DNA of 64,000 nucleotides from the NCBI RefSeq assembly GCF_000240165.1, contig NC_017586.1, positions 3,224,001 to 3,288,000 of the forward strand, read 5' to 3'. A model generated the notes under the pieces. That model made no database searches, was not told the origin of the DNA, and was given only the letters and a program-made list of their open reading frames with translations. Each line of letters begins with the position of its first letter. The first letter of the stretch is position 1. This DNA is from Streptantibioticus cattleyicolor NRRL 8057 = DSM 46488 (GTDB taxonomy: Bacteria; Actinomycetota; Actinomycetes; Streptomycetales; Streptomycetaceae). Below, piece after piece: positions 1-64,000 of the stretch. Made by a program: the position numbers and the translations under genes.

Positions 1-1
1 C

Positions 2-718
2 ACCGACGACTACCGCGGCATGCTGGCCAACCTCTCCTTCACGCTCTCGCTGTACAGCGGCCAGATGTGCACCACGACGCAGAACCTGCTGATACCGCGG
101 GACGGCATCACCACCGACGCCGGCCACAAGTCCTACGACGAGGTGGTGGCCGACCTCGCGGCGGCGTTGCAGGGTCTGCTCGGCGACGACCAGCGGGCCT
201 GCGCGCTGCTCGGCGCCCTGGTCAACCCGCAGGTGCGGGAGCGGCTGGAGGCGGCGCCGTCGCTGGGCGAGGTGGCCCTGTCCTCGCGGGCCGTGGCCCA
301 CCCGGAGTTCCCGGACGCGGTGGTGCGCACCCCGGTGCTGATCTCCCTCGACGGTGCCAAGCCGGACGCCGAGGCGGCGTACCTGTCCGAGTGCTTCGGC
401 CCGGTGTCCTTCGCGGTGGCCGTCGACTCGACGGCGGACGCGATCGCGCTGCTGCGCCGCACCATCCGCGACAAGGGCGTGATGACGGTGGGCGCGTACA
501 CCACCTCGGCGGAGGTGGAGCGGGCGGTGGAGGAGGTCTGCCTGGAGGAGTCGGCCAACCTGTCGCTCAACCTGACCGGCGGGGTCTACGTCAACCAGAC
601 GGCCGCGTTCGCCGACTTCCACGGCACCGGCGGCAACCCGGCGGCCAACGCCTCGCTGTGCGACGGCGCCTTCGTGGCGGGCCGGTTCCGCACGGTGGAG
701 GTGCGCCGGCCGGAGTGA
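2..718 (+). CDS. paaN: PaaN, phenylacetate-degradation aldehyde dehydrogenase (3' part)
   Basis: The gene enters from the left edge, so only the last 238 residues are present. The visible part is the C-terminal half of an aldehyde-dehydrogenase-fold protein. GQMCTTTQN near residue 21 of the fragment fits the loop carrying the catalytic cysteine, and the end (GTGGNPAANASLCDG) is characteristic of PaaN rather than generic ALDHs. PaaN is assigned to aerobic phenylacetyl-CoA catabolism, oxidising the semialdehyde formed after ring opening (family knowledge). It is separated from paaABCDE by a minus-strand trio but points the same way. The start and promoter lie outside the window. Confidence 0.88.
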   Translation, partial: TDDYRGMLANLSFTLSLYSGQMCTTTQNLLIPRDGITTDAGHKSYDEVVADLAAALQGLLGDDQRACALLGALVNPQVRERLEAAPSLGEVALSSRAVAHPEFPDAVVRTPVLISLDGAKPDAEAAYLSECFGPVSFAVAVDSTADAIALLRRTIRDKGVMTVGAYTTSAEVERAVEEVCLEESANLSLNLTGGVYVNQTAAFADFHGTGGNPAANASLCDGAFVAGRFRTVEVRRPE

Positions 719-770
719 GGCGGATCCGGTCCCGTCCGGCGTCCGGTCCGGCCGGGCGGGGCCGCCGCGC

Positions 771-1433
771 TCAGATCCGCGCGTACCGCTGGATCCAGGC
801 GTGCATGGCGATCGCCGCCGCCGCGCCCGCGTTGATCGAACGGGTCGAGCCGAACTGGGCGATCGAGCAGACCATGGCGGCGTGCTTGCGCGCCTCCTCG
901 GTCAGCCCCGGGCCCTCCTGGCCGAACAGGAGCATGCAGCGCCGCGGCAGGACGGTGGTCTCCAGCGGGACGGCCCCGGGCAGGTTGTCGATCCCGACGA
1001 TGGGCACGTCCTGCCCGGCCGCCCATTCGGCCAGCGACAGCACGTCCTCGTGGTGGCGCAGGTGCTGGTAGCGGTCGGTGACCATGGCACCGCGCCGGTT
1101 CCAGCGGCGACGGCCGACGATGTGCACCTCCTTGGCCGCGAAGGCGTTGGCGGTGCGCACCACGGAACCGATGTTGAAGTCGTGGCTCCAGTTCTCCACG
1201 GCGACGTGGAAGTCGTGGCGGCGGGTGTCGAGGTCGGCGACGATCGCCTCCCGCGTCCAGTACCGGTACCTGTCGACGACGTTGCGGCGGTCGCCCGCGG
1301 CCAGCAGGGCGGGGTCGTAGCGGGGATCGTCCGGCCAGGGCTCCGGGTGGGGGCCGACCCCGACCTGCGGCCCGAACCCGTCGTCGTACTGCGCCGGCAG
1401 CTCGGCGGCCGTCCGGTCCTCGGTGGTGCTCAC
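771..1433 (-). CDS. TrmH/SpoU-family RNA 2'-O-methyltransferase
   Basis: The 220-residue product has the three SPOUT motifs in order: NIGSVVRTANAF, LLFGQEGPGLTEE and FGSTRSINAGAAAAIAMHAW near the C-terminus. Such enzymes use S-adenosylmethionine to methylate ribose 2'-OH in tRNA or rRNA through a trefoil-knot active site. The exact target cannot be told. The GTG start at 1433 overlaps the stop of the upstream HTTM gene by four bases (GTGA), so translation is probably coupled. The reading frame stays open further upstream, but that part overlaps the HTTM gene and has shadow composition. It converges on paaN with a 52-base gap. Confidence 0.88.
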   Translation of the reverse strand: MSTTEDRTAAELPAQYDDGFGPQVGVGPHPEPWPDDPRYDPALLAAGDRRNVVDRYRYWTREAIVADLDTRRHDFHVAVENWSHDFNIGSVVRTANAFAAKEVHIVGRRRWNRRGAMVTDRYQHLRHHEDVLSLAEWAAGQDVPIVGIDNLPGAVPLETTVLPRRCMLLFGQEGPGLTEEARKHAAMVCSIAQFGSTRSINAGAAAAIAMHAWIQRYARI

Positions 1434-2716
1434 CCCACGAGGGTAGAGGGTCGCCCCGGCAGCGGGTCGGGGCGGCGCTTCACCCGCAGCAGCCGGCCGG
1501 CCCGGTCGGCGACCCAGCGCAGGAAGCCGGTGGGCAGGAAGACGGCGTCGGCCGCGATCATCGCCAGCGAGAAGAAGGGGAGCCCCAGCACCACGGCGAT
1601 CGCGGCGTGCTCGCACATCATCAGCACGAGCAGCACGTTCTTCACGGTGCGGTTGAAGAGCGTGAAGGGGAAGGCCACCTGCACGATCACGGTGCCGTAG
1701 GAGATCAGCATGATCATCAGGCCGCTGGTGGAGAGCAGGTGGGACAGGCCGGGCCAGGGGGTGAAGTCGTGCAGCCACAGCGGGTAGTACACCGCGGTGC
1801 CGTCCTCCCACCGCGACCCCTGGATCTTGTACCAGCCGGCCGTGGAGTAGATCAGGCAGACCTCGACCACGACGACGAGCATCGCCCCGGCGTGCACCAG
1901 GTTGGCGATCATGTCCAGTACGGTGCGCGGCTCGCCGGGGGCGTAACGGCGTACCAGCCACCACACGGCGGGCAGCAGCTGGGCGGTCCACAGGAGCACC
2001 GCCCACCCGGTGTCCAGCAGGCCGAGCGCGCTGACGGTCGCCAGGGCGGCGGCCGTCAGGAGCCACAGCGCGATCCCGGTCCGGTCGCGGTCGTCGGTGG
2101 TACCGGCCGCCGCGAGCCGCCGGGCGCGCCGGGCGTCCAGCGACCACACCCGGCCGCAGCGGGTGAAGACCAGGTAGATCGACATGATGTGCACCACGTT
2201 GTCGCCGCCGTCACCCATGAACACGCTGCGGTTCTGGAGCGACAGGACGCCGATCATGAAGAGCACGGAGGCGGTACGGGTGCGCCAGCCGAGCAGCAGC
2301 ATCACGCTCGCGGCGATCGCGCCGTGGTAGACGATCTGGAACCAGACGCCGCTGCTGGACCACATCAGCGCGGTGAAGGCGTCGTTGGTGCCGATCAGGG
2401 TGTGCGCCAGGTCCCAGCCCCACGGGCTGTGCGGGCCGTACAGCTCGGCGCGGTGCGGCCACTCGCGCAGCAGGAAGACCAGCCAGGTGAAGGTGAAGCC
2501 GATGCGTATCACGGCGGACTGGTAGGGGGCGACCACGGCGCCGGTGACCTTGGCCAGCCCGGTGGTGACGGCCCGGTCCGCTGCGCGCCGCAGGCCGGTG
2601 AAGGGCGACGGTACGGGGGCGTCGGCCGCCGTCCGGCCGGGGGCTGCCGCGGTGGCGGACGCGGGGACGGATCCGGCGCCGTCCGGGCGTTCGGCGGTGG
2701 CGGGCTGTCGGGTCAC
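1430..2716 (-). CDS. HTTM-domain multi-pass membrane protein (vitamin K gamma-carboxylase-like)
   Basis: The 428-residue protein has a short disordered N-terminus (about 45 residues) and then many hydrophobic helices. The region from about residue 65 (VIRIGFTFTWLVFLLREWPHR, then GGDNVVHIMSIYLVFTRCG) looks like the HTTM (horizontally transferred transmembrane) domain shared with vitamin K-dependent gamma-glutamyl carboxylase. The carboxylase's large C-terminal lumenal domain is absent. GTG at 2716 overlaps the DUF5819 stop (GTGA), and the 3' end overlaps the methyltransferase start. The three genes therefore look like one coupled operon. The biochemical function of bacterial HTTM-only proteins is unsettled. 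Assignment to the family is good, activity is unknown. Confidence 0.8.
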   Translation of the reverse strand: MTRQPATAERPDGAGSVPASATAAAPGRTAADAPVPSPFTGLRRAADRAVTTGLAKVTGAVVAPYQSAVIRIGFTFTWLVFLLREWPHRAELYGPHSPWGWDLAHTLIGTNDAFTALMWSSSGVWFQIVYHGAIAASVMLLLGWRTRTASVLFMIGVLSLQNRSVFMGDGGDNVVHIMSIYLVFTRCGRVWSLDARRARRLAAAGTTDDRDRTGIALWLLTAAALATVSALGLLDTGWAVLLWTAQLLPAVWWLVRRYAPGEPRTVLDMIANLVHAGAMLVVVVEVCLIYSTAGWYKIQGSRWEDGTAVYYPLWLHDFTPWPGLSHLLSTSGLMIMLISYGTVIVQVAFPFTLFNRTVKNVLLVLMMCEHAAIAVVLGLPFFSLAMIAADAVFLPTGFLRWVADRAGRLLRVKRRPDPLPGRPSTLVG

Positions 2717-3603
2717 TTGAAGTCCTCGTCGGTCACGGCCCACCAGGGCGCTACGTGGTAGGTGGTGCTGGTGTCCACGCGCTCGGTGCTCCACGGGGGC
2801 GCCGGCACGTTGCTGACGGCGGAGCGCACCTGGACGCGGTGGACGGCGCCGCCGTTGAGGCGGGGGCCGAACCGGTGGGCCACGATCCGCCGGACGTAGG
2901 CGGTGGACAGGTCGCCGCGTACGCCGACCGGCCGGCCCTGGTTGTCGTGCGAGTCGGTGAAGAACATCCACGCCCGCCGCAGTTCGTTCTGGGCGGTGTG
3001 GCTGGGCAGCGGGTCGTGCCGGATCCGCGCGAGGTCCATCGCCGTCAGGTCGACCCAGCCGGTGGTGCGCACGGTGCCGTCCGGCAGCCACACCTCGGCG
3101 CGCGCCTGGATGTCGGTGTTCTGCTGCACCGGGTTGGGCGCGAAGAGCTTCCAGTTCTGTTCGAACTCGGGGTAGATGTAGCCGTTGACCTGGGCGGCGT
3201 GCGTCTGCGAGACGGTGTTCGCCGGGGCGATGTGCAGGAAGACCATCGCGCAGTGCACCGCGGCGCCGACCACCACGGCCGCCACGGCGAGCGCGAGGAC
3301 GATCCGCGAGCCGATGGAGAGCCCGGCTATGGCGCCGGCCCCGTCGTCGGGGGCCGCCTCGCCGGAGGGCGCCTGGTCGGGTGCCGTCCCGTCGTCGGGG
3401 GACGCGTCGCCCGCGGGGTCGTCCTGGCCGCTGCCGTCGGCCGGCCGGCCGTCGTCGGAGGCGTGGGGAGCCGGTTCGCCGACGGCTCCGGCGCGGCCGG
3501 GGGCGTCCTGGGGAACGGGTCCGGCCGGGGGGTTCCCCGTACCGCCGCCCGGGCCCGCCTTCGCCGCGCTGTCCTCCGCCGCCCTGTCCTCGGGTGGCTC
3601 CAT
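2713..3603 (-). CDS. DUF5819-type membrane-anchored protein, partner of HTTM protein
   Basis: The 296-residue protein starts with about 95 residues rich in Pro, Gly, Ala and Asp (disordered, cytoplasmic). One transmembrane helix follows (IVLALAVAAVVVGAAVHCAM, about residues 100-122), then a soluble extracytoplasmic domain with W-KLFAPNP and DLARIRHDPLPSH. This layout fits DUF5819, which in actinobacteria sits next to HTTM proteins (recalled association, not searched). It is the first gene of the DUF5819-HTTM-methyltransferase operon. ATG at 3603 lies about 180 bases from the divergent paaA start. I infer a heteromeric membrane complex with the HTTM protein. Confidence 0.72.
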   Translation of the reverse strand: MEPPEDRAAEDSAAKAGPGGGTGNPPAGPVPQDAPGRAGAVGEPAPHASDDGRPADGSGQDDPAGDASPDDGTAPDQAPSGEAAPDDGAGAIAGLSIGSRIVLALAVAAVVVGAAVHCAMVFLHIAPANTVSQTHAAQVNGYIYPEFEQNWKLFAPNPVQQNTDIQARAEVWLPDGTVRTTGWVDLTAMDLARIRHDPLPSHTAQNELRRAWMFFTDSHDNQGRPVGVRGDLSTAYVRRIVAHRFGPRLNGGAVHRVQVRSAVSNVPAPPWSTERVDTSTTYHVAPWWAVTDEDFK

Positions 3604-3693
3604 GTCGTTCCCCGTCTCCTCGCCTGCGCCGTACGCACCGGAACGGTACTCATGCCGCCGTCCGCAGGACAGCCGTAGCGGGTTCTTCCCGAG

Positions 3694-3702
3694 TTATCCA
3701 CA
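3694..3702. other. Single perfect DnaA box (TTATCCACA)
   Basis: The 9-mer TTATCCACA lies in the divergent region between the DUF5819 gene and paaA, 17 bases upstream of the paaA -35 hexamer. It is isolated, so chance or titration is as likely as regulation. Confidence 0.4.
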
Positions 3703-3718
3703 GGCCCGGGAATCCGCC

Positions 3719-3764
3719 TTGACACCCGCGCCGAGGCGACCGACGATTGAACCGAACGGTCGGT
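3719..3764 (+). promoter_or_regulatory. paaA promoter with PaaR-like operator
   Basis: A consensus -35 TTGACA (3719-3724) is followed after 17 bases by GACGAT (3742-3747) as -10. Directly downstream lies ACCGAACGGTCGGT (3751-3764). It fits the ACCG-NN-CG-NN-CGGT core reported for PaaR, a TetR-family phenylacetyl-CoA-responsive repressor. Its position over the likely transcription start suits repression. No paaR gene is in the window. Confidence 0.6.
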
Positions 3765-3785
3765 CGGGAGCAGGGAGGCTTCTGT

Positions 3786-4768
<983 letters not shown>

Positions 4769-4772
<4 letters not shown>

Positions 4773-5053
4773 CCGCCGACTGGCCGCTGTGGGAGGTCTT
4801 CGTACGCAGCAGGCGCGGGCTGAGCCACAGCCACGCCGGGAGCCTGCACGCCCCGGACGCCGAGATGGCGCTGCGCAACGCCCGTGACCTGTTCACCCGG
4901 CGCGGCGAGGGGGTCTCCATCTGGGTGGTGCCGGCCGACCGGATCACCGCCTCCTCGCCGGACGAGAAGGACCCGTTCTTCGAACCCGCCGCCGACAAGC
5001 CCTACCGCCACCCGACCTTCTACCGGATCCCCGAGGGGGTGGAACACCTGTGA
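4769..5053 (+). CDS. paaB: PaaB, subunit of phenylacetyl-CoA epoxidase
   Basis: The 94-residue protein has the PaaB hallmarks [30 protein letters not shown] and the C-terminal [17 protein letters not shown]. PaaB is a small non-catalytic subunit that bridges PaaAC heterodimers with the reductase in the multicomponent epoxidase. It overlaps paaA by ATGA and paaC by GTGA, so the three are translationally coupled, as expected for subunits made in fixed ratio. Confidence 0.95.
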
Positions 5054-5781
5054 CCGCGCTCGCCGGACTCACCCCGCTGCACCGGGCCGCCGTCACGCTG
5101 GGCGACGACGTCCTGGTCCTCTCCCACCGGCTGGGCGAGTGGGCCGGGCACGCCCCGGTGCTGGAGGAGGAGGTGGCGCTGGCCAACATCGCGCTCGACC
5201 TGCTCGGCCAGGCCCGCTTCCTGTACTCGATCGCCGGTGACGAGGACGGCTTCGCCTTCCGGCGCGACGAACGCGACTTCCGCAACGTGCAGTTGGTGGA
5301 GCACCCCAACGGCGACTTCGCGGAGACCATCGCCCGGCAGCTGTTCTTCTCCGTCCACCACGAGCTGCTCCACCGCGAACTGGAGCGGGGCGAGGGCGAG
5401 TTGGCGGCGCTGGCGGCCAAGGCCGTCAAGGAGGTGGCCTACCACCGGGACCACGCCGTGCAATGGACGCTGCGCCTGGGCGACGGCACGGAGGAGAGCC
5501 ACACCCGGATGCAGCGCGCGGTGGACGGCCTGTGGCGTTACACCGGCGAGCTGTTCGAGCCGGTCGAGGGGCTGCCGGTGGAGACGGCGGCGTTGCGCGA
5601 GCCGTGGCTGGCCACGGTCGGCGACGTGCTGCGGGAGGCCACCTTGCGGATGCCGGAGGGGCCCGACCGGGTGGCGTGGGCCGCCGGAGCGGGCCGCCAG
5701 GGGATACACACCGAGCCGTTCGGCCGGATGCTCGCCGAGATGCAGCACCTGCACCGCGCCCACCCGGGGGCGTCGTGGTGA
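5050..5781 (+). CDS. paaC: PaaC, structural subunit of phenylacetyl-CoA epoxidase
   Basis: The 243-residue helical protein is homologous in fold to PaaA but serves as its structural partner. The N-terminal segment HRLGEWAGHAPVLEEEVALANIALDLLGQAR and the later KEVAYHRDHAVQWTLRLGDGT are characteristic PaaC stretches. It stabilises PaaA and helps form the substrate pocket (family knowledge). GTG 5050 overlaps the paaB stop, and the paaC stop overlaps the paaD GTG. Confidence 0.94.
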   Translation: MTALAGLTPLHRAAVTLGDDVLVLSHRLGEWAGHAPVLEEEVALANIALDLLGQARFLYSIAGDEDGFAFRRDERDFRNVQLVEHPNGDFAETIARQLFFSVHHELLHRELERGEGELAALAAKAVKEVAYHRDHAVQWTLRLGDGTEESHTRMQRAVDGLWRYTGELFEPVEGLPVETAALREPWLATVGDVLREATLRMPEGPDRVAWAAGAGRQGIHTEPFGRMLAEMQHLHRAHPGASW

Positions 5782-6323
5782 CCGCCGGCCGCGCCCCGGC
5801 CGCCGACGCCGCCCGGCAGGGCGCCGGCTCCCCGGCGGACGGCGTCCCGGAGGCCGAGCTGCGCCGGGTGGCCGGCGAGGTGCCCGACCCCGAGCTGCCC
5901 ATGGTCACCCTGGCGGAGCTGGGCGTCCTGCGGGACGTGCGGGTGCTCGGGCCGGGCCGCGTGGAGGTGGAGCTGACCCCCACCTACACCGGCTGCCCGG
6001 CGATCGAGGTGATGGCGGCCGACGTGACGCGGCGGCTGCGCGAGCGCGGGGTCACCGAGGTGGCGGTACGCACCGTGCTGTCGCCGCCGTGGACCACGGA
6101 GGCGATCAGCGCCGAGGGCCGCCGCAAGCTCGCCGAGGCCGGGATAGCCCCGCCGCGCCCCATGGCGGCGGGCGGGCCGGTGCCGGTCACGCTGTCGGTG
6201 CGCTGCCCGCACTGCGGCTCGCTGGACACCACGCTGCTCAGCCGGTTCTCGTCCACCGCCTGCAAGGCGCTGCGCCGTTGCGAGAGCTGCCGCGAACCCT
6301 TCGACCACTTCAAGGAGTTGTGA
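5778..6323 (+). CDS. paaD: PaaD, iron-sulfur maturation protein for the epoxidase
   Basis: The 181-residue product has an N-terminal MIP18/DUF59-type domain (EVPDPELPMVTLAELGVL and PTYTGCPAIEVM) and a C-terminal four-cysteine module (CPHCG ... CESC) that probably binds metal. PaaD is needed for epoxidase function and is thought to mature the Fe-S or diiron components, probably for PaaE. The GTG start at 5778 overlaps paaC by four bases. A neighbouring in-frame GTG at 5775 is an alternative. The first 25 residues are low-complexity. Confidence 0.92.
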   Translation: MTAGRAPAADAARQGAGSPADGVPEAELRRVAGEVPDPELPMVTLAELGVLRDVRVLGPGRVEVELTPTYTGCPAIEVMAADVTRRLRERGVTEVAVRTVLSPPWTTEAISAEGRRKLAEAGIAPPRPMAAGGPVPVTLSVRCPHCGSLDTTLLSRFSSTACKALRRCESCREPFDHFKEL

Positions 6324-7516
6324 TGCCGACGGCCCGCCACGCCGCCTTCCATCCGCTTCGGGTCCACGAGGTGGAGCGGCTCACCGATGACGCGGTGGCC
6401 GTCACCTTCGACGTGCCGCCCGAGTTGCGGGCCGCCTACCGCTTCCGGCCCGGGCAGCACATCACCGTGCGGCGCCGTACCACGGTGCCCGGTCCGCACG
6501 GCTCGGCCACGGGCAGCGAGATACGCCGCACCTACTCGGTGTGCGACCCGGCGCCCGCCGCGGAGGGGCCGCGGCGGCTGCGGATCGGGGTGCGCCTGGT
6601 GGAGGGCGGCGAGTTCTCGACCTACGCGCTCAAGGAGCTGTCGGCGGGGGACGTGCTGGAGGTGATGACGCCGGCCGGGCGGTTCACCCTGGACACCGCG
6701 CAGGCCAGGGCCGGGCTGGCGGCGGCGGAGGTCACGGAGGAGGCCACCGGGACGGCCGCCGGGCGCGGTGACGGCGGGGCGCGGCGCGGCGGGCGGTACG
6801 CCGCGGTCGTCGGGGGCAGCGGGATCACCCCGGTGCTGTCGATCGCGGCCACGGTGCTCGAAGGCCGGCCGGACACCCGGTTCTGCCTGATACGCAGCGA
6901 CCGGACGGCCGGGTCGGCGATGTTCGTGGACGAGGTGGCCGACCTCAAGGACCGTTACCCGGCACGGTTCCAGCTGGTGCACGTGCTCTCCCGGGAGGTG
7001 CAGCAGGCGGGGGTGGACTCCGGCCGGCTGGACGAGGGCCGGCTGACCGGGCTGCTCCCGGCGCTGCTGGACACCGCTTCGGTGGACGCCTGGTTCCTGT
7101 GCGGGCCGCACGGGCTGGTGGCGGGCGCCGAGCGGGCGCTGCACCGGCTCGGGGTCGCCCCGGAGCGGGTGCACCAGGAGATCTTCCATGTGGCGGACGA
7201 GGGGTCGGCCACGGCACCGGCGCGGGAGCGCGGCGGCCCGGTCGGCACGGTACGGGCGGTCCTCGACGGCCGGGCCGGGAGCTGGCCGGCCCGGGAGGGC
7301 GAGTCGGTGCTGGAGACGGTGCTGCGCAACCGGGCCGACGCGCCGTACGCCTGCAAGGGCGGGGTGTGCGGCACCTGCCGGGCCCGGCTGCTCGGCGGCG
7401 AGGTGCGCATGGACCGCAACTTCGCGCTGGAGCAGACCGAGATCGACGCGGGTTACGTGCTGGCCTGCCAGTCCCACCCGGTCACCGAGGAGGTCGAGCT
7501 GGACTTCGACGCGTGA
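6323..7516 (+). CDS. paaE: PaaE, ferredoxin-NADP reductase component of the epoxidase
   Basis: The 397-residue electron-transfer subunit passes NADPH electrons to the PaaA diiron centre. The modules are in the usual order. The FAD-binding part has RPGQHITVRR and RTYSVC, the NAD(P)-binding part has GGSGITPVLS, and the C-terminal plant-type [2Fe-2S] ferredoxin has CKGGVCGTC (from about residue 344) plus a distal Cys in VLACQSHP. An alanine/glycine-rich insert of about 35 residues (roughly 130-165) separates the FAD and NAD halves and makes the protein somewhat long. The start overlaps the paaD stop by one base (TGATG). It is the last gene of the operon. Confidence 0.95.
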   Translation: MPTARHAAFHPLRVHEVERLTDDAVAVTFDVPPELRAAYRFRPGQHITVRRRTTVPGPHGSATGSEIRRTYSVCDPAPAAEGPRRLRIGVRLVEGGEFSTYALKELSAGDVLEVMTPAGRFTLDTAQARAGLAAAEVTEEATGTAAGRGDGGARRGGRYAAVVGGSGITPVLSIAATVLEGRPDTRFCLIRSDRTAGSAMFVDEVADLKDRYPARFQLVHVLSREVQQAGVDSGRLDEGRLTGLLPALLDTASVDAWFLCGPHGLVAGAERALHRLGVAPERVHQEIFHVADEGSATAPARERGGPVGTVRAVLDGRAGSWPAREGESVLETVLRNRADAPYACKGGVCGTCRARLLGGEVRMDRNFALEQTEIDAGYVLACQSHPVTEEVELDFDA

Positions 7517-7587
7517 GCCCGTGACCGCGGCGGGAGCGGACGCGGCCGGGCGGGACGGCGGTGGCCGCCCGGGCTGTTCCCAGTTCG

Positions 7588-7601
7588 TAGAACCTGTTCT
7601 A
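7588..7601. promoter_or_regulatory. KstR-type operator palindrome
   Basis: TAGAAC-CT-GTTCTA is a perfect 14-bp palindrome that fits the TNNAACNNGTTNNA core of KstR, the TetR-family repressor of steroid and related catabolism in actinobacteria. It lies 44 bases upstream of the acyl-CoA dehydrogenase start. A second weak inverted repeat, CTGAC-N5-GTCAG, follows at 7604-7618. Confidence 0.55.
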
Positions 7602-7644
7602 ACCTGACGCCCTGTCAGTTCAGGGGCGGCGGGAGGGACGGGCC

Positions 7645-8796
7645 GTGGACTTCAGCTTCAGCGAGGAGCAGCAGGCGGCGCGGGAGGCGGCCCGAGGGGT
7701 CTTCTCCTCGGTGGCCCCGGACGCGGTGCCGAGTCCGGTGGCCGCCGCGGGGCCGGTGGCCGACGACTTCGACCGGCCGCTGTGGCGGCGGCTGGCCGAG
7801 GCCGACCTGGTGGGCCTGGTGACCGGCCCGGAGTACGGCGGTGCGGGGCTCGACCCGATCGCGCTGTGCCTGGTGCTCGCCGAGGCGGGCGGGGTGCTGG
7901 CCAGGGTCCCGCTGCTGGAGACCGGCGCGGCGGCGCTGGCCCTCCAGCGGTACGCGCCCGACGAGCTGCGCCAGTCGCTGCTGCCCGAGGTGGGCCGGGG
8001 CGGGACGGTCCTCACCGTCGCCGCCGCCGGGCGCACCGGCCACGAGCCCGCCGAACGCGCCGTGCGCGCCCGTCCCGTACGAACGGGCGGAGGGGGCTGG
8101 CTGCTGGACGGCGTCCAGACCGCCGTTCCGTGGCCGGGGCAGGCCGATCACGTACTGGTGCCCGCGCACCCGGCGGACGACGAGGGCCGGGCGGTGCTCG
8201 CGGTGCTGCCCCGGGAGGCCGACGGGATGACCTGGGCCGACCAGCTCTCCACCAACGGCGAGCGCTACGGCGAACTCCGCCTGGAGTCGGTACGGGTGGA
8301 CGCGGGACGGATGGTGGACGCCGCCGGCGCGTGGGAGTGGCTGCGGGATCTGCTCACCGTGGGCACCTGTGCGCTGGCGCTCGGGGTCGCGCGCCAGGTC
8401 GTCCGGATGACCGGCGAATACGTGGGCAAGCGGGAGCAGTTCGGCCATCCGCTGGCCACGTTCCAGGCGGTCGCGATGCAGATGGCCGACCGGTACATCG
8501 ACACGCAGGCGATGGAGGCCACCTTGTGGCAGGCGGCCTGGCGGCTGGGGGACGGCGGCGCGACGGACGGGTTGCCGGTCGCCGCGGACGTGGCGGTGGC
8601 CAAGGTGTGGGCCTCGGACGGGGTGCGCCGGGTGACGCAGACCGCCCAGCACCTGCACGGCGGTTTCGGCGCCGACATCGACTACCCGCTCCACCGTTAC
8701 CACGCCTGGGCCAAGCAGTTGGAGCTGTCGCTGGGCCCGGCCGCGGCCCACGAGGAGGCGCTGGGCGATCTGCTGGCCGCCCACCCGCCGGCCTGA
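7645..8796 (+). CDS. Acyl-CoA dehydrogenase family protein (FadE-like)
   Basis: The 383-residue flavoprotein begins MDFSFSEEQQAARE and has the usual helical, beta and helical thirds, with REQFGHPLATFQAVAMQMAD and LHGGFGADIDYPLHRYHAWAK in the C-terminal third. The HGG-G-D-DYPLHR signature resembles the actinobacterial ACADs of cholesterol side-chain catabolism, which work as heteromers. No obvious catalytic Glu is seen in the usual GYxxEYP position, so this may be one subunit of a pair. GTG 7645 has GGGAGGGACGG upstream. The adjacent KstR-type palindrome supports lipid or steroid degradation. It is transcribed separately from the paa genes. Confidence 0.85.
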   Translation: MDFSFSEEQQAAREAARGVFSSVAPDAVPSPVAAAGPVADDFDRPLWRRLAEADLVGLVTGPEYGGAGLDPIALCLVLAEAGGVLARVPLLETGAAALALQRYAPDELRQSLLPEVGRGGTVLTVAAAGRTGHEPAERAVRARPVRTGGGGWLLDGVQTAVPWPGQADHVLVPAHPADDEGRAVLAVLPREADGMTWADQLSTNGERYGELRLESVRVDAGRMVDAAGAWEWLRDLLTVGTCALALGVARQVVRMTGEYVGKREQFGHPLATFQAVAMQMADRYIDTQAMEATLWQAAWRLGDGGATDGLPVAADVAVAKVWASDGVRRVTQTAQHLHGGFGADIDYPLHRYHAWAKQLELSLGPAAAHEEALGDLLAAHPPA

Positions 8797-9148
8797 CGCC
8801 GCCCCCGTCGACCGGTCGGTGGCCGGCTCCCCGTCCGGGCCCGGCCCGGCCCCGACGCACGGTCCCGGCCCGTGGACCCGGCTCCGGCCGCGGTCGCGGC
8901 CTTGGGCTCGGCTCTTCGGTTCCCGAGCCGGCCGGCGTCGGCCCGGCGTCAGCCCCGGTCGCGGCCCAGAGCCGGCCTTCGCCCTGTTCCTGGACCCGGT
9001 CCCGGCCCGTGGGCCCGGCCCCGATCGCCATCCCGGCCCGTGGGCCCGTACCGTTCCGGCGCTGCCCCGGCCCCGGCCCCGGCGCGGCTCGGCGCGGGCC
9101 GGGTGTGGCTCCCGGAACGTGAGGCGGGTCCAGCCCGAGCCGGCCGGT
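8797..9148. repeat. GC-rich intergenic stretch with three copies of an 18-mer
   Basis: This gap holds no credible gene. The 18-mer TCCCGGCCCGTGGRCCCG occurs at 8863-8880, 9000-9017 and 9031-9048, in an almost pure C/G background of CCCGGCCC and CGGTCCCG words. CCCGGAACGTGA-GCGGG occurs once near 9111 and again inside the hairpin at 9149-9180. It looks like expanded low-complexity DNA between convergent genes. Confidence 0.5.
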
Positions 9149-9180
9149 CACGGTTCCCGGAACGTGACGCGGGAACCGTG
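9149..9180. terminator. 11-bp stem hairpin between convergent genes
   Basis: CACGGTTCCCG (9149-9159) pairs perfectly with CGGGAACCGTG (9170-9180) around a 10-base loop. It lies between the ends of the dehydrogenase and rhodanese genes and may stop transcription from both sides. There is no U-run, as is usual in Streptomyces. Confidence 0.55.
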
Positions 9181-9212
9181 CCGGACCCGTCGGCGGAGCC
9201 GGGCTCAGGCGG

Positions 9213-9545
9213 TCAGACGATCGTGGCGGGGGTGTCGTCGTCGGTGGTGAGGGGGAGGCCGGAGGCGGCCCAGTCGAGCATGCCGCCCGCGACGTTGACC
9301 GCGTCGTAGCCCTGGGCGATCAGGTACTGGGCGACCTGGGCGGAGCGTCCGCCGACCCGGCAGACCACGTGGACGCGGCGGTCGGTGGGGATCTCGGCGA
9401 TCCGGGCCACCAGTTCGCTCATCGGGATGTGCACGGCCCGCTCGGCGTGTCCGGCGGCCCATTCGTCGGCCTCCCGTACGTCCAGCAGGTAACCGTCGGA
9501 GGGCACCGCGGCGGGGGCCACCTCGGGGAGCGGGGCGAAGTTCAT
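9213..9545 (-). CDS. Single-domain rhodanese-like protein
   Basis: The 110-residue rhodanese module has LLDVREADEWAAGH and the active-site loop CRVGGRS with catalytic Cys62, ending in VNVAGGMLDWAASGLPL. These proteins carry sulfane sulfur as a cysteine persulfide. The six-residue loop points to a sulfurtransferase rather than a Cdc25-like phosphatase. ATG 9545 has GAGGAAGG upstream on the minus strand. It is single-cistron, with no obvious pathway partner next to it. Confidence 0.88.
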   Translation of the reverse strand: MNFAPLPEVAPAAVPSDGYLLDVREADEWAAGHAERAVHIPMSELVARIAEIPTDRRVHVVCRVGGRSAQVAQYLIAQGYDAVNVAGGMLDWAASGLPLTTDDDTPATIV

Positions 9546-9678
9546 CGATCGGCCTTCCTCGTCTCGTTGCGGCACGCGCGCCGTGCCCGGCGGCCAGGCC
9601 CGGCCAGGGCGGCCCATCGGCCAGTATCCCAGGCCGGCCCGTTCCGCCCACGGTCGCGGGAGAGCGCTCGTCCCCTCG

Positions 9679-10722
9679 TCACGGGCGGCCGTCCACCGGG
9701 CGGAGGAGGGATTCCAGACGGCGTTCGCGTTCGGCGACCTGGGCGAGGAGTTGTTCGGCGATCTCGTTGAGGAGGCCGTCGGGGTCGTCGGGGGCGATTT
9801 TGAGCATCTGGCCCACGGCGCTGCCCTCCAGCTCGGCGGCGACGGCGGCGAGCGTCTCCTTGCGGGCGGCGAGCCATTCGAGGCGGAGGTAGAGCTCCTC
9901 GGCCCGGGTCGGGGCCGGCGGCTCGGGGGGCGGGCCCGCCTCCCACTCCTCGGCGAGGGCACGCAGCGCCTCCTCGTCGCCCTGGGCGTACGCCTCGTTG
10001 ACGCGGGCTATGAACTCGCCACGGCGTTTCTGCTCGGCCTCGTCCTGGGCCAGGTCGGGGTGGGCCTTGCGGGCCAGCTCACGGTAGAGGCGGCGGGCCT
10101 CCTCACCGGGGCGGACGCGGCGCGGCGCGGCCGGGTCCTCGGGGTACCGCACGCCGTCCGAGCCCAGCAGCCCCTCGAAGAGTTCCTCGACCCCGGGCAT
10201 CGGCATCACCAGGGCACGGCGTTCCCAGGCGTGCCGGATGTCCTCCCGGTCACCGCTGTGCGCCGCGACGGCCTCGGCGATCAGCGCGTCCAGCTCGTCG
10301 AGGCGGGCGTACATCGGCCCGAGGCGCTGGTGGTGCAGGCGGGAGAAGTTCTCCACCTCGACCCGGAAGGTCTCCACCGCGATCTCGAACTCGATCAGCG
10401 CGCGCTCGGCCGCGGAAACGGCGCGTTCCAGCCGTTGCTCGGCCTCCAGGGCCCGCTCCTCGTCGACCACGGGGCCGTCGTCGGGGCCTTCGCCGTCGCC
10501 GGGCACAGCACCGTCCGGGCTCCCGCCGACGTCCTCGCCGTCACCGACGCCCGCACCGTCCCCGACGCCCGCGAGGCCGTCCGCCGCCGGGTACGCCGGC
10601 GGCGGGCCGGACGGCGGCCAGGTGTCCTGGTGTTCCCGTCCGGCCTGGTGCGGCTGGTCGTGCTGGCGCATGTGCTCGGTGTGCCGGTCATCGTCCGGTC
10701 GGCTGCCCTCCGCCTTCGTCAC
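9679..10722 (-). CDS. J-domain-containing protein
   Basis: The 347-residue protein has about 100 residues of acidic, Gly-rich disordered N-terminus and then a predicted coiled-coil region. A J-domain-like segment around residues 205-260 (LYRELARKAHPDLAQDEAEQKRRGEFIARVNEAYAQGDEEAL) has the key HPD triad at about residue 221. An acidic helical tail follows. It lacks the Gly/Phe and zinc-finger regions of DnaJ, so it is a specialised co-chaperone that would stimulate a DnaK. GTG at 10722. Its client is unknown. Confidence 0.72.
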   Translation of the reverse strand: MTKAEGSRPDDDRHTEHMRQHDQPHQAGREHQDTWPPSGPPPAYPAADGLAGVGDGAGVGDGEDVGGSPDGAVPGDGEGPDDGPVVDEERALEAEQRLERAVSAAERALIEFEIAVETFRVEVENFSRLHHQRLGPMYARLDELDALIAEAVAAHSGDREDIRHAWERRALVMPMPGVEELFEGLLGSDGVRYPEDPAAPRRVRPGEEARRLYRELARKAHPDLAQDEAEQKRRGEFIARVNEAYAQGDEEALRALAEEWEAGPPPEPPAPTRAEELYLRLEWLAARKETLAAVAAELEGSAVGQMLKIAPDDPDGLLNEIAEQLLAQVAERERRLESLLRPVDGRP

Positions 10723-11067
10723 CCGACCAGCCTACGAGCCGCCGCGGCCCGCCCGTACCGTCCGCCGCCACGCGGCGAACGCCACCGCGCCGCGAACGCC
10801 CCGGGCGCACCACCCCGGCGCGTTCGGGGCCCTCGCACGCCCACGCGTCAACAACCGGGTTTCCGTCAACCCGGGTCAACGACTCGGGTGGCCAATCTCG
10901 CCATTTTCCCGCCCTCAGGGGATGTTTCATGCTTGCCTTGGCGCTGGACGTATCCGGCGCTGATACCTCCGGCGTTCCGGCCATCGCGGACCCAGCCGTC
11001 GCGGCCCGCGGGCGGACGGGACAACGACGACCTCGGCCCCTCTGACGAGAACCGCAGGTGCACGACG
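10723..11067. promoter_or_regulatory. Divergent intergenic region with GTCAAC repeats and a palindrome
   Basis: No gene is seen between the J-domain gene and the SpoIIE phosphatase. At 10847-10880 the word GTCAAC occurs three times (10847, 10865, 10875), overlapping the inverted repeat CCGGGTT-N6-AACCCGG (10855-10874). An AT-richer patch follows near 10905-10930. I infer a regulator site for one or both flanking genes. Confidence 0.4.
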
Positions 11068-11076
11068 TTGGACGAG

Positions 11077-13839
11077 ATGACCAGGCTCCCGGCCAGATCC
11101 GCGCAGCGAGCACAGGCAGCAGGTCCCGAAGGTCCGGCCGGCCCCGCGGGGCCGCCGGGTCCGGACGACGGGCGCCCCGGGCCCGCCGCCGAGGCGGACC
11201 CGGCCGAGCCGCCCGACCCCCCGCCCCTCCCCGGACCCGAGGCACCCGACACGGCCCCCGCCGGTGTCGCCGCGCTGCTGCGGCTCGCCGTCGTCGCGGT
11301 GGACCCGGACGGCCGCGTCTCGTACTGGAACCGGTACGCCGAGGAGTTGTTCGGACACCGCTGGGAGGAGGTCTTCAGCCACCGGGCCGCGGGGCTGCTG
11401 ACCATCCCGGCGGCGACGCCGTTGCCCTCCGCGACCGGCGGCGCCCCGCCCCGGCCGCGCAGCGGACCCCGGGACGCCATCGGGCTGCTGGAGGAGCTGA
11501 CCCGGCCGAGCTGGGCCGGCGAGTTCCCGGTGGCCGACCGGGACGGCACGCTGCGCGACACCCTGTGGTGGTCGTACCGGATCAGCGAGCCGTCCGGCAC
11601 CGGGCTGCTCGTGCTGGCGGCGCACGCCAAACCGGTGCGCGCCGGCGCGTTCCGGCTCGGGATCGGCCCCCGGCTGCTGCCGTACGCGCTGGTGGGCACG
11701 GCGGGGTCGGAGGGGCTGCGGGTGGCCGCCTGCCTGGCCCCGTCCGGCGACCCGGCCGGCACCGCGTGGCCGGCGAACCGGCTCGGGGCGATACTGCCGA
11801 GGGTCGGCGCGGTACGCCAGCAGCGCATCCTGGGGCAGGTCGCCCCGCTCGGCCACCCCGCGATCGCGGTGGAGGGGGCGGCCCCGTTCACCGTCCTGCC
11901 CCACGAGAGCGCGCCACCGCACGAAGAACCGCGCGAGGAGGCGCACGCCACCGCGCCCCCGTACGAGACCGGGGCCCGCCCCGCCCTCACCCCGCTCACC
12001 CTCCCCGCCTCCTCCGGCGGGCGGCCCCGGCCGGATCTGCTGCCGGTGCCCGGCGGCACCCGTACCGCCGCGGCGAAGGGGCGGCCGGTCACCGTCCACC
12101 CGCACGGGCTGGTGCCGGTCTCCGGCTTCCCGCGGATCCCGCGGATCCCACCGGGGAACGCCCTGGACGAGCAACTCGCGCTGCTGCGGGAGACCGGCAC
12201 CCGGGTCGGCTCCACGCTGGACCTGGGCACCACGGCGGCGGAGCTGTGCTCGGTGGCGGTGCCCCGGTTCGCCGACTTCGCCGGTGTGGTCATCGTCGAC
12301 CGGCTCTTCTCGGACGGCGCCGGCGACCTGGCGGGCGAACGCGGCTCCGGGAGCGGGCCGCAGCGCTCCCCCGTCACCCTCCGCCGGATCGCGGTGGCCA
12401 ACCGCCGTCCCGGCACGGCGTGGGACTCCGCGCTGCCGGAGGGGGAGTTGTTCACGCTGGCGGGGACGGCGGCGCCCGGGCTGCGCGAACCGTTCCTGCT
12501 GCCGGTGGTCGACCCCGCGGTCGCCGCGGACCTCGCCGCCGACATGGGCGTTCCGGCGCTGGCGCCGCTGCTGCCGGGGCGTTCGGTGCTGATGGCGCCG
12601 CTGACCGCGCGGGGCACCGTGCTCGGGATGATCTGCTTCGCCCGGGAGCCGCAGCGCCGCCCGTTCGACGCCCGGGACCTGGCCACCGCCGTGGAGTTCG
12701 CCGCGCGCGGCGCCGTCCACCTGGACAACGCGCGGCTGCACCGGCAGGAGTCCCGGGCCGCCGCGACCCTGCAACGCAGCATGCTGCCGACCAGCCCGCC
12801 GCGCATCCCCGGCGTCCGCATCGCCCACCACTACCGTCCCGGCGACCGGCAGGCGCAGGTGGGCGGCGACTGGTTCGACGCGATCCAGCTGCCCGGCGGC
12901 CGGGTGGCCCTGGTGGTCGGGGACGTGATGGGCCACGGGCTGCTGAGCGCCGCGGTGATGGGCCAGTTCCGTACCGCGGTGCAGACCATGGCGGCGCTCG
13001 ACATCCCGCCCGCCCAGCTCCTGCGCCATCTGGACAACCTCGCCCAGCGGCTGGGCACCGACCACCTGGCGACCTGCGTGTACGCCATCTACGACCCGAT
13101 CCACCGCACCCTCACCCTGGCCAACGCCGGCCACATCCCGCCGGTGCTCGCCCGCCACGACGGCCGCAGCGAACTCCTGCGGATCCCGAAGGGGGCGCCG
13201 ATCGGGGTGGGCGGGGTGCCGTTCGAGACCGCGGAGATCGAGGTGCCGGACGGCAGTTGGCTGGTGCTGTGCACCGACGGCCTGATCGAGGTGCGCGGCC
13301 AGGGGATAGACGCCGGACTCGCCGCGCTGTGCGCCAACGTCATCGAGCCGGAGCACACCCCGGAGGACGTCTGCGAGCAGATCCTGTCCCGGGTCCACTC
13401 CGAGGACCGGGGTGACGACGTGGCGTTGCTGGTCGCCCGGTTCGAGGGGATCGACCCGGACGACGTGGCCGAGTGGCGGCTCGACCTGGACCCGTCGCAG
13501 GTGCGCCGGTCCCGCGCCCTCACCCGCGGTCAGCTCACCGCCTGGCGGCTCGGCCAACTCGCCGACCTGGCCGAGCTGTTGGTGAGCGAGCTGGTCACCA
13601 ACGCGCTGCGGGTGGCGGGCCACGAGGTGCAGCTGCGGCTGATGCGGGTGGGCAAGCTCCTGGTCGAGGTGAGCGACGACGACCACAACCTGCCGCATCT
13701 GCGCCGCGCGGACGAGGACGACGAGGACGGCCGCGGCCTCGCCCTGGTCAGCAACCTCTCGCACCGCTGGGGCACCAGCCGCAAGGCGGTGGGCAAGGTG
13801 GTCTGGTTCGAGCTCCCGCTGCCGCCCGGCGACCGTTGA
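11077..13839 (+). CDS. SpoIIE-type PP2C phosphatase with PAS, GAF and anti-sigma-kinase-like ATPase domains
   Basis: The roughly 920-residue regulator has a Pro/Gly-rich N-terminus and a PAS-like domain at about 65-190 (VVAVDPDGRVSYWNRYAEELFGH). A GAF domain follows at about 360-560, then a SpoIIE phosphatase at about 560-790 with GGDWFD and GDVMGHG metal-binding motifs. It ends in a HATPase at about 800-915 (ELVTNAL, EVSDDD, DGRGLALV). Such proteins switch anti-anti-sigma factors by dephosphorylation and may also phosphorylate, setting alternative sigma-factor activity in stress or development. ATG 11077 is used here. TTG 11068 has the better-spaced AGG and is a real alternative. No sigma or anti-sigma gene is adjacent. 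Confidence 0.88.
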   Translation: MTRLPARSAQRAQAAGPEGPAGPAGPPGPDDGRPGPAAEADPAEPPDPPPLPGPEAPDTAPAGVAALLRLAVVAVDPDGRVSYWNRYAEELFGHRWEEVFSHRAAGLLTIPAATPLPSATGGAPPRPRSGPRDAIGLLEELTRPSWAGEFPVADRDGTLRDTLWWSYRISEPSGTGLLVLAAHAKPVRAGAFRLGIGPRLLPYALVGTAGSEGLRVAACLAPSGDPAGTAWPANRLGAILPRVGAVRQQRILGQVAPLGHPAIAVEGAAPFTVLPHESAPPHEEPREEAHATAPPYETGARPALTPLTLPASSGGRPRPDLLPVPGGTRTAAAKGRPVTVHPHGLVPVSGFPRIPRIPPGNALDEQLALLRETGTRVGSTLDLGTTAAELCSVAVPRFADFAGVVIVDRLFSDGAGDLAGERGSGSGPQRSPVTLRRIAVANRRPGTAWDSALPEGELFTLAGTAAPGLREPFLLPVVDPAVAADLAADMGVPALAPLLPGRSVLMAPLTARGTVLGMICFAREPQRRPFDARDLATAVEFAARGAVHLDNARLHRQESRAAATLQRSMLPTSPPRIPGVRIAHHYRPGDRQAQVGGDWFDAIQLPGGRVALVVGDVMGHGLLSAAVMGQFRTAVQTMAALDIPPAQLLRHLDNLAQRLGTDHLATCVYAIYDPIHRTLTLANAGHIPPVLARHDGRSELLRIPKGAPIGVGGVPFETAEIEVPDGSWLVLCTDGLIEVRGQGIDAGLAALCANVIEPEHTPEDVCEQILSRVHSEDRGDDVALLVARFEGIDPDDVAEWRLDLDPSQVRRSRALTRGQLTAWRLGQLADLAELLVSELVTNALRVAGHEVQLRLMRVGKLLVEVSDDDHNLPHLRRADEDDEDGRGLALVSNLSHRWGTSRKAVGKVVWFELPLPPGDR

Positions 13840-13850
13840 GGCACGCCGAG

Positions 13851-13875
13851 GGCCCGGTGCCGTACGCACCGGGCC
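13851..13875. terminator. Bidirectional terminator hairpin
   Basis: GGCCCGGTGC (13851-13860) and GCACCGGGCC (13866-13875) form a perfect 10-bp stem with loop CGTAC, between the convergent ends of the phosphatase and the ABC-2-like gene. Confidence 0.75.
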
Positions 13876-13897
13876 TTCGCCCTCCGCTGGCGCGGGG

Positions 13898-15091
13898 TCA
13901 GACGCCGACCGTCTCCTCCATCTCCTCCTCCGGGTCCGTGCCGTCCCGCCGCAGTCCGGCCGCGTGCCGCCCGTGCGGGGAACGTCCCCGGGGCGTACCG
14001 CCGGCCTGGACGACCGCGGCGGCAGCGGCGGCGGCCACCGCGGTGGCGTCGGCGGCGGCCCGCCGCTGGGCCTCGCGGCGGGCGCGTTCGGTCAGCCCGG
14101 CCACGGTGACCACGAGTACGCCGGCGATCAGCCACAGGACGAGCTGGAGCACGTCGCCGCCGAGTCCGTGGTGGTCGAAGTAGACCAGGCTGCGGGCGCC
14201 CTCCACGAAGCCGGAGCCGTTCCAGAAGGCGTGCAGGGCGCGGAAGAACCCGTTCTGCATCTCCGGCCGGAAGACCCCGCCGGCGCTGGTGAAGTTGAGC
14301 ATCACGAAGAGCACCATCACCCCGAGCGTGGTCCAGCGCTTGAGGAAGGTGTGCAGGCCGGTGCCGATCAGCACGATGCCGGCGCTGTAGAGCCAGGCCA
14401 TCCCCCACACGCCCCACAGCCCGTGCTCGACGAGGTGGAAGACCGGGCCGGCGAAGACCGCCCCGATCACGCCGACCACCAGGGACATCCCGGCCGCGAT
14501 CAGCGCCCGCAGCCGCATCGGCAGCACCGCGCCGGCCCCGCCGACCACCGCCACCGAGGCGTAGGAGCCGATGCTCACCGCGACCAGCAGGAAGAAGAGC
14601 CCCTGCCCGGTCGGGTCGTGCGGCGCGGGCGGCACCACGTCGGTGACCTTCAGCGGGGCGCCCTGGGCGGCGGCCACCGGGGTGAAGACCTTCTCGACCA
14701 CCGTGGCGCTGGTGTCCGAGCCGGCGGTGGCCACCATCAGCTCGGGGGCGTGGCGGCTCATCACGTAGGCGCCGAAGACGTCGCGGTGCTTCAGCAGGTC
14801 CTCGGCGTCCGCGCGGGTGGGCACGGTACGCACGTCGAGGGCGTCGCCGGCGTGGTCCTTGAGGGTCTGGGCGAGCACCTGGGGCGCCGGTCCCTGGCCG
14901 ACGACGGCCACCGGCATGTGGTGCGGGGAGGGGTCGCCGAACGCCCCGAGGTAGGCCAGGCCCATCCCGACGCACATCAGCAGCGGGGTGAGCAGATGGA
15001 GCAGGACGTGCCGTATCGCGCCCGGCGGCGTGCGGCGCGACTCGGCGGGGTGGACGGCCCCGGTCGGGGTACCCAGCGCGGGCGCGGTCAT
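13898..15091 (-). CDS. ABC-2/YhgE-Pip-like membrane protein (DUF3533-type)
   Basis: The 397-residue protein has an N-terminal membrane helix (HVLLHLLTPLLMCVGMGLAYLG), an extracytoplasmic segment of about 120 residues, then five or six more helices and a cytoplasmic tail rich in Ala and Arg. This arrangement fits the YhgE/Pip and ABC-2 permease-like families, often involved in export or phage-receptor functions. No ATPase is adjacent. It is divergent from a MarR gene and shares its 116-base promoter region with the operator at 15173. It is probably repressed by that MarR protein. Confidence 0.72.
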   Translation of the reverse strand: MTAPALGTPTGAVHPAESRRTPPGAIRHVLLHLLTPLLMCVGMGLAYLGAFGDPSPHHMPVAVVGQGPAPQVLAQTLKDHAGDALDVRTVPTRADAEDLLKHRDVFGAYVMSRHAPELMVATAGSDTSATVVEKVFTPVAAAQGAPLKVTDVVPPAPHDPTGQGLFFLLVAVSIGSYASVAVVGGAGAVLPMRLRALIAAGMSLVVGVIGAVFAGPVFHLVEHGLWGVWGMAWLYSAGIVLIGTGLHTFLKRWTTLGVMVLFVMLNFTSAGGVFRPEMQNGFFRALHAFWNGSGFVEGARSLVYFDHHGLGGDVLQLVLWLIAGVLVVTVAGLTERARREAQRRAAADATAVAAAAAAAVVQAGGTPRGRSPHGRHAAGLRRDGTDPEEEMEETVGV

Positions 15092-15157
15092 CGACGACCC
15101 TCCAACAAGCGTCGGCTGCCATGGACCGCCGGTCGGCGATCAGCAGTCGTTGGCGTT

Positions 15158-15187
15158 TACAACTTCCTTCACGTTGTACTATACAAC
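15158..15187. promoter_or_regulatory. MarR operator between divergent genes
   Basis: GTTGTA-CTA-TACAAC (15173-15187) is a perfect palindrome with 6-bp arms, and a further TACAAC lies at 15158-15163. The candidate -10 TACTAT (15177-15182) sits inside the palindrome, so binding would block the MarR promoter directly (autorepression) and probably the divergent membrane-protein promoter. Confidence 0.6.
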
Positions 15188-15207
15188 CAAATGGAAGGGA
15201 GTCCACC

Positions 15208-15654
15208 ATGCCGCCCACCCGGGAAGAATCCGTCGAGACGATCCAGCGCGAGCTGACGGCGTTCGCCCGGCGCGCCCGCGCCACGGCCGCCCGGATGCAC
15301 CCCGAGCTGTCGCTGGTCTCCTTCACACTGCTGACCCACCTCGCCGACCAGCGAGGATGCCGTGCCACCGACCTGGCGGCGCACTACATGCTGGACAAGT
15401 CCACGGTCAGCCGGCAGGTCGCCGCGCTGGAGAAGCTGGGCTTCGTCGAACGCCGCCCGGACCCGGACGACCAGCGCGTCCAGGTGCTCCACCCCACACC
15501 GGCCGGGTACGAGACGCTGGCCGCGGTGCACGCCAGCCGGCTCGCCATCTTCCACGAGCGCCTCGCCGACTGGTCCGAGGAGGACCTGGCCAGGTTCGCC
15601 GGATACCTGGAGCGCTACAGCCGCACGTCGGCGGCGGAGCCGCCGGCGTCCTGA
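15208..15654 (+). CDS. MarR-family transcriptional regulator
   Basis: The 148-residue winged-helix repressor has a recognition region, LAAHYMLDKSTVSRQVAALEKLGFVERRPDPDDQR, of textbook MarR form with the DxR wing. It probably senses a small aromatic or antimicrobial compound and controls the divergent ABC-2-like membrane protein. ATG 15208 is preceded by GAAGGGAG. The operator is described separately at 15158-15187. Confidence 0.88.
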   Translation: MPPTREESVETIQRELTAFARRARATAARMHPELSLVSFTLLTHLADQRGCRATDLAAHYMLDKSTVSRQVAALEKLGFVERRPDPDDQRVQVLHPTPAGYETLAAVHASRLAIFHERLADWSEEDLARFAGYLERYSRTSAAEPPAS

Positions 15655-15682
15655 CGGCCCCGCCCGGCCGTGGGGGCGCCGG

Positions 15683-16045
15683 TCAGGCCGCCGGGCCGCG
15701 CGGGCAGGGGGGCGCCTCGGGCATGTGGGTCGCCGCCCACTCGGCGAGCTCGTTCATGGCCGGGGCCAGCGCGTCACCCGCCGGGGTGAGCCGGTAGCCC
15801 ACCCGCAGCGGCGGACCCTCGTCCACCTCCCGGGTGAGCAGCCCCGCGGCGGCCAGTTCGGTCAGCCGGTCGGAGAGCATCCGCTCGCTGATCCCGGGGA
15901 TGCCGCGGCGCAGTTCGGCGAAGTACATCCGCCCGTTGGCCATGAGCACCGCGATGATCACGCCGGTCCACCTCTTGCCGAGCAGCGTGAAGACGCGGGT
16001 GATCCCGTGATCGATGCTCTGGCATTCATTGGGGTCCGGGCGCAT
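15683..16045 (-). CDS. HxlR-family transcriptional regulator
   Basis: The 120-residue winged helix-turn-helix protein has the HxlR pattern: an N-terminal Cys (Cys8), LLGKRWTGVIIAVLM, FAELRRGIPGISERMLSDRLTELAAAGLL and YRLTPAGDALAPAMNELAEWA. Several HxlR proteins sense aldehydes, quinones or redox state through this N-terminal cysteine. It is divergent from an azoreductase, the classic HxlR (YodB/AzoR-like) pairing, so it probably represses that gene. Confidence 0.88.
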   Translation of the reverse strand: MRPDPNECQSIDHGITRVFTLLGKRWTGVIIAVLMANGRMYFAELRRGIPGISERMLSDRLTELAAAGLLTREVDEGPPLRVGYRLTPAGDALAPAMNELAEWAATHMPEAPPCPRGPAA

Positions 16046-16161
16046 GCGTCCATCCTAACCGTGGAGGTGCACTCTTGTTAGTCACTGCATTTTCGTAAGT
16101 AGGTGTGGTATCTATAGGTGCAGTACGGGTTTCAACCACTACTGACCTGCCGGAGACACCC
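16046..16161. promoter_or_regulatory. Divergent HxlR/azoreductase control region
   Basis: This 116-base stretch is AT-richer than its surroundings (CTTGTTAGTCACTGCA and TTTTCGTAAGTAGG). It must hold both promoters and the HxlR operator. I see TAGT/AAGTA/CTACT words but no clean palindrome that I would call the operator. Confidence 0.4.
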
Positions 16162-16815
16162 ATGGCCACGCTGCTGCACATCGACTCGTCGCTCTTCCCG
16201 CTGGAGGGCTCCACCTCCCGCCAGGTGACCGCCACCTTCCGCAAGGAATGGGAGGCCCAGCACCCGGAGGGCAAGGTGATCTACCGCGACCTCGCCGCCG
16301 AGCCCGTCCCCCACCTGGAGCTGCACGGCACCCTGGCCGGCTTCGCCCCGGCCGCCGAGCACACCCCGGAGCAGGCCGCCGCCTTCGCCCTGCGCGACCA
16401 GCTCGCCCGTGAGCTGGAGGAGGCCGACGCCGTGCTGATCGGCGCGCCGATGTACAACTTCACCATCCCCTCCACCCTCAAGGCGTGGCTGGACCACGTG
16501 ATCCTGATGGGCCGCACCGTCGGCGAGCAGCGCTCCGCGGCCGGGAAGCCGACCGTCGTGGTGGCCAGCCGGGGCGGCGGCTACGGCCCGGGCACCCCGC
16601 GCGAGTCCTTCGAGTTCGTCACCACCTACCTCGACAAGGTGCTCGCCGAGAGCTTCGGCCTGAAGGTCGACTACATCGTCCCGGAGCTGACCCTGGCCCG
16701 CAGCAACCCGGCCATGGCCGACCTGGTCGAGCTGGCCGACGCCTCCAAGGCCAAGGCCCACGAGGAGGCCGCCGCCAAGGCCAAGGAGCTGGCCGTCCGG
16801 CTGGCCGCCAAGTGA
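16162..16815 (+). CDS. azoR: FMN-dependent NADH-azoreductase / quinone reductase
   Basis: The 217-residue flavodoxin-fold enzyme starts with the FMN phosphate-binding segment HIDSSLFPLEGSTSRQV and has APMYNFTIPSTLKAWLDHVI and the RGGGYGPGTPRESFEF loop of AzoR proteins. It reduces quinones and azo compounds with two electrons from NADH and protects against electrophile stress. ATG 16162 was chosen because MATLLHIDSS is the standard N-terminus. It is divergent from the HxlR regulator. The C-terminus is unusually rich in Lys, Ala and Glu. Confidence 0.9.
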   Translation: MATLLHIDSSLFPLEGSTSRQVTATFRKEWEAQHPEGKVIYRDLAAEPVPHLELHGTLAGFAPAAEHTPEQAAAFALRDQLARELEEADAVLIGAPMYNFTIPSTLKAWLDHVILMGRTVGEQRSAAGKPTVVVASRGGGYGPGTPRESFEFVTTYLDKVLAESFGLKVDYIVPELTLARSNPAMADLVELADASKAKAHEEAAAKAKELAVRLAAK

Positions 16816-16834
16816 CCCCTGCGGCACGACCGCG

Positions 16835-16866
16835 CTGACCCGTCCCCGCACCCGGGGGCGGGTCAG
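16835..16866. terminator. Bidirectional terminator overlapping the marR stop
   Basis: CTGACCCGTCCCC (16835-16847) pairs with GGGGGCGGGTCAG (16854-16866), a 13-bp stem with one G-T pair and a 6-base loop. The second arm contains the stop codon of the minus-strand MarR gene. Confidence 0.7.
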
Positions 16867-17369
16867 TCCGCGTCACCGCCCGTATCGTCCTCGGCCCGGG
16901 GCCAGGGGCGGCCCTCCAGCGCCTCGACGCTGCGGTTGAGGCGGACGAGGACGTCCTCCAGCTCCCGTACCTCGCGCGGCGACCAGTCGGCGACCACCTT
17001 GGCCAGGCAGCCCCGGTGGAAGGCACGGTCGGCGGCGAGCCGGCCGGCGCCCTCCTCGGTGATCCGCAGCTTGCGGGCCATGCCGCCGTCCGGGTCGGGG
17101 ACGCGTTCGGCGAGGCCGGCCCGCAGCAGCGCGGCGGTCTGCCGGTTGACCGTGGAGGTGTCGAGCCGGAACGCCTCCGCGAGCTGGCCGATGGTCATCG
17201 GCCCCTGGGCGTCGATCCGGTTGAGCAGCAGATAGGCGGAGCGCTCCAGGCGGGAGCCGGCCCGCTCGGGGCGCACCATCACCTGATGGCGCGAGAGCAG
17301 CATCAGCTCGCGTTCGAGTCGTTCCAGCACCGCGCCCGGCTCCTTCCACACCACGTCGGCGACGCGCAA
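16863..17369 (-). CDS. MarR-family regulator of the adjacent MFS pump
   Basis: The 168-residue MarR protein has TIGQLAEAFRLDTSTVNRQTAALLRAGLAERVPDPDGGMARKLRIT as its winged helix-turn-helix. The first in-frame start is TTG at 17369. GTG at 17354 or 17351 is possible, but the TTG leaves the 29-bp palindrome exactly outside the coding region. It is divergent from the MFS transporter and probably represses both genes. Confidence 0.85.
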   Translation of the reverse strand: MRVADVVWKEPGAVLERLERELMLLSRHQVMVRPERAGSRLERSAYLLLNRIDAQGPMTIGQLAEAFRLDTSTVNRQTAALLRAGLAERVPDPDGGMARKLRITEEGAGRLAADRAFHRGCLAKVVADWSPREVRELEDVLVRLNRSVEALEGRPWPRAEDDTGGDAD

Positions 17370-17371
17370 TG

Positions 17372-17400
17372 TGCACGATACACACCTTGTGTACGATGCA
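17372..17400. promoter_or_regulatory. Two-tier palindromic MarR operator
   Basis: The pattern is TGCA-N3-TACACA-N3-TGTGTA-N3-TGCA, symmetric over 29 bp. The inner arms are perfect 6-mers with a 3-base centre, the same 6-3-6 design as the other MarR site at 15173. A -10-like TACGAT (17392-17397) toward the MFS gene lies within it. Confidence 0.65.
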
Positions 17401-17428
17401 CGTTCCCCAGCTCACGAAGGCGGACAGC

Positions 17429-19498
17429 GTGTCACACGGAATACCTGCTCACAGACGCCGCACCGGGGCGACGGCCACCGCGCCGGCGCCCGTCCCGGCC
17501 ACGGTCGCCACCCCGGCACCGGCGCCCGACGATTCCGCGAAGGCGAGGACGGGCGGCGGGATCGTCGCCGTGCTCGCCTTCACCGGCATCGTCGTCGCGG
17601 TGATGCAGACGCTCGTCGTACCGCTCATCGCCGAGCTGCCCAAGCTGCTGCACACCTCGACCTCCAACGCCTCCTGGGTGATCACCGCGACGCTGCTCGC
17701 CGGCGCGGTGGCCACCCCGGTGATGGGCCGCCTCGGCGACATGTTCGGCAAGCGGCGGATCCTCTTCGTCAGCCTGGGGCTCCTGGTGGCCGGCTCGGCG
17801 ATCTGCGCGTCCACCTCGTCGCTGGTCCCGATGGTGGTGGGCCGGGCGCTCCAGGGCGGCGCGATGGGCGTCATCCCGCTCGGCATCAGCATCATGCGGG
17901 ACGAACTCCCGGCGGAGCGGATGGGTTCCGCGATGGCGCTGATGAGCTCGTCGCTCGGGGTCGGCAGCGCGCTCGGCATGCCGGCCGCGGCGCTGGTGGC
18001 CGAACACGCCGACTGGCACGTGCTCTTCATGGGGTCGGGCGGCCTCGCCCTGGTCGGGCTGGTGCTGGCCGCGTTCTTCGTCCCCGAGTCGCCGGTGCGG
18101 ACCCCGGGGCGGTTCGACTTCGCCGGGGCGGTCGGGCTCTCCGCCGGGCTGGTCTGCCTGCTGCTGGCGATCTCCAAGGGGAGCGACTGGGGCTGGGGCA
18201 GCGCCACCACCCTCGGGCTCTTCGCCGCCGCCGTGATCGTGCTGCTCGGCTGGGGCGCCTACGAACTGCGGGTCGCCCAGCCCCTGGTGGACCTGCGCAC
18301 CACGGCCCGCCGCCAGGTGCTGCTGACCAACCTCGCCGGGATCACCATCGGCTTCGCCATGTACGCGATGTCGCTGGTGCTGCCGCAGCTGCTGCAACTG
18401 CCCAAGGCGTCCGGCTACGGGCTCGGCCAGTCGATGGTGTCGGCCGGGCTGTGCGTGGCGCCCGGCGGGGTGGTGATGGTCTTCCTCTCGCCGGTCTCCG
18501 CCCGGCTGTCGGCGCGGCGCGGCCCGAAGGTCTCGCTGATGGCCGGCGCGGTGGTCACCGCCGTCGGGTACGCGCTGGGGCTGTGGCTGGTGCACCAGCC
18601 GTGGCAGACGCTGATCGTCTCCGCGGTGATCGGCGCCGGCATCGCGCTGGCGTACGCGGCGATGCCCGCCCTGATCATGGGCGCCGTGCCGCCGTCCGAG
18701 ACGGCCGCGGCCAACGGTCTCAACACCCTGATGCGGTCGATCGGCACCTCCACCGCCAGCGCGGTCCTCGGCGTGGTCCTCACGCACATGACGCAGCCGC
18801 TGGGCGGCGTGCCGCTGCCGTCCATGAACGCCTTCCGCACCTCGTTCCTGATCGCGGTCGGCGGCTGCGTGGCCGGTCTGCTGATCGCCGCCTTCCTGCC
18901 CGGCCGCCGTCCCGCCCCGGCCGCCGTGGCCGCCGAGGTCCCCGAGGCCGCCGAGGAGGCCGCCCCGGCCGGCCCCGGCTTCCACGGCCGCGTCCGCACC
19001 GCGCAGGGCACGCCGCTGGAGCGGGCCGGCCTCACCCTGGTCTCCCCCGCGGGACGCCAGATCGGCCGCGCCCTGACCCGGCCGGACGGCGGCTACGCGC
19101 TCCAGGCGCCGCGGCCCGGCGGTTACGTGCTGATCGCCACCGCCGACGGCCACCAGCCGCAGGCCGTCACCGTCCGCACCGGCACCGCCCCCGTCCACCA
19201 CGACATCGTGCTGGCCCCCACCGCCGTTGCCGCCGGCCTCGACGTGCACGGCACCGTACGGGCCCGCCGGGACGGACGTCCGCTGGCGGACGCGCGGCTG
19301 ACCCTGGTGGACGCCACCGGCACCGTGGTGCGCACCGCGGTCACCGGCGACGACGGCGGCTACCGCTTCACCGGGCTGCCGGCCGGCGAGTACTCGCTGA
19401 TCGCCGGCGGCTACCCGCCGGTGGCCACCGCGCTCGCCGTCGCCGGCGGCACCCGGGACCATGTCGACGTGGAGCTGCTGCACCCGGCCGACCACTGA
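17429..19498 (+). CDS. MFS drug-efflux-type transporter with two C-terminal carboxypeptidase-regulatory-like domains
   Basis: The 689-residue protein has a transporter part (about residues 50-490) with many membrane helices and the MFS motif MGRLGDMFGKRR after helix 2, like DHA2/EmrB-type proton-coupled drug exporters. After a proline/alanine linker come two repeats (about 515-595 and 605-685) with GRVRTAQGTPLERAGLTLVSP...DGGYAL and GTVRARRDGRPLADARLTLVD...DGGYRFTGLPAGEYSL. These are beta-sandwich CarboxypepD_reg/SdrB-like domains. GTG 17429 has GAAGG at good spacing. ATG 17396 is an upstream alternative but overlaps the operator. Confidence 0.85.
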   Translation: MSHGIPAHRRRTGATATAPAPVPATVATPAPAPDDSAKARTGGGIVAVLAFTGIVVAVMQTLVVPLIAELPKLLHTSTSNASWVITATLLAGAVATPVMGRLGDMFGKRRILFVSLGLLVAGSAICASTSSLVPMVVGRALQGGAMGVIPLGISIMRDELPAERMGSAMALMSSSLGVGSALGMPAAALVAEHADWHVLFMGSGGLALVGLVLAAFFVPESPVRTPGRFDFAGAVGLSAGLVCLLLAISKGSDWGWGSATTLGLFAAAVIVLLGWGAYELRVAQPLVDLRTTARRQVLLTNLAGITIGFAMYAMSLVLPQLLQLPKASGYGLGQSMVSAGLCVAPGGVVMVFLSPVSARLSARRGPKVSLMAGAVVTAVGYALGLWLVHQPWQTLIVSAVIGAGIALAYAAMPALIMGAVPPSETAAANGLNTLMRSIGTSTASAVLGVVLTHMTQPLGGVPLPSMNAFRTSFLIAVGGCVAGLLIAAFLPGRRPAPAAVAAEVPEAAEEAAPAGPGFHGRVRTAQGTPLERAGLTLVSPAGRQIGRALTRPDGGYALQAPRPGGYVLIATADGHQPQAVTVRTGTAPVHHDIVLAPTAVAAGLDVHGTVRARRDGRPLADARLTLVDATGTVVRTAVTGDDGGYRFTGLPAGEYSLIAGGYPPVATALAVAGGTRDHVDVELLHPADH

Positions 19499-19515
19499 CC
19501 CGCCCACCACGCCCC

Positions 19516-19547
19516 GAGGGCCGCGTGACGAACCCCACGCGGCCCTC
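19516..19547. terminator. Terminator hairpin after the MFS gene
   Basis: GAGGGCCGCGTG (19516-19527) and CACGCGGCCCTC (19536-19547) form a perfect 12-bp stem with an 8-base loop, 18 bases after the MFS stop. Confidence 0.7.
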
Positions 19548-19738
19548 ACGCGTTCCCGCGTCCCGCCACTCGCCCGGGGCCCCACCGGACACCGTTCACC
19601 CGTACGACTTGGGATGGAGTGCGGTGCGCGGGTCAGACCGGGGGCGTACGACCCGTTTGCACCGCAGGGTGACGACCGGGCGGGCGCGACGGGGAAAGCT
19701 GGTAACACGACGCCGAGGAGCCGAGGAAAGGACAGCGC

Positions 19739-20284
19739 ATGCCCCCCAGGACGAGCCTGGTCATCGGGATCACCGGTGGCATTCTCACCGCGGGCACGCT
19801 GGCCATCGCGGCGCCGGGCATGGTCGACTGGTACCACACCCGCCACGAGCAGGAGAGCTCCTACGCCACCGGCCGGGCGGCCAAGACCGACCGCGCCTCG
19901 ATGCCCCGCTGGCTGCCGGACGGCGCCACCTCGATCCGCTACCGGATGTCCACCACCGGCGGCGACCGGCTACTGAAGGCGACGCTGCCGGAGGGCCGGC
20001 TGCCCCACGACTGCCGGCCCGTCCACCGCCCGGTGGGTGAGGCACACCACCCCCGGCTGCACGCCTCCTGGTTCCCGCACTCCCGCACCCACCACACCAG
20101 CGCGATCTGCGGCGGCACCTACAACGTGGTGCTGCGCGGCACCGAGCTGTACGGCTGGCAGGACAACGCCACCTGGGTCGCGGCCAACAAGGCGGCGGAC
20201 CACCCGGCCAACCGGAAGAAGAAGGGGGAGGAGGACGGCCGCCACAAGGAGGCGCGCCGCGCCGCGGACGAGGCGGTCCGGTGA
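19739..20284 (+). CDS. Hypothetical secreted or membrane-anchored protein
   Basis: The 181-residue protein opens with a hydrophobic segment (LVIGITGGILTAGTLAIAAPGMV, residues 6-28) that could be a signal anchor or signal peptide. A soluble region of about 115 residues follows with WLPDGATSIRYRMSTTGGDRLLKATLP and a Cys pair (near HDCRP and SAICGGTYN), then a Lys/Glu/Arg-rich charged tail. I do not recognise a named family. ATG 19739 has GAGGAAAGGA upstream, so translation should be good. It ends at the strong terminator shared with the convergent tRNA-Leu. Confidence 0.65.
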   Translation: MPPRTSLVIGITGGILTAGTLAIAAPGMVDWYHTRHEQESSYATGRAAKTDRASMPRWLPDGATSIRYRMSTTGGDRLLKATLPEGRLPHDCRPVHRPVGEAHHPRLHASWFPHSRTHHTSAICGGTYNVVLRGTELYGWQDNATWVAANKAADHPANRKKKGEEDGRHKEARRAADEAVR

Positions 20285-20291
20285 AACGGGA

Positions 20292-20325
20292 AAGGTCCCG
20301 CAGACCTTCCGGTCTGCGGGACCTT
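20292..20325. terminator. Strong bidirectional terminator
   Basis: AAGGTCCCGCAGACC (20292-20306) and its exact complement (20311-20325) form a 15-bp stem with a TTCC loop, between the hypothetical gene and convergent tRNA-Leu. Confidence 0.85.
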
Positions 20326-20330
20326 CGCTG

Positions 20331-20414
20331 TGCGCGAGGGGGGAGTTGAACCCCCACGCCCTTTCGGGCACTGGAACCTGAATCCAGCGCGTCTGCCTAT
20401 TCCGCCACCCGCGC
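20331..20414 (-). tRNA. tRNA-Leu (anticodon CAG)
   Basis: The minus strand reads GCGCGGGTGGCGGAATAGGC..., with acceptor pairs GCGCGGG/CTCGCGC and discriminator A. The anticodon stem CTGGA/TCCAG has loop TTCAGGT (anticodon CAG). A long variable arm (GTGCCCGAAAGGGCGT) marks class II, and the T-arm GGGGGTTCAACTCCCCC is intact. The 84 bases carry no encoded CCA. It decodes CUG, the dominant leucine codon in this DNA. Confidence 0.95.
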
Positions 20415-20845
20415 ATGGGTGCTGCCGTTCGATTCTCTCACAGGTCCCGTCCGGGCCTTCCGGCCTTTCGTTTCCTGCGGGATCGCCTCCCGACGTGAAG
20501 AACAGTAGCACGTGGCCAGGGGTGGTTTCGAATCCCTTCCCCGGCCGCCCGTCCGGAAGGCCGGTCGGGTGCGCGACACTGGTTCCGGGCCCCATCTACC
20601 ATCCGTGGGGGACGCGGGCCCGGGCACCGACCGCACCCGCTGCCGCTGTGAGGGTCGACACTGTTGTAGTCGTTCCCGGAGGGGAACCACCGGATTACCC
20701 GCCGCGTGGATACGATCAGTAAGCAGTACCGAGCGGTATCGCAGCGCACCACCACAGCAGCACCGACGAGCAGTACGTACGAGCAGGACCGCAAAGCCAA
20801 GGACCCAGCAGGCAGGACGACGCCGGCCGAGGAAGGAGGTGTCCC
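20415..20845. promoter_or_regulatory. Leader region of the fha-pstP-rodA-pbpA-pknB operon
   Basis: No gene is seen. An inverted repeat GTTCCC-GGAG-GGGAAC lies at 20672-20687 and a -10-like TACGAT at 20711-20716, without a convincing -35. The mRNA leader ends in the strong ribosome site GGAAGGAGGT (20830-20839) before fhaA. The tRNA-Leu promoter on the minus strand must lie just above 20414. Confidence 0.45.
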
Positions 20846-21721
20846 GTGGGAGTTCTCAAGCGCTTCGAGCAGCGTCTCGAAGGTCTCGTCAACGGCACCT
20901 TCGCCAAGGTGTTCAAGTCCGAGGTCCAGCCGGTGGAGATCGCGGGCGCGCTCCAGCGCGAGTGCGACAACAACGCGACGATCTGGAACCGTGAGCGGAC
21001 CGTCGTCCCCAACGACTTCATCGTCGAGCTGAGCAGCTCGGACCACGAACGCCTCAGCCCCTACGCGACGCAGCTCGGCGAAGAGCTCTCCGGGATGGTC
21101 GCCGACTACGCCAAGCAGCAGCGCTACACCTTCATGGGCCCGGTCAAGGTCCACCTGGACAAGGCGGACGACCTCGACACCGGGCTGTACCGGGTGCGCA
21201 GCCGCACCCTGGCCACCAGCGAGTCGCAGCCGCAGGCCGGCCACCACCGGCCGGAGCCGCAGGGCCACCACCCCGGCGCCGGCGCCCCGCCGCGCGCCGA
21301 GCGCCCCGGCTACGGCTACCCCGCGCAGGGCCCGGCCGTGCCGCCGATGCCCCCGGCGCCGCCCGGCCCGCCCGCGGCGCAGCGCACCGGCCCGGCACCG
21401 GTCACCCGGCTGCCCGGCACCGGCGACGCCCCCGGGGCCTCCGTCCGCCGCTGGATCGAGATCAACGGCACCCGCCACCAGATCTCCCGTCCGACCATGG
21501 TCCTGGGCCGCAGCACCGAGGCGGACGTCCGGATCGACGACCCCGGCGTGTCCCGCCGGCACTGCGAGATCCGGGCCGGATCGCCGTCGATGATCCAGGA
21601 CCTGGGCTCGACCAACGGGATCGTGGTGGACGGACAGCACACCCAGCGCGCTACGCTCCGCGACGGTTCACGCATCGTCGTGGGCAGTACCACCATCGTG
21701 TACCGGCAAGCCGAAGGGTGA
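20846..21721 (+). CDS. fhaA: FhaA-like protein: DUF3662 domain plus FHA domain
   Basis: The 291-residue protein has an N-terminal DUF3662 domain at about 1-115 (MGVLKRFEQRLEGLVNGTFAKVFKSEVQPVEIAG...), a Pro/Gly/His-rich linker and a C-terminal FHA domain at about 205-288 with LGRSTEADVRIDDPGVSRRH and DLGSTNGIVVDG. FHA domains bind phosphothreonine. In actinobacteria FhaA is a PknB substrate and binds the pseudokinase domain of MviN to regulate peptidoglycan precursor export. GTG 20846 has an excellent ribosome site. It is the first gene of the operon ending in pknB. Confidence 0.93.
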   Translation: MGVLKRFEQRLEGLVNGTFAKVFKSEVQPVEIAGALQRECDNNATIWNRERTVVPNDFIVELSSSDHERLSPYATQLGEELSGMVADYAKQQRYTFMGPVKVHLDKADDLDTGLYRVRSRTLATSESQPQAGHHRPEPQGHHPGAGAPPRAERPGYGYPAQGPAVPPMPPAPPGPPAAQRTGPAPVTRLPGTGDAPGASVRRWIEINGTRHQISRPTMVLGRSTEADVRIDDPGVSRRHCEIRAGSPSMIQDLGSTNGIVVDGQHTQRATLRDGSRIVVGSTTIVYRQAEG

Positions 21722-21731
21722 AGCGGGGGCA

Positions 21732-22235
21732 ATGTCAGAGCTGACCCTGACGGTCATGCGGCTGGGTTTTCTCGCCGTGCTGTGGCTGTTCGTCATCGTC
21801 GCGGTCCAGGTCATCCGCAGTGATCTGTTCGGCACCAAGGTCACCCAGCGCGCCTCCCGGCGCGCCGAGGGCCAACAGCAGCGACCGCCGCAGCAGCGCC
21901 AGCAGCAGGCGCCGCCCGCCGCCCCCCGGCAGCGCCGCGGCGCACCCACCAAGCTGGTCATCTCCGAGGGTTCGCTGACGGGTACGACCGTCGCACTCCA
22001 GGGCCAGACCATCACCCTCGGCCGGGCGCACGACTCGACGATCGTCCTCGACGACGACTACGCGTCCAGCCGGCATGCCAGGATCTATCCGGACCGCGAC
22101 GGTCAGTGGATCGTCGAGGACCTCGGATCCACCAACGGCACCTATCTGGACCGGACCCGGCTCACCGCCCCGACCCCGGTCCCGCTCGGTGCCCCGATCC
22201 GCATCGGCAAGACCGTCATCGAGCTGCGGAAGTAG
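21732..22235 (+). CDS. fhaB: FhaB-like membrane-anchored FHA protein
   Basis: The 167-residue protein has an N-terminal membrane helix (LTVMRLGFLAVLWLFVIVAVQVI, about 5-28), a Gln/Arg-rich linker and an FHA domain (about 80-160; LGRAHDSTIVLDDDYASSRHARIY, DLGSTNGTYLDR). FhaB/FipA-type proteins recruit phosphorylated cell-division and wall proteins at the membrane. It lies 10 bases after fhaA. Confidence 0.93.
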   Translation: MSELTLTVMRLGFLAVLWLFVIVAVQVIRSDLFGTKVTQRASRRAEGQQQRPPQQRQQQAPPAAPRQRRGAPTKLVISEGSLTGTTVALQGQTITLGRAHDSTIVLDDDYASSRHARIYPDRDGQWIVEDLGSTNGTYLDRTRLTAPTPVPLGAPIRIGKTVIELRK

Positions 22236-22331
22236 TCGCACAATGGGCGAGCGAGTGAGGCCGCGCGTGGGCAGGTTCACAAAACGGACACCGTGCGCAG
22301 CAGCCCGGGGCCGAGGGGTGAGGTGCGCCGG

Positions 22332-23840
22332 ATGAGTCTCTCCCTGCGCTTCGCCGCCGGATCGCACAAGGGCATGATCCGCGAGGGCAACGAGGACTCC
22401 GGCTACGCCGGGCCCCGGCTGCTCGCCATCGCCGACGGGATGGGCGGCCAGGCGGCCGGTGAGGTCGCCAGCTCCGAGGTGATCTCCACCCTCGTCACCC
22501 TCGACGACGACATCCCCGGCTCCGACCTCCTCACCTCCCTCGGCACCGCCGTGCAGCGCGCCAACGACCAGCTGCGGGTGATGGTCGAGGAGGACCCGCA
22601 GCTCGAAGGCATGGGCACCACGCTGACCGCGCTGCTGTGGACCGGGCAGCGCCTCGGCCTGGTGCACGTCGGCGACTCCCGCGCCTACCTGCTGCGCGAC
22701 GGCGCCCTGTCGCAGATCACCCAGGACCACACCTGGGTGCAGCGGCTGGTGGACGAGGGCCGGATCACCGAGGAGGAGGCCGGCACCCACCCGCAACGCT
22801 CGTTGCTGATGCGCGCGCTCGACGGCCGCGGCCAGGTGGAGCCGGACCTGTCCATCCGCGAGGTGCGCCCCGGCGACCGCTACCTGGTCTGCTCGGACGG
22901 GCTGTCCGGGGTGGTCAGCCACCAGACGCTGGAGGAGACCCTCGCCGGTTACCGGACGCCCTACGAGACCGTGCAGGAGCTGATCCAGCTCGCGCTGCGC
23001 GGCGGCGGCCCGGACAACATCACCTGCATCGTGGCCGACGTCTACGACACCGACGGCGGCGACGCCTACACCGGGCAGCTCGACGAGAACCCGGTGGTGG
23101 TCGGCGCCGTCGCGGAGAACCAGCACGCCCTCGCCGACCAGCGGCACCTGCAGACCCCGGCCGGCCGCGCCGCCGAGCTGGGCCGCTCGGTGCCCGCGCA
23201 GGGCGGCGCGGCGGACGGCGCCTTCGGCCCGGGGCCGGACGGCGACCTGACCATGGCCGGGGCCCCGGGTGCCTTCGGCGACCTCGACGGTCCGACCGAG
23301 GGCCACGCCAAGCCGCGCCGCAAGCGCCGCTGGCTGCGCTGGACGATCACCGGTGTGCTGGTGGTCGGCGTGATCGGCGGCGGGCTCTACGCCGGCTACC
23401 GCTGGACGCAGACCCAGTACTACGTGGGCACCAACGGTGACCACGTCGCCGTCTACCAGGGGCTCAGCCAGAACCTGCTCGGCCTGAACCTCTCCAAGGT
23501 CCACCAGGACTACCCGGACATCGAACTCAAGTACCTGCCGACCTACCAGCGCGACCAGGTGCGCGGCACCATCGGCGTCGGCGGCCTGCCCCAGGCCGAG
23601 ACGAAGGTGCAGGAACTCGGCAAGCAGGTCACCGTCTGCAAGACGGTGGAGACCACGCGGACCAGGACGACCGGCGCGGGCCACCCGGCGACCGGCGGCA
23701 ACGGCACCGGCACCCGTACGGGCACCGGCACCGGCACCGGCGGCAAGGGCACCAAGCCCACCACCACCCCGTCGCCCGGCCCCACGCTCTCCGCCGACGA
23801 GCAGAAACTCGCCCAGCAGTGCGGCAGCGGCCAGCAATAG
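22332..23840 (+). CDS. pstP: PstP, membrane PP2C Ser/Thr phosphatase
   Basis: The 502-residue protein has a catalytic PP2C domain at about 1-240 with REGNEDS, AIADGMGGQAAGE, HVGDSRAYLLRDG and GGPDNITCIVADV metal-site motifs. A Gly/Ala-rich linker follows, then one membrane helix at about 337-358 (TITGVLVVGVIGGGLYAGY) and an extracytoplasmic tail ending in Thr/Gly repeats (about 450-475). It reverses phosphorylation by the PknB kinase encoded by the same operon. ATG 22332 gives MSLSLRFAAGSHKG, the standard N-terminus. In-frame GTG 22293 is less likely. Confidence 0.94.
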   Translation: MSLSLRFAAGSHKGMIREGNEDSGYAGPRLLAIADGMGGQAAGEVASSEVISTLVTLDDDIPGSDLLTSLGTAVQRANDQLRVMVEEDPQLEGMGTTLTALLWTGQRLGLVHVGDSRAYLLRDGALSQITQDHTWVQRLVDEGRITEEEAGTHPQRSLLMRALDGRGQVEPDLSIREVRPGDRYLVCSDGLSGVVSHQTLEETLAGYRTPYETVQELIQLALRGGGPDNITCIVADVYDTDGGDAYTGQLDENPVVVGAVAENQHALADQRHLQTPAGRAAELGRSVPAQGGAADGAFGPGPDGDLTMAGAPGAFGDLDGPTEGHAKPRRKRRWLRWTITGVLVVGVIGGGLYAGYRWTQTQYYVGTNGDHVAVYQGLSQNLLGLNLSKVHQDYPDIELKYLPTYQRDQVRGTIGVGGLPQAETKVQELGKQVTVCKTVETTRTRTTGAGHPATGGNGTGTRTGTGTGTGGKGTKPTTTPSPGPTLSADEQKLAQQCGSGQQ

Positions 23841-23860
23841 CAGGAGGAGGGCGGCCTGCC

Positions 23861-25261
23861 GTGAGCAGCGTCAGCAACACCACCACGATCTCGTCCATCG
23901 GCGCACCCAACCGGCGCAACACCGAGCTGTTGCTGCTGCTCTTCGCGGTCGCCGTGCCCGTGCTGGCCTACGCCAACGTCGGGCTGGCCAAGAACGGCTC
24001 GGTGCCCTCCGGGATGCTCGGGTACGGGCTCGGGCTCGGTCTGCTGGCCGGGGTCGGCCACCTGATAGTGCGCAAGTTCGCGCCCTACGCCGACCCGCTG
24101 ATGCTGCCGATCGCCACCTTGCTCAACGGCCTCGGGCTGGTGCTGATCTACCGGCTGGACCTGGAGCACTCGGTCACCACCAAGGCGCTCGGCGGCCCCC
24201 GCGCGCCCGGTCAGCTGATGTGGTCGGCGCTGGGCATCGCGCTCTTCGTGGCGGTGCTCTTCTTCCTCAAGGACCACCGCATCCTCCAGCGCTACACCTA
24301 CATCTCCGGCCTGGTGGCGCTGCTGCTGCTGGTGGCGCCGATGTTCTTCCCGGCGGTCAACGGCTCCAAGCTGTGGATCGTCATCCCCGGGCTGGGCTCG
24401 ATCCAGCCGGGTGAGTTCGCCAAGATCATCCTGGCGGTCTTCTTCTCCGGCTACCTGATGGTCAAGCGGGACGCGCTGGCGCTGGCCAGCCGCCGCTTCA
24501 TGGGGCTGTACCTGCCGCGCGGCCGGGACCTCGGCCCGATCCTGGTGATCTGGGCGCTCAGCATGGGCATCCTGGTGGTCGAGACCGACCTGGGCTCGAC
24601 GCTGCTGTACTTCGGGCTCTTCGTGCTCATGCTCTACGTGGCCACCGAACGCACCAGCTGGGTCGTCTTCGGCCTGCTGCTCGCGGTCGGCGGGGCCACC
24701 GCGGTCGGCGCCACCTCCTCGCACGTGATGGTCCGCGTCCACCAGTGGCTCGACCCGTTCGCCGGCATCGACAAGACCGGGGCCACCGAGGCCGCCCAGG
24801 TGGCCTGGTCGTTCGGGTCCGGCGGGGTGCTCGGGTCGGGGCTGGGCCAGGGGCTCTCCCGGCTCATCGGCGGCATCGGCGTCAAGTCCGACTACATCCT
24901 CGCCACGGTCGGCGAGGAGCTGGGGCTGGCCGGGCTGATGGCCATCCTGCTGCTGTACGGCCTGCTGGTGGAGCGCGGCATCCGTACCGCGCTGGCCGCC
25001 CGCGACCCGTTCGGCAAGCTGCTGGCGATCGGGCTGGCCAGCGCGATGGCGTTGCAGGTCTTCGTGGTCGCCGGCGGCGTCACCGGGCTCATCCCGCTGA
25101 CCGGTATGACCATGCCGTTCCTCGCCCAGGGCGGTTCCTCGGTGGTCGCCAACTGGGCGCTCGTCGCCATCCTGCTGCGGATCAGCGACACCGCCCGCCG
25201 TCCCGCCCCGGCGCCCGCCTCGTCCCCCGACGCCGAGCCGACCCAGGTGGTACGCCTGTGA
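23861..25261 (+). CDS. rodA: RodA/FtsW-family SEDS peptidoglycan glycosyltransferase
   Basis: The 466-residue integral membrane protein has ten or more helices. SEDS signatures include LGSIQPGEFAKI, VVETDLGSTLLYFGLF and GLIPLTGMTMPFLAQGGSS near the C-terminus. It polymerises lipid II, and its paired transpeptidase PbpA is the next gene. GTG 23861 follows AGGAGGAG. Its stop overlaps the pbpA start (GTGA), so the SEDS/PBP pair is translationally coupled. Confidence 0.94.
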   Translation: MSSVSNTTTISSIGAPNRRNTELLLLLFAVAVPVLAYANVGLAKNGSVPSGMLGYGLGLGLLAGVGHLIVRKFAPYADPLMLPIATLLNGLGLVLIYRLDLEHSVTTKALGGPRAPGQLMWSALGIALFVAVLFFLKDHRILQRYTYISGLVALLLLVAPMFFPAVNGSKLWIVIPGLGSIQPGEFAKIILAVFFSGYLMVKRDALALASRRFMGLYLPRGRDLGPILVIWALSMGILVVETDLGSTLLYFGLFVLMLYVATERTSWVVFGLLLAVGGATAVGATSSHVMVRVHQWLDPFAGIDKTGATEAAQVAWSFGSGGVLGSGLGQGLSRLIGGIGVKSDYILATVGEELGLAGLMAILLLYGLLVERGIRTALAARDPFGKLLAIGLASAMALQVFVVAGGVTGLIPLTGMTMPFLAQGGSSVVANWALVAILLRISDTARRPAPAPASSPDAEPTQVVRL

Positions 25262-26712
25262 ACAAACCGCTGCGCCGCGTCGCGATCTTCTGCGGTCTGC
25301 TCGTCTTCTCCCTGCTGCTGCGGGACAACTGGATCCAGTTCGTCCGGGCCGACACGCTCAAGAACGACCCGCACAACCGCCGGGTCCAGATCAACGAGTA
25401 CGCCAAGCCGCGCGGCGACATCATCGTGGACGGCAAGGCGATCACCGGCAGCACCGTCACCGCCGGCAGCGACTTCAAGTACAAGCGCACCTACACCGAC
25501 GGCCCGATGTGGGCGCCGGTGACCGGCTACGCCTCCCAGTCCTACGGCTCCACCTCGCTGGAGAACCTGGAGGACAAGGTCCTCACCGGCGACGACGACC
25601 GGCTGTTCTTCAACCGGACGGTCGACATGCTCACCGGCCGGAGCAAGCAGGGCGGCGACGTGGTCACCACGCTCAACGCCAAGGCGCAGCAGGCGGCCTT
25701 CAAGGGGCTGGGCAGCCGCAAGGGCGCGGTCGCCGCGATCAACCCGCAGACCGGGGCCATCCTGGCGCTGGCCAGCACGCCCAGCTACGACCCGGGCTCC
25801 TTCGGCGACTTCTCCAAGAGCTCCGGGGAGAACTGGAAGAAGCTCAACGCCGACCCCGACCAGCCGACGCTGGACCGCGCGCTGAAGGAGACGTACCCGC
25901 CCGGCTCCACCTTCAAGGTGGTCACCGCGGCGGCGGCGCTGGAGAACGGGCTCTACGGCGGCATCGACGAGCCCACCCGCTCCCCGCTGCCGTACATCCT
26001 GCCGAACACCACCACGCCGCTGAACAACGAGGGCCCGCTGCCCTGCAAGAACGCCACCTTGATGGTGGCCATGCAGGTCTCCTGCAACACCGTGTTCGGC
26101 AAGATCGGCGCGGACCTCGGCAAGGAGAAGATGCTGGCCCAGGCCAAGAGGTTCGGCTTCGACCAGCCGGTCGACACCCCGGTGCTCGCGGTGCCCAGCG
26201 TCTTCCCCACCCGGATGGACAAGCCGCAGACCGCGCTGTCGTCCATCGGCCAGTTCGACACCGCGGCCACCCCGCTGCAGATGGCGATGGTGGCGGCGGC
26301 GGTGGCCAACGACGGCAAGCTGATGCAGCCGTACATGGTCGACCAGCTCCGGGCGCCCAACCTCAACGTGATCGACCAGACCCAGCCCAAGGAGTTCAGC
26401 CAGGCGGTCTCGCCGCAGACCGCGCAGAAGCTCCAGCAGATGATGGAGGCCGTGGTCGAGAAGGGCACCGGCACCAGCGCCCAGATCCCCGGGGTGACGG
26501 TGGGCGGCAAGACCGGCACCGCCCAGCACGGCCTGCACAACAGCGCGCTGCCGTACGCCTGGTTCATCTCCTACGCCAGGACCGGCAGCGGTTCGCCGGT
26601 GGCGGTGGCCGTGGTGGTGGAGGACGGCAACGCCAACCGCGACGACATCTCCGGCGGCGGTCTCGCCGCCCCGATCGCCAGGGATGTGATGAGGGCCGTA
26701 CTCAACAAGTGA
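25258..26712 (+). CDS. pbpA: Class B penicillin-binding protein (PbpA)
   Basis: The 484-residue protein has an N-terminal membrane anchor (VAIFCGLLVFSLLL), a dimerisation region and a transpeptidase domain. The active-site motifs are STFK with nucleophile Ser217 (Lys220), SCN at 275-277 and KTGTAQ at 418. It cross-links the glycan made by RodA. In mycobacteria PbpA is a PknB substrate. It overlaps rodA by four bases. Confidence 0.95.
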   Translation: MNKPLRRVAIFCGLLVFSLLLRDNWIQFVRADTLKNDPHNRRVQINEYAKPRGDIIVDGKAITGSTVTAGSDFKYKRTYTDGPMWAPVTGYASQSYGSTSLENLEDKVLTGDDDRLFFNRTVDMLTGRSKQGGDVVTTLNAKAQQAAFKGLGSRKGAVAAINPQTGAILALASTPSYDPGSFGDFSKSSGENWKKLNADPDQPTLDRALKETYPPGSTFKVVTAAAALENGLYGGIDEPTRSPLPYILPNTTTPLNNEGPLPCKNATLMVAMQVSCNTVFGKIGADLGKEKMLAQAKRFGFDQPVDTPVLAVPSVFPTRMDKPQTALSSIGQFDTAATPLQMAMVAAAVANDGKLMQPYMVDQLRAPNLNVIDQTQPKEFSQAVSPQTAQKLQQMMEAVVEKGTGTSAQIPGVTVGGKTGTAQHGLHNSALPYAWFISYARTGSGSPVAVAVVVEDGNANRDDISGGGLAAPIARDVMRAVLNK

Positions 26713-26933
26713 CGTGCCCCTGGCGGGCCGGGCCGAGGGGAACGTGACTCCGGTCACGCGCGGTTTCCCGAAACCGACCGTTTTCGCACGTCACGGTACC
26801 GGTCGTGTATCGGCTCGCGGCGGGGGCCGGGATCGGCCGGAAGTGCCCGGTACGGTAGCCCCGAGCAGCACACAGCCGCGTACGCACCGCCGCGCGAGAT
26901 CACGGACGGTCGGATAAGGGAGAGGCTGGAACT

Positions 26934-28955
<2,022 letters not shown>

Positions 28956-28972
28956 CCCGGGGCCACCCCCGT

Positions 28973-29021
28973 GACGGCGAGGGGCCGCGGACGGATCTTC
29001 CGTCCGCGGCCCCTCGCCGTC
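28973..29021. terminator. Very strong bidirectional terminator
   Basis: The arms 28973-28994 and 29000-29021 are perfect complements over 22 bp with an ATCTT loop. The hairpin sits between the convergent pknB and sortase genes. Confidence 0.9.
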
Positions 29022-29031
29022 GCCGTACCGC

Positions 29032-29787
29032 TCAGCCCAGCTCGGGCGGCGGGGTGCGGTGGGCGTCCACCTTCTGGGTGCGCACCAGCTCGCCCCAGAC
29101 GATGTAGCGGTACTCGGAGGTGAAGACCGGTGTGCAGGTGGTCAGCGTGATGTAGCGGCCGGGGCGGCGGACGCCGGACTCCCTGGGCACCGGGTCCAGG
29201 ACGTGCACGTCGTACTTGGAGGTCTGGTCGAGGACGGCGAAGACCCGGTAGACGTACCAGGTGTCGCGGGTCTCGAAGACGACCGCGTCGCCCTTGCGCA
29301 CCTTGTCGATGTTGTGGAACTTGGCGCCGTGGCCGTCCCGGTGGGCGGCGGTGGTGAAGTTGCCCGTCCTGTCCCACGGCATCGCCGATGCGACCGGGTC
29401 GGTGTAGTAGCCGGCCACGCCCTGGTTGAGGACGTCGGTGGAGGTGCCCTTCTTCACCAGCACCTCGAAGTTCCGGCCCATCGCGGGGACGTGCAGGAAG
29501 CCGATGCCGTCGGCGGTGTCCAGGGCGCCCGGGCCGCTGGGGGCCGCCCACTGCCGGCGCACCGTGTCGCCCTCGCGCCGCGCCTGGCGGTCGGCCAGGA
29601 CGTTGGTCCACCACAGCGAGTAGGCGACGAAGAGGGCGAGGACCACGCCCAGGGTGATCATCAGTTCGCCGATGACCGAGAAGGCGGTGGCGACCGGGCC
29701 GCGGCCCCGTGCGCGGTGCGGCCCGGCCGCCGGGTGCGGGGCCGTCGCGTGGGTCCCGGTGTCGTCGTCGTGCTCGGTGGTCGTCAC
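29032..29787 (-). CDS. Class E sortase (first of three)
   Basis: The 251-residue type II membrane enzyme has a helix at about 35-58 (FSVIGELMITLGVVLALFVAY) and a sortase barrel with catalytic His149 (AAHRDGH), Cys218 in TLTTC and Arg227 in SEYRYIVWG. Class E sortases of high-GC Gram-positives recognise LAXTG rather than LPXTG. In Streptomyces they anchor chaplins and other aerial-hypha proteins. GTG start. It is closely followed upstream by a paralogue with the same motifs, which suggests duplication. Confidence 0.93.
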   Translation of the reverse strand: MTTTEHDDDTGTHATAPHPAAGPHRARGRGPVATAFSVIGELMITLGVVLALFVAYSLWWTNVLADRQARREGDTVRRQWAAPSGPGALDTADGIGFLHVPAMGRNFEVLVKKGTSTDVLNQGVAGYYTDPVASAMPWDRTGNFTTAAHRDGHGAKFHNIDKVRKGDAVVFETRDTWYVYRVFAVLDQTSKYDVHVLDPVPRESGVRRPGRYITLTTCTPVFTSEYRYIVWGELVRTQKVDAHRTPPPELG

Positions 29788-29825
29788 CGGTCACCCCCGT
29801 TTCCGTAGGTCTGCCGAGTTCCGGC

Positions 29826-31112
29826 TCATTGCACCAGCGCGTCCGGCTTGCCCTGGCTGCGCGGCCGGGCCTCGACCATCTTGCCCCAGACGATCATCCG
29901 GTAGGTGCTGGTGAACTCCGGGGTGCAGGTGGTCAGCGTGATGTAGCGGCCGGGCCTGGTGAACCCCGAGCCGGCCGGCACCGGTTTGATGACCCCGATG
30001 TTGGACGGCGAGGTCTGCGGCAGGAAGCTGGTGACCTCGTAGGTGTAGTACGTGGAGCTGGTCTCCACCACGACCTTGTCGCCGGGGACGAGCTTGTTGA
30101 TGTAACGGAAGGGCTCGCCGTGGGTGTTGCGGTGGCCGGCGAGCGCGAAGTTGCCGGACTTGTCCCACGGCATGGCGGTCTCCAGCGCGCCCGAGTAGTG
30201 GCCGACCATGCCCCGGTCCAGGACGCCGTGCTTGTCCACGCCCTCGGCGATCGGGGCCTTCACGTCGAGCTTGGGGATGTAGATGATGGCGAACCCCTGG
30301 CCGGGCGAGAAGGCGCCGGGGTCCCGCGCGTCACTCCTGCCGTGCTCGCCGGCCCATTCGTGCTGGAGGGTGCTGGCGGCGCCGTTGGCGGCCTCGTGGG
30401 CCAGCACGTTGGTCCACCACAGCTGGTAGGCGACGAAGAGCAGCATCAACGCGCCCAGGGTAATGAAGAGTTCACCGACCACGCGGCTGACCACCACGCC
30501 CAGCGGGTCCTTGGCGGCCCGGGCGGCGCGGCGGGCCTCCAGCCGGGAGGCGGGCGGCCGGTCCGGCGCCGGGGGGCCGGCGGCTCTTCGCGGGCGGGCG
30601 CGTCTGCCGCCCCGCTTGGCGGCCTTGCGCCGGGCCGCCCGGCCGCCGGTGACCGCCGCCTCCGTCACGACCGGCCCGGCGTCGACCACGGGCAGTTCGG
30701 CGGTGGCCGTGGGGGAGGACGGTATGCGGGGGGCGGGCGGACGCCCCGCGGGCGCGGGACGGGGGCGCGGGCGTGGCGCGGACGGCTGCGGGGGCGTGCC
30801 GGAGGGCACCCCGGGCGCCGGGCGCGAGCGGGGCGCGTACGGCTCGTACGCGGGCGCGGACACCTGCCGGGGCACGCCGGCGTACGGCGCGGCGGGCGCG
30901 CCGTAGGGCGTCGGGTACCCGGAGGCGGCGGGCGGGGGCGGTGCCGGCCGCTGCTCGGCGGGGGGACGGAACCAGGGCGAGCCGGCGCCGTCCGCGCCCG
31001 GCAGCGGGTCGTTGAGCGGATCGGCGAGCCGGTCCACCGCCGCGGCGAAGGCGGCGTCGTCCTGGTACGCGGGGCCGTCCCCCGCCGCGTGCTCCGGGCC
31101 TGCCCCGGTCAC
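29826..31112 (-). CDS. Class E sortase with long disordered N-terminal extension (second of three)
   Basis: The 428-residue protein has a Pro/Ala/Arg-rich cytoplasmic N-terminus of about 200 residues, then a membrane helix (VVGELFITLGALMLLFVAY) and a sortase domain with AGHRNTHG, TLTTC (Cys396) and Arg405. GTG 31112 overlaps the stop of the amidotransferase gene (GTGA). The long extension is unusual and may be a docking region. The catalytic domain closely resembles the first sortase, so the pair is likely a duplication. Their substrates are not encoded here. Confidence 0.92.
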   Translation of the reverse strand: MTGAGPEHAAGDGPAYQDDAAFAAAVDRLADPLNDPLPGADGAGSPWFRPPAEQRPAPPPPAASGYPTPYGAPAAPYAGVPRQVSAPAYEPYAPRSRPAPGVPSGTPPQPSAPRPRPRPAPAGRPPAPRIPSSPTATAELPVVDAGPVVTEAAVTGGRAARRKAAKRGGRRARPRRAAGPPAPDRPPASRLEARRAARAAKDPLGVVVSRVVGELFITLGALMLLFVAYQLWWTNVLAHEAANGAASTLQHEWAGEHGRSDARDPGAFSPGQGFAIIYIPKLDVKAPIAEGVDKHGVLDRGMVGHYSGALETAMPWDKSGNFALAGHRNTHGEPFRYINKLVPGDKVVVETSSTYYTYEVTSFLPQTSPSNIGVIKPVPAGSGFTRPGRYITLTTCTPEFTSTYRMIVWGKMVEARPRSQGKPDALVQ

Positions 31113-31747
31113 GCCCCGGCCTTGCCGACCACGGGCGCCAGCCCGGCCGACCGCTCGACGGCCCCGGGGTCCCCGCACACGGTCAGCCAGTTGGCGAGCA
31201 TGCGGTGGCCCCCCTCGGTGAGCACCGACTCGGGGTGGAACTGCACGCCCTCGACCGGGAGTTCGCGGTGGCGCAGCCCCATCACGATCCCGGAGTCGGT
31301 CCAGGCGGTGATCTCCAGCTCCGGCGCCACGGTGTCCCGTTCGACCGCCAGCGAGTGGTAGCGGGTCGCGGTGCAGGGCGAGGGGAGCCCGGCGAAGACG
31401 CCCGCGCCCTCGTGGGCGACCAGGGAGGTCTTGCCGTGCAGCAGCTCGGGCGCGCGGTCCACCACGGCGCCGTGGGCCACCGCGATGGACTGCAGGCCCA
31501 GGCAGACGCCGAACAGCGGGATCCCGCCGGCCGCGCAGTGCTTGACCATCTCCACGCAGACCCCGGCCTCCTCGGGGGTGCCCGGTCCGGGGGAGAGCAG
31601 TACGCCGTCGAAACCGTCCCCGGCGTGCTCCAGGGTCACCTCGTCGTTGCGCAGCACCTCGCACTCGGCGCCCAGTTGGTACAGGTACTGGACGAGGTTG
31701 TAGACGAAGCTGTCGTAGTTGTCGACGACCAGAATCCGTGCGTTCAT
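31109..31747 (-). CDS. PabA/TrpG-type glutamine amidotransferase
   Basis: The 212-residue class I glutamine amidotransferase has DNYDSFVYNLVQYL at the N-terminus, SPGPGTPEEAG, nucleophile Cys82 in GVCLGLQ, and the His-Glu dyad in QFHPES. It supplies ammonia to aminodeoxychorismate or anthranilate synthase (folate or tryptophan). The synthase subunit is not in the window. The gene sits inside a sortase operon. Its ATG overlaps the stop of the 57-aa gene and its stop overlaps the next sortase start. This conserved but unexplained location makes PabA versus TrpG undecidable from sequence alone. Confidence 0.9.
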   Translation of the reverse strand: MNARILVVDNYDSFVYNLVQYLYQLGAECEVLRNDEVTLEHAGDGFDGVLLSPGPGTPEEAGVCVEMVKHCAAGGIPLFGVCLGLQSIAVAHGAVVDRAPELLHGKTSLVAHEGAGVFAGLPSPCTATRYHSLAVERDTVAPELEITAWTDSGIVMGLRHRELPVEGVQFHPESVLTEGGHRMLANWLTVCGDPGAVERSAGLAPVVGKAGA

Positions 31748-31920
31748 CAGCCCGCGTTGCCTCCGCCGTTGACGGTCACGTCGTTGAAGGGGAGCAGTGG
31801 CTCCGCCCACGGGAAGACCCACTGGAAGAGGACGAAGACCACCAGCAGGACCAGTACGAGGGAGATGACCGCCTTCACCCACGCGTTGCCCGGCAGATGC
31901 CGCCAGATCCAGCCGTACAT
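31747..31920 (-). CDS. Small 57-aa membrane protein in the sortase operon
   Basis: A short gene starts MYGWIWRHLPGNAW and continues into one hydrophobic helix, VISLVLVLLVVFVLFQWVFPW (about 18-38), then an acidic/Gly extracytoplasmic tail ending in GGGNAG. It is preceded by AAGGAAGG on the minus strand, a very good ribosome site. Its TGA overlaps the amidotransferase ATG (TGATG). Codon usage is GC3-rich like its neighbours. Placement between sortase genes suggests a membrane partner of the sortase machinery (inference). Confidence 0.8.
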   Translation of the reverse strand: MYGWIWRHLPGNAWVKAVISLVLVLLVVFVLFQWVFPWAEPLLPFNDVTVNGGGNAG

Positions 31921-31978
31921 GCGGTGCCTTCCTTCCGATTCGGCACAAGAGTAAAGGGCGCGGGGACGTCGGCGCGGA

Positions 31979-32671
31979 TCAGCCGGGCAAAGCTGTGGGC
32001 ATCCCTTCGCCGACGGGCCGGGTGGCGTCCAGGTGTCCCCAGACGATCAGCCGGTGGCTGTGGCCCCATTCCGGGTCGCAGGTGGTCAGGGTGAGGTAGC
32101 GGCCGGGCGCGGAGTACGGGGTCGCCGAACGGTCCAGCGGGGCCGGCAACGGCTCGATCACCCCGGTGTCGTCCGGCAGGGTGAGGTAGGCGGGCTTGTC
32201 GATCACGTAGGTGTACCAGGTGACGCCGTCGGTGAGCAGGACCTCGTCGCCCGGGCGCAGTCGGGGCAGGTCCTTGAAGGGGTCGCCGTAGGTGCGGCGG
32301 TGGCCGGCCACCGCGAAGTTGCCGGTGGCGCCGAGCCGGGCGGTGCCCGCGTAGTGGCCGAGTCCGCGGCGCAGGGTGCCGGTGGCGGTGCCCTCCAGGA
32401 CGGGCTTGTGCCAGTCGGCGCCGAGCCGGGGGATGTACATGATGGCGAAGGGCCGGCCGTCCCGGTAGGCGGGGGCGGGGGTGGCGGCGGCCCGGGTGGC
32501 CGCCGGGGGCGCGGTGGCCCAGGTGTCCTGGAGCGCGGCGACCTCGTGGTCCATCGCCCGGTCGGCCCGCACCCCGGTCCACAGCAGCAGGTGGACGACG
32601 AGGAGCACGGTCAACGCCCCGGCGGTCAGGCACAGTTCGCTGAGCGTCCGCAGGATCAGCCGTCCGGTCAC
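31979..32671 (-). CDS. Class E sortase (third of three)
   Basis: The 230-residue sortase has a short N-terminus, a membrane helix (LTAGALTVLLVVHLLLWTGV), catalytic AGHRRTYG, TLTTC with Cys198 and Arg207 in SHRLIVWG. It is more diverged from the first two, with CDPEWGHSHR where they have CTPxFTSxYR. GTG start. It lies 58 bases upstream of the 57-aa membrane protein in the same direction. Confidence 0.92.
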   Translation of the reverse strand: MTGRLILRTLSELCLTAGALTVLLVVHLLLWTGVRADRAMDHEVAALQDTWATAPPAATRAAATPAPAYRDGRPFAIMYIPRLGADWHKPVLEGTATGTLRRGLGHYAGTARLGATGNFAVAGHRRTYGDPFKDLPRLRPGDEVLLTDGVTWYTYVIDKPAYLTLPDDTGVIEPLPAPLDRSATPYSAPGRYLTLTTCDPEWGHSHRLIVWGHLDATRPVGEGMPTALPG

Positions 32672-32711
32672 GCCGTCCCCTCCCGCCGCGGCGGCCCCGG
32701 GGCGGGCGCGG

Positions 32712-33476
32712 TCAGCCCAGGGGCTGTGCGTAGTGGAGATCCACTGTGCCGGAGTAGCCGGGAAGAGTCACGTGGTGGAGCGGGTCGACTTTCCAGCCGA
32801 GGCCGTAGGCGGTGACGTACTGCTTGTAGTTGGTGATCGACGGGTCCTGGTCGACCGCGTGGCGCAGCGCGTCCGGGTCGCCCACCGCGGTGATGGTGTA
32901 GGGCGGGGAGTAGACGCGGCCCTGGAGGATGAGCGTGTTGCCCACGCAGCGCACCGCGCTGGTGGAGATCAGCCGCTGGTCCATGACCTGGACGGCCCGC
33001 GCCCCGCCCCGCCACAGCGCGTTGACCACGGCTTGCAGGTCCTGCTGGTGGATGACGAGGTCGTTGGGCTGCGGCTGCGGCACGCCGGGGACGCGGGCGG
33101 TGGCGCCGGGTGGCGCGTCGTTGAGGGTGACCGCGAGGGCGTCGCCGGTGACCGGGCGGACGCCGGCGGCCTCGGCGAGGGCGTCGTCGCGGCGCCGCGG
33201 GCCGGAGCCCTCGCCGCTCTCGGCGTGGGCGAGGGCGTCGGCGCGGGTGCGCAGATCGGCCAGTTCCTCTTCCAACTGGGCGTTCTTGTGGCTTTTCGCG
33301 CGGATCAGGTCGGAGGTGCGCAGCAGGGATTCGTCGCTGCGGATGTTGGTGCCGTGCGCGGTGTCGTAGCTGGCCCAGAAGAGCAGCCCGGCGGCGGCGA
33401 AGACGGCGGCGGAGAGGACCTTGGGCAACGCGCCGCGGGCGGTGCGGCCCACGCTGCCACCGGCGGAATCGCTCAT
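32712..33476 (-). CDS. DUF881 family membrane protein
   Basis: The 254-residue protein has an N-terminal membrane helix (about 17-36), a coiled-coil stretch (SHKNAQLEEELADLRTRADAL) and a conserved extracytoplasmic DUF881 domain. That domain has LAVTLNDAP, NDLVIHQQDLQAVVNALW, GARAVQVMDQRLISTSAVRCVGNTL and PPYTITAVGD. DUF881 proteins occur in division and wall gene neighbourhoods of Gram-positives, and their molecular role is unclear. It heads the minus-strand sortase block, 136 bases from divergent crgA. Confidence 0.88.
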   Translation of the reverse strand: MSDSAGGSVGRTARGALPKVLSAAVFAAAGLLFWASYDTAHGTNIRSDESLLRTSDLIRAKSHKNAQLEEELADLRTRADALAHAESGEGSGPRRRDDALAEAAGVRPVTGDALAVTLNDAPPGATARVPGVPQPQPNDLVIHQQDLQAVVNALWRGGARAVQVMDQRLISTSAVRCVGNTLILQGRVYSPPYTITAVGDPDALRHAVDQDPSITNYKQYVTAYGLGWKVDPLHHVTLPGYSGTVDLHYAQPLG

Positions 33477-33612
33477 GGGATCCTTATCTCCTTCGCACCC
33501 GCGGAAGCACTACGCTAACGGACGCCCAGGGGCGTGATCCGTCCGCTCCCCGCCCGGCGACAACGATCAATCAGCCTGCGCGTCCCGCAGCGCATCGACA
33601 GGAGAGTCCCTC

Positions 33613-33867
33613 GTGCCGAAGTCACGGATCCGCAAGAAGGCCGACTTCACCCCGCCGCCGGAGAAGACCGCCACCTTCAAACTGCACAGCGGGCGCCGCT
33701 GGGTGGCCCCGCTGATGCTGGCGCTCTTCCTGATCGGCCTGGCGTGGATCGTCATCTTCTACGTCACCACCGGCAGCATGCCGATCGAGTCGTGGGGCAA
33801 CTGGAACATCGTGGTCGGCTTCGGCTTCATCGCCGCGGGGTTCGTGGTCTCCACCCAGTGGAAGTGA
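33613..33867 (+). CDS. crgA: CrgA, cell-division inhibitor/regulator
   Basis: The 84-residue protein has a basic N-terminus ([16 protein letters not shown]) and two membrane helices ([22 protein letters not shown] and [15 protein letters not shown]), the exact CrgA architecture. In Streptomyces CrgA coordinates sporulation septation and inhibits FtsZ-ring formation. In mycobacteria it links FtsZ with FtsQ, FtsI and CwsA. GTG 33613 with GACAGGAGAG upstream. A hairpin follows immediately after the stop. Confidence 0.95.
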
Positions 33868-33889
33868 CCCGGCCGTCACGGGGGCCGGG
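33868..33889 (+). terminator. Short hairpin after crgA
   Basis: CCCGGCC (33868-33874) and GGCCGGG (33883-33889) form a 7-bp stem starting right at the crgA stop codon. Confidence 0.5.
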
Positions 33890-33932
33890 GCGGCGCGGTG
33901 ACCGGAACGCGGTCGTCAACATCGCGCCTCGC

Positions 33933-34050
33933 TTGTCCACAGAGTTATCCACAGGTGGGCCCGGCTGGGGAAAAGGTCGGAAGATCTGTGGATAACCCCT
34001 GTGCGGACAAGCACACGCCGTGCACAACGTTCCCCACGGTCTGTGGATAA
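33933..34050. other. Cluster of DnaA boxes outside oriC
   Basis: Within 118 bases lie TTGTCCACA (33933-33941), TTATCCACA (33945-33953), and on the other strand TTATCCACA at 33987-33995 and 34042-34050, plus TTGTCCGCA (34002-34010). The first two are 3 bases apart in the same orientation. The density equals that of oriC, but no gene for initiation is nearby. S. coelicolor has high-affinity DnaA-box clusters (for example D78) outside oriC that titrate DnaA. This is probably an equivalent. Confidence 0.75.
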
Positions 34051-34080
34051 GTATGAAGAACGGTGGCGTCGCTCGTCCGG

Positions 34081-34929
34081 TCAGTGGTTGATCCGGTACG
34101 TACCGACGACCACCAGCGCCACGATGACCACGGCCACCGCGACGCAGGTGCCCCACTGCACCAGCGCCCGCCGCTCCCGCGGCGCGTGCACCATCCCGAA
34201 GGCCACCACGGCCCCGGTGACCAGGCCGCCGATGTGGGCCCGCCAGTCGATGGTGCCCGTCTGCGCGAACGTGAAGAACAGGTTGAGCACGATGATGGCG
34301 ACGATCGGCCGGGAATCGTACCGCAGCCTGCGCATCAGCACGAACGTCGCGCCCAGCAGCCCGAAGACCGCCCCCGACGCGCCCAGCGAGCCGGCGTTCG
34401 GATTGGCCAGCAGGAACGACAGCGCGCTGCCGCCGAGCGCCGACAGCAGGTAGACGGCGAGGAAGCGGACCCGGCCGAGTGCCACCTCCAGGCCCGGGCC
34501 TATCCACCACAGCGACAGCATGTTGAACCCGATGTGCATCACGTTCTGATGCAGGAACGTCGCGGTCAGCAGCCGGTACCACTGGCCCTCGGCGACCCCG
34601 CTGGTCGGATCCACCGGGGGCCAGGCGCCGTAGAGGATCAGGTCCTGCACCAGCGAGTCGCCCACCGCCTGGACGGCGAGGAAGACGGCCACGTTGATGC
34701 CGATGAGGATCATGGTGATCAGCCGGGGGTTGGCCGCCACCGCCCCGCCGGTCATGGTGCGGGGCCGCTGCGCCTGCCGCTCCGGCCGCGCCTGGCCGAC
34801 GCACTCCGGGCACTGGAAGCCGACCGACGCGCTGACCATGCACTCCGGGCATATCGGCCGCTCGCAGCGCGAGCAGCGCACCCCGGTCTCGCGATCCTGG
34901 TGCCGGTAGCAGCAGACCGCCTGCTCCAT
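34081..34929 (-). CDS. Rhomboid-family intramembrane serine protease
   Basis: The 282-residue protein has an N-terminal B-box-like zinc finger (CCYRHQDRETGVRCSRCERPICPECM... CPEC), then a six-helix rhomboid core with HQNVMHIGFNMLSLWWIG, catalytic Ser in GASGAVFG and catalytic His in WRAHIGGLVTG. It cleaves membrane proteins within the bilayer, and its substrates are unknown. ATG 34929. Its stop lies 31 bases from the DnaA-box cluster. Confidence 0.93.
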   Translation of the reverse strand: MEQAVCCYRHQDRETGVRCSRCERPICPECMVSASVGFQCPECVGQARPERQAQRPRTMTGGAVAANPRLITMILIGINVAVFLAVQAVGDSLVQDLILYGAWPPVDPTSGVAEGQWYRLLTATFLHQNVMHIGFNMLSLWWIGPGLEVALGRVRFLAVYLLSALGGSALSFLLANPNAGSLGASGAVFGLLGATFVLMRRLRYDSRPIVAIIVLNLFFTFAQTGTIDWRAHIGGLVTGAVVAFGMVHAPRERRALVQWGTCVAVAVVIVALVVVGTYRINH

Positions 34930-34978
34930 GGTCCCTCTTCCTGTGCCTGGTCCGTGCGCCGCCGCTGGTGAACCAGGC

Positions 34979-35015
34979 GCGCCCCGCTGTCCTGAGGTAC
35001 GGACGAGCGGGGCGC
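34979..35015. terminator. Terminator after the cyclophilin gene
   Basis: GCGCCCCGCTGTCC (34979-34992) pairs with GGAC-G-AGCGGGGCGC (35001-35015), a 14-bp stem with one bulged G and an 8-base loop, downstream of the minus-strand cyclophilin gene. Confidence 0.7.
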
Positions 35016-35057
35016 CGAGTTCCCGTCGCGGGCCCTGGGCCGGTCGGACGGTGCGGG

Positions 35058-35585
35058 TCAGCCCTCGCGGCTGATGGTGACCGACTCGATGACCACGTCG
35101 TTGACCGGGCGGTCGCCGGGCTTGGTGTCCACGCTCGCGATCGCGTCCACCACGCGCTTGCCGGCATCGTCGGCGACCTCACCGAAGATGGTGTGCTTGC
35201 CGGTCAGCCAGCCGGTGGGGGCGACGGTGATGAAGAACTGCGAGCCGTTGGTGCCCGGGCCGGCGTTGGCCATGGCCAGCAGGTACGGCTTGGTGAAGGC
35301 CAGCTCCGGGTGGAACTCGTCGGCGAACTTGTAGCCCGGGCCACCGGTGCCGTTGCCCAGCGGGTCACCCCCCTGGATCATGAAGCCGGCGATCACCCGG
35401 TGGAAGACGGTGCCGTCGTACAGCCGGGCGTTGGTGGGCTGCCCGGTTTTCGGGTCGGTCCACTGCCGGGTGCCCTCGGCGAGCTCGACGAAGTTCTTCA
35501 CGGTCTTCGGAGCGTGGTCCGGCAGCAGCCGGACCTTGATGTCTCCGTGATTGGTCTTGAGGGTGGCGTAGAGCTGCTCGGCCAC
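35058..35585 (-). CDS. Cyclophilin-type peptidyl-prolyl cis-trans isomerase
   Basis: The 175-residue protein is a single cyclophilin domain: LKTNHGDIKVRLLPDHAPKTVKNFVELA, FHRVIAGFMIQGGDP (catalytic Arg), KPYLLAMANAGPGTNGSQFFIT and HTIFGEV. It has no signal peptide, so it is cytoplasmic. The GTG start at 35585 is supported by GGAAGG at good spacing. Longer readings lack a ribosome site. It assists folding around proline bonds. Confidence 0.94.
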   Translation of the reverse strand: MAEQLYATLKTNHGDIKVRLLPDHAPKTVKNFVELAEGTRQWTDPKTGQPTNARLYDGTVFHRVIAGFMIQGGDPLGNGTGGPGYKFADEFHPELAFTKPYLLAMANAGPGTNGSQFFITVAPTGWLTGKHTIFGEVADDAGKRVVDAIASVDTKPGDRPVNDVVIESVTISREG

Positions 35586-35886
35586 GACGTACCTTCCATA
35601 GACTTCACTGACGACGACAAATCCTCCCACGGGCCGTCGCCGGACACGTAGCCACGCCCGCGACGGACCCGGGGCCATTCGCACGGCGGACAGATCCGGC
35701 CGCCATCACGGCATTCCCGGCGCCACGGCGGTTCCGCACCGTAATCTCCCGGGTACCCGCCCCGGGAGACAGCAGGCACTGCACCCCGGTTGCCTCGCGC
35801 ACGCCGTCCGGCGGGCGGGCAGGCAGCATGATCTCTATTCGGGTGGAAAGGCGACATGTCGTACGCCACCGAGGAGGAGGTTCCCC
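35586..35886. promoter_or_regulatory. Divergent cyclophilin/DUF5324 intergenic region
   Basis: No gene is seen. A 9-bp perfect hairpin TCTCCCGGG-N7-CCCGGGAGA lies at 35745-35769. An AT-rich patch (CATGATCTCTATTCGGG, about 35828-35844) may be the -10 region of the DUF5324 gene. Confidence 0.4.
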
Positions 35887-36639
35887 GTGACCCGCGCAGA
35901 AAACGTGCGCCACGCAGCCGCTACGACGAAGGAGAATGTGCGGCACGCGGCGGAGTTGGTGGCGCCGTACGCCGGTACGGCCAAGGACACGGCGGCACAC
36001 TACGCCGATGAGGCCCGTCGGCGGATCGCCCCCAAGGTGTCCTCCGCCGCCGATCAGGCCCGCACCGCGGCCCTGGCGCAGTACGGCTGCCATGTCGTGC
36101 CCCGGATCGCCCAGGCCCGGCACGCGGTGCCGCCCAAGCTGGCCGCCTCGGTGGACGCGGCGGCCAAGCGCACCCGGGAGACCGCGCGCCAGGCCGCCGA
36201 CTACACCGCCCCCCGGGTCGGCCAGGCGGTGGAGGCCGCCCGCTCGGCCGCCGAACCGGTACGTGAGGAGGCGCTGGCCCGCGGCGCGGCGGCGCTGGCC
36301 GCGCTGCGCGGTCAGGTCCCCGCCGCCGAGCTGGACAAGCTGCTGCGCCGCGGACGGCGCCGGGCGCGGACGGGACGGGCCGTCAAGTGCGTGCTGTGCG
36401 CCGGGCTCGTGGCCGGCGCCGGGGTGGCGGCCTGGCGCTGGTGGCGGCGGCAGACCAACCCCGAGTGGCTGGTCGAGGCGCCCTCCCCGACCGAGGTCGT
36501 CAGCACCGACTCGCACGACGCGGCCGGCTCCGCCCGTCCTCCGCTGACCGCCGTGGACGGCTCGGGGGACTCGCTGGACCCGGAGGTCCGCGCCAAGCAG
36601 GCCGAGGCGGACGAGGAGAAGCCGGAGGACGAGTTCTGA
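35887..36639 (+). CDS. DUF5324-type helical protein with one membrane helix
   Basis: The 250-residue protein is Ala/Arg-rich and helical, with apolipoprotein-like amphipathic repeats (NVRHAAATTKENVRHAAELVAPYAGTAKD, then similar blocks to residue 150). A membrane helix at about 166-186 (CVLCAGLVAGAGVAAWRWW) and an acidic tail (DPEVRAKQAEADEEKPEDEF) follow. It matches the layout of DUF5324 proteins of Streptomyces, whose function is unknown. GTG 35887 follows GAGGAGG. It converges on the SARP gene with a 22-base gap. Confidence 0.75.
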   Translation: MTRAENVRHAAATTKENVRHAAELVAPYAGTAKDTAAHYADEARRRIAPKVSSAADQARTAALAQYGCHVVPRIAQARHAVPPKLAASVDAAAKRTRETARQAADYTAPRVGQAVEAARSAAEPVREEALARGAAALAALRGQVPAAELDKLLRRGRRRARTGRAVKCVLCAGLVAGAGVAAWRWWRRQTNPEWLVEAPSPTEVVSTDSHDAAGSARPPLTAVDGSGDSLDPEVRAKQAEADEEKPEDEF

Positions 36640-36661
36640 CGTCCTGAGCCGGGCCGCGCCC

Positions 36662-39600
36662 TCAGTCCGGCGATCCGGCGCGGTCGTCGGTGAACAGCTC
36701 CCGGACGCGGCCGAGGGCGCCGGCCAGATCGCGGGCGCTGCCGCGTCCGAAGGCCTCCGCGAAACGCTCCTCGCCGAGTGCGGCGCACACCTCGGCGAGG
36801 AGCGTCGCCATGTCGGGCGGCAGTGGCTCGGGGGAGGCCCGCAACACCGTGAAGGCGCCGAGGAGTTCGGCCGCTTCGGCGGGCCTGCCGTCCAGCAGGG
36901 CGAGCAGCGCCAGCACCTCGGCGGCGTAGGTGGCGGCCATCCGGATCTCCGGCCCGGAGCCCAGGGCGCACGCCTGCCGCAGCCGGCGCCGGGCCCGCTC
37001 CGCGTCACCGAGGGCCAGCGCGACCCGGCCGTGGGCGATGAGAACGGCGGAACGGGTGCCGTCGCCGGAGAAGGAACGGGCCGGGCACTGGGCCAGCGCC
37101 AGCTCGCACAGCCGGTCGGCCTCGGCCAGGTCACCGGTGCGCCGGGCCACCTCGGCGAGGGCGAGATGGCCGCGGGCGGCGAACTCCGGGGCGCCGCAGC
37201 GCCGCGCCAGTTCCAGCGTGCGCCGTGCGTCGGCCCGCGCCTCCTCGTACCGCCCGGTGTCCAGCAGGAAGCGGGACCGGTTGACCACCAGCTCGGCCAT
37301 GTCCTCCACCGAGCCCAACTCGGCGGCCAGGGCGAGCGCTTCGTCGGAGAGCGCGACGGCCCGCGCGTTCTCGCCCCGGAAGCCGGCCAGTTCGGCGAGG
37401 ACTCCGAGCGAGGTGATCATGCCCCACCGGTCGCCCAGCGCGCGGAACGCCTCCAGCCCCTCGGTGAACTCCTCGGCCGCCCCGGCCGCGTCCCCCTCCA
37501 TCCACCACCGCTGGTAGGCCGAGCCGACGTACAGCAGCGCCCGGAACCAGGGATCGGGGTGGTCGCGCAGCGGCGCCGCGGCCCGCTCGGCCATCTCCGG
37601 GCCGGTCGGCAGCCCGGCGAACGGCGCCCACAGCAGCGTCAGCCCGGGGTAGTCCGGGGTGATGCCGCCGGAGGCCTCCATCACGGCGCGGCACGCGGCC
37701 ACATGGTCGGCGTACCCGCCGATGTCCCGCATGCCGAAGACCGCGGCGAGCACCAGCCCGACGTACTCCTGCCCCAGACCGTCGGGCGGCTGGGGGCCGA
37801 GCTTGCCGAGCAGGTCGCGGGCGGGGGCGGCGCCCTCGTAGCGCAGCCCGCGCAGGATCCAGTAGGTGGAGAGCACGCCGAAGAAACGCAGGGCGGTGAC
37901 GGTGTCGCCGTCGGCGATGCTGCGGCGCAGGGCGGCGTGGAGGTTGTCGTGGTCGGTGAAGAGCGCTTCCAGGCCGGCGAGTTGGCGGTGGCCGCGCAGT
38001 TCCGGTTCGGTCTCGGCGGCGAGGCGCAGGAAGTGGCGGGCGTGGGCGCGGCGCACCGCCTGTTCCTCGCCGGCCTCGGAGAGCCGTTCGGCCGCGTAGG
38101 CCCGGATGGTCTCCAGCATGCGGTAGCGCACGGACGTGCCGGGGTGCCGGTGGTCGTGCCGGTGGTCGTGCTGGTGGTCGGCGACGACCAGCGACTTGTC
38201 CACCAGTGACTCGACCAGGTCGAGGACGTCGGCGGGGTCGATGACCGGGCCGTCCCCTGGGGCGCGGGCGGGGTCCGGTGACGGGTCGGCGCAGACCTCC
38301 TCGGCCGCCGCCAGCGACCAGCTCCCCGCGAAGACCGAGGCGCGCCGCAGCACGGCCCGCTCGTCCTCCGGCAGCAGCCCCCAGCTCCAGTCCACGACGC
38401 CGCGCAGCGTGCGCTGGCGCGGCTGCGCGGTACGGCTGCCCCGGGAGAGCAGCCGGAAGAGTTCGGCGGGACGCACCCCGGGGCGGTACCCCAGCTCGCC
38501 GCCGATGGCCGGTATCCCCAGCCGTTCGGCGATCTCGGCGGCCGACAGCGACCGCAGCCGCGCCGCCGCCAGCTCGATGGCGAGCGGCAGTCCGTCGAGC
38601 GCGGCACAGATCCCGCGGACGGCGTCGAGGTCGCGGGCGAGGTCGAAGTCCGGGCGCACCGCGCCGGCCCGTTCGGCGAAGAGCCGCACCGCCGGGGAGT
38701 CCATCGCCTGCCGCGGCGCGGCCTGGACGGTCGGCAACGGAAGCGGGGGCACCGGGCAGAGCACCTCGCCGGTGATGCCCAGCGCCTCCCGGCTGGTGGC
38801 GAGGACGCTCAGCCCGGGGCAGTCGGCGAGCACCCGGTCCACCAGCGTGGCCACCGAGGCCACCACGTGCTCGCAGTTGTCCAGCACCAGCAGGAGCCGG
38901 CGGCCCGCCAGCGCCGCCGCGAGCCGTTCCAGCGGCTCGTGCCGCGCCCCGGCTCCGGCGCCGGAACGCAGCGCGGACTCCCGCAGCCCCAGCGCGGCCA
39001 GCACCGCCTGGGTCACCCCGCCGTCGTCCGCCACGCCGGTCAGGTCGACGAAGGCCCGGTCGCCGACGTGGCGTCCGGCGGCCTCCACCGACAACCGCGT
39101 CTTGCCCGAACCGCCCGGGCCGAGCAGGGTCACCAGGCGTGCGCCGCCGAGCAGTTGGGCCAGGCGGTCGAGCTCTTCGGCGCGGCCTACGAAGCTGGTG
39201 AGCTGGGCGGGGAAGCGGCCGTAGGGGGGCGGCGGTGTTTCACCTGAAACGGCGGCGGGGGCGGGGGCTGTTTCACGTGAAACAGTGACCGTTTCACGGC
39301 TGGGGGTTCCGCCGTCGGCTTCGCGGCCGGGTGTTTCACGTGAAACACCGACGGGCTCACCCCGGAGGACGGCCAGGTGGGCGGCGGTCAGCTCAGGGCC
39401 CGGGTCGGCCCCGAGGGTGTCGGCGAGTTCGCGTCGCGCCTCCTCGTACACGCGCAGCGCATCGGCCTGCCGTCCGGCGCCGTGCAGGGCGCGCATCAGC
39501 TGGGCGCGCAGCCGTTCGCGCAGTGGGTGGGTGGCGGTCAACTCGGTGAGTTCGGCGACGAGTTCGCGGTGACGGCCGAGGGCGAGGTCGGCCTCCACGC

Positions 39601-40111
39601 GGTCCTCCACGGCGGTCGTCCGCAGTTCCTCCAGGCGGGTGATCTGCCCGGCCGCGAAGGGGGCGGCGCCCACGTCGGCCAGCGCGGCGCCCCGCCACAG
39701 CGCCAGCCCTTCCCGCAGCGCCTCCGCCGCGCGCGGGAACTCCCCCGCCGCCAGCGCCTCCCGCCCCCGCGCGGCCAACCGGGTGAACCGGTGGACGTCC
39801 ACCTCGTCCGGTTCCACCACGAGCCGGTAGCCGGCCGGATGGTTCTCGATCGGCGCCCCCAGCGCCGACCGCAGCCGCGACACCTGGGACTGGAGCGCGT
39901 TGCCGACCCCGGCCGGCGGCTCGTCCCGGTACAACCCGTCGATCAGCCGCTCCAGCGGCACGATCCGCCCGGCGTCCAGCAGGAGCATCGCCAGCAACGC
40001 GCGCCGCGCCGGCCCGCCCAGGCCCACCGCCCCGCCCGTGGCCGACCGGGCCCACGTCTCCCCCAGAATCCCGAAGCGCACCCAGCGATTCTGCCGTACA
40101 CCCCCGGTCAT
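36662..40111 (-). CDS. AfsR/SARP-type regulator: winged helix, BTAD, NB-ARC and TPR-like domains
   Basis: The 1149-residue regulator has an N-terminal SARP winged helix at about 10-100 (VRFGILGETW ... LQSQVSRLRSALG) and a BTAD domain to about 250. The linker contains the repeats VSRET, PSRET, VSRET and VSGET (256-292). An NB-ARC/AAA-like ATPase has the P-loop GPGGSGKT near residue 330 and LLLVLDNCEH, followed by long helical TPR-like repeats. AfsR-like proteins activate transcription by binding direct repeats near -35, often for secondary metabolism. ATG 40111 overlaps the stop of the upstream XRE gene (ATGA). In-frame GTG 40081 (VRFGILG) is the alternative. The linker DNA contains parS-like sites. 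Confidence 0.9.
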   Translation of the reverse strand: MTGGVRQNRWVRFGILGETWARSATGGAVGLGGPARRALLAMLLLDAGRIVPLERLIDGLYRDEPPAGVGNALQSQVSRLRSALGAPIENHPAGYRLVVEPDEVDVHRFTRLAARGREALAAGEFPRAAEALREGLALWRGAALADVGAAPFAAGQITRLEELRTTAVEDRVEADLALGRHRELVAELTELTATHPLRERLRAQLMRALHGAGRQADALRVYEEARRELADTLGADPGPELTAAHLAVLRGEPVGVSRETPGREADGGTPSRETVTVSRETAPAPAAVSGETPPPPYGRFPAQLTSFVGRAEELDRLAQLLGGARLVTLLGPGGSGKTRLSVEAAGRHVGDRAFVDLTGVADDGGVTQAVLAALGLRESALRSGAGAGARHEPLERLAAALAGRRLLLVLDNCEHVVASVATLVDRVLADCPGLSVLATSREALGITGEVLCPVPPLPLPTVQAAPRQAMDSPAVRLFAERAGAVRPDFDLARDLDAVRGICAALDGLPLAIELAAARLRSLSAAEIAERLGIPAIGGELGYRPGVRPAELFRLLSRGSRTAQPRQRTLRGVVDWSWGLLPEDERAVLRRASVFAGSWSLAAAEEVCADPSPDPARAPGDGPVIDPADVLDLVESLVDKSLVVADHQHDHRHDHRHPGTSVRYRMLETIRAYAAERLSEAGEEQAVRRAHARHFLRLAAETEPELRGHRQLAGLEALFTDHDNLHAALRRSIADGDTVTALRFFGVLSTYWILRGLRYEGAAPARDLLGKLGPQPPDGLGQEYVGLVLAAVFGMRDIGGYADHVAACRAVMEASGGITPDYPGLTLLWAPFAGLPTGPEMAERAAAPLRDHPDPWFRALLYVGSAYQRWWMEGDAAGAAEEFTEGLEAFRALGDRWGMITSLGVLAELAGFRGENARAVALSDEALALAAELGSVEDMAELVVNRSRFLLDTGRYEEARADARRTLELARRCGAPEFAARGHLALAEVARRTGDLAEADRLCELALAQCPARSFSGDGTRSAVLIAHGRVALALGDAERARRRLRQACALGSGPEIRMAATYAAEVLALLALLDGRPAEAAELLGAFTVLRASPEPLPPDMATLLAEVCAALGEERFAEAFGRGSARDLAGALGRVRELFTDDRAGSPD
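39237..39346. other. Cluster of parS-like (ParB-binding) sites inside the SARP gene
   Basis: The parS core GTTTCACGTGAAAC is present perfectly at 39270-39283 and 39333-39346, each as the 16-bp palindrome TGTTTCACGTGAAACA. A third copy with one change (GTTTCACCTGAAAC) lies at 39237-39250, and a half site GTTTCACG at 39291-39298. All are in the same reading phase and encode V/P-S-R/G-E-T. They lie about 20 kb from oriC, where Streptomyces parS sites cluster. Confidence 0.85.
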
Positions 40112-41457
40112 CCCTCCCGGCGGATCCACTCGCCGCCGCCCAGGGGATAGTCGTATCCGGGACGTCCCGCGCCCGCGCTGGTACGGAACGGGATGCCGTT
40201 GTCGTCGATGTGGACGGTGCCGTGGCGGACACCGCTCGACCAGTCCAGGGCGAGGTCCCAGCGGACGTCGTGCGCCTTGGTGTGGGCGGTGACGTAGAAG
40301 ACCTCCGGGTCGGACTCGCTGACCTTGTACGGGAAGTCGCGCTGGCCGTTCTTGACGGTGACCGTGGGGCTGCCGTTGTCCAGGTCGATGTCGAACGACT
40401 TGGTGTCCACGCCACCGCCGCAGCCGACGCCCATCGAGTAGTCGTTCCAGGCGAGCGGGGCGCCCTTGGTCACGACGCGGACGTGCAGCGCCTCCAGGAC
40501 GACGGTCTCCGCGCCGGTGCCCTGGACGGTCAGGCCGACCCGCTGCTCGCCCGAGGAGACCGCGCCGTAGGCGGCGGACCAGCGCGGGGCGTCCTGCTCG
40601 CTCGCGGGCGGGCCCATCTGCGCGGGGCCGCTGTCGACGAGGAAGTGCTGGCTGCACGGGCTGTCGTAGACGTACGGACGCACGCCGACGACCGGCGCGG
40701 TGGCGCCGCTGCCGGTGTCCGCCCCGCCCGCGCTCCGCCCACCGCCGCCGTCCTGGCCGGCGCCGGGCGTACCACTGCTGGAGCCGGGGGCGGTGGGGGC
40801 GCGGTGCGACGCGCCCGGGGAGGCGGAGGCCGACGCGGACGCCCCGCCGGTGACGGCCCGGCTGCTCACCGGCGCGGCCGAGCCGACGGCCCGCTCGTCC
40901 CCCGCGGTCCTCTCGCCTCCGTCGAACGGCGCGTTGGCGACGAGCACCACGGCCGCCAGCACGGTGGCCGCGGCGGCGGAGGCGATCAGCGCGGTACGGC
41001 GGCGCCGTGGCGAGGCGGAGTCGCCGGGTGCGTCGGTGACGACGAGTTCGTCGCCCGCGTCCCTGCCCCGGTCCGGGTCCCCGCTCACCGACGGGGCGAC
41101 GACCGGACGCGGCGGCCCGGCCGGTTCCGGACCATCACCCTCGGCCGCGTTCTCCTCCCGCGCGGACTCCGCCACCGTCGGCCGGTCCGCCCTGCGCCCG
41201 CGCTCCGCGTCCGCCAGGATCCAGCGCCGGTGCAGCTCCACCAGTTCCTGCGGCGTCCCCCCGCACACCCGCGCCAGGCGCTCCACCGGGGCGTACTCGT
41301 GCGGCACCGCGGTGCCGTTGCAGTAGCGGTGCAGCGTCGACGTGCTCATGTGCAGCCGCTTGGCGAGGGCCCCGTAGCTCAGCCCCGAGCGGTCCTTGAG
41401 TTCCCGCAGCAGCTGCGCGAAAGCTTCCGGCCCTTCGGCCCCGGTCGCCCCAGACAC
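40108..41457 (-). CDS. Membrane-anchored XRE-family regulator with extracytoplasmic domain
   Basis: The 449-residue protein has an N-terminal Cro/C1-type helix-turn-helix at about 8-65 (LKDRSGLSYGALAKRLHMSTSTLHRYCNG), a charged linker, and a membrane helix near 160-185 after RRRR (TALIASAAAATVLAAVVLV). A Ser/Gly/Ala-rich spacer and an extracytoplasmic beta-rich domain of about 190 residues follow. GTG 41457 is chosen because GGAGG lies 5 bases upstream. ATG 41469 is in frame just before it. Its TGA overlaps the SARP ATG, so sensor and SARP activator are likely co-translated. Domain order suggests a one-component transmembrane sensor. Confidence 0.82.
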   Translation of the reverse strand: MSGATGAEGPEAFAQLLRELKDRSGLSYGALAKRLHMSTSTLHRYCNGTAVPHEYAPVERLARVCGGTPQELVELHRRWILADAERGRRADRPTVAESAREENAAEGDGPEPAGPPRPVVAPSVSGDPDRGRDAGDELVVTDAPGDSASPRRRRTALIASAAAATVLAAVVLVANAPFDGGERTAGDERAVGSAAPVSSRAVTGGASASASASPGASHRAPTAPGSSSGTPGAGQDGGGGRSAGGADTGSGATAPVVGVRPYVYDSPCSQHFLVDSGPAQMGPPASEQDAPRWSAAYGAVSSGEQRVGLTVQGTGAETVVLEALHVRVVTKGAPLAWNDYSMGVGCGGGVDTKSFDIDLDNGSPTVTVKNGQRDFPYKVSESDPEVFYVTAHTKAHDVRWDLALDWSSGVRHGTVHIDDNGIPFRTSAGAGRPGYDYPLGGGEWIRREG

Positions 41458-41643
41458 CCGTTCCTCCATCCCCCCGTGTCCCGTTCCAGCGTTCCAGGGC
41501 ACCCCCATATCCCCTGGCCGGAGCCGAAGTTGGCGTTCCAACGTACCCAACTCGCCGCCGACTGTGGCGGCTGGGACGGATCGCCTCCCAAGCTTCGGTC
41601 ATCCAAGCATCAACCCGATCCGTGACCGAGGGGAAACGACCAC

Positions 41644-42363
41644 ATGTCCAGGATCCGCACCACCTCCCGCACCCGTCTGCTCGTCGCCGCCGCGACCGTC
41701 GCGCTGGCCGGGTTCTCCCTGACCGCGTGCGACAACAACACGGGCCTCCACGTCGAGGGCGCCGCGCCGGCCGCCTCCGTGACCACGCCGTCCTCTCCCA
41801 GTGCCCCGTCTCCCAGTGCCCCGTCTCCCTCGGTCGCCGTCTCCGGTTCCGGTCCGGTCGCCGGCAAGACCACGTCCACCGGTTCCCGGCCGACCGCGCA
41901 CGGGACCACGGCGAAGGCACCCGTCTCCTCCGGCAAACCGGTCACCTGCGAGGGGTCCAACACCAAGACCGTCGCGGCCCTGCTCAACCGCCCCCTGAAC
42001 CACATGCTGCTCACCGTCACCAACACCGGCAGCAAGCGGTGCTACCTCTACGGCTACCCGGCGGTGGCCTTCGGCGAGGCCCAGTCCGTGCCGCCGGTCA
42101 TCGAGGAGTCCAAGCCGCAAGCCGTCGTCACCCTCGAACCGGGCCAGTCCGGCTACGCCTCCGTCAGCCTCTCCACCGGCGACGGCAGCGCCGAACACGG
42201 CCACACCGAAAAGTCCCTGGCCGTCTACTTCCAAGGCCGCTCCGGCAACGAAAGCGTCGGCTCCGGCGCCCACCCCTCACTCCCCTCCCAGGGCGTCTAC
42301 ATCGACGACTCCCTCAAGGTCACCTACTGGCAGCCGTCCCTCGACACCGCCCTCGACTGGTGA
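41644..42363 (+). CDS. DUF4232 lipoprotein
   Basis: The 239-residue protein has a lipoprotein signal peptide (RTTSRTRLLVAAATVALAGFS) ending in lipobox LTAC with Cys29. A Ser/Pro/Thr-rich linker (about 45-95) leads to a C-terminal beta-sandwich with VTNTGSKRCYLYGYPAV and SLKVTYWQPSLDTALDW, typical of DUF4232. It is anchored on the outer face of the membrane and divergent from the XRE-SARP operon, so it could be its target or signal partner. ATG 41644 is preceded by GAGGGGAAACG. Confidence 0.85.
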   Translation: MSRIRTTSRTRLLVAAATVALAGFSLTACDNNTGLHVEGAAPAASVTTPSSPSAPSPSAPSPSVAVSGSGPVAGKTTSTGSRPTAHGTTAKAPVSSGKPVTCEGSNTKTVAALLNRPLNHMLLTVTNTGSKRCYLYGYPAVAFGEAQSVPPVIEESKPQAVVTLEPGQSGYASVSLSTGDGSAEHGHTEKSLAVYFQGRSGNESVGSGAHPSLPSQGVYIDDSLKVTYWQPSLDTALDW

Positions 42364-42374
42364 CCCCCGCGCCC

Positions 42375-42405
42375 CCTGCCAGGGGCCGCGGGCTCCCCTG
42401 GCGGG
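42375..42405 (+). terminator. Terminator after the DUF4232 gene
   Basis: CCTGCCAGGGG (42375-42385) and CCCCTGGCGGG (42395-42405) form an 11-bp stem with one T-G pair, 12 bases after the stop. Confidence 0.6.
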
Positions 42406-42787
42406 TGGTTCGAACCGTAAGCTGTCGTTCCGTGCGACCCCTGTCATGGCGGAGGAGGGACGCCCGGTATGCCGGAGTGTGCGGAAGTCTGCGGAAACGG
42501 CGTGCTGCGCTGAGGAAGTCCGAGGTGGCGGCGTGTGGTCCCCGCGCGTGCGGGGGTGGTCCCCGCGTCCGCGGGGACGCGGAAACCAACCCGTCCGACG
42601 TCAACTCCATCGAGCGCGAACGACGAGGGCCACGGGCGCCCGACGCGTCAGCAACGCGACTGGGCGAATCGCATACGCCCCTGACCGCGGCGTCGCCTTG
42701 TCCGCCCTGCCGACGTTTCAGGAATGGGGAAAGGCATATCCCGCTGCGAGGCGGTCGAGCCTCGGTGTTCTCCAGCGGAAAGGCTTG
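42406..42787. other. Gene-poor stretch with a lone CRISPR-repeat-like element
   Basis: I see no convincing gene here. It contains the CRISPR-repeat-like sequence at 42535-42582 (separate entry). Composition is a little less GC-rich and codon-like structure is absent, consistent with decayed accessory DNA. Confidence 0.4.
42535..42582. repeat. Type I-E CRISPR-repeat-like sequence, solitary
   Basis: The 29 bases at 42535-42563 begin GTGGTCCCCGCGCGTGCGGG and end GTGGTCCC, matching the length and stem (CCCCGCGCGTGCGGGG) of actinobacterial type I-E repeats. A second degenerate unit (GTGGTCCCCGCGTCCGCGGGG) begins 21 bases later and overlaps it, so no spacer fits between them. No array and no cas genes are present. 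It is probably a relic or a chance GC hairpin. Confidence 0.45.
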
Positions 42788-43252
42788 TCAGCTCTCACCG
42801 GCCTTCTGCAAAGCAACTCGCGCCGCTTCGACGAAGCCGGCTCTCGCACTCTCGAGGTCGTCCCACGAAAGGTCGGCGCGGAGGGCGTCGACCATCTTCC
42901 TGGCCGCCCGGGCCACCTCACTCGGCCCTTCCAGGAGGACAGCGGAGAACGCGCGTTGCAAAGCCAGGCGGTCGTTGCCCTCCCCTTCGCCGGCTCGCAG
43001 TGTCAGAATCGCCGACTCAGCCGCATGCAAGAACTGCACTTAGGTCTGCCTGCGCAGGTCGAGCAAGCGTATGGTTCGCTGCTCCCCAAGCGTTGCCCGA
43101 ACCGTGTCCAGCAGTGCGTCGGCCTGCCGGTCACCGGCGTGCCGGGCCGCGGCGGCCTGTGAGCTGCCCGCTCTGCCGGTGAACCACCCGGTGATCAAGC
43201 TGCCGGCAAGCGCTGAGCCTGCCGCGATCAACGCGACTCCCCATTCACCCAT
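42788..43252 (-). pseudogene. Small membrane protein gene broken by an in-frame TAA
   Basis: Two short readings lie in the same frame and touch exactly. MGEWGVALIAAGSALAGSLITGWF... runs to LLDLRRQT, then TAA (43040-43042). The frame continues VQFLHAAESAILTLRAGEG... to a natural stop at 42788. The joined product (about 154 residues: a membrane helix, an Ala/Arg helical region and a conserved helical C-half) looks like one protein, with the TAA replacing a probable Tyr codon (RRQTY). The start is taken at ATG 43252. ATG 43261 is also in frame. I recall similar full-length small proteins in Streptomyces but cannot name a function. A sequencing error is possible. Confidence 0.7.
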
Positions 43253-43354
43253 GAGGCACATTGTTCACGCGGTGCCCGGATCAGGCCGGGCATACGGAGA
43301 CTGCGCAGCAGGACTGTTCCCACAGCGCGCGATCGTCCCGCCGACAGCCATCGA

Positions 43355-43369
43355 TACGATCGATTCATG
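43355..43369 (+). promoter_or_regulatory. Possible leaderless promoter
   Basis: A TACGAT -10 (43355-43360) lies six bases before ATG 43367, the spacing expected if transcription starts at the ATG itself. The -35 region (ATCGTC, 43332-43337) is weak. The reading frame from this ATG runs through the heptamer tract. Confidence 0.4.
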
Positions 43370-43460
43370 CCGTCGGACGACTTCCCTTCCTCTGCCTTCG
43401 CCCATATGAATCGGACATCTTCGACCCAACATCCTGGTAAAATGGAGAGTTACGAACGGG

Positions 43461-43523
43461 CGACGGGCGACGGGCGACGGGCGACGGGCGACGGGCGACG
43501 GGCGACGGGCGACGGGCGACGGA
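43461..43523 (+). repeat. Heptanucleotide tandem repeat (CGACGGG)8 plus one variant copy
   Basis: Eight perfect copies of CGACGGG (43461-43516) are followed by CGACGGA (43517-43523) and preceded by a partial copy GAACGGG. The unit length is not a multiple of three, so each copy gained or lost shifts the reading frame between the ATG codons at 43367/43442 and the downstream gene body. Confidence 0.95.
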
Positions 43524-43554
43524 GGTCCTGTTCGCCGCCAGGTCGGCGAACGCG

Positions 43555-45144
43555 TTGCACCGGCTTCTCGACGTGCTTCCGGTGTTCGCCGGTGACGATC
43601 GTGTCACCCGTGTGTTCACCCTGGTTCCGGGCTCGGACTTCGGCATCGACGCGCTGGCCGCGATCGAGCGGGTCGGCGCGCGTACCGTTCCGTGGGAAGA
43701 GGCGTGCCGACGCTCCTACGACCTGATCGTCGCGGCCAGTCCCAAGGGTGAGCTGCGGCTGCTGCGCGGCAGACGTGTGCTGCTGCCGCACGGGGCGGGG
43801 TTCAACAAGACGGTGCGCGGGGAGGGCTCGGACGACTCCGCTTCGGGGCTCGATCCGGCGTTCCTGGTGCGGGACGGCGAGGTGCTGGCCGCCTTGTACG
43901 CCCTCGCCCATCCCAGCCAGGTGGACCGTCTGGCCGCCGTGAGCCCGCGGGCGGCGGAGCACGCCGTGGTGGTCGGCGACCCGACGCTCGAGCGGATCCT
44001 CGCCTCCCGCTCCCGGCGCGAGGCCTATCGGGCGGCGCTCGGCACCGGCGCCCGCAAGCTGATCGTCATGACCTCCACCTGGGGCCCCGAGTCGCTGCTG
44101 CGGCGGCGGCCGGAGCTGCCCGCGGAGCTGGCGGCCCGACTGCCCTACGACTCCTACCAGTTGGCGCTCGTCGCGCACCCCAACGAGCGCAACCGCACCA
44201 GCCCCTTCGACCTGGTCGAGCAGCTGGCCCCCGCCCTCGACGCCGGAATGGTGCTCGCCGGGGCGTACGAGGAGTGGGGGGCGGTGCTGATCGCCGCCGA
44301 TGCCGTGATCACCGACCACGGATCGACCGCGCTGTACGCCGCGGCGTTGGACCGGCCGCTGATCGGGGCCTGCGACGGCGGTGCGGAGCTGATCCCCGGC
44401 AGCCCGATGGGTGAGGTGCTGGCGCACTGTCCCGGACTCGACGACCCCGGCGGCGTCGAGGGGGCGATCGCCGCGCACCGGCCCGGTGCCGTACGGGCTC
44501 TCGCGAAGGCGGCCTTCGCCGAGCAGGGCCGCGCGCTGGACAGGCTGCGGGAGGAGCTGTACGCGCTGCTCGGGCTGGAGCCGCCGGACGGGCCGGCCAC
44601 CGTCCGTCTCCTGCCGGACCCCCGCCCGCCCGTACGCGCCCCGGCCGCCTTCGCCGTCCGCACCCGGGTCGGTGACCACACGGTGCGGGTCGAGCGCTTC
44701 CCGGCGCACACCGGCGCGTCCGGGCAGCACCTGGCCGTCGAGTACGACGCGGCGGACGAACGACACGCGCAGAGCGCCGGGTTGCTCTACCGCCGGGCCG
44801 GCCAGGCCCCCGTACGCCCGTATTCCGCGACGTGGACGGCGGACGGGTGGATCGCGCACGTCCTGGACCAGTACCCCGGCTGCCGCACGGCCGGGGTCGT
44901 GATGTCGCCGTCGTGGTGCCTGGTCCGTGACCGCCGCGGGCCGTTGCTGTCGCTGCGTGTCGGGCCCTGCCGGGAAGACGGTCTCCTGTTGCGTACCGAC
45001 CCGGCCGCGGTGCTCAGTGGCGTCCACGCCTGGCCGGCCGCCCACCGGGACCTGCCCGCCGAGGTCACCTGCGTCATCGGGGACCGTTCCTACCCCGTCC
45101 GCGTCGAGCCCGCCACCGCGGGCGAGGCGACGGCGGCGCTCTAG
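43555..45144 (+). CDS. GT-B-fold-like protein of unknown function, 5' end behind a heptamer repeat
   Basis: The 529-residue reading has GT-B-like features: VLLPHGAGFNKTV, a central VVVGDPTLERIL, and ITDHGSTALYAAALDRPLIG. These resemble CDP-glycerol glycerophosphotransferase or nucleotide-sugar enzymes. A C-terminal region of about 170 residues is unassigned. TTG 43555 is only the first usable codon of this frame. Homology-like sequence (EVLFAARSANALHRLLDV) begins upstream at 43522, so the true start should lie in or before the heptamer repeat. No in-frame ATG/GTG/TTG exists there after the TAA at 43438. With the present repeat number, ATG 43442 is out of frame by two. Confidence 0.65.
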   Translation: MHRLLDVLPVFAGDDRVTRVFTLVPGSDFGIDALAAIERVGARTVPWEEACRRSYDLIVAASPKGELRLLRGRRVLLPHGAGFNKTVRGEGSDDSASGLDPAFLVRDGEVLAALYALAHPSQVDRLAAVSPRAAEHAVVVGDPTLERILASRSRREAYRAALGTGARKLIVMTSTWGPESLLRRRPELPAELAARLPYDSYQLALVAHPNERNRTSPFDLVEQLAPALDAGMVLAGAYEEWGAVLIAADAVITDHGSTALYAAALDRPLIGACDGGAELIPGSPMGEVLAHCPGLDDPGGVEGAIAAHRPGAVRALAKAAFAEQGRALDRLREELYALLGLEPPDGPATVRLLPDPRPPVRAPAAFAVRTRVGDHTVRVERFPAHTGASGQHLAVEYDAADERHAQSAGLLYRRAGQAPVRPYSATWTADGWIAHVLDQYPGCRTAGVVMSPSWCLVRDRRGPLLSLRVGPCREDGLLLRTDPAAVLSGVHAWPAAHRDLPAEVTCVIGDRSYPVRVEPATAGEATAAL

Positions 45145-47132
45145 ACGGCGGAGTTGCGGGTACGGATGGCGTGCGCCGCCTCCCGGTGCCGCCGTGCCTC
45201 GGCCGGGTTCCCGGTCTCCTCGGCCAGCGCGGCGAGCGCGTCGAGGATCCGCGCCTCGTCGTGATCGGATCCCCGGCGGCGGGCACTGGTCAGCGCGGCC
45301 GTGTACAGCCGCCGTGCCTCCGCGGAGCGGCCGAGCCGGTGGAGCACCCCGCCGAGGGCGAACCCGGTGCGGGCGGTCATGCGTTCCCGCTCAAGGCCGG
45401 CGGCCTCCGCGTGCGCCTGCTCCAGCACGGTGGCGGCACGCTCCAGGTCGCCGAGTGCGGCGAGCGCCTCTCCCAGCCGGTAGGTCAGCAGCATGACACC
45501 GTAGGCGTTGGCGATCTCCCGGTGCATCCGGCAGGACATCTCGAAATCGGGCGCCGCGGCGGCCCAGTCACCCTGCGCGCTGTGCAGCATGCCGCGGAAC
45601 TCGACGACCGAGGCGCGCAGTTTGCGCTCCTTGCCCGACTCCCCCAACGACGGCGCCGCGCTCAGCGCCTGTTCCACCTCGCGGGCGGCCTCTTCCATCC
45701 GTCCGCTCTCCCACAAGGCCCGGGCGAGTTGGCAGCGCATACGCACCAGGGCCGGCAGGTGCCCGGCACGCTGTGCCGCCGCCACACCGGTGCGGAAGAC
45801 TTCGATGGTTTCCGCGCTGCCGGGGTGGTCGAGGTGATGCGTCCACAACGGCTCGCACAGCGCCCACGCCTCGGCGTCGAGCCCGTGCGCGTACGCCAGG
45901 CGGACACACGCGTACAGGGCGTGCCGCTCGACATGGAGCCAACCGGCCGCCGAGCCCGTTCGCCCGGCGTCGTCCGCGGCGTTGCGGAACGGGACGTCAG
46001 GGACACCGTCAACAGCGGGGAACAGCGTGGCGAAGGTCATGCGTCCGCCCGCCACCACCGCGTCGGCGCGCTGGGCCTGCCGCACGTACCAGCGCACGAT
46101 CCGCTGCCGCGCCTCGGCCCGCTCCTCGTCGCCGCCGTCCTCACGGGCCCGGCGCGCGGCGTGGGCACGCAGCAGTTCGGGCAGGCGCTTGCGGTCGTCC
46201 TTGGTGTTGAGGACGTCCCGGTCGTCGAGCAGGCCGGCGGCTTCCAGCTCCTCCAGCGCGGCGTCGGCGCCGTCCCGGTCACAGCCGAGCGCCGCCGCCG
46301 CGACCGCCGGGGTGAAGGAGGGCCCGGGCACCACGGCGAGCAGCCGGTACAGCCGGGCCGCGCCCGGTCCGAGCCCCCGGTAGGCGGCGTCCCAGACCCG
46401 CTCGACCATCGGCAGCCCCTTCCCGTGGAGTTCCGTGGTGAGGTCGGCGAGCAGATGCGACAGGGAACGGCGCCGGTGCTTGCGCAGCCAGCGGGCCGCG
46501 ACGTGCAGGGCGGCCGGCAGACCGGAGCACAACCGCAGCAGCGAGGCGGCGGCGTCGGGCTCGGCGACCAGTCGCGCGTCGTCGACCGCGCGCCGCAGCA
46601 GTTCCATGGCGTACCGGTCGTCCAGCGGGTCGAGCACGACATCGACCGCCGCGCCGTCCTCCAGGTCGTACAGGGGACCGTGGCTGGTGACGATGGCCAG
46701 TCCGGCGCCGGAGGCCGGGAGCAGCGGCACCACCTCGGAGCCGTACCGGGCGTTGTCGATGACGACGATGAGCCGCTTGCCGTCCGTCTGCGTCCAGTAC
46801 TGCTTGCAACGGGCCTTGAACGTCTGCCCCATCCAGTCGCGCCCGACCCCGAGCGAGCGGAGCAAGTCGCCCAGCGCGTCGGCGACTTCCACCACGCCGT
46901 CCCGCCGCAGATCGTCCAGGTCCACGTAGAGCACCTGATCGGGGTAGCGTTCCCGCAGCGTGCGGGCGAGGCGGAAGGCCAGCTCCGTCTTGCCCGTCCC
47001 GCCCAGCCCTCTGAGCGCCACGCACAGCGGCCGGGAACCCCCGCTCCACTCGGCGACCGCCCGGAAGATCCGCGCCTGCTCGGCTTCCCGGTCGATGAAC
47101 TGGACCGTCTCGGGCGGAATCTCATAAGCCAT
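45141..47132 (-). CDS. NB-ARC ATPase with C-terminal TPR repeats
   Basis: The 663-residue STAND-type protein has Walker A GLGGTGKT at 42-49, Walker B-like RLIVVIDNARYG and LCSGLPAALHVAARWL in the NB-ARC core. A winged-helix region at about 280-370 and TPR-like helices from about 440 to the end follow. No DNA-binding or effector domain precedes the ATPase, as in many actinobacterial tetratricopeptide NB-ARC proteins. It is convergent with the GT-B-like gene, and both stop codons share the palindrome CTAG (45141-45144). ATG 47132 is used. No good ribosome site is seen. Confidence 0.85.
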   Translation of the reverse strand: MAYEIPPETVQFIDREAEQARIFRAVAEWSGGSRPLCVALRGLGGTGKTELAFRLARTLRERYPDQVLYVDLDDLRRDGVVEVADALGDLLRSLGVGRDWMGQTFKARCKQYWTQTDGKRLIVVIDNARYGSEVVPLLPASGAGLAIVTSHGPLYDLEDGAAVDVVLDPLDDRYAMELLRRAVDDARLVAEPDAAASLLRLCSGLPAALHVAARWLRKHRRRSLSHLLADLTTELHGKGLPMVERVWDAAYRGLGPGAARLYRLLAVVPGPSFTPAVAAAALGCDRDGADAALEELEAAGLLDDRDVLNTKDDRKRLPELLRAHAARRAREDGGDEERAEARQRIVRWYVRQAQRADAVVAGGRMTFATLFPAVDGVPDVPFRNAADDAGRTGSAAGWLHVERHALYACVRLAYAHGLDAEAWALCEPLWTHHLDHPGSAETIEVFRTGVAAAQRAGHLPALVRMRCQLARALWESGRMEEAAREVEQALSAAPSLGESGKERKLRASVVEFRGMLHSAQGDWAAAAPDFEMSCRMHREIANAYGVMLLTYRLGEALAALGDLERAATVLEQAHAEAAGLERERMTARTGFALGGVLHRLGRSAEARRLYTAALTSARRRGSDHDEARILDALAALAEETGNPAEARRHREAAHAIRTRNSAV

Positions 47133-47321
47133 GGCAGGACAGCTCCGATACCTGACACCACTGTGGACGGGCATGGTGCGGCGGGATCTCGGCGACCGCC
47201 CACCTCTGTGGCGCACAACCCTACGGCAGCCCAACGGACTTGGGGTGTCGGTCGGGCGAGGATTCGTCAACCGGAACGCTTAGGACATTCCCCCGTCCAG
47301 CGCGCACCCGCACTTCGCCTC

Positions 47322-47861
47322 TCAGGAGCCGTAGCGCGGCAGGACGCCCGTGTCCAGTGGTGACGGCAGCGGAGCGGGCAATTCGACGGCTTCCCCGTAC
47401 ACACCGTGGAGCTGTCCGCGGTACTCCCCGTCCTTGGGCCGGGTGTGCAGGGTCCAGCGGCCGGTACGCGGGTCCAGGACGAGCAGGACAGCGACCCCCG
47501 CGCGGGCGTACCAGCCGTTCTTGTCGGTGATGTCCTTGGCCTTCTCGGACTGGGAGATCACCTCGACGGCCAGGGCGACGTCCCTGGGATCGGCGAGCCA
47601 CGAATCGTCCTCGTCCCACGCGACGGGGAGAACGGTCAGGTCGGGCGTGGCGTAGTCGTCCGGATCCTCCGGCATGGCGACCGAGGACGTCGCGTACGGA
47701 GCCGGCCCCTCGGGCAGGCCGGGCTCGATCTGGACCCGCAGACGGCGGACGGTACCGGCGTGCTTGCCGCGGAGGGGAGGGGACATGACGAGGCTGCCTC
47801 CGATGATCTCGGCCCGCAGCCCGGTGGCGGCTTCGACGATCCCGCCGACCTCGTTGGCCAC
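47322..47861 (-). CDS. Uma2-family (DUF820) putative endonuclease
   Basis: The 179-residue protein has the restriction-endonuclease-like Uma2 layout: an N-terminal RAEIIGGSLVMSPPLRGKHAGTVRRL, then TPDLTVLP, LAVEVISQSEKAKDITDKNGWYARAGV and a C-terminal strand pair with LVLDPRTGRWTLHT. Uma2 proteins are abundant in Streptomyces and cyanobacteria with uncertain function. The first start is GTG 47861. The N-terminus is short for the family, so the 5' end may be trimmed. It lies just after tRNA-Ala and its terminator. Confidence 0.82.
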   Translation of the reverse strand: MANEVGGIVEAATGLRAEIIGGSLVMSPPLRGKHAGTVRRLRVQIEPGLPEGPAPYATSSVAMPEDPDDYATPDLTVLPVAWDEDDSWLADPRDVALAVEVISQSEKAKDITDKNGWYARAGVAVLLVLDPRTGRWTLHTRPKDGEYRGQLHGVYGEAVELPAPLPSPLDTGVLPRYGS

Positions 47862-47879
47862 CAGGTGCGGACTCGCACC

Positions 47880-47920
47880 AAAAAAGCCCCCTGAAACCGC
47901 GTTTCCGCAGGTCAGAGGGC
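47880..47920 (-). terminator. Rho-independent terminator of tRNA-Ala
   Basis: On the minus strand an imperfect GC stem (arms 47905-47920 and 47886-47900, loop AAAC) is followed by six T (47880-47885), 11 bases after the tRNA 3' end. Confidence 0.75.
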
Positions 47921-47930
47921 ATAGATGGAG

Positions 47931-48003
47931 TGGAGCCTAGGGGAGTCGAACCCCTGACATCTGCCATGCAAAGACAGCGCTCTACCAACTGAGCTAAGGC
48001 CCC
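47931..48003 (-). tRNA. tRNA-Ala (anticodon TGC)
   Basis: The minus strand reads GGGGCCTTAGCTCAGTTGG..., with acceptor GGGGCCT/AGGCTCC and discriminator A. The anticodon stem CTGTC/GGCAG has loop TTTGCAT (anticodon TGC), and the T-arm is CAGGGGTTCGACTCCCCT. The 73 bases carry no encoded CCA. Confidence 0.96.
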
Positions 48004-48200
48004 TCGGCGTGACCGGAGCTACGCCGCGGACCAGGGTACCCGGTGAGCCGGGGGTTTATGTACTCCGAATCGGGGCGGGAGGGCAGGCCCGCCGCGCACG
48101 GCGTCCGGGTGCGCCGTACCGCCCCGTCGGCAGGTGGACGGTCGAGGAGGCGTCCAGGGCCCCCACGTAGCCCCTGACGGGCCTCCGGGAACAGCGGGGC

Positions 48201-48222
48201 CCCGACCGCTCGGGCGGTCGGG
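48201..48222 (-). terminator. Hairpin after the DLW-39 gene
   Basis: CCCGACCG (48201-48208) and CGGTCGGG (48215-48222) form an 8-bp stem downstream of the minus-strand DLW-39 gene, before the tRNA-Ala promoter. Confidence 0.5.
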
Positions 48223-48242
48223 CCGACTGGAATCTGCGGGTC

Positions 48243-48383
48243 TCAGGCGCTCGTGCCGGAACCTGCCGGTACGGAGTCGGTCGCCTCCGTCCACAGGTCC
48301 TGCTCGGCGCGGTCCGCCTGGATCTGGCGGTACACGAGGAGCCCGCCGATGGCGGCCAGTGCGACCAGGAGAAGCTTCTTCAC
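48243..48383 (-). CDS. DLW-39 family small protein
   Basis: The 46-residue protein starts MKKLLLVALAAIGGLLVYRQ and continues with the acidic signature DRAEQDLWTEATDSV that names the family. The hydrophobic N-terminus could be a membrane anchor. GTG 48383 is preceded by AAGGACGAGG on the minus strand. These short proteins lie between tRNA-Ile and tRNA-Ala near gyrA in Streptomyces. Their function is unknown. Confidence 0.88.
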   Translation of the reverse strand: MKKLLLVALAAIGGLLVYRQIQADRAEQDLWTEATDSVPAGSGTSA

Positions 48384-48491
48384 CGCGCGACCTCGTCCTT
48401 CTTACGTTAGGAGTGCTCCGACGCGCCCGATGATACACACCGGCCGATATCGAACGGTTACCTCGCCCGTCCCAACTCCCGCCCGGGAACG

Positions 48492-48528
48492 AAAGAACCG
48501 GCCCACTAACCGAGTGGACCGGTTCTTT
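48492..48528. terminator. Terminator after tRNA-Ile
   Basis: AAAGAACCGG (48492-48501) and CCACT (48503-48507) pair with AGTGG (48513-48517) and CCGGTTCTTT (48519-48528), a long stem with one C-A mismatch, placed just downstream of tRNA-Ile on the minus strand. Confidence 0.8.
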
Positions 48529-48536
48529 CTCGCCGG

Positions 48537-48610
48537 TGGGGCTAACAGGACTTGAACCTGTGGCCTCTTCCTTATCAGGGAAGCGCTCTAACCGTCTGAG
48601 CTATAGCCCC
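48537..48610 (-). tRNA. tRNA-Ile (anticodon GAT)
   Basis: The minus strand reads GGGGCTATAGCTCAGACGG..., with acceptor GGGGCTA/TAGCCCC and discriminator A. The anticodon stem CTTCC/GGAAG has loop CTGATAA (anticodon GAT), and the T-arm is ACAGGTTCAAGTCCTGT. Length is 74 bases. Confidence 0.96.
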
Positions 48611-48693
48611 GCGCTGCACCGAAAGATTAGCGCACCTGCGCCGTTCTCCCAAAATCGGCCGCCCGGACCGGCGCGGGCCGGGCGGCCGGAGGG

Positions 48694-49422
48694 TCACTCG
48701 TCCTCGGCGAGCGTCAGCTCCACGCCCCCGGTGAACCCGGCGGTCAGGTTGTAGATGAACGAGCCGAGCGTGGCCAGCGCGGTCAGCAGCACCACGTCGA
48801 TCACCGCGATGACCACGGTGACCAGCATGACGTTGGAGAACGACAGGAACGACTGGAGGTCGAAACCGCTCTGCTGGCCGGAGCCGGTGGCCTCGCTGAT
48901 GGTGCCGCCGACGGTGGTGAAGACCCCCAGCGCGTCCAGGACCAGCCACAGCACCGCCACCGCCACGATGGTGCAGATGCCCAGCGCGATGGAGAACAGG
49001 AAGCTGACCTTCATCACCGACCACGGGTCGGCCTTGGCCACCCGCAGCCGGGCCTTGCGGGTGCGCGGCAGCGGGCGGGCCGCCGGACGCGGCCGGCGCA
49101 CCGCCTGCGCGGCGGAACCGCCGCCCGGACCGTCCGGCTGCTGGGCCGGGCCGGGCTGCGGCGGCGGGGCGTACCCCGTCGCCTGCTGGTGCGGCTGGGG
49201 CGGGCGTGGCCCCCGGGTCTCTGTCACGGTCGTACCCCCACGGTGAGCACCTTGCGCGTCGCCTGGCTGCGGGCCTGCTGGGACGGAGCCACGGCCCGCC
49301 GTCCGCCGCCCGTCCGGCTCGGCGGCGGGCGGCGATCCGGCCGACGGGCCGCCGCCTGCGGTACCGGACGCCGGGCTTCCCGTCCCGGCGTCACCTGTGG
49401 CGGCGTCCGTGGCTCCACTCAC
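48694..49422 (-). CDS. DUF3566 membrane protein downstream of gyrA
   Basis: The 242-residue protein has about 125 residues of Gly/Pro/Ala/Gln-rich N-terminus, then RKARLRVAKADPWSVMKVSFLFSIALGICTIVAVAVLWLVL and a second helix (NVMLVTVVIAVIDVVLLTALATLGSFIYNL). This is the DUF3566 domain with two membrane helices. It is conserved directly behind gyrA in actinobacteria (mycobacterial CwsA lies in the same region). GTG 49422 lies two bases after the gyrA stop, so it is co-transcribed. An internal GTG around VTETRGP would give a shorter product. Confidence 0.88.
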   Translation of the reverse strand: MSGATDAATGDAGTGSPASGTAGGGPSAGSPPAAEPDGRRTAGRGSVPAGPQPGDAQGAHRGGTTVTETRGPRPPQPHQQATGYAPPPQPGPAQQPDGPGGGSAAQAVRRPRPAARPLPRTRKARLRVAKADPWSVMKVSFLFSIALGICTIVAVAVLWLVLDALGVFTTVGGTISEATGSGQQSGFDLQSFLSFSNVMLVTVVIAVIDVVLLTALATLGSFIYNLTAGFTGGVELTLAEDE

Positions 49423-49424
49423 GT

Positions 49425-52025
<2,601 letters not shown>

Positions 52026-52071
52026 CGCTGGTCAAGGTCCTTTCGTACGGCAGGGGCTGCTGGGGGCCGAC

Positions 52072-54503
<2,432 letters not shown>

Positions 54504-55037
54504 TCAGCCGTAGGTGTCCCGGGGGCCGGAGCTGCCCGGGGCGCGCAGCCTGCCGTACGAGCGCGGCGGACCGGCCGGGCCGAGCACCTTGATCAGCTTG
54601 ACGGTGCCGTGGCCCAGGTCCGCGTTGAGCCGGGCCACCAGCGCCGCGGCGAGCAGCCGCACCTGGGTCGCCCACGCGGTGGAGTCGCACCGCACAGTGA
54701 GGACCTTGGCCTCCTCGTCGTAGCCGACCGGCTCGCAGTGCTTGGCCAGGTCCTCCCCGACGATCTGCGGCCAGCGGCCCATCACCCCGCCGACCGCGGC
54801 CGGCGCCTCCCAGCCGCGTTCGGTGATCAGCCGGCTGATCGCGGCGCCCAGCGGCAGCGGGTCGCGGCCGTCGGCCCGGGCCCCGGAACGCAGCCCGCCG
54901 CGCCGCGCCTGCTTCTTCGCCTGCGCCGCGGCGCCCCGGGCCCGCGCCTGCTCCTTGGCGGCGCGCAGCGCGACCCGGGCCAGGTCGACGCCGGTGGGCG
55001 CGGGGGTGGGGGTGGGGCTGGGGGGCTGTTCGGTCAT
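54504..55037 (-). CDS. DUF721 family protein (RecF-GyrB linked)
   Basis: The 177-residue protein has an Ala/Lys/Arg-rich N-terminal half and the conserved DUF721 core: [47 protein letters not shown] ... [29 protein letters not shown]721 proteins sit between recF and gyrB in nearly all actinobacteria and are thought to bind nucleic acid. Their role is unresolved. ATG 55037 overlaps the recF stop (ATGA). Confidence 0.92.
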
Positions 55038-56164
55038 CGCCGGGTCACGCTCCCGTCGGCCACCGTGTACCGCGCGCCGGCCAGCGCGGCGGGTACGTCC
55101 TCGTCCACCGCCGCGGTCACCAGCACCTGCTCACCGGGGGCGACCAGCTCGGCCAGCCGGTCGCGCCGGGTGGCGTCCAGCTCGGCGAAGACGTCGTCCA
55201 GGACGAGCACCGGCTCCCCGCCGTGCCCCTCGGAACGCAGCAGGTCGTAGGAGGCCAGCCGGAGCGCCAGCGCGTACGACCAGGACTCGCCGTGGCTGGC
55301 GTACCCCTTGGCGGGCAGCGGGCCCAGCTTGAGCAGCAGCTCGTCGCGGTGCGGCCCGACCAGGGTGACGCCGCGCTCGATCTCCTGCTTGCGCGCCTCG
55401 GCCAGGGCGGCCAGCAGCGCCTCGTACCACTGGTCGCGGCCACCGGTGACCACCTCGCCGGTGGAGGGGCGGTACTCCAGCTCGACCGGCCCGCCCTCGG
55501 GGGCGAGCTGGTGGTACGCCTTGTCGGCCAGCGGACCCAGCGCGGCCACCGTCTCCAGCCGCTGGGCCAGCAGTTCGGCCCCGGAGCGGGCCAGGTGCTG
55601 GTCCCACACGTCCAGGGTGGACAGGTCGGCCGTCCGGCCGCCGTGCCGGCGGGCCAGCGCGGCGCTCTTCAGCAGCGTGTTGCGCTGTCTGAGCACCCGG
55701 TCGTAGTCCTGCCGGACCCCCGCCATGCGCGGCGCGCGGGAGGTGAGCAGTTCGTCGAGGAACCGTCGGCGCTCCCCCGGGTCGCCCTTGACCAGCGCGA
55801 GGTCCTCGGGGGCGAAGAGCACGGTGCGGACGATGCCGAGCACGTCACGGGGGCGGGACTGGGCGGACCGGTTGACCCGGGCGCGGTTGGCGCGGCCCGG
55901 GTTGATCTCCAGTTCGACCAGCTGGCTGCGGTCGCCGTGGGCGACGGCGGCCCGGATCACCGCCCGTTCGGCGCCGAGCCGCACCAGCGGCGCGTCGGAG
56001 GCGACCCGGTGGCTGCCCAGGGTGGCCAAGTAGCCGACCGCCTCGACGAGGTTGGTCTTGCCCTGGCCGTTGGGGCCCACGAAGGCCGTGACGCCCGGGT
56101 CGAGCGGGACCTCGGCCCGGGCGTAGGAGCGGAAGTCGGCAAGCGACAGGTGCGTCACGTGCAT
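55034..56164 (-). CDS. recF: RecF, recombination/replication-repair ATPase
   Basis: The 376-residue SMC-like ATPase has [16 protein letters not shown], Walker [15 protein letters not shown], signature [14 protein letters not shown] and Walker [20 protein letters not shown]. It loads RecA at gaps with RecO and RecR. ATG 56164 gives the standard MHVTHLSL start. The reading continues upstream but only as shadow. It is translationally coupled to DUF721 downstream and lies 68 bases after gnd. Confidence 0.97.
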
Positions 56165-56232
56165 CGCCTTGCTGTGGCGCGGGGCCGCGCCGACCTCCCC
56201 TGGGTTGCTTCCGCCGGTTAGGGCGCCTGGTC

Positions 56233-57126
56233 CTACTTGGTGTCCGACGAGCCGGCCGCCTCGACCGCGTGGCCGCCGAACTGGTTGCGCAGCGCGGCGA
56301 TCATCTTCATGGCCGGCGAGTCGTCCTGCCGGGAGGAGAAGCGGGCGAAGAGCGACGCGGTGATCGCGGGCAGCGGCACCGCGTGGTCGATGGCGGCCTC
56401 CACCGTCCACCGGCCCTCGCCGCTGTCCTGGGCGAAGCCGCGCAGCTTCTCCAGGTGCTCGTCCTCGTCCAGCGCGTTGACCGCGAGGTCGAGCAGCCAG
56501 GAGCGGATCACGGTGCCCTCGCGCCAGCTGCGGAAGACCTCGCGCACGTCGGTGACCGAGTCCACCGCCTCCAGCAGCTCCCAGCCCTCGGCGTACGCCT
56601 GCATCATCGCGTACTCGATGCCGTTGTGGACCATCTTGGCGAAGTGGCCGGCGCCGACCTTGCCGGCGTGCACCGAGCCGAAGTCGCCGGCCGGCTTGAG
56701 CGCGTCGAAGACCGGCTGGACCTTGGCGACGTTCTCCTCGTCACCGCCGTACATCAGCGCGTAGCCGTTCTCCAGGCCCCACACGCCGCCGGAGACGCCG
56801 CAGTCGACGAAGCCGATGCCGCGCTCGGCCAGTTCCGCGGCGTGCTTCTCGTCATCGGTCCACCGGGAGTTGCCGCCGTCGACCACGACGTCGCCGGGGG
56901 AGAGCAGGCCGGCCAGCTCGTCGATGGTGGCCTGGGTGGGGGCGCCCGCCGGGACCATCACCCACACCACGCGCGGGCCCTTGAGGCTTTCCACCAGCGC
57001 CTGCAGGCTGGGTACGTCCGACAGCTCCGGGTTGCGGTCGTACCCGACGACGGTGTGACCCGCGCGGCGGATGCGCTCGCGCATGTTGCCGCCCATCTTG
57101 CCGAGACCGATGAGACCGAGCTCCAT
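56233..57126 (-). CDS. gnd: 6-phosphogluconate dehydrogenase, short decarboxylating form
   Basis: The 297-residue enzyme has a Rossmann start [15 protein letters not shown], substrate loop [30 protein letters not shown] and catalytic [29 protein letters not shown]. This is the short, usually NAD-preferring GndA-type enzyme converting 6-phosphogluconate to ribulose 5-phosphate and CO2. ATG 57126 has AAGGA six bases upstream. The preceding GTG (57129) is also in frame. Its place between dnaN and recF is typical for Streptomyces. Confidence 0.95.
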
Positions 57127-57278
57127 CACAGATCCTTCGTTCGAAGCGTGCCTGACCTAGCCCCGAGCCTACGTCGGCCCGCTCGGCGCGGCTCAGCCGG
57201 ACGCCGCCGCCGCGGACGGTCCCGGTGGGCGGGCCGGAGCCGCCCGGGAGCGCCCGGACGGCCCGCCGCCGGGCGGTC

Positions 57279-58409
57279 TCAGCCCGACAGCCGCACCGGC
57301 ATGATCAGGTACTTGTAGCTCTCCACGGCCTCGGCGTCCACGGCCGGCTTGCCGCTGAGCAGCGCGGGCTTGGTGGAGGTGGTGAAGGAGAGCTGGGCCA
57401 CCGGCGAGTCGATCGCGCTCAGGCCGTCCAGCAGGAACGTCGGGTTGAAGGCGATGGAGATGTCGTCGCCCTCCAGGTGGGCGTCGACCCTTTCCACAGC
57501 CTGTGCGTCGTCGCTGGAGCCCGCCTCCAGGGTGAGCACGCCCTCGGTGAAGCTCAGCCGGATCGGGGTGTTGCGCTCGGCCACCAGGGCGACACGCTTG
57601 ACGGCCTCCACGAAGGGGGCGGTCTCGATCACGGCGACGGAGGCGAACTCGGTCGGGAAAAGTGTGCGGTACTTCGGCAGGTCGCCCTCGAGGAGGCGGG
57701 TGGTGGTGCGGCGGCCGGCGCCCTCGAAGCCGATCAGGCCCTCGCCGGCGCCCGAGCCGGACAGCGCCAGCGAGACGGTGTCGCCGCCGGTGAGCGCCTT
57801 GGCGGTGTCGAGCAGGGTCTTGGCCGGGACCAGGGCGACCGCGGAGAGGTCGGGGGTCTCCGGCTTCCACAGGAACTCGCGGACGGCGAACCGGTAGCGG
57901 TCGGTGGCGGCCAGGGTGACGGTGTCGCCCTCGATCTCGATGCGCACACCGGTCAGCACGGGCAGCGTGTCGTCACGGCCGGCGGCCACCGCGACCTGGG
58001 AGACGGCGGCGGCGAAGACCTCGCCGGGGACGGTGCCGGAGGCGGTCGGCATCTGGGGCAGCGCGGGGTACTCCTCCACAGGCAGGGTGTGGAGTGTGAA
58101 TCGCGAGCTGCCGCAGACCACGGTGACCCGGACGCCGTCGGTGGCGATCTCCACCGGACGGTTGGGCAGCGCGCGGGAGATGTCGGCGAGCAGGCGGCCG
58201 GAGACGAGGACGGTGCCCTCCTCGTCGACGTCCGCGTCCACCGAGACCCGGGCGGAGACCTCGTAGTCGAAGGCGGACAGGCTCAGCTGGCCGTCCTCGG
58301 CCTTCAGCAGCAGGCCGGCGAGCACGGGCGCCGGCGGGCGGGCCGGGAGACTGCGGGCCGCCCAGGCCACTGCCTCCGCGAGTACGTCGCGTTCCACCCG
58401 GAACTTCAC
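57279..58409 (-). CDS. dnaN: DNA polymerase III beta subunit (sliding clamp)
   Basis: The 376-residue protein has three clamp folds. It begins MKFRVERDVLAEAVAWAARSLPARPPAPVLAGLLL and ends with the clamp-typical YKYLIMPVRLSG. GTG 58409 is chosen because AGGAGG lies 7 bases upstream. Longer readings have Gln-rich shadow-like N-termini. It tethers the replicative polymerase. It is the first gene left of oriC on the minus strand. Confidence 0.97.
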   Translation of the reverse strand: MKFRVERDVLAEAVAWAARSLPARPPAPVLAGLLLKAEDGQLSLSAFDYEVSARVSVDADVDEEGTVLVSGRLLADISRALPNRPVEIATDGVRVTVVCGSSRFTLHTLPVEEYPALPQMPTASGTVPGEVFAAAVSQVAVAAGRDDTLPVLTGVRIEIEGDTVTLAATDRYRFAVREFLWKPETPDLSAVALVPAKTLLDTAKALTGGDTVSLALSGSGAGEGLIGFEGAGRRTTTRLLEGDLPKYRTLFPTEFASVAVIETAPFVEAVKRVALVAERNTPIRLSFTEGVLTLEAGSSDDAQAVERVDAHLEGDDISIAFNPTFLLDGLSAIDSPVAQLSFTTSTKPALLSGKPAVDAEAVESYKYLIMPVRLSG

Positions 58410-58560
58410 CGGAACCGCCTCCTGCTGTTGCTGGCTGTCTGTGCCAGGCCGTCCTGCGGCCTTCTGCGTCCTTACGGCCATCTGCCGGAGAACAGTCTGA
58501 CGCACACCACCGACAACGGATGCGGTTCCGGGTCAAGCCCGGGCGTCCACCCGAGGGCGG

Positions 58561-59140
58561 CCCGCGGCTCGGTTGTGCACAGGCCCCACTTCGATCTTGG
58601 CTTCCCGGACTCTATGTGTAGTCGTAGTAATAGGGGTTGTGGATACCGTGGATAACCGGTTCCGCCGCAGGTCAGCCCAGGTTTTTTATCCACCGGGCCT
58701 GTGGGTGGCGGCGGTGGACAACCCGGGTCCGCTGTGGACAGCCGGAAGTTGTGCACACCCCATACACAGGGAGAGGGCAGTTCTCCCCATCGTTGTCCCC
58801 AGGAATACCCAGGTTCTCCCCAGCCCAACCCACCCCCTGGGTGTGACGCCTTTCACTCCATCCGGCGATGGGGGGTGGCGAGTTGCCGAACAGTGGACAG
58901 CGCTGTGGAGAAGCTGTGGGTAACCGCCCGGACCCTGTGGGCAGCCGGTGGACAACGCTCGGCGCGGGTTGTGGGCGAAGTGGTTGTCCACAGGCTGTGG
59001 AGAACCTTTTCCCACAATTCCACACCCCGCTGACCTGCGATGATCCTTCCGTCGCCATCCCCCTTGTGGAGGGGGTCGGGACAACTTCGTCCTCCCCAGC
59101 CTGTGGATGGCGGATCGGCGGCGAACCTGTGGAGCAGTGT
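58561..59140. other. Chromosomal replication origin oriC
   Basis: The dnaN-dnaA intergenic region is packed with DnaA boxes. Perfect TTGTCCACA lies at 58984-58992. Near matches include 58573, 58638, 58647, 58686, 58713, 58733, 58749, 58793, 58904, 58915, 58947, 58996 and 59127, in both orientations. An AT-richer patch (TTTTTTATC, 58682-58690) lies within it. Streptomyces oriC has about 19 boxes, many non-consensus, in the same place. No gene is present. Confidence 0.95.
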
Positions 59141-59242
59141 GCCGCCGGAGGGTGAATTCGAACAGCGGGTGTGGACGTGTCGGGGCGGCGGAACGGGCGC
59201 GGACGGCCCGGCCCTCCGGGCGCGCACGGCGAGGAGGACGCC

Positions 59243-59276
59243 GCAGGCCCCCGGAAGACGCCTTCCGGGGGCCTGC
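59243..59276 (-). terminator. dnaA terminator
   Basis: GCAGGCCCCCGGAAG (59243-59257) and CTTCCGGGGGCCTGC (59262-59276) form a perfect 15-bp stem with loop ACGC, 50 bases after the dnaA stop. It separates dnaA transcription from oriC. Confidence 0.85.
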
Positions 59277-59325
59277 GGGGACGCGTACGGGGCCCGTGGA
59301 GCCGGGGACGGGGCCGTTGCGGCGG

Positions 59326-61179
59326 TCAGCTCTTGATGCGGTTGGTCAGCTCGGTGACCTGGTTGTAGATGGACCGCCGCTCGGCCATCAGGGCGCGGAT
59401 CTTGCGGTCGGCGTGCATCACCGTGGTGTGGTCGCGGCCCCCGAAGAGGGCGCCGATCTTCGGCAGCGACAGGTCGGTCAGCTCCCGGCACAGGTACATG
59501 GCGATCTGCCGCGCGGTCACCAGCACCCGGCTGCGGGAGGAACCGCACAGGTCCTCCACGGTGAGCCCGAAGTACGCGGCGGTCTCCGCCATGATCGCGT
59601 TGCCGGAGATCTCCGGTACCGCGTCCTCGCCGCCCGGGATCAGGTCCTTCAGGACGATCTCGGTCAGCTGGAGGTCCACCGGCTGGCGGTTGAGGCTGGC
59701 GAACGCGGTGACCCGGATCAGCGCCCCCTCCAGCTCGCGGATGTTGCGCGAGATCCGGGAGGCGATGAACTCCAGCACCTCCGGCGGGGCGTTGAGCTGC
59801 TCCTGCACCGCCTTCTTGCGCAGGATGGCGATCCGGGTCTCCAGCTCGGGCGGCTGGACGTCGGTGATCAGGCCCCACTCGAAGCGGTTGCGCAGCCGGT
59901 CCTCCAGGGTCACCAGCTGCTTGGGCGGCCGGTCCGAGGAGAGCACGATCTGCTTGTTGGCGTTGTGCAGGGTGTTGAAGGTGTGGAAGAACTCCTCCTG
60001 CGTCGACTCCTTGCTCGCCAGGAACTGGATGTCGTCGACCAGCAGGATGTCCATCTCGCGGTAGCGCTTGCGGAACGCGTCGCCCTTGCCGTCGCGGATG
60101 GAGTTGATGAACTCGTTGGTGAACTCCTCCGAGCTGACGTACCGCACCCGGGTGCCCGGGTACAGGCTGCGGGCGTAGTGCCCGATCGCGTGCAGCAGGT
60201 GGGTCTTGCCCAGCCCTGACTCGCCGTAGATGAACAGCGGGTTGTACGCCTTGGCGGGGGCTTCGGCGACGGCCACCGCGGCGGCGTGCGCGAAGCGGTT
60301 GGAGGCGCCGATGACGAAGGTGTCGAAGAGGTACTTGGGGTTGAGCCGGGCGGTCGGCTCGCCGGGGCCGGGCGCCGGGGCCGGCTGCGCGGCGAGCGGG
60401 CCGGGGGCGCCGCTGGACGCCGGGAGCGCGTCGGCCGGCCGGACCCCGCCACCGGGGCGCTCGGGCGGCTGCGGCGCCGGGTAACCCGTCTGCTGGCCGT
60501 AGTCGGGCTGCCCGAACTCCTGCTGGGTGTACTCCTGTTGCTGCCCGTGCTGGCCGTACTCCTGCTGCTGGCCGTAGTCGCGCTGGCCGCCGCCGTACGG
60601 GTCGCGGTCGGGGTAACCGCCGCGCCGGGGCTGCTGCCAGGCGTCGGTGCCCTCGGGTCCGCCGTGGCCGTGCTCCTGCGGGCGGCCGTGGGCGTACGGG
60701 TCGGAGTGGGCCGGGGGCGGCCAGCCGCCGGACTCGTGGCCGGAGGGGTAGTCGGGGTACGCCCGGCGGATCACCGGACCGTCCTCCGCGGAACGCGGGT
60801 AGTCCTCGTAGTCGCGGCGCTGCTCGGCGTAGCGCCCCGGGGCCGGGGCGGGCGGCTGCTGGGGCGCGGGCTGCCGGTCGGCGGCGGGGGCCTGCGGGGC
60901 CGCGGCGGCCGTGCTGGAGTCCACGGTGATCGCGATGCGGATCGGGCGGCCGAACTCCCGGGTCAGCCCCTCGGTGATCACCGGCAGCAGCCGGCCCTCC
61001 AGGACGCCCTTGGCGTACTCGTTGGGCGCGGCCAGCAACGCGGTGTCGGCCACCAGCGCCAGCGCCTGGCAGGCCTTGAGCCACCGCTGGTCCTTGGCCT
61101 CGACACCCTGGCCGTCGGCGAGGAGGTGATCCAGCACACGCGGCCACACTGCGGCAAGATCGGCAGTTACATCAGCCAC
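59326..61179 (-). CDS. dnaA: Chromosomal replication initiator DnaA
   Basis: The 617-residue protein has domain I (about 1-90; [32 protein letters not shown]), then a very long disordered domain II (about 95-270) rich in Pro, Gln, Tyr and Gly with QQQEYGQ-like repeats. The AAA+ domain III has [13 protein letters not shown] and [13 protein letters not shown]. Domain IV has the DnaA-box-binding [15 protein letters not shown]. The enlarged domain II is typical of Streptomyces. GTG 61179. It initiates replication at the adjacent oriC and is probably autoregulated through the box at 61342. Confidence 0.98.
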
Positions 61180-61735
61180 AGTGCACGCTCTCTCGCTTGA
61201 TCGTCGACTCGCTGGTGGAAATGGCCCGCCCGTGGGATGCGAAGGGCGCCGAGGTGTCCCGCGAAGGGGTGGTTCTGCGAATAGATGGGGGATTGCAGAG
61301 TTCAGCCACGGTAGTCAGCGCGCCGCGCGCGGTTCAAGTCGTTGTCCACAGGGTGTGTACAAATGTGCCACGGGAGCGCCCGCGATGCGTCCCCAGGGGG
61401 CGGCGGCCCCCTTCGCGGGAGGGAACGGGCTGGTCAGCCACGCCGTCTAGGGCGCCGGTACGGGCGCCGGGAAGGCCCGCAATGGTACGGTCGGGCGGCC
61501 TGCCGGGGCCCTGGACGGGCTCGGTTTGACCGGATGGCGTAGCCGCGCGTACCGTGACGAGGTCGAGTTGTCGATGGCTGCTGCCGCCTGCCTGTCGAAG
61601 GGCACAGGTCACCCCGGGTGAGCTGGACAAGCGGTACACCTAGGGCGGACGCGAGCTTCGTGGGCGCACGGTGACAGCCAAGCGACGCCCCACACCTCGT
61701 CTTTCCAAGACGACAAGCATTCCTGGAGTCCCCGA
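61180..61735. promoter_or_regulatory. dnaA-rpmH divergent promoter region
   Basis: No gene lies in these 556 bases. A perfect DnaA box TTGTCCACA at 61342-61350 fits dnaA autoregulation, as shown for Streptomyces dnaA. The rpmH promoter must lie toward the right end. No clear -35/-10 pair is assigned. The stretch 61440-61560 is GC-rich without repeats. Confidence 0.55.
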
Positions 61736-61873
61736 GTGAGCAAGCGCACCTTCCAGCCGAACAACCGCCGCCGCGCGAAGACCCACGGCTTCCGGCTGCG
61801 CATGCGCACCCGTGCCGGGCGCGCCATTCTCGCGTCGCGCCGCAGCAAGGGCCGCGCGCGCCTGTCCGCCTGA
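61736..61873 (+). CDS. rpmH: 50S ribosomal protein L34
   Basis: The 45-residue protein is very basic: [21 protein letters not shown] followed by [23 protein letters not shown], an exact L34 pattern. GTG 61736 is preceded by CTGGAG. It opens the rpmH-rnpA-yidD-yidC-jag cluster on the plus strand, divergent from dnaA. Confidence 0.97.
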
Positions 61874-61889
61874 TCGCACGGGTCATGCC

Positions 61890-62300
61890 GTGCTGCCCTC
61901 CGAGAATCGGCTGAGGCGGCGCCAGGACTTCGCGACGGCGGTACGACGGGGGCGTCGGGCCGGACGCCCGCTCCTCGTCGTGCACCTGAAACACAAGGGG
62001 CCGTCCCTTCCGCCCACGGTGGCGGAGGGCGGCACCACGGACCCGCACACGGCGGGGGGGAGCCCTCCCCCGGCGCGTGCGGGTTTCGTCGTGAGCAAAG
62101 CTGTGGGCGGCGCCGTCCAACGTAACCTGGTCAAGAGGCGTCTGCGGCATCTCGTCCGCGACCGCCTGCCGGACCTCCCGCCCGGTAGCCTGGTGGTGGT
62201 ACGGGCACTGCCCGGCGCCGCCGCGGCGGACCAGGAAACCCTGGCCCGCGACCTGGACGCCGCCCTGCGGCGCCTGCTGGGCGGAGGTGTCGCGCGATGA
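61890..62300 (+). CDS. rnpA: Ribonuclease P protein component
   Basis: The 136-residue basic protein starts [21 protein letters not shown] and contains the RNR motif region [26 protein letters not shown]. It binds the catalytic RNase P RNA to mature tRNA 5' ends. A loop of about 25 residues ([20 protein letters not shown], then [10 protein letters not shown]) is inserted before the conserved FVVSKAVG strand, giving a slightly long protein. GTG 61890. Its stop overlaps the yidD ATG. Confidence 0.95.
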
Positions 62301-62623
62301 AATACCCGCTGCTGTGGCTGATCAAGCTCTACCAGTGGACCATCAGCCCGCTGCTCGGACCCGTCTGCAAGTACTACCCCTCCTGTTCCCACTACGGGTA
62401 CGAGGCCATCGCGGTGCACGGAGCGGTCAAGGGGACGGCCCTGACCGCCTGGCGCATCCTGCGGTGCAACCCGTGGTCCCTCGGCGGTGTCGACCATGTG
62501 CCGCCACGCAAACGCCCCCCGTGGCACGTCCGGCTGCGCCAAGCGCTGCGGAAGACCCCGGGGGCTCCCACCGCTGACGCCCACCGGGCCACCGAGACCC
62601 AGCCCACTGCCCAAGGAGCCTGA
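62297..62623 (+). CDS. yidD: YidD membrane protein insertion efficiency factor
   Basis: The 108-residue protein has the conserved haemolysin-like core [30 protein letters not shown] ... [17 protein letters not shown] with three invariant cysteines. A variable basic tail follows. It assists YidC-dependent membrane protein insertion. ATG 62297 overlaps the rnpA stop (ATGA). Confidence 0.95.
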
Positions 62624-62627
62624 TTAA

Positions 62628-63800
62628 GTGGGAACGATCCTGAGTCCCCTCTACACCGCTGTTTCCTGGATCATCGTCCAGTTCCACTCGTTCTACAGCC
62701 TGATCTTCAAGCCTGACAGCGGCTGGGCGTGGGGTCTGTCCATCGTCTCGCTGGTGATCGTGATCCGGATCTGCCTGATCCCGCTGTTCGTCAAGCAGAT
62801 CAAGGCGACGCGGAACATGCAGGTGCTCCAGCCGAAGATGAAGGCGATCCAGGAGCGCTACAAGCACGACAAGCAGCGTCAGTCCGAAGAGATGATGAAG
62901 CTGTACAAGGAGTCGGGCACCAACCCGCTCTCCAGCTGCTTGCCGATCCTTGTACAGTCCCCCTTCTTCATGTCGCTGTACGGCGTGCTGCACAACATCG
63001 CCACCGGCCACGAGGTCGGCGTCATCCACAGCCAGCTGCTGGACAGCGCCCGGCACGCGCACATCTTCGGTGCCCCGCTGTCGGTGACCTTCACCGACAG
63101 CGCCAACAAGATCGCCTCCCTCGGCGCCTCGGCGACCGATGTGCGGATCGTCACGGTCGTGATGATCGTCCTGATGTCGGCGTCGCAGTTCTACACGCAG
63201 CGCCAGCTGATGACGAAGAACGTCGACATGACGGTGAAGACGCCGTTCATGCAGCAGCAGAAGATGCTGATGTACGTCTTCCCGGTGATGTTCGCCGTCT
63301 TCGGCATCAACTTCCCGGTCGGTGTCCTCGTGTACTGGCTCACCACCAACGTGTGGACCATGGGTCAGCAGATGTTCGTCATCCGCCGCAACCCGACCCC
63401 GGGCAGCATCGCGTTCAAGGAGCGCCAGGAGCGGCTGCGCGCCAAGGGCAAGCTCGCCGAGGAGCCGGCCAAGGGTGCCGCCGCCAAGACCGCGGAGAGC
63501 GGCCAGCCGGTGCGCCGTCAGCAGCCCAAGCGGCAGTCCAAGTCCCAGCGGCAGACCGGCCCGGCCACGGCGAAGGGCGGCAAGGTCACGGGTACGGACG
63601 AGGAGCGGCCCGCCGAGAGCGGTGGCGCCGAGGCGTCCGACGAGGGCGCCGAGCAGCCGGCCAGGAGCGCCCAGGCCAAGCCGGGCCAGTCCGGGCAGCC
63701 GAAGTCCGGTCAGGGGAAGGGCGGCCAGGCCAAGGGCGGGCAGCCCAAGGCGGGCCAGCGCAAGGGCCCGCAGCGGTCCAAGTCTCCCTCGAAGAAGTAG
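62628..63800 (+). CDS. yidC: YidC/OxaI-family membrane protein insertase
   Basis: The 390-residue protein has five membrane segments and the conserved cytoplasmic hairpin [62 protein letters not shown]. The catalytic-groove Arg lies in [11 protein letters not shown]. The C-terminal 130 residues are a long Lys/Gly/Gln/Ser-rich tail of QAKGGQPK-like repeats, common in Streptomyces YidC. It inserts membrane proteins with or without SecYEG. GTG 62628 follows AAGGAG. Confidence 0.96.
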
Positions 63801-63839
63801 CGCGAAGCGCACAGAGCGCACATGGATAGGAGTCCATCC

Positions 63840-64000
63840 GTGACGGAAGGCACCACCCCCGTTGTCGAGGGCGAGGACGCCCTGACCCGCCTCGAGCAGG
63901 AAGGGGAGATCGCCGCCGACTACCTTGAGGGTCTGCTGGACATCGCCGACCTCGACGGTGACATCGACATGGACGTCGAGGGCGACCGGGCCGCCGTCTC
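63840..64000 (+). CDS. jag: Jag/SpoIIIJ-associated RNA-binding protein (5' part)
   Basis: Only the first 53 codons are present before the window ends. The acidic start TEGTTPVVEGEDALTRLEQEGEIAADYLEGLLDIADLDGDIDMDVEGDRAAVS matches the N-terminal region of actinobacterial Jag (KhpB) proteins, whose KH and R3H domains would follow outside. GTG 63840 has AGGAG seven bases upstream. ATG 63822 is in frame but less well placed. Jag follows yidC as expected. Confidence 0.85.
   Translation, partial: MTEGTTPVVEGEDALTRLEQEGEIAADYLEGLLDIADLDGDIDMDVEGDRAAV

Follow-up and report, generated by a model that had tools for sequence, protein, structure and literature searches.

The DnaA boxes that lie downstream of crgA in Streptantibioticus cattleyicolor belong to a cluster that accompanies this cell division gene at most of the Actinomycetota loci examined, also where the neighbour gene differs. 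By comparison of sequences, we show that this cluster and an experimentally identified DnaA-binding site of mycobacteria are apparent instances of one phylum-wide conserved element. To our knowledge, the means by which actinobacteria confine replication to a single round per cycle are still largely unsettled. A mycobacterial DnaA site that experiments had revealed but left unexplained would now take its place among the copies of a phylum-wide element whose anatomy can be read and the function of which may be approachable in tractable species such as Streptomyces and Corynebacterium glutamicum, and a site under selection in tuberculosis would gain a comparative framework. We found no prior account of a phylum-wide link between crgA and DnaA boxes in the open-licence literature, where papers that contain both terms only mention them together.

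The crgA-rhomboid cluster of S. cattleyicolor

Throughout this study, the window refers to the whole stretch of S. cattleyicolor DNA analysed, 64 kb in length. It contains seven TTRTCCACA boxes compared with 0.16 expected in shuffled sequence, and none of 100 shuffles reached seven. Four exact boxes and one TTGTCCGCA fall within 118 bp of the intergenic region between crgA and a rhomboid protease gene, beginning 66-175 bp past the crgA stop (Table 1), which confirms the cluster of five boxes in the preliminary description of this region. The complete genome (8,095,515 bases in two contigs) has 53 exact TTRTCCACA boxes, and in this genome-wide list the crgA-rhomboid cluster is the densest group and the only place where four fall within 118 bp. 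The cluster is 24.5 kb from oriC, and a count from the same list places 19 of the 53 boxes within about 135 kb of oriC. The preliminary description had also rated the boxes as equal or superior to most of those in oriC, and this assessment holds, as oriC has one exact TTRTCCACA and six other boxes that are one mismatch from TTATCCACA. No promoter-like or terminator-like match was found within 33700-34300.

Elsewhere in the window, a lone TTGTCCACA is located at 61342-61350, upstream of dnaA, as is expected for DnaA autoregulation, and a lone exact TTATCCACA is located at 3694-3702, outside the clusters.

Table 1. Features of the crgA-rhomboid region and of oriC, in positions of the window
Feature	Position	Strand	Basis or remark
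crgA, cell division protein CrgA, 84 aa	33613..33867	+	Pfam PF06781, E 4.3e-29
Convergent crgA/rhomboid intergenic region holding the DnaA-box element	33868..34080		ORF coordinates
DnaA box 1, TTGTCCACA	33933..33941	+	exact match; 12 bp ahead of box 2
DnaA box 2, TTATCCACA	33945..33953	+	exact match; conserved
Weak DnaA-like box, TTTTCCCCA on -	33966..33974	-	21 bp ahead of box 3
DnaA box 3, TTATCCACA, conserved context GATCTGTGGATAAC	33987..33995	-	exact match
TTGTCCGCA box, one mismatch	34002..34010	-	sequence
Weak box TTGTGCACG, within conserved TGTGCACAA-like motif ahead of box 4	34019..34027	-	sequence
DnaA box 4, TTATCCACA	34042..34050	-	exact match; 55 bp past box 3
Rhomboid protease, convergent neighbour	34081..34929	-	Pfam PF01694, E 1.2e-35
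oriC region, between dnaN (57279-58505) and dnaA (59326-61179)	58506..59325		for comparison

Conservation beside crgA across Actinomycetota

For comparison within the family, we assembled the best 80 of 410 CrgA relatives among the named genomes, 30 further loci, and the window, giving 111 loci, nearly all from Streptomycetaceae. The closest relatives of the window's CrgA among these best 80 of 410 are from Streptantibioticus species. In the 450 bp past the crgA stop, exact boxes in the family loci number 357 over 49,950 bp, compared with 7 in 690,396 bp of flanking sequence. Absence from relatives was an outcome that the preliminary description had named as refuting its reading; instead, at least two boxes are kept within this distance of crgA in 110 of the 111 loci. 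The exception is L008, in which four boxes sit 671 to 893 bp past crgA, behind extra DNA. Approximately 640 bp of GC-rich DNA separates crgA from an otherwise intact cluster at this locus, and the cluster stayed whole.

The boxes that are conserved in position are the four exact ones and the weak ones, not TTGTCCGCA. In the Streptomycetaceae relatives whose loci were displayed, no TTGTCCGCA box was seen, and this box is apparently particular to the S. cattleyicolor lineage. Box 3 can be recognised as TGTGGATAA, on either strand, in 109 of the 111 loci, while the weak box before it (GGGGAAAA) is present in 78 and the TGCACAA motif ahead of box 4 in 62. A tandem with 12-13 bp spacing like that of boxes 1 and 2 is present in 27 of the loci compared.

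CrgA was detected in all 80 genomes of the order and in 116 of the 118 genomes of the class. A class set of 100 loci was drawn from these order and class genomes, with Streptomycetaceae left out. Here, boxes with at most one mismatch form a single sharp peak, with 250 in the first 200 bp past the stop, and exact boxes number 100 in 19,893 bp after crgA versus 18 in 394,741 bp of flanks. At least one box is found in 94 of the 100 loci and at least two in 82, and 31 of 34 families have a box; the loci without a box within 200 bp of the crgA stop are L115, L156, L179, L183, L203, and L204 (6/100). In other classes of the phylum, where CrgA was found in 45 genomes and 32 loci were examined, a box lies within 200 bp past the crgA stop in 24 loci and none does in the other 8. 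These loci contain 52 boxes in 6,400 bp compared with 19 in 108,079 bp of flanks, and 18 exact boxes compared with none. Enrichment after crgA thus ranges from about 40- to 700-fold over the flanks in the family, class, and other-class sets.

The gene that follows the boxes is less constant. A convergently oriented rhomboid gene is the neighbour in 59 of the 100 class loci, and in class loci where rhomboid is further away or another gene lies between, the boxes are still directly past crgA. In the other-class loci, tblastn with the window proteins gave no rhomboid or ppiA match, a search that distant homologs could escape. The search for dnaA covered 40 genomes, and in 37 of them its distance from crgA is 13-132 kb, as calculated by coordinate subtraction with the contig taken as circular in three cases that span the contig start; in G238, a member of another class, the distance is about 38 kb.

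Some genomes have more than one CrgA match. Family f24 genomes (G136, G166, G177, G189, G207, and G216) have two adjacent matches that apparently belong to one frame, and boxes are absent at two of the four f24 loci examined. Genomes of one genus in family f3 (G042, G043, G045, G047, G049, G055, and G059) have a second, distant CrgA paralog.

Spacing, palindrome, and helical phasing

The usual order in Streptomycetaceae is one or two boxes on the + strand (12 bp apart), the weak box GGGGAAAA on the - strand, a - strand box in GATCTGTGGATAAC, and a distant - strand box. Pairs of boxes in the class set have preferred distances, namely 12-13 bp for tandem pairs and 10-11 bp, 23-24 bp, and 31 bp for inverted pairs, and inverted pairs at 11-13 bp are found in the other classes. 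Many loci additionally contain a palindrome, TNACA-N4-TGTNA, which occurs in exact form in 34/100 class, 8/32 other-class, and 5/111 Streptomycetaceae loci, with counts of 35 versus 2, 10 versus 1, and 5 versus 0 relative to the flanks. Allowing one mismatch, it is found in 64/100, 16/32, and 69/111 loci, respectively. In Streptomycetaceae it is positioned 12 or 13 bp past box 3 in all 67 cases lying within 30 bp. The window's copy has no such palindrome after box 3, while the relatives' loci L005 and L006 have an exact one; the window also lacks the greater part of the sequence that separates box 3 from box 4.

Distances between boxes 3 and 4 were obtained from two pattern scans over 394 family genomes, in which 23 and 62 genomes matched. 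The distance is 145-150 bp in 66 of 105 loci, compared with 55 bp in the window, and the other values (111-115, 124-127, 135-136, 154-164, 167-169, and 177-179 bp) flank this main class. Distinct distances are phased (R 0.49, p 0.00025 against random placement in the scanned ranges, with twelve 127-bp values that share one genus counted once), as are the centres of the runs when the main class is included (p 0.0076). The best period is about 10.7 bp, equivalent to steps of one helical turn, and the window's 55 bp falls off this lattice. Distances between boxes 2 and 3 of 29-33 versus 42-44, considered as a one-turn change in length, were dropped as evidence for phasing; in the loci inspected, the difference corresponds to which of two 12-bp registers carries the strong box.

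Two candidate owners of the palindrome were rejected by reference to their consensus sequences, BldD on its spacing (5, not 6) and Crp/GlxR on the reversed orientation of its half-sites. A palindrome regulon was not evident, as strict TNACACNNGTGTNA occurs 0-3 times per genome and a reversed-pattern control 0-2 times.

Relation to the mycobacterial DnaA site

In Mycobacterium tuberculosis, the Rv0010c-Rv0011c intergenic region is one of five with the strongest DnaA binding in vitro. ChIP-seq in Mycobacterium smegmatis recovered the homologs of all five, and gel shift confirmed DnaA binding at the Rv0010c-Rv0011c site (PMC7738170). Rv0011c is crgA, which acts in cell division (PMC3989709). The site contains a small palindrome that is repeatedly changed in clinical strains, and engineered changes at the site result in longer cells, resembling those of weak dnaA alleles, and in reduced isoniazid susceptibility (PMC7738170). 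In the parts of that report concerned with this site, the initiation rate of the mutants is given as unchanged, the expression of both flanking genes as unaltered in dnaA mutants, and no obvious correspondence in other species was seen by its authors (PMC7738170).

The M. tuberculosis and M. smegmatis site shares with the window a cluster of DnaA-like boxes directly after crgA. It differs in its downstream gene and in its small palindrome, which is absent from the window's copy; that copy, for its part, has several exact boxes. In loci L148, L149, L151, and L152, crgA is followed at 73-74 bp by the palindrome TCACA-N4-TGTGA and at 111-112 bp by a TTATCCACA box, and ppiA is a near neighbour, which we take to be the mycobacterial gene order. 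We infer that the published M. tuberculosis palindrome is the TNACA-N4-TGTNA palindrome described above.

A candidate DnaA-control locus and its alternatives

In regard to function, we see roughly an even chance that the crgA-linked cluster is an ancient, ordered DnaA-control locus, distinct from the origin, that acts on the DnaA pool. DnaA would bind the strong boxes, spread from there to the weak ones, and build an ordered complex with a fixed geometry, in which tandem boxes are 12-13 bp apart and an inverted box is 10-11 bp further. The distant box would be kept in helical phase, usually with a palindrome that may accommodate either another DnaA unit or some partner protein. Such a complex may then act on the cell's DnaA pool by changing how much DnaA is available and probably also whether it carries ATP or ADP, and this control would help keep replication in step with growth and division. 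The preferred spacing, the phasing, and the palindrome all speak for an ordered complex. Owing to its nearness to oriC, the locus is duplicated shortly after every initiation. For S. cattleyicolor itself, the binding of DnaA, an effect on the DnaA pool, and the sign of this effect are matters of inference.

Most likely, the crgA locus is a structured control site of the datA or DARS type, and not a simple sponge or part of a promoter. We leave the sign of control open because the clusters of Streptomyces coelicolor and Bacillus subtilis are described as repressing (PMC10950094), while the mycobacterial phenotype resembles weak dnaA; if the changes in clinical strains are losses of function, the site would support DnaA rather than drain it. 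A more specific proposal, possible although on balance doubtful, is that a locus dating from early in the phylum sets the activity state of DnaA, as a DARS-like activator or a datA-like switch composed of a phased array of boxes and a palindromic site for a partner, and couples replication to division beside crgA, with its palindrome being the one changed in clinical strains. Several observations count against a DnaA-control locus. A locus that acts on the pool need not adjoin one gene, so the model alone leaves the phylum-wide linkage to crgA unexplained, and the loss of the palindrome in the window, its off-lattice 55 bp, the unchanged initiation in M. tuberculosis, and the loci without boxes are further points on this side.

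Known systems offer partial parallels. DARS promotes ADP release from DnaA. DARS1 and DARS2 of Escherichia coli have no sequence link to the crgA element, and the likeness is at the level of phenotype. The DARS core consists of three boxes with fixed spacing. Many of the class crgA loci have a (+)12/13(+)10/11(-) module. For the clusters of B. subtilis, we know of no conserved link to a single gene. These are several, are near oriC, and are held to restrain initiation (Okumura 2012, as cited in PMC10950094). E. coli datA, like the crgA element as we envision it, is a non-coding cluster of DnaA boxes with conserved spacing that controls DnaA (PMC4585315); datA works with IHF, through IHF-dependent hydrolysis of DnaA-ATP. 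Loss of datA raises origin number, and loss of DARS leads to larger cells in slow growth (PMC4585315).

Alternatively, the cluster may function by plain titration, as a high-affinity sink that lowers free DnaA once duplicated, with no nucleotide-state chemistry, in the manner of D78 or the B. subtilis clusters. We regard this as rather unlikely. Boxes of consensus quality near oriC are what titration would use, the concentration of 19 of 53 boxes within about 135 kb resembles the density of boxes near the origin that has been reported in E. coli (PMC12371093), and the clusters of S. coelicolor and B. subtilis have been described as analogues of datA, with untimely initiation being repressed by them (PMC10950094). 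However, a sponge requires neither fixed spacing, a palindrome, nor a link to a single gene, and changes at the M. tuberculosis site resemble weak dnaA alleles, not an excess of DnaA, and are reported to leave initiation unchanged (PMC7738170). A role in chromosome structure, in which bound DnaA would organise or position the origin region without regulating initiation, would suit both the nearness to oriC in the 37 genomes where position is readable and a helical phasing compatible with looping, but the mycobacterial phenotype follows dnaA alleles (PMC7738170), and we consider this role quite improbable. An effect restricted to crgA or its neighbour, with the complex blocking convergent or antisense transcription or setting the 3' end of the crgA mRNA and so tying septation to DnaA level, has a small but somewhat better chance. 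It is consistent with the retention of the boxes beside crgA across classes despite differing neighbours and with the action of crgA in division (PMC3989709); against it, the boxes are downstream of crgA, mostly between convergent genes (with rhomboid in the 59 class loci noted above), and the flanking genes are unchanged in M. tuberculosis dnaA mutants (PMC7738170). The preliminary description had proposed that the cluster could couple replication to septation. A link to division remains plausible from the phylum-wide adjacency to crgA and the longer M. tuberculosis cells, while the position of the boxes 3' of crgA and the unchanged expression of the flanking genes argue against direct control of crgA (PMC7738170).

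The reading as a promoter element is weakened because the element is seen with different neighbours and no promoter-like match is present in the window's intergenic region; a promoter of rhomboid or crgA in particular was rejected, with the boxes lying between 3' ends. The inverted boxes could also be the arms of a structured 3' UTR, as an RNA hairpin or terminator. The intergenic RNA does fold better than shuffles (z -4.08), and among 44 inverted pairs at 10-11 bp the two arms agree at position 3 in 25, compared with 14.3 by chance, a level that none of 2000 shuffles reached. When the pairs are reduced to 25 distinct types, however, agreement at position 3 is 11 versus 8.4 (p 0.16), and agreement at position 7 is likewise not above chance. 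Furthermore, no T-run terminator match occurs in 33700-34300 and no Rfam match exceeds the gathering score, boxes arranged in tandem are unable to pair with one another, and phasing by helical turns is a property of DNA. Despite the folding score, the lack of a T-run terminator, an Rfam match, or non-redundant covariation led us to reject a terminator or RNA structure, for which only a very slight chance is left.

A second cluster at pheA-serS

The crgA cluster had initially been proposed as the equivalent of S. coelicolor D78, but the genome of S. cattleyicolor contains a better candidate in another cluster of DnaA boxes, located between pheA and serS (C2:3173317-3173638; L243:2318-2639). It is orthologous to clusters in the Streptomyces genomes G008 and G032, which have more boxes, and in G008 it is about 96 kb from dnaA, on the opposite side from crgA. 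Going by cosmid names, the pheA-serS cluster presumably fits D78 better than the crgA cluster does and is probably D78 itself, and the crgA cluster fits, and may be, H69. H69, H24, and D78 of S. coelicolor resemble the crgA cluster in consisting of DnaA boxes that lie in the region of the origin but not within oriC.

Two regions that are about 9 kb apart in G008 (L247) flank oriC in the window's genome (L243 and L245; C2:3173 kb to 3377 kb), which points to an inversion around oriC relative to G008. A third inverted pair of boxes, with 25 bp between starts, is present in several Streptomyces genomes (L247:11984-12037, L248:2887-2940, and L249:2795-2848), and in L247 this pair is near an ABC-transporter gene and a short-chain dehydrogenase gene.

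Follow-up and report, generated by a model that had tools for sequence, protein, structure and literature searches.

The window, that is, the whole stretch of 64,000 nucleotides analysed here, carries on its minus strand a gene for a SARP-type regulator of 1149 amino acids (36662-40111). Its architecture is that of a large, AfsR-like SARP, with winged-helix, BTAD, NB-ARC/AAA_16 and TPR regions; in the Pfam comparison BTAD (8e-48) and TPR_12 scored over the cut-off, Trans_reg_C barely over it, and NB-ARC and AAA_16 under it. From its domains only, the protein is predicted to act as an antibiotic-type regulator. Upstream, on the same strand, lies an XRE/HTH_31 gene (40108-41550, the longest open reading frame, start uncertain), which overlaps the SARP start by four bases, ATGA. 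The initial annotation had treated the two genes as coupled partners; as a conserved unit this pairing was rejected, since a tblastn search with the XRE protein gave no relative within about 1.5 kb of any SARP orthologue. At 42537-42580, immediately downstream of the gene at 41644-42363, there are two short repeats that look like GGTCCCCGCG units of the CRISPR type.

Between the BTAD and NB-ARC regions there is a variable linker (39212-39364, minus strand, ends approximate), recognised in alignment A1 as an unconserved stretch with conserved flanks. As the initial annotation had described, two perfect parS sites, one mismatch copy and one half site, none of them assigned to a strand, fall here within 110 bp of the SARP gene. 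The perfect sites, at 39270-39283 and 39333-39346, share the exact word GTTTCACGTGAAAC, match the extended parS consensus TGTTTCACGTGAAACA at 16 of 16 positions and are read as VSRET. The copy at 39237-39250 (GTTTCACCTGAAAC), read as VSGET, has one core mismatch and is probably a decayed site, since the mismatch breaks the CACGTG core and almost all other sites in the genome are perfect. The half site (GTTTCACG, 39291-39298), with the half-site word GTTTCACGG at 39291, is part of PSRET. No further sites with two mismatches or fewer were found in the window, where 0.05 are expected by shuffling.

Reading frame and genomic position of the sites

All four sites lie in a single phase of the minus-strand SARP reading frame and are read VSRET, PSRET, VSRET and VSGET. 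The phase and the translations had been described correctly at the outset; however, they are weak evidence, since one of the three phases of the parS word reads the stop TGA, which leaves only VSRET or FHVK possible in genes, and the sites in parA and parB use the same phase. Elsewhere in this genome, VSRET-phase parS occur in the N-terminal region of ParA and the linker of ParB, and a putative zinc-finger protein, whose zf-HC2 match is under the cut-off, has two (G000:C2:3289717, 3290892, 3294978 and 3295011). This genome thus shows a general tendency to place parS in loose regions of proteins. The sites in parA and parB resemble those studied here in their core, their phase and their N-terminal or linker location; unlike the SARP linker, which carries a group, these two partition genes have one VSRET-phase site each. 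The other phase was seen in three genomes, in a gene of ~1170 amino acids that apparently starts at an ATG overlapping parS (MFHVKP; G063:C1:4096037, G059:C1:3907591 and G065:C1:4932596).

The genome contains 20 perfect parS, all on C2 between 3.10 and 3.51 Mb, i.e., within 0.41 Mb round oriC and parAB, and the reversed control word gave 0 matches in the genome. The probable oriC is the densest 1 kb of DnaA boxes (58572-59572, no strand assigned), located between dnaA and recF/gyrB (at 60.2, 56.1 and 53 kb of the window, respectively). The genes parA and parB lie just beyond the window end, inside the parS zone. The SARP sites are ~19 kb from the densest DnaA boxes (window ~58.6 kb), on the gyrB side (left arm), which bears out the earlier placement about 20 kb from oriC in a zone typical of Streptomyces parS. 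Since nearly all remaining parS are on the parAB side of oriC, the SARP sites are the origin-nearest parS of the left arm. The majority on the parAB side fits the right-of-oriC bias reported for Streptomycetaceae (PMC8743542), in contrast to which a group of sites is found here on the gyrB side, inside one SARP gene. Otherwise the arrangement is like the parS cluster of Streptomyces, with the same type of palindrome, many sites (24 in the S. coelicolor chromosome and 16-17 in that of S. venezuelae; PMC4852455, PMC12511625), an origin-centred distribution and parAB alongside.

Conservation of the sites among SARP orthologues

The sites match the parS consensus, cluster round oriC near parAB and are conserved as DNA across relatives. 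Five further genera of the family yielded orthologues of the SARP gene (six genera with this one), the sample consisting of one related genus and one or two representatives of other genera. They are 54-62% identical to this SARP over the aligned length (alignment A1), and in the genomes checked their distance from dnaA, on the same side, is 17-31 kb. Of the 33 orthologues, this one counted, 32 have at least one GTTYCACGTGRAAC site in the linker, across the six genera. In a tree built from the genes after removal of the linkers, 32 SARPs including this one form one supported clade, in which 31 have a linker GTTYCACGTGRAAC; a further orthologue, L146, also has one such site. The exception is L029 (G012:C74:264641-267070), a syntenic orthologue that has a short linker and lacks parS, which is probably a natural loss. 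Since this gene is kept in place without the sites, they are not indispensable. Among SARPs outside the orthologue group no parS were found: not in the paralogues of this genome, not at 80 distant loci (854 kb in total), and not in 27 SARP genes taken from 13 named genomes (filed as Streptomyces in 12 cases and as Streptacidiphilus in one). A wide genome scan, which brought up mainly distant SARPs, was used only as a negative control. The sole orthologue among these 13 genomes, L147 of S. fildesensis INACH3013 (the same gene, with the same contig coordinates, as L123), has the site.

In the related genus to which S. fildesensis INACH3013 belongs (G057, G059, G063, G065 and G066), the consensus is relaxed to GTTYCACGTGRAAC, with the doubly changed GTTCCACGTGGAAC among its forms, and there are 13-21 sites per genome, mostly clustered near parAB and oriC in the genomes with listed positions; the reversed controls gave none. 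Two GTTCCACGTGGAAC matches in G063 (4075072 and 4075492) are probably not parS; they fall in the third phase of coding sequence with typical codon usage. Binding of both GTTTCAC and GTTCCAC is reported in a review for ParB of several bacteria (PMC7022226).

Although the linkers differ greatly in length and sequence between orthologues, with conserved flanks, the codons of the sites do not. We counted 53 peptide instances in 31 orthologues, which are not independent since sequences in one genus are related. The peptides were encoded by GTTYCACGTGRAAC in every case (VSRET 25/25, VPRET 15/15, VPRGT 9/9 and VSRGT 4/4), and VSRET with non-parS codons was never found among the orthologues. All 53 instances use GTT and CGT, while the family shares elsewhere in these genes are 1% for GTT, 1.4% for TCA, 1.8% for CCA and 6.5% for CGT. 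From the same genes, the parS codons are expected at a frequency of ~10^-5.8 per instance; the instances being related, the product over them is not a probability. Moreover, 52 of the 53 instances have T immediately before the motif, against 8% elsewhere in the linkers; this base is the wobble position of a codon that specifies any of nine different amino acids among the instances. The base following the motif is A in 43 of 53. Conservation of nucleotides at synonymous positions, the orthologue comparison proposed by the initial annotation, thus gave a strongly positive result. The codon lock, the preceding T, the freely diverging linker and the parS-free distant SARP loci indicate that selection preserves the 16-bp palindrome TGTTYCACGTGRAACA as DNA and that the peptide is a by-product, as read from sequence comparison. 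Of the original suggestion that the palindrome is maintained both as DNA and as a peptide, the first part therefore stands; the second does not, since the peptide takes four forms that track the motif in an unconserved linker.

Proposed ParB loading and alternative explanations

Very probably, the sites are genuine chromosomal parS of the ParABS system, on which ParB would load, hosted by a linker in which the DNA word is selected and the VSRET-type peptides are a tolerated translation. Their location in the SARP linker could be explained by the ability of a disordered, length-tolerant stretch to carry a fixed 16-bp DNA word. Following ParB biochemistry and ChIP-seq in S. venezuelae, where ParB binds at such sites and spreads over 2.5-3 kb (PMC4852455, PMC12511625), we propose that ParB dimers would load on the linker sites, clamp with CTP and slide across the adjoining few kb. 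ParB could then recruit SMC, helping it to load, and the segrosome would be extended leftwards of oriC, with a possible benefit to segregation.

A functionless repeat that arose by chance or by low-complexity expansion would suit a linker that is variable and simple in composition. We reject this origin, which is the least credible of the readings considered, in view of the 0.05 sites expected per window, the confinement of all 20 genome copies to the oriC zone, the empty reversed control and the conservation across six genera. Selection of the repeated VSRET peptide itself, as a linker motif or modification site with an incidental palindrome, is only slightly less improbable: the peptides do recur at similar spacing in one phase. 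However, codon usage and the wobble base led us to reject this explanation, as rare codons are locked in 53/53 instances and the T at the wobble position outside the peptide is kept although the residue encoded there changes; besides, the peptide switches among its four forms exactly as GTTYCACGTGRAAC permits, and the paralogues are without it.

The sites might also be regulatory: ParB, once loaded, would slide across the SARP gene (here together with the XRE gene) and lower or time its expression, which would link segregation to a regulator of specialised metabolism. The sites stay within the SARP regulator across genera, ParB spreading of a few kb as in S. venezuelae would suffice to cover the gene, and in P. 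aeruginosa the intergenic parS3 and parS4 repress neighbouring genes (PMC7022226). We nevertheless regard this addition as unlikely. The in-frame parS in parA, parB and the putative zinc-finger gene mean that hosting is not regulator-specific, and the sites lie ~800 bp inside the SARP gene, away from its promoter; the XRE partner is not conserved beside the orthologues, and the siteless L029 persists in place. In P. aeruginosa without ParB, other genes near sites were unchanged, the repression coming from the two intergenic sites (PMC7022226). Similarly doubtful is the broader idea that the SARP gene is a conserved left-arm parS platform whose expression would be tuned by ParB loading within it, segrosome assembly thereby timing a metabolic or developmental switch.

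The presence of parS in coding sequences is already established: in P. aeruginosa nine of ten parS are predicted to lie in them and have been mutated without protein change (PMC4368675). The likeness to our case is in the coding location; a multi-site array in one protein linker is not described in the sections consulted. A search for parS together with SARP found nothing in the literature covered, which leaves aside the 2007 Livny survey and the first S. coelicolor parS paper (2002). As far as this literature shows, what is new is a parS group conserved across genera in a SARP linker, with the DNA word dictating the peptide. It offers a clean natural case of a DNA-binding requirement writing a protein linker, for which the wobble base serves as an internal control, and it identifies a particular left-arm group of parS in a family for which a bias to the right of oriC is reported. 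With its relaxed GTTYCACGTGRAAC, the related genus provides a system for studying co-evolution of ParB and its sites. Finally, where VSRET or VPRGT peptides recur in a protein of this family, they can be a sign of parS and not a protein motif.
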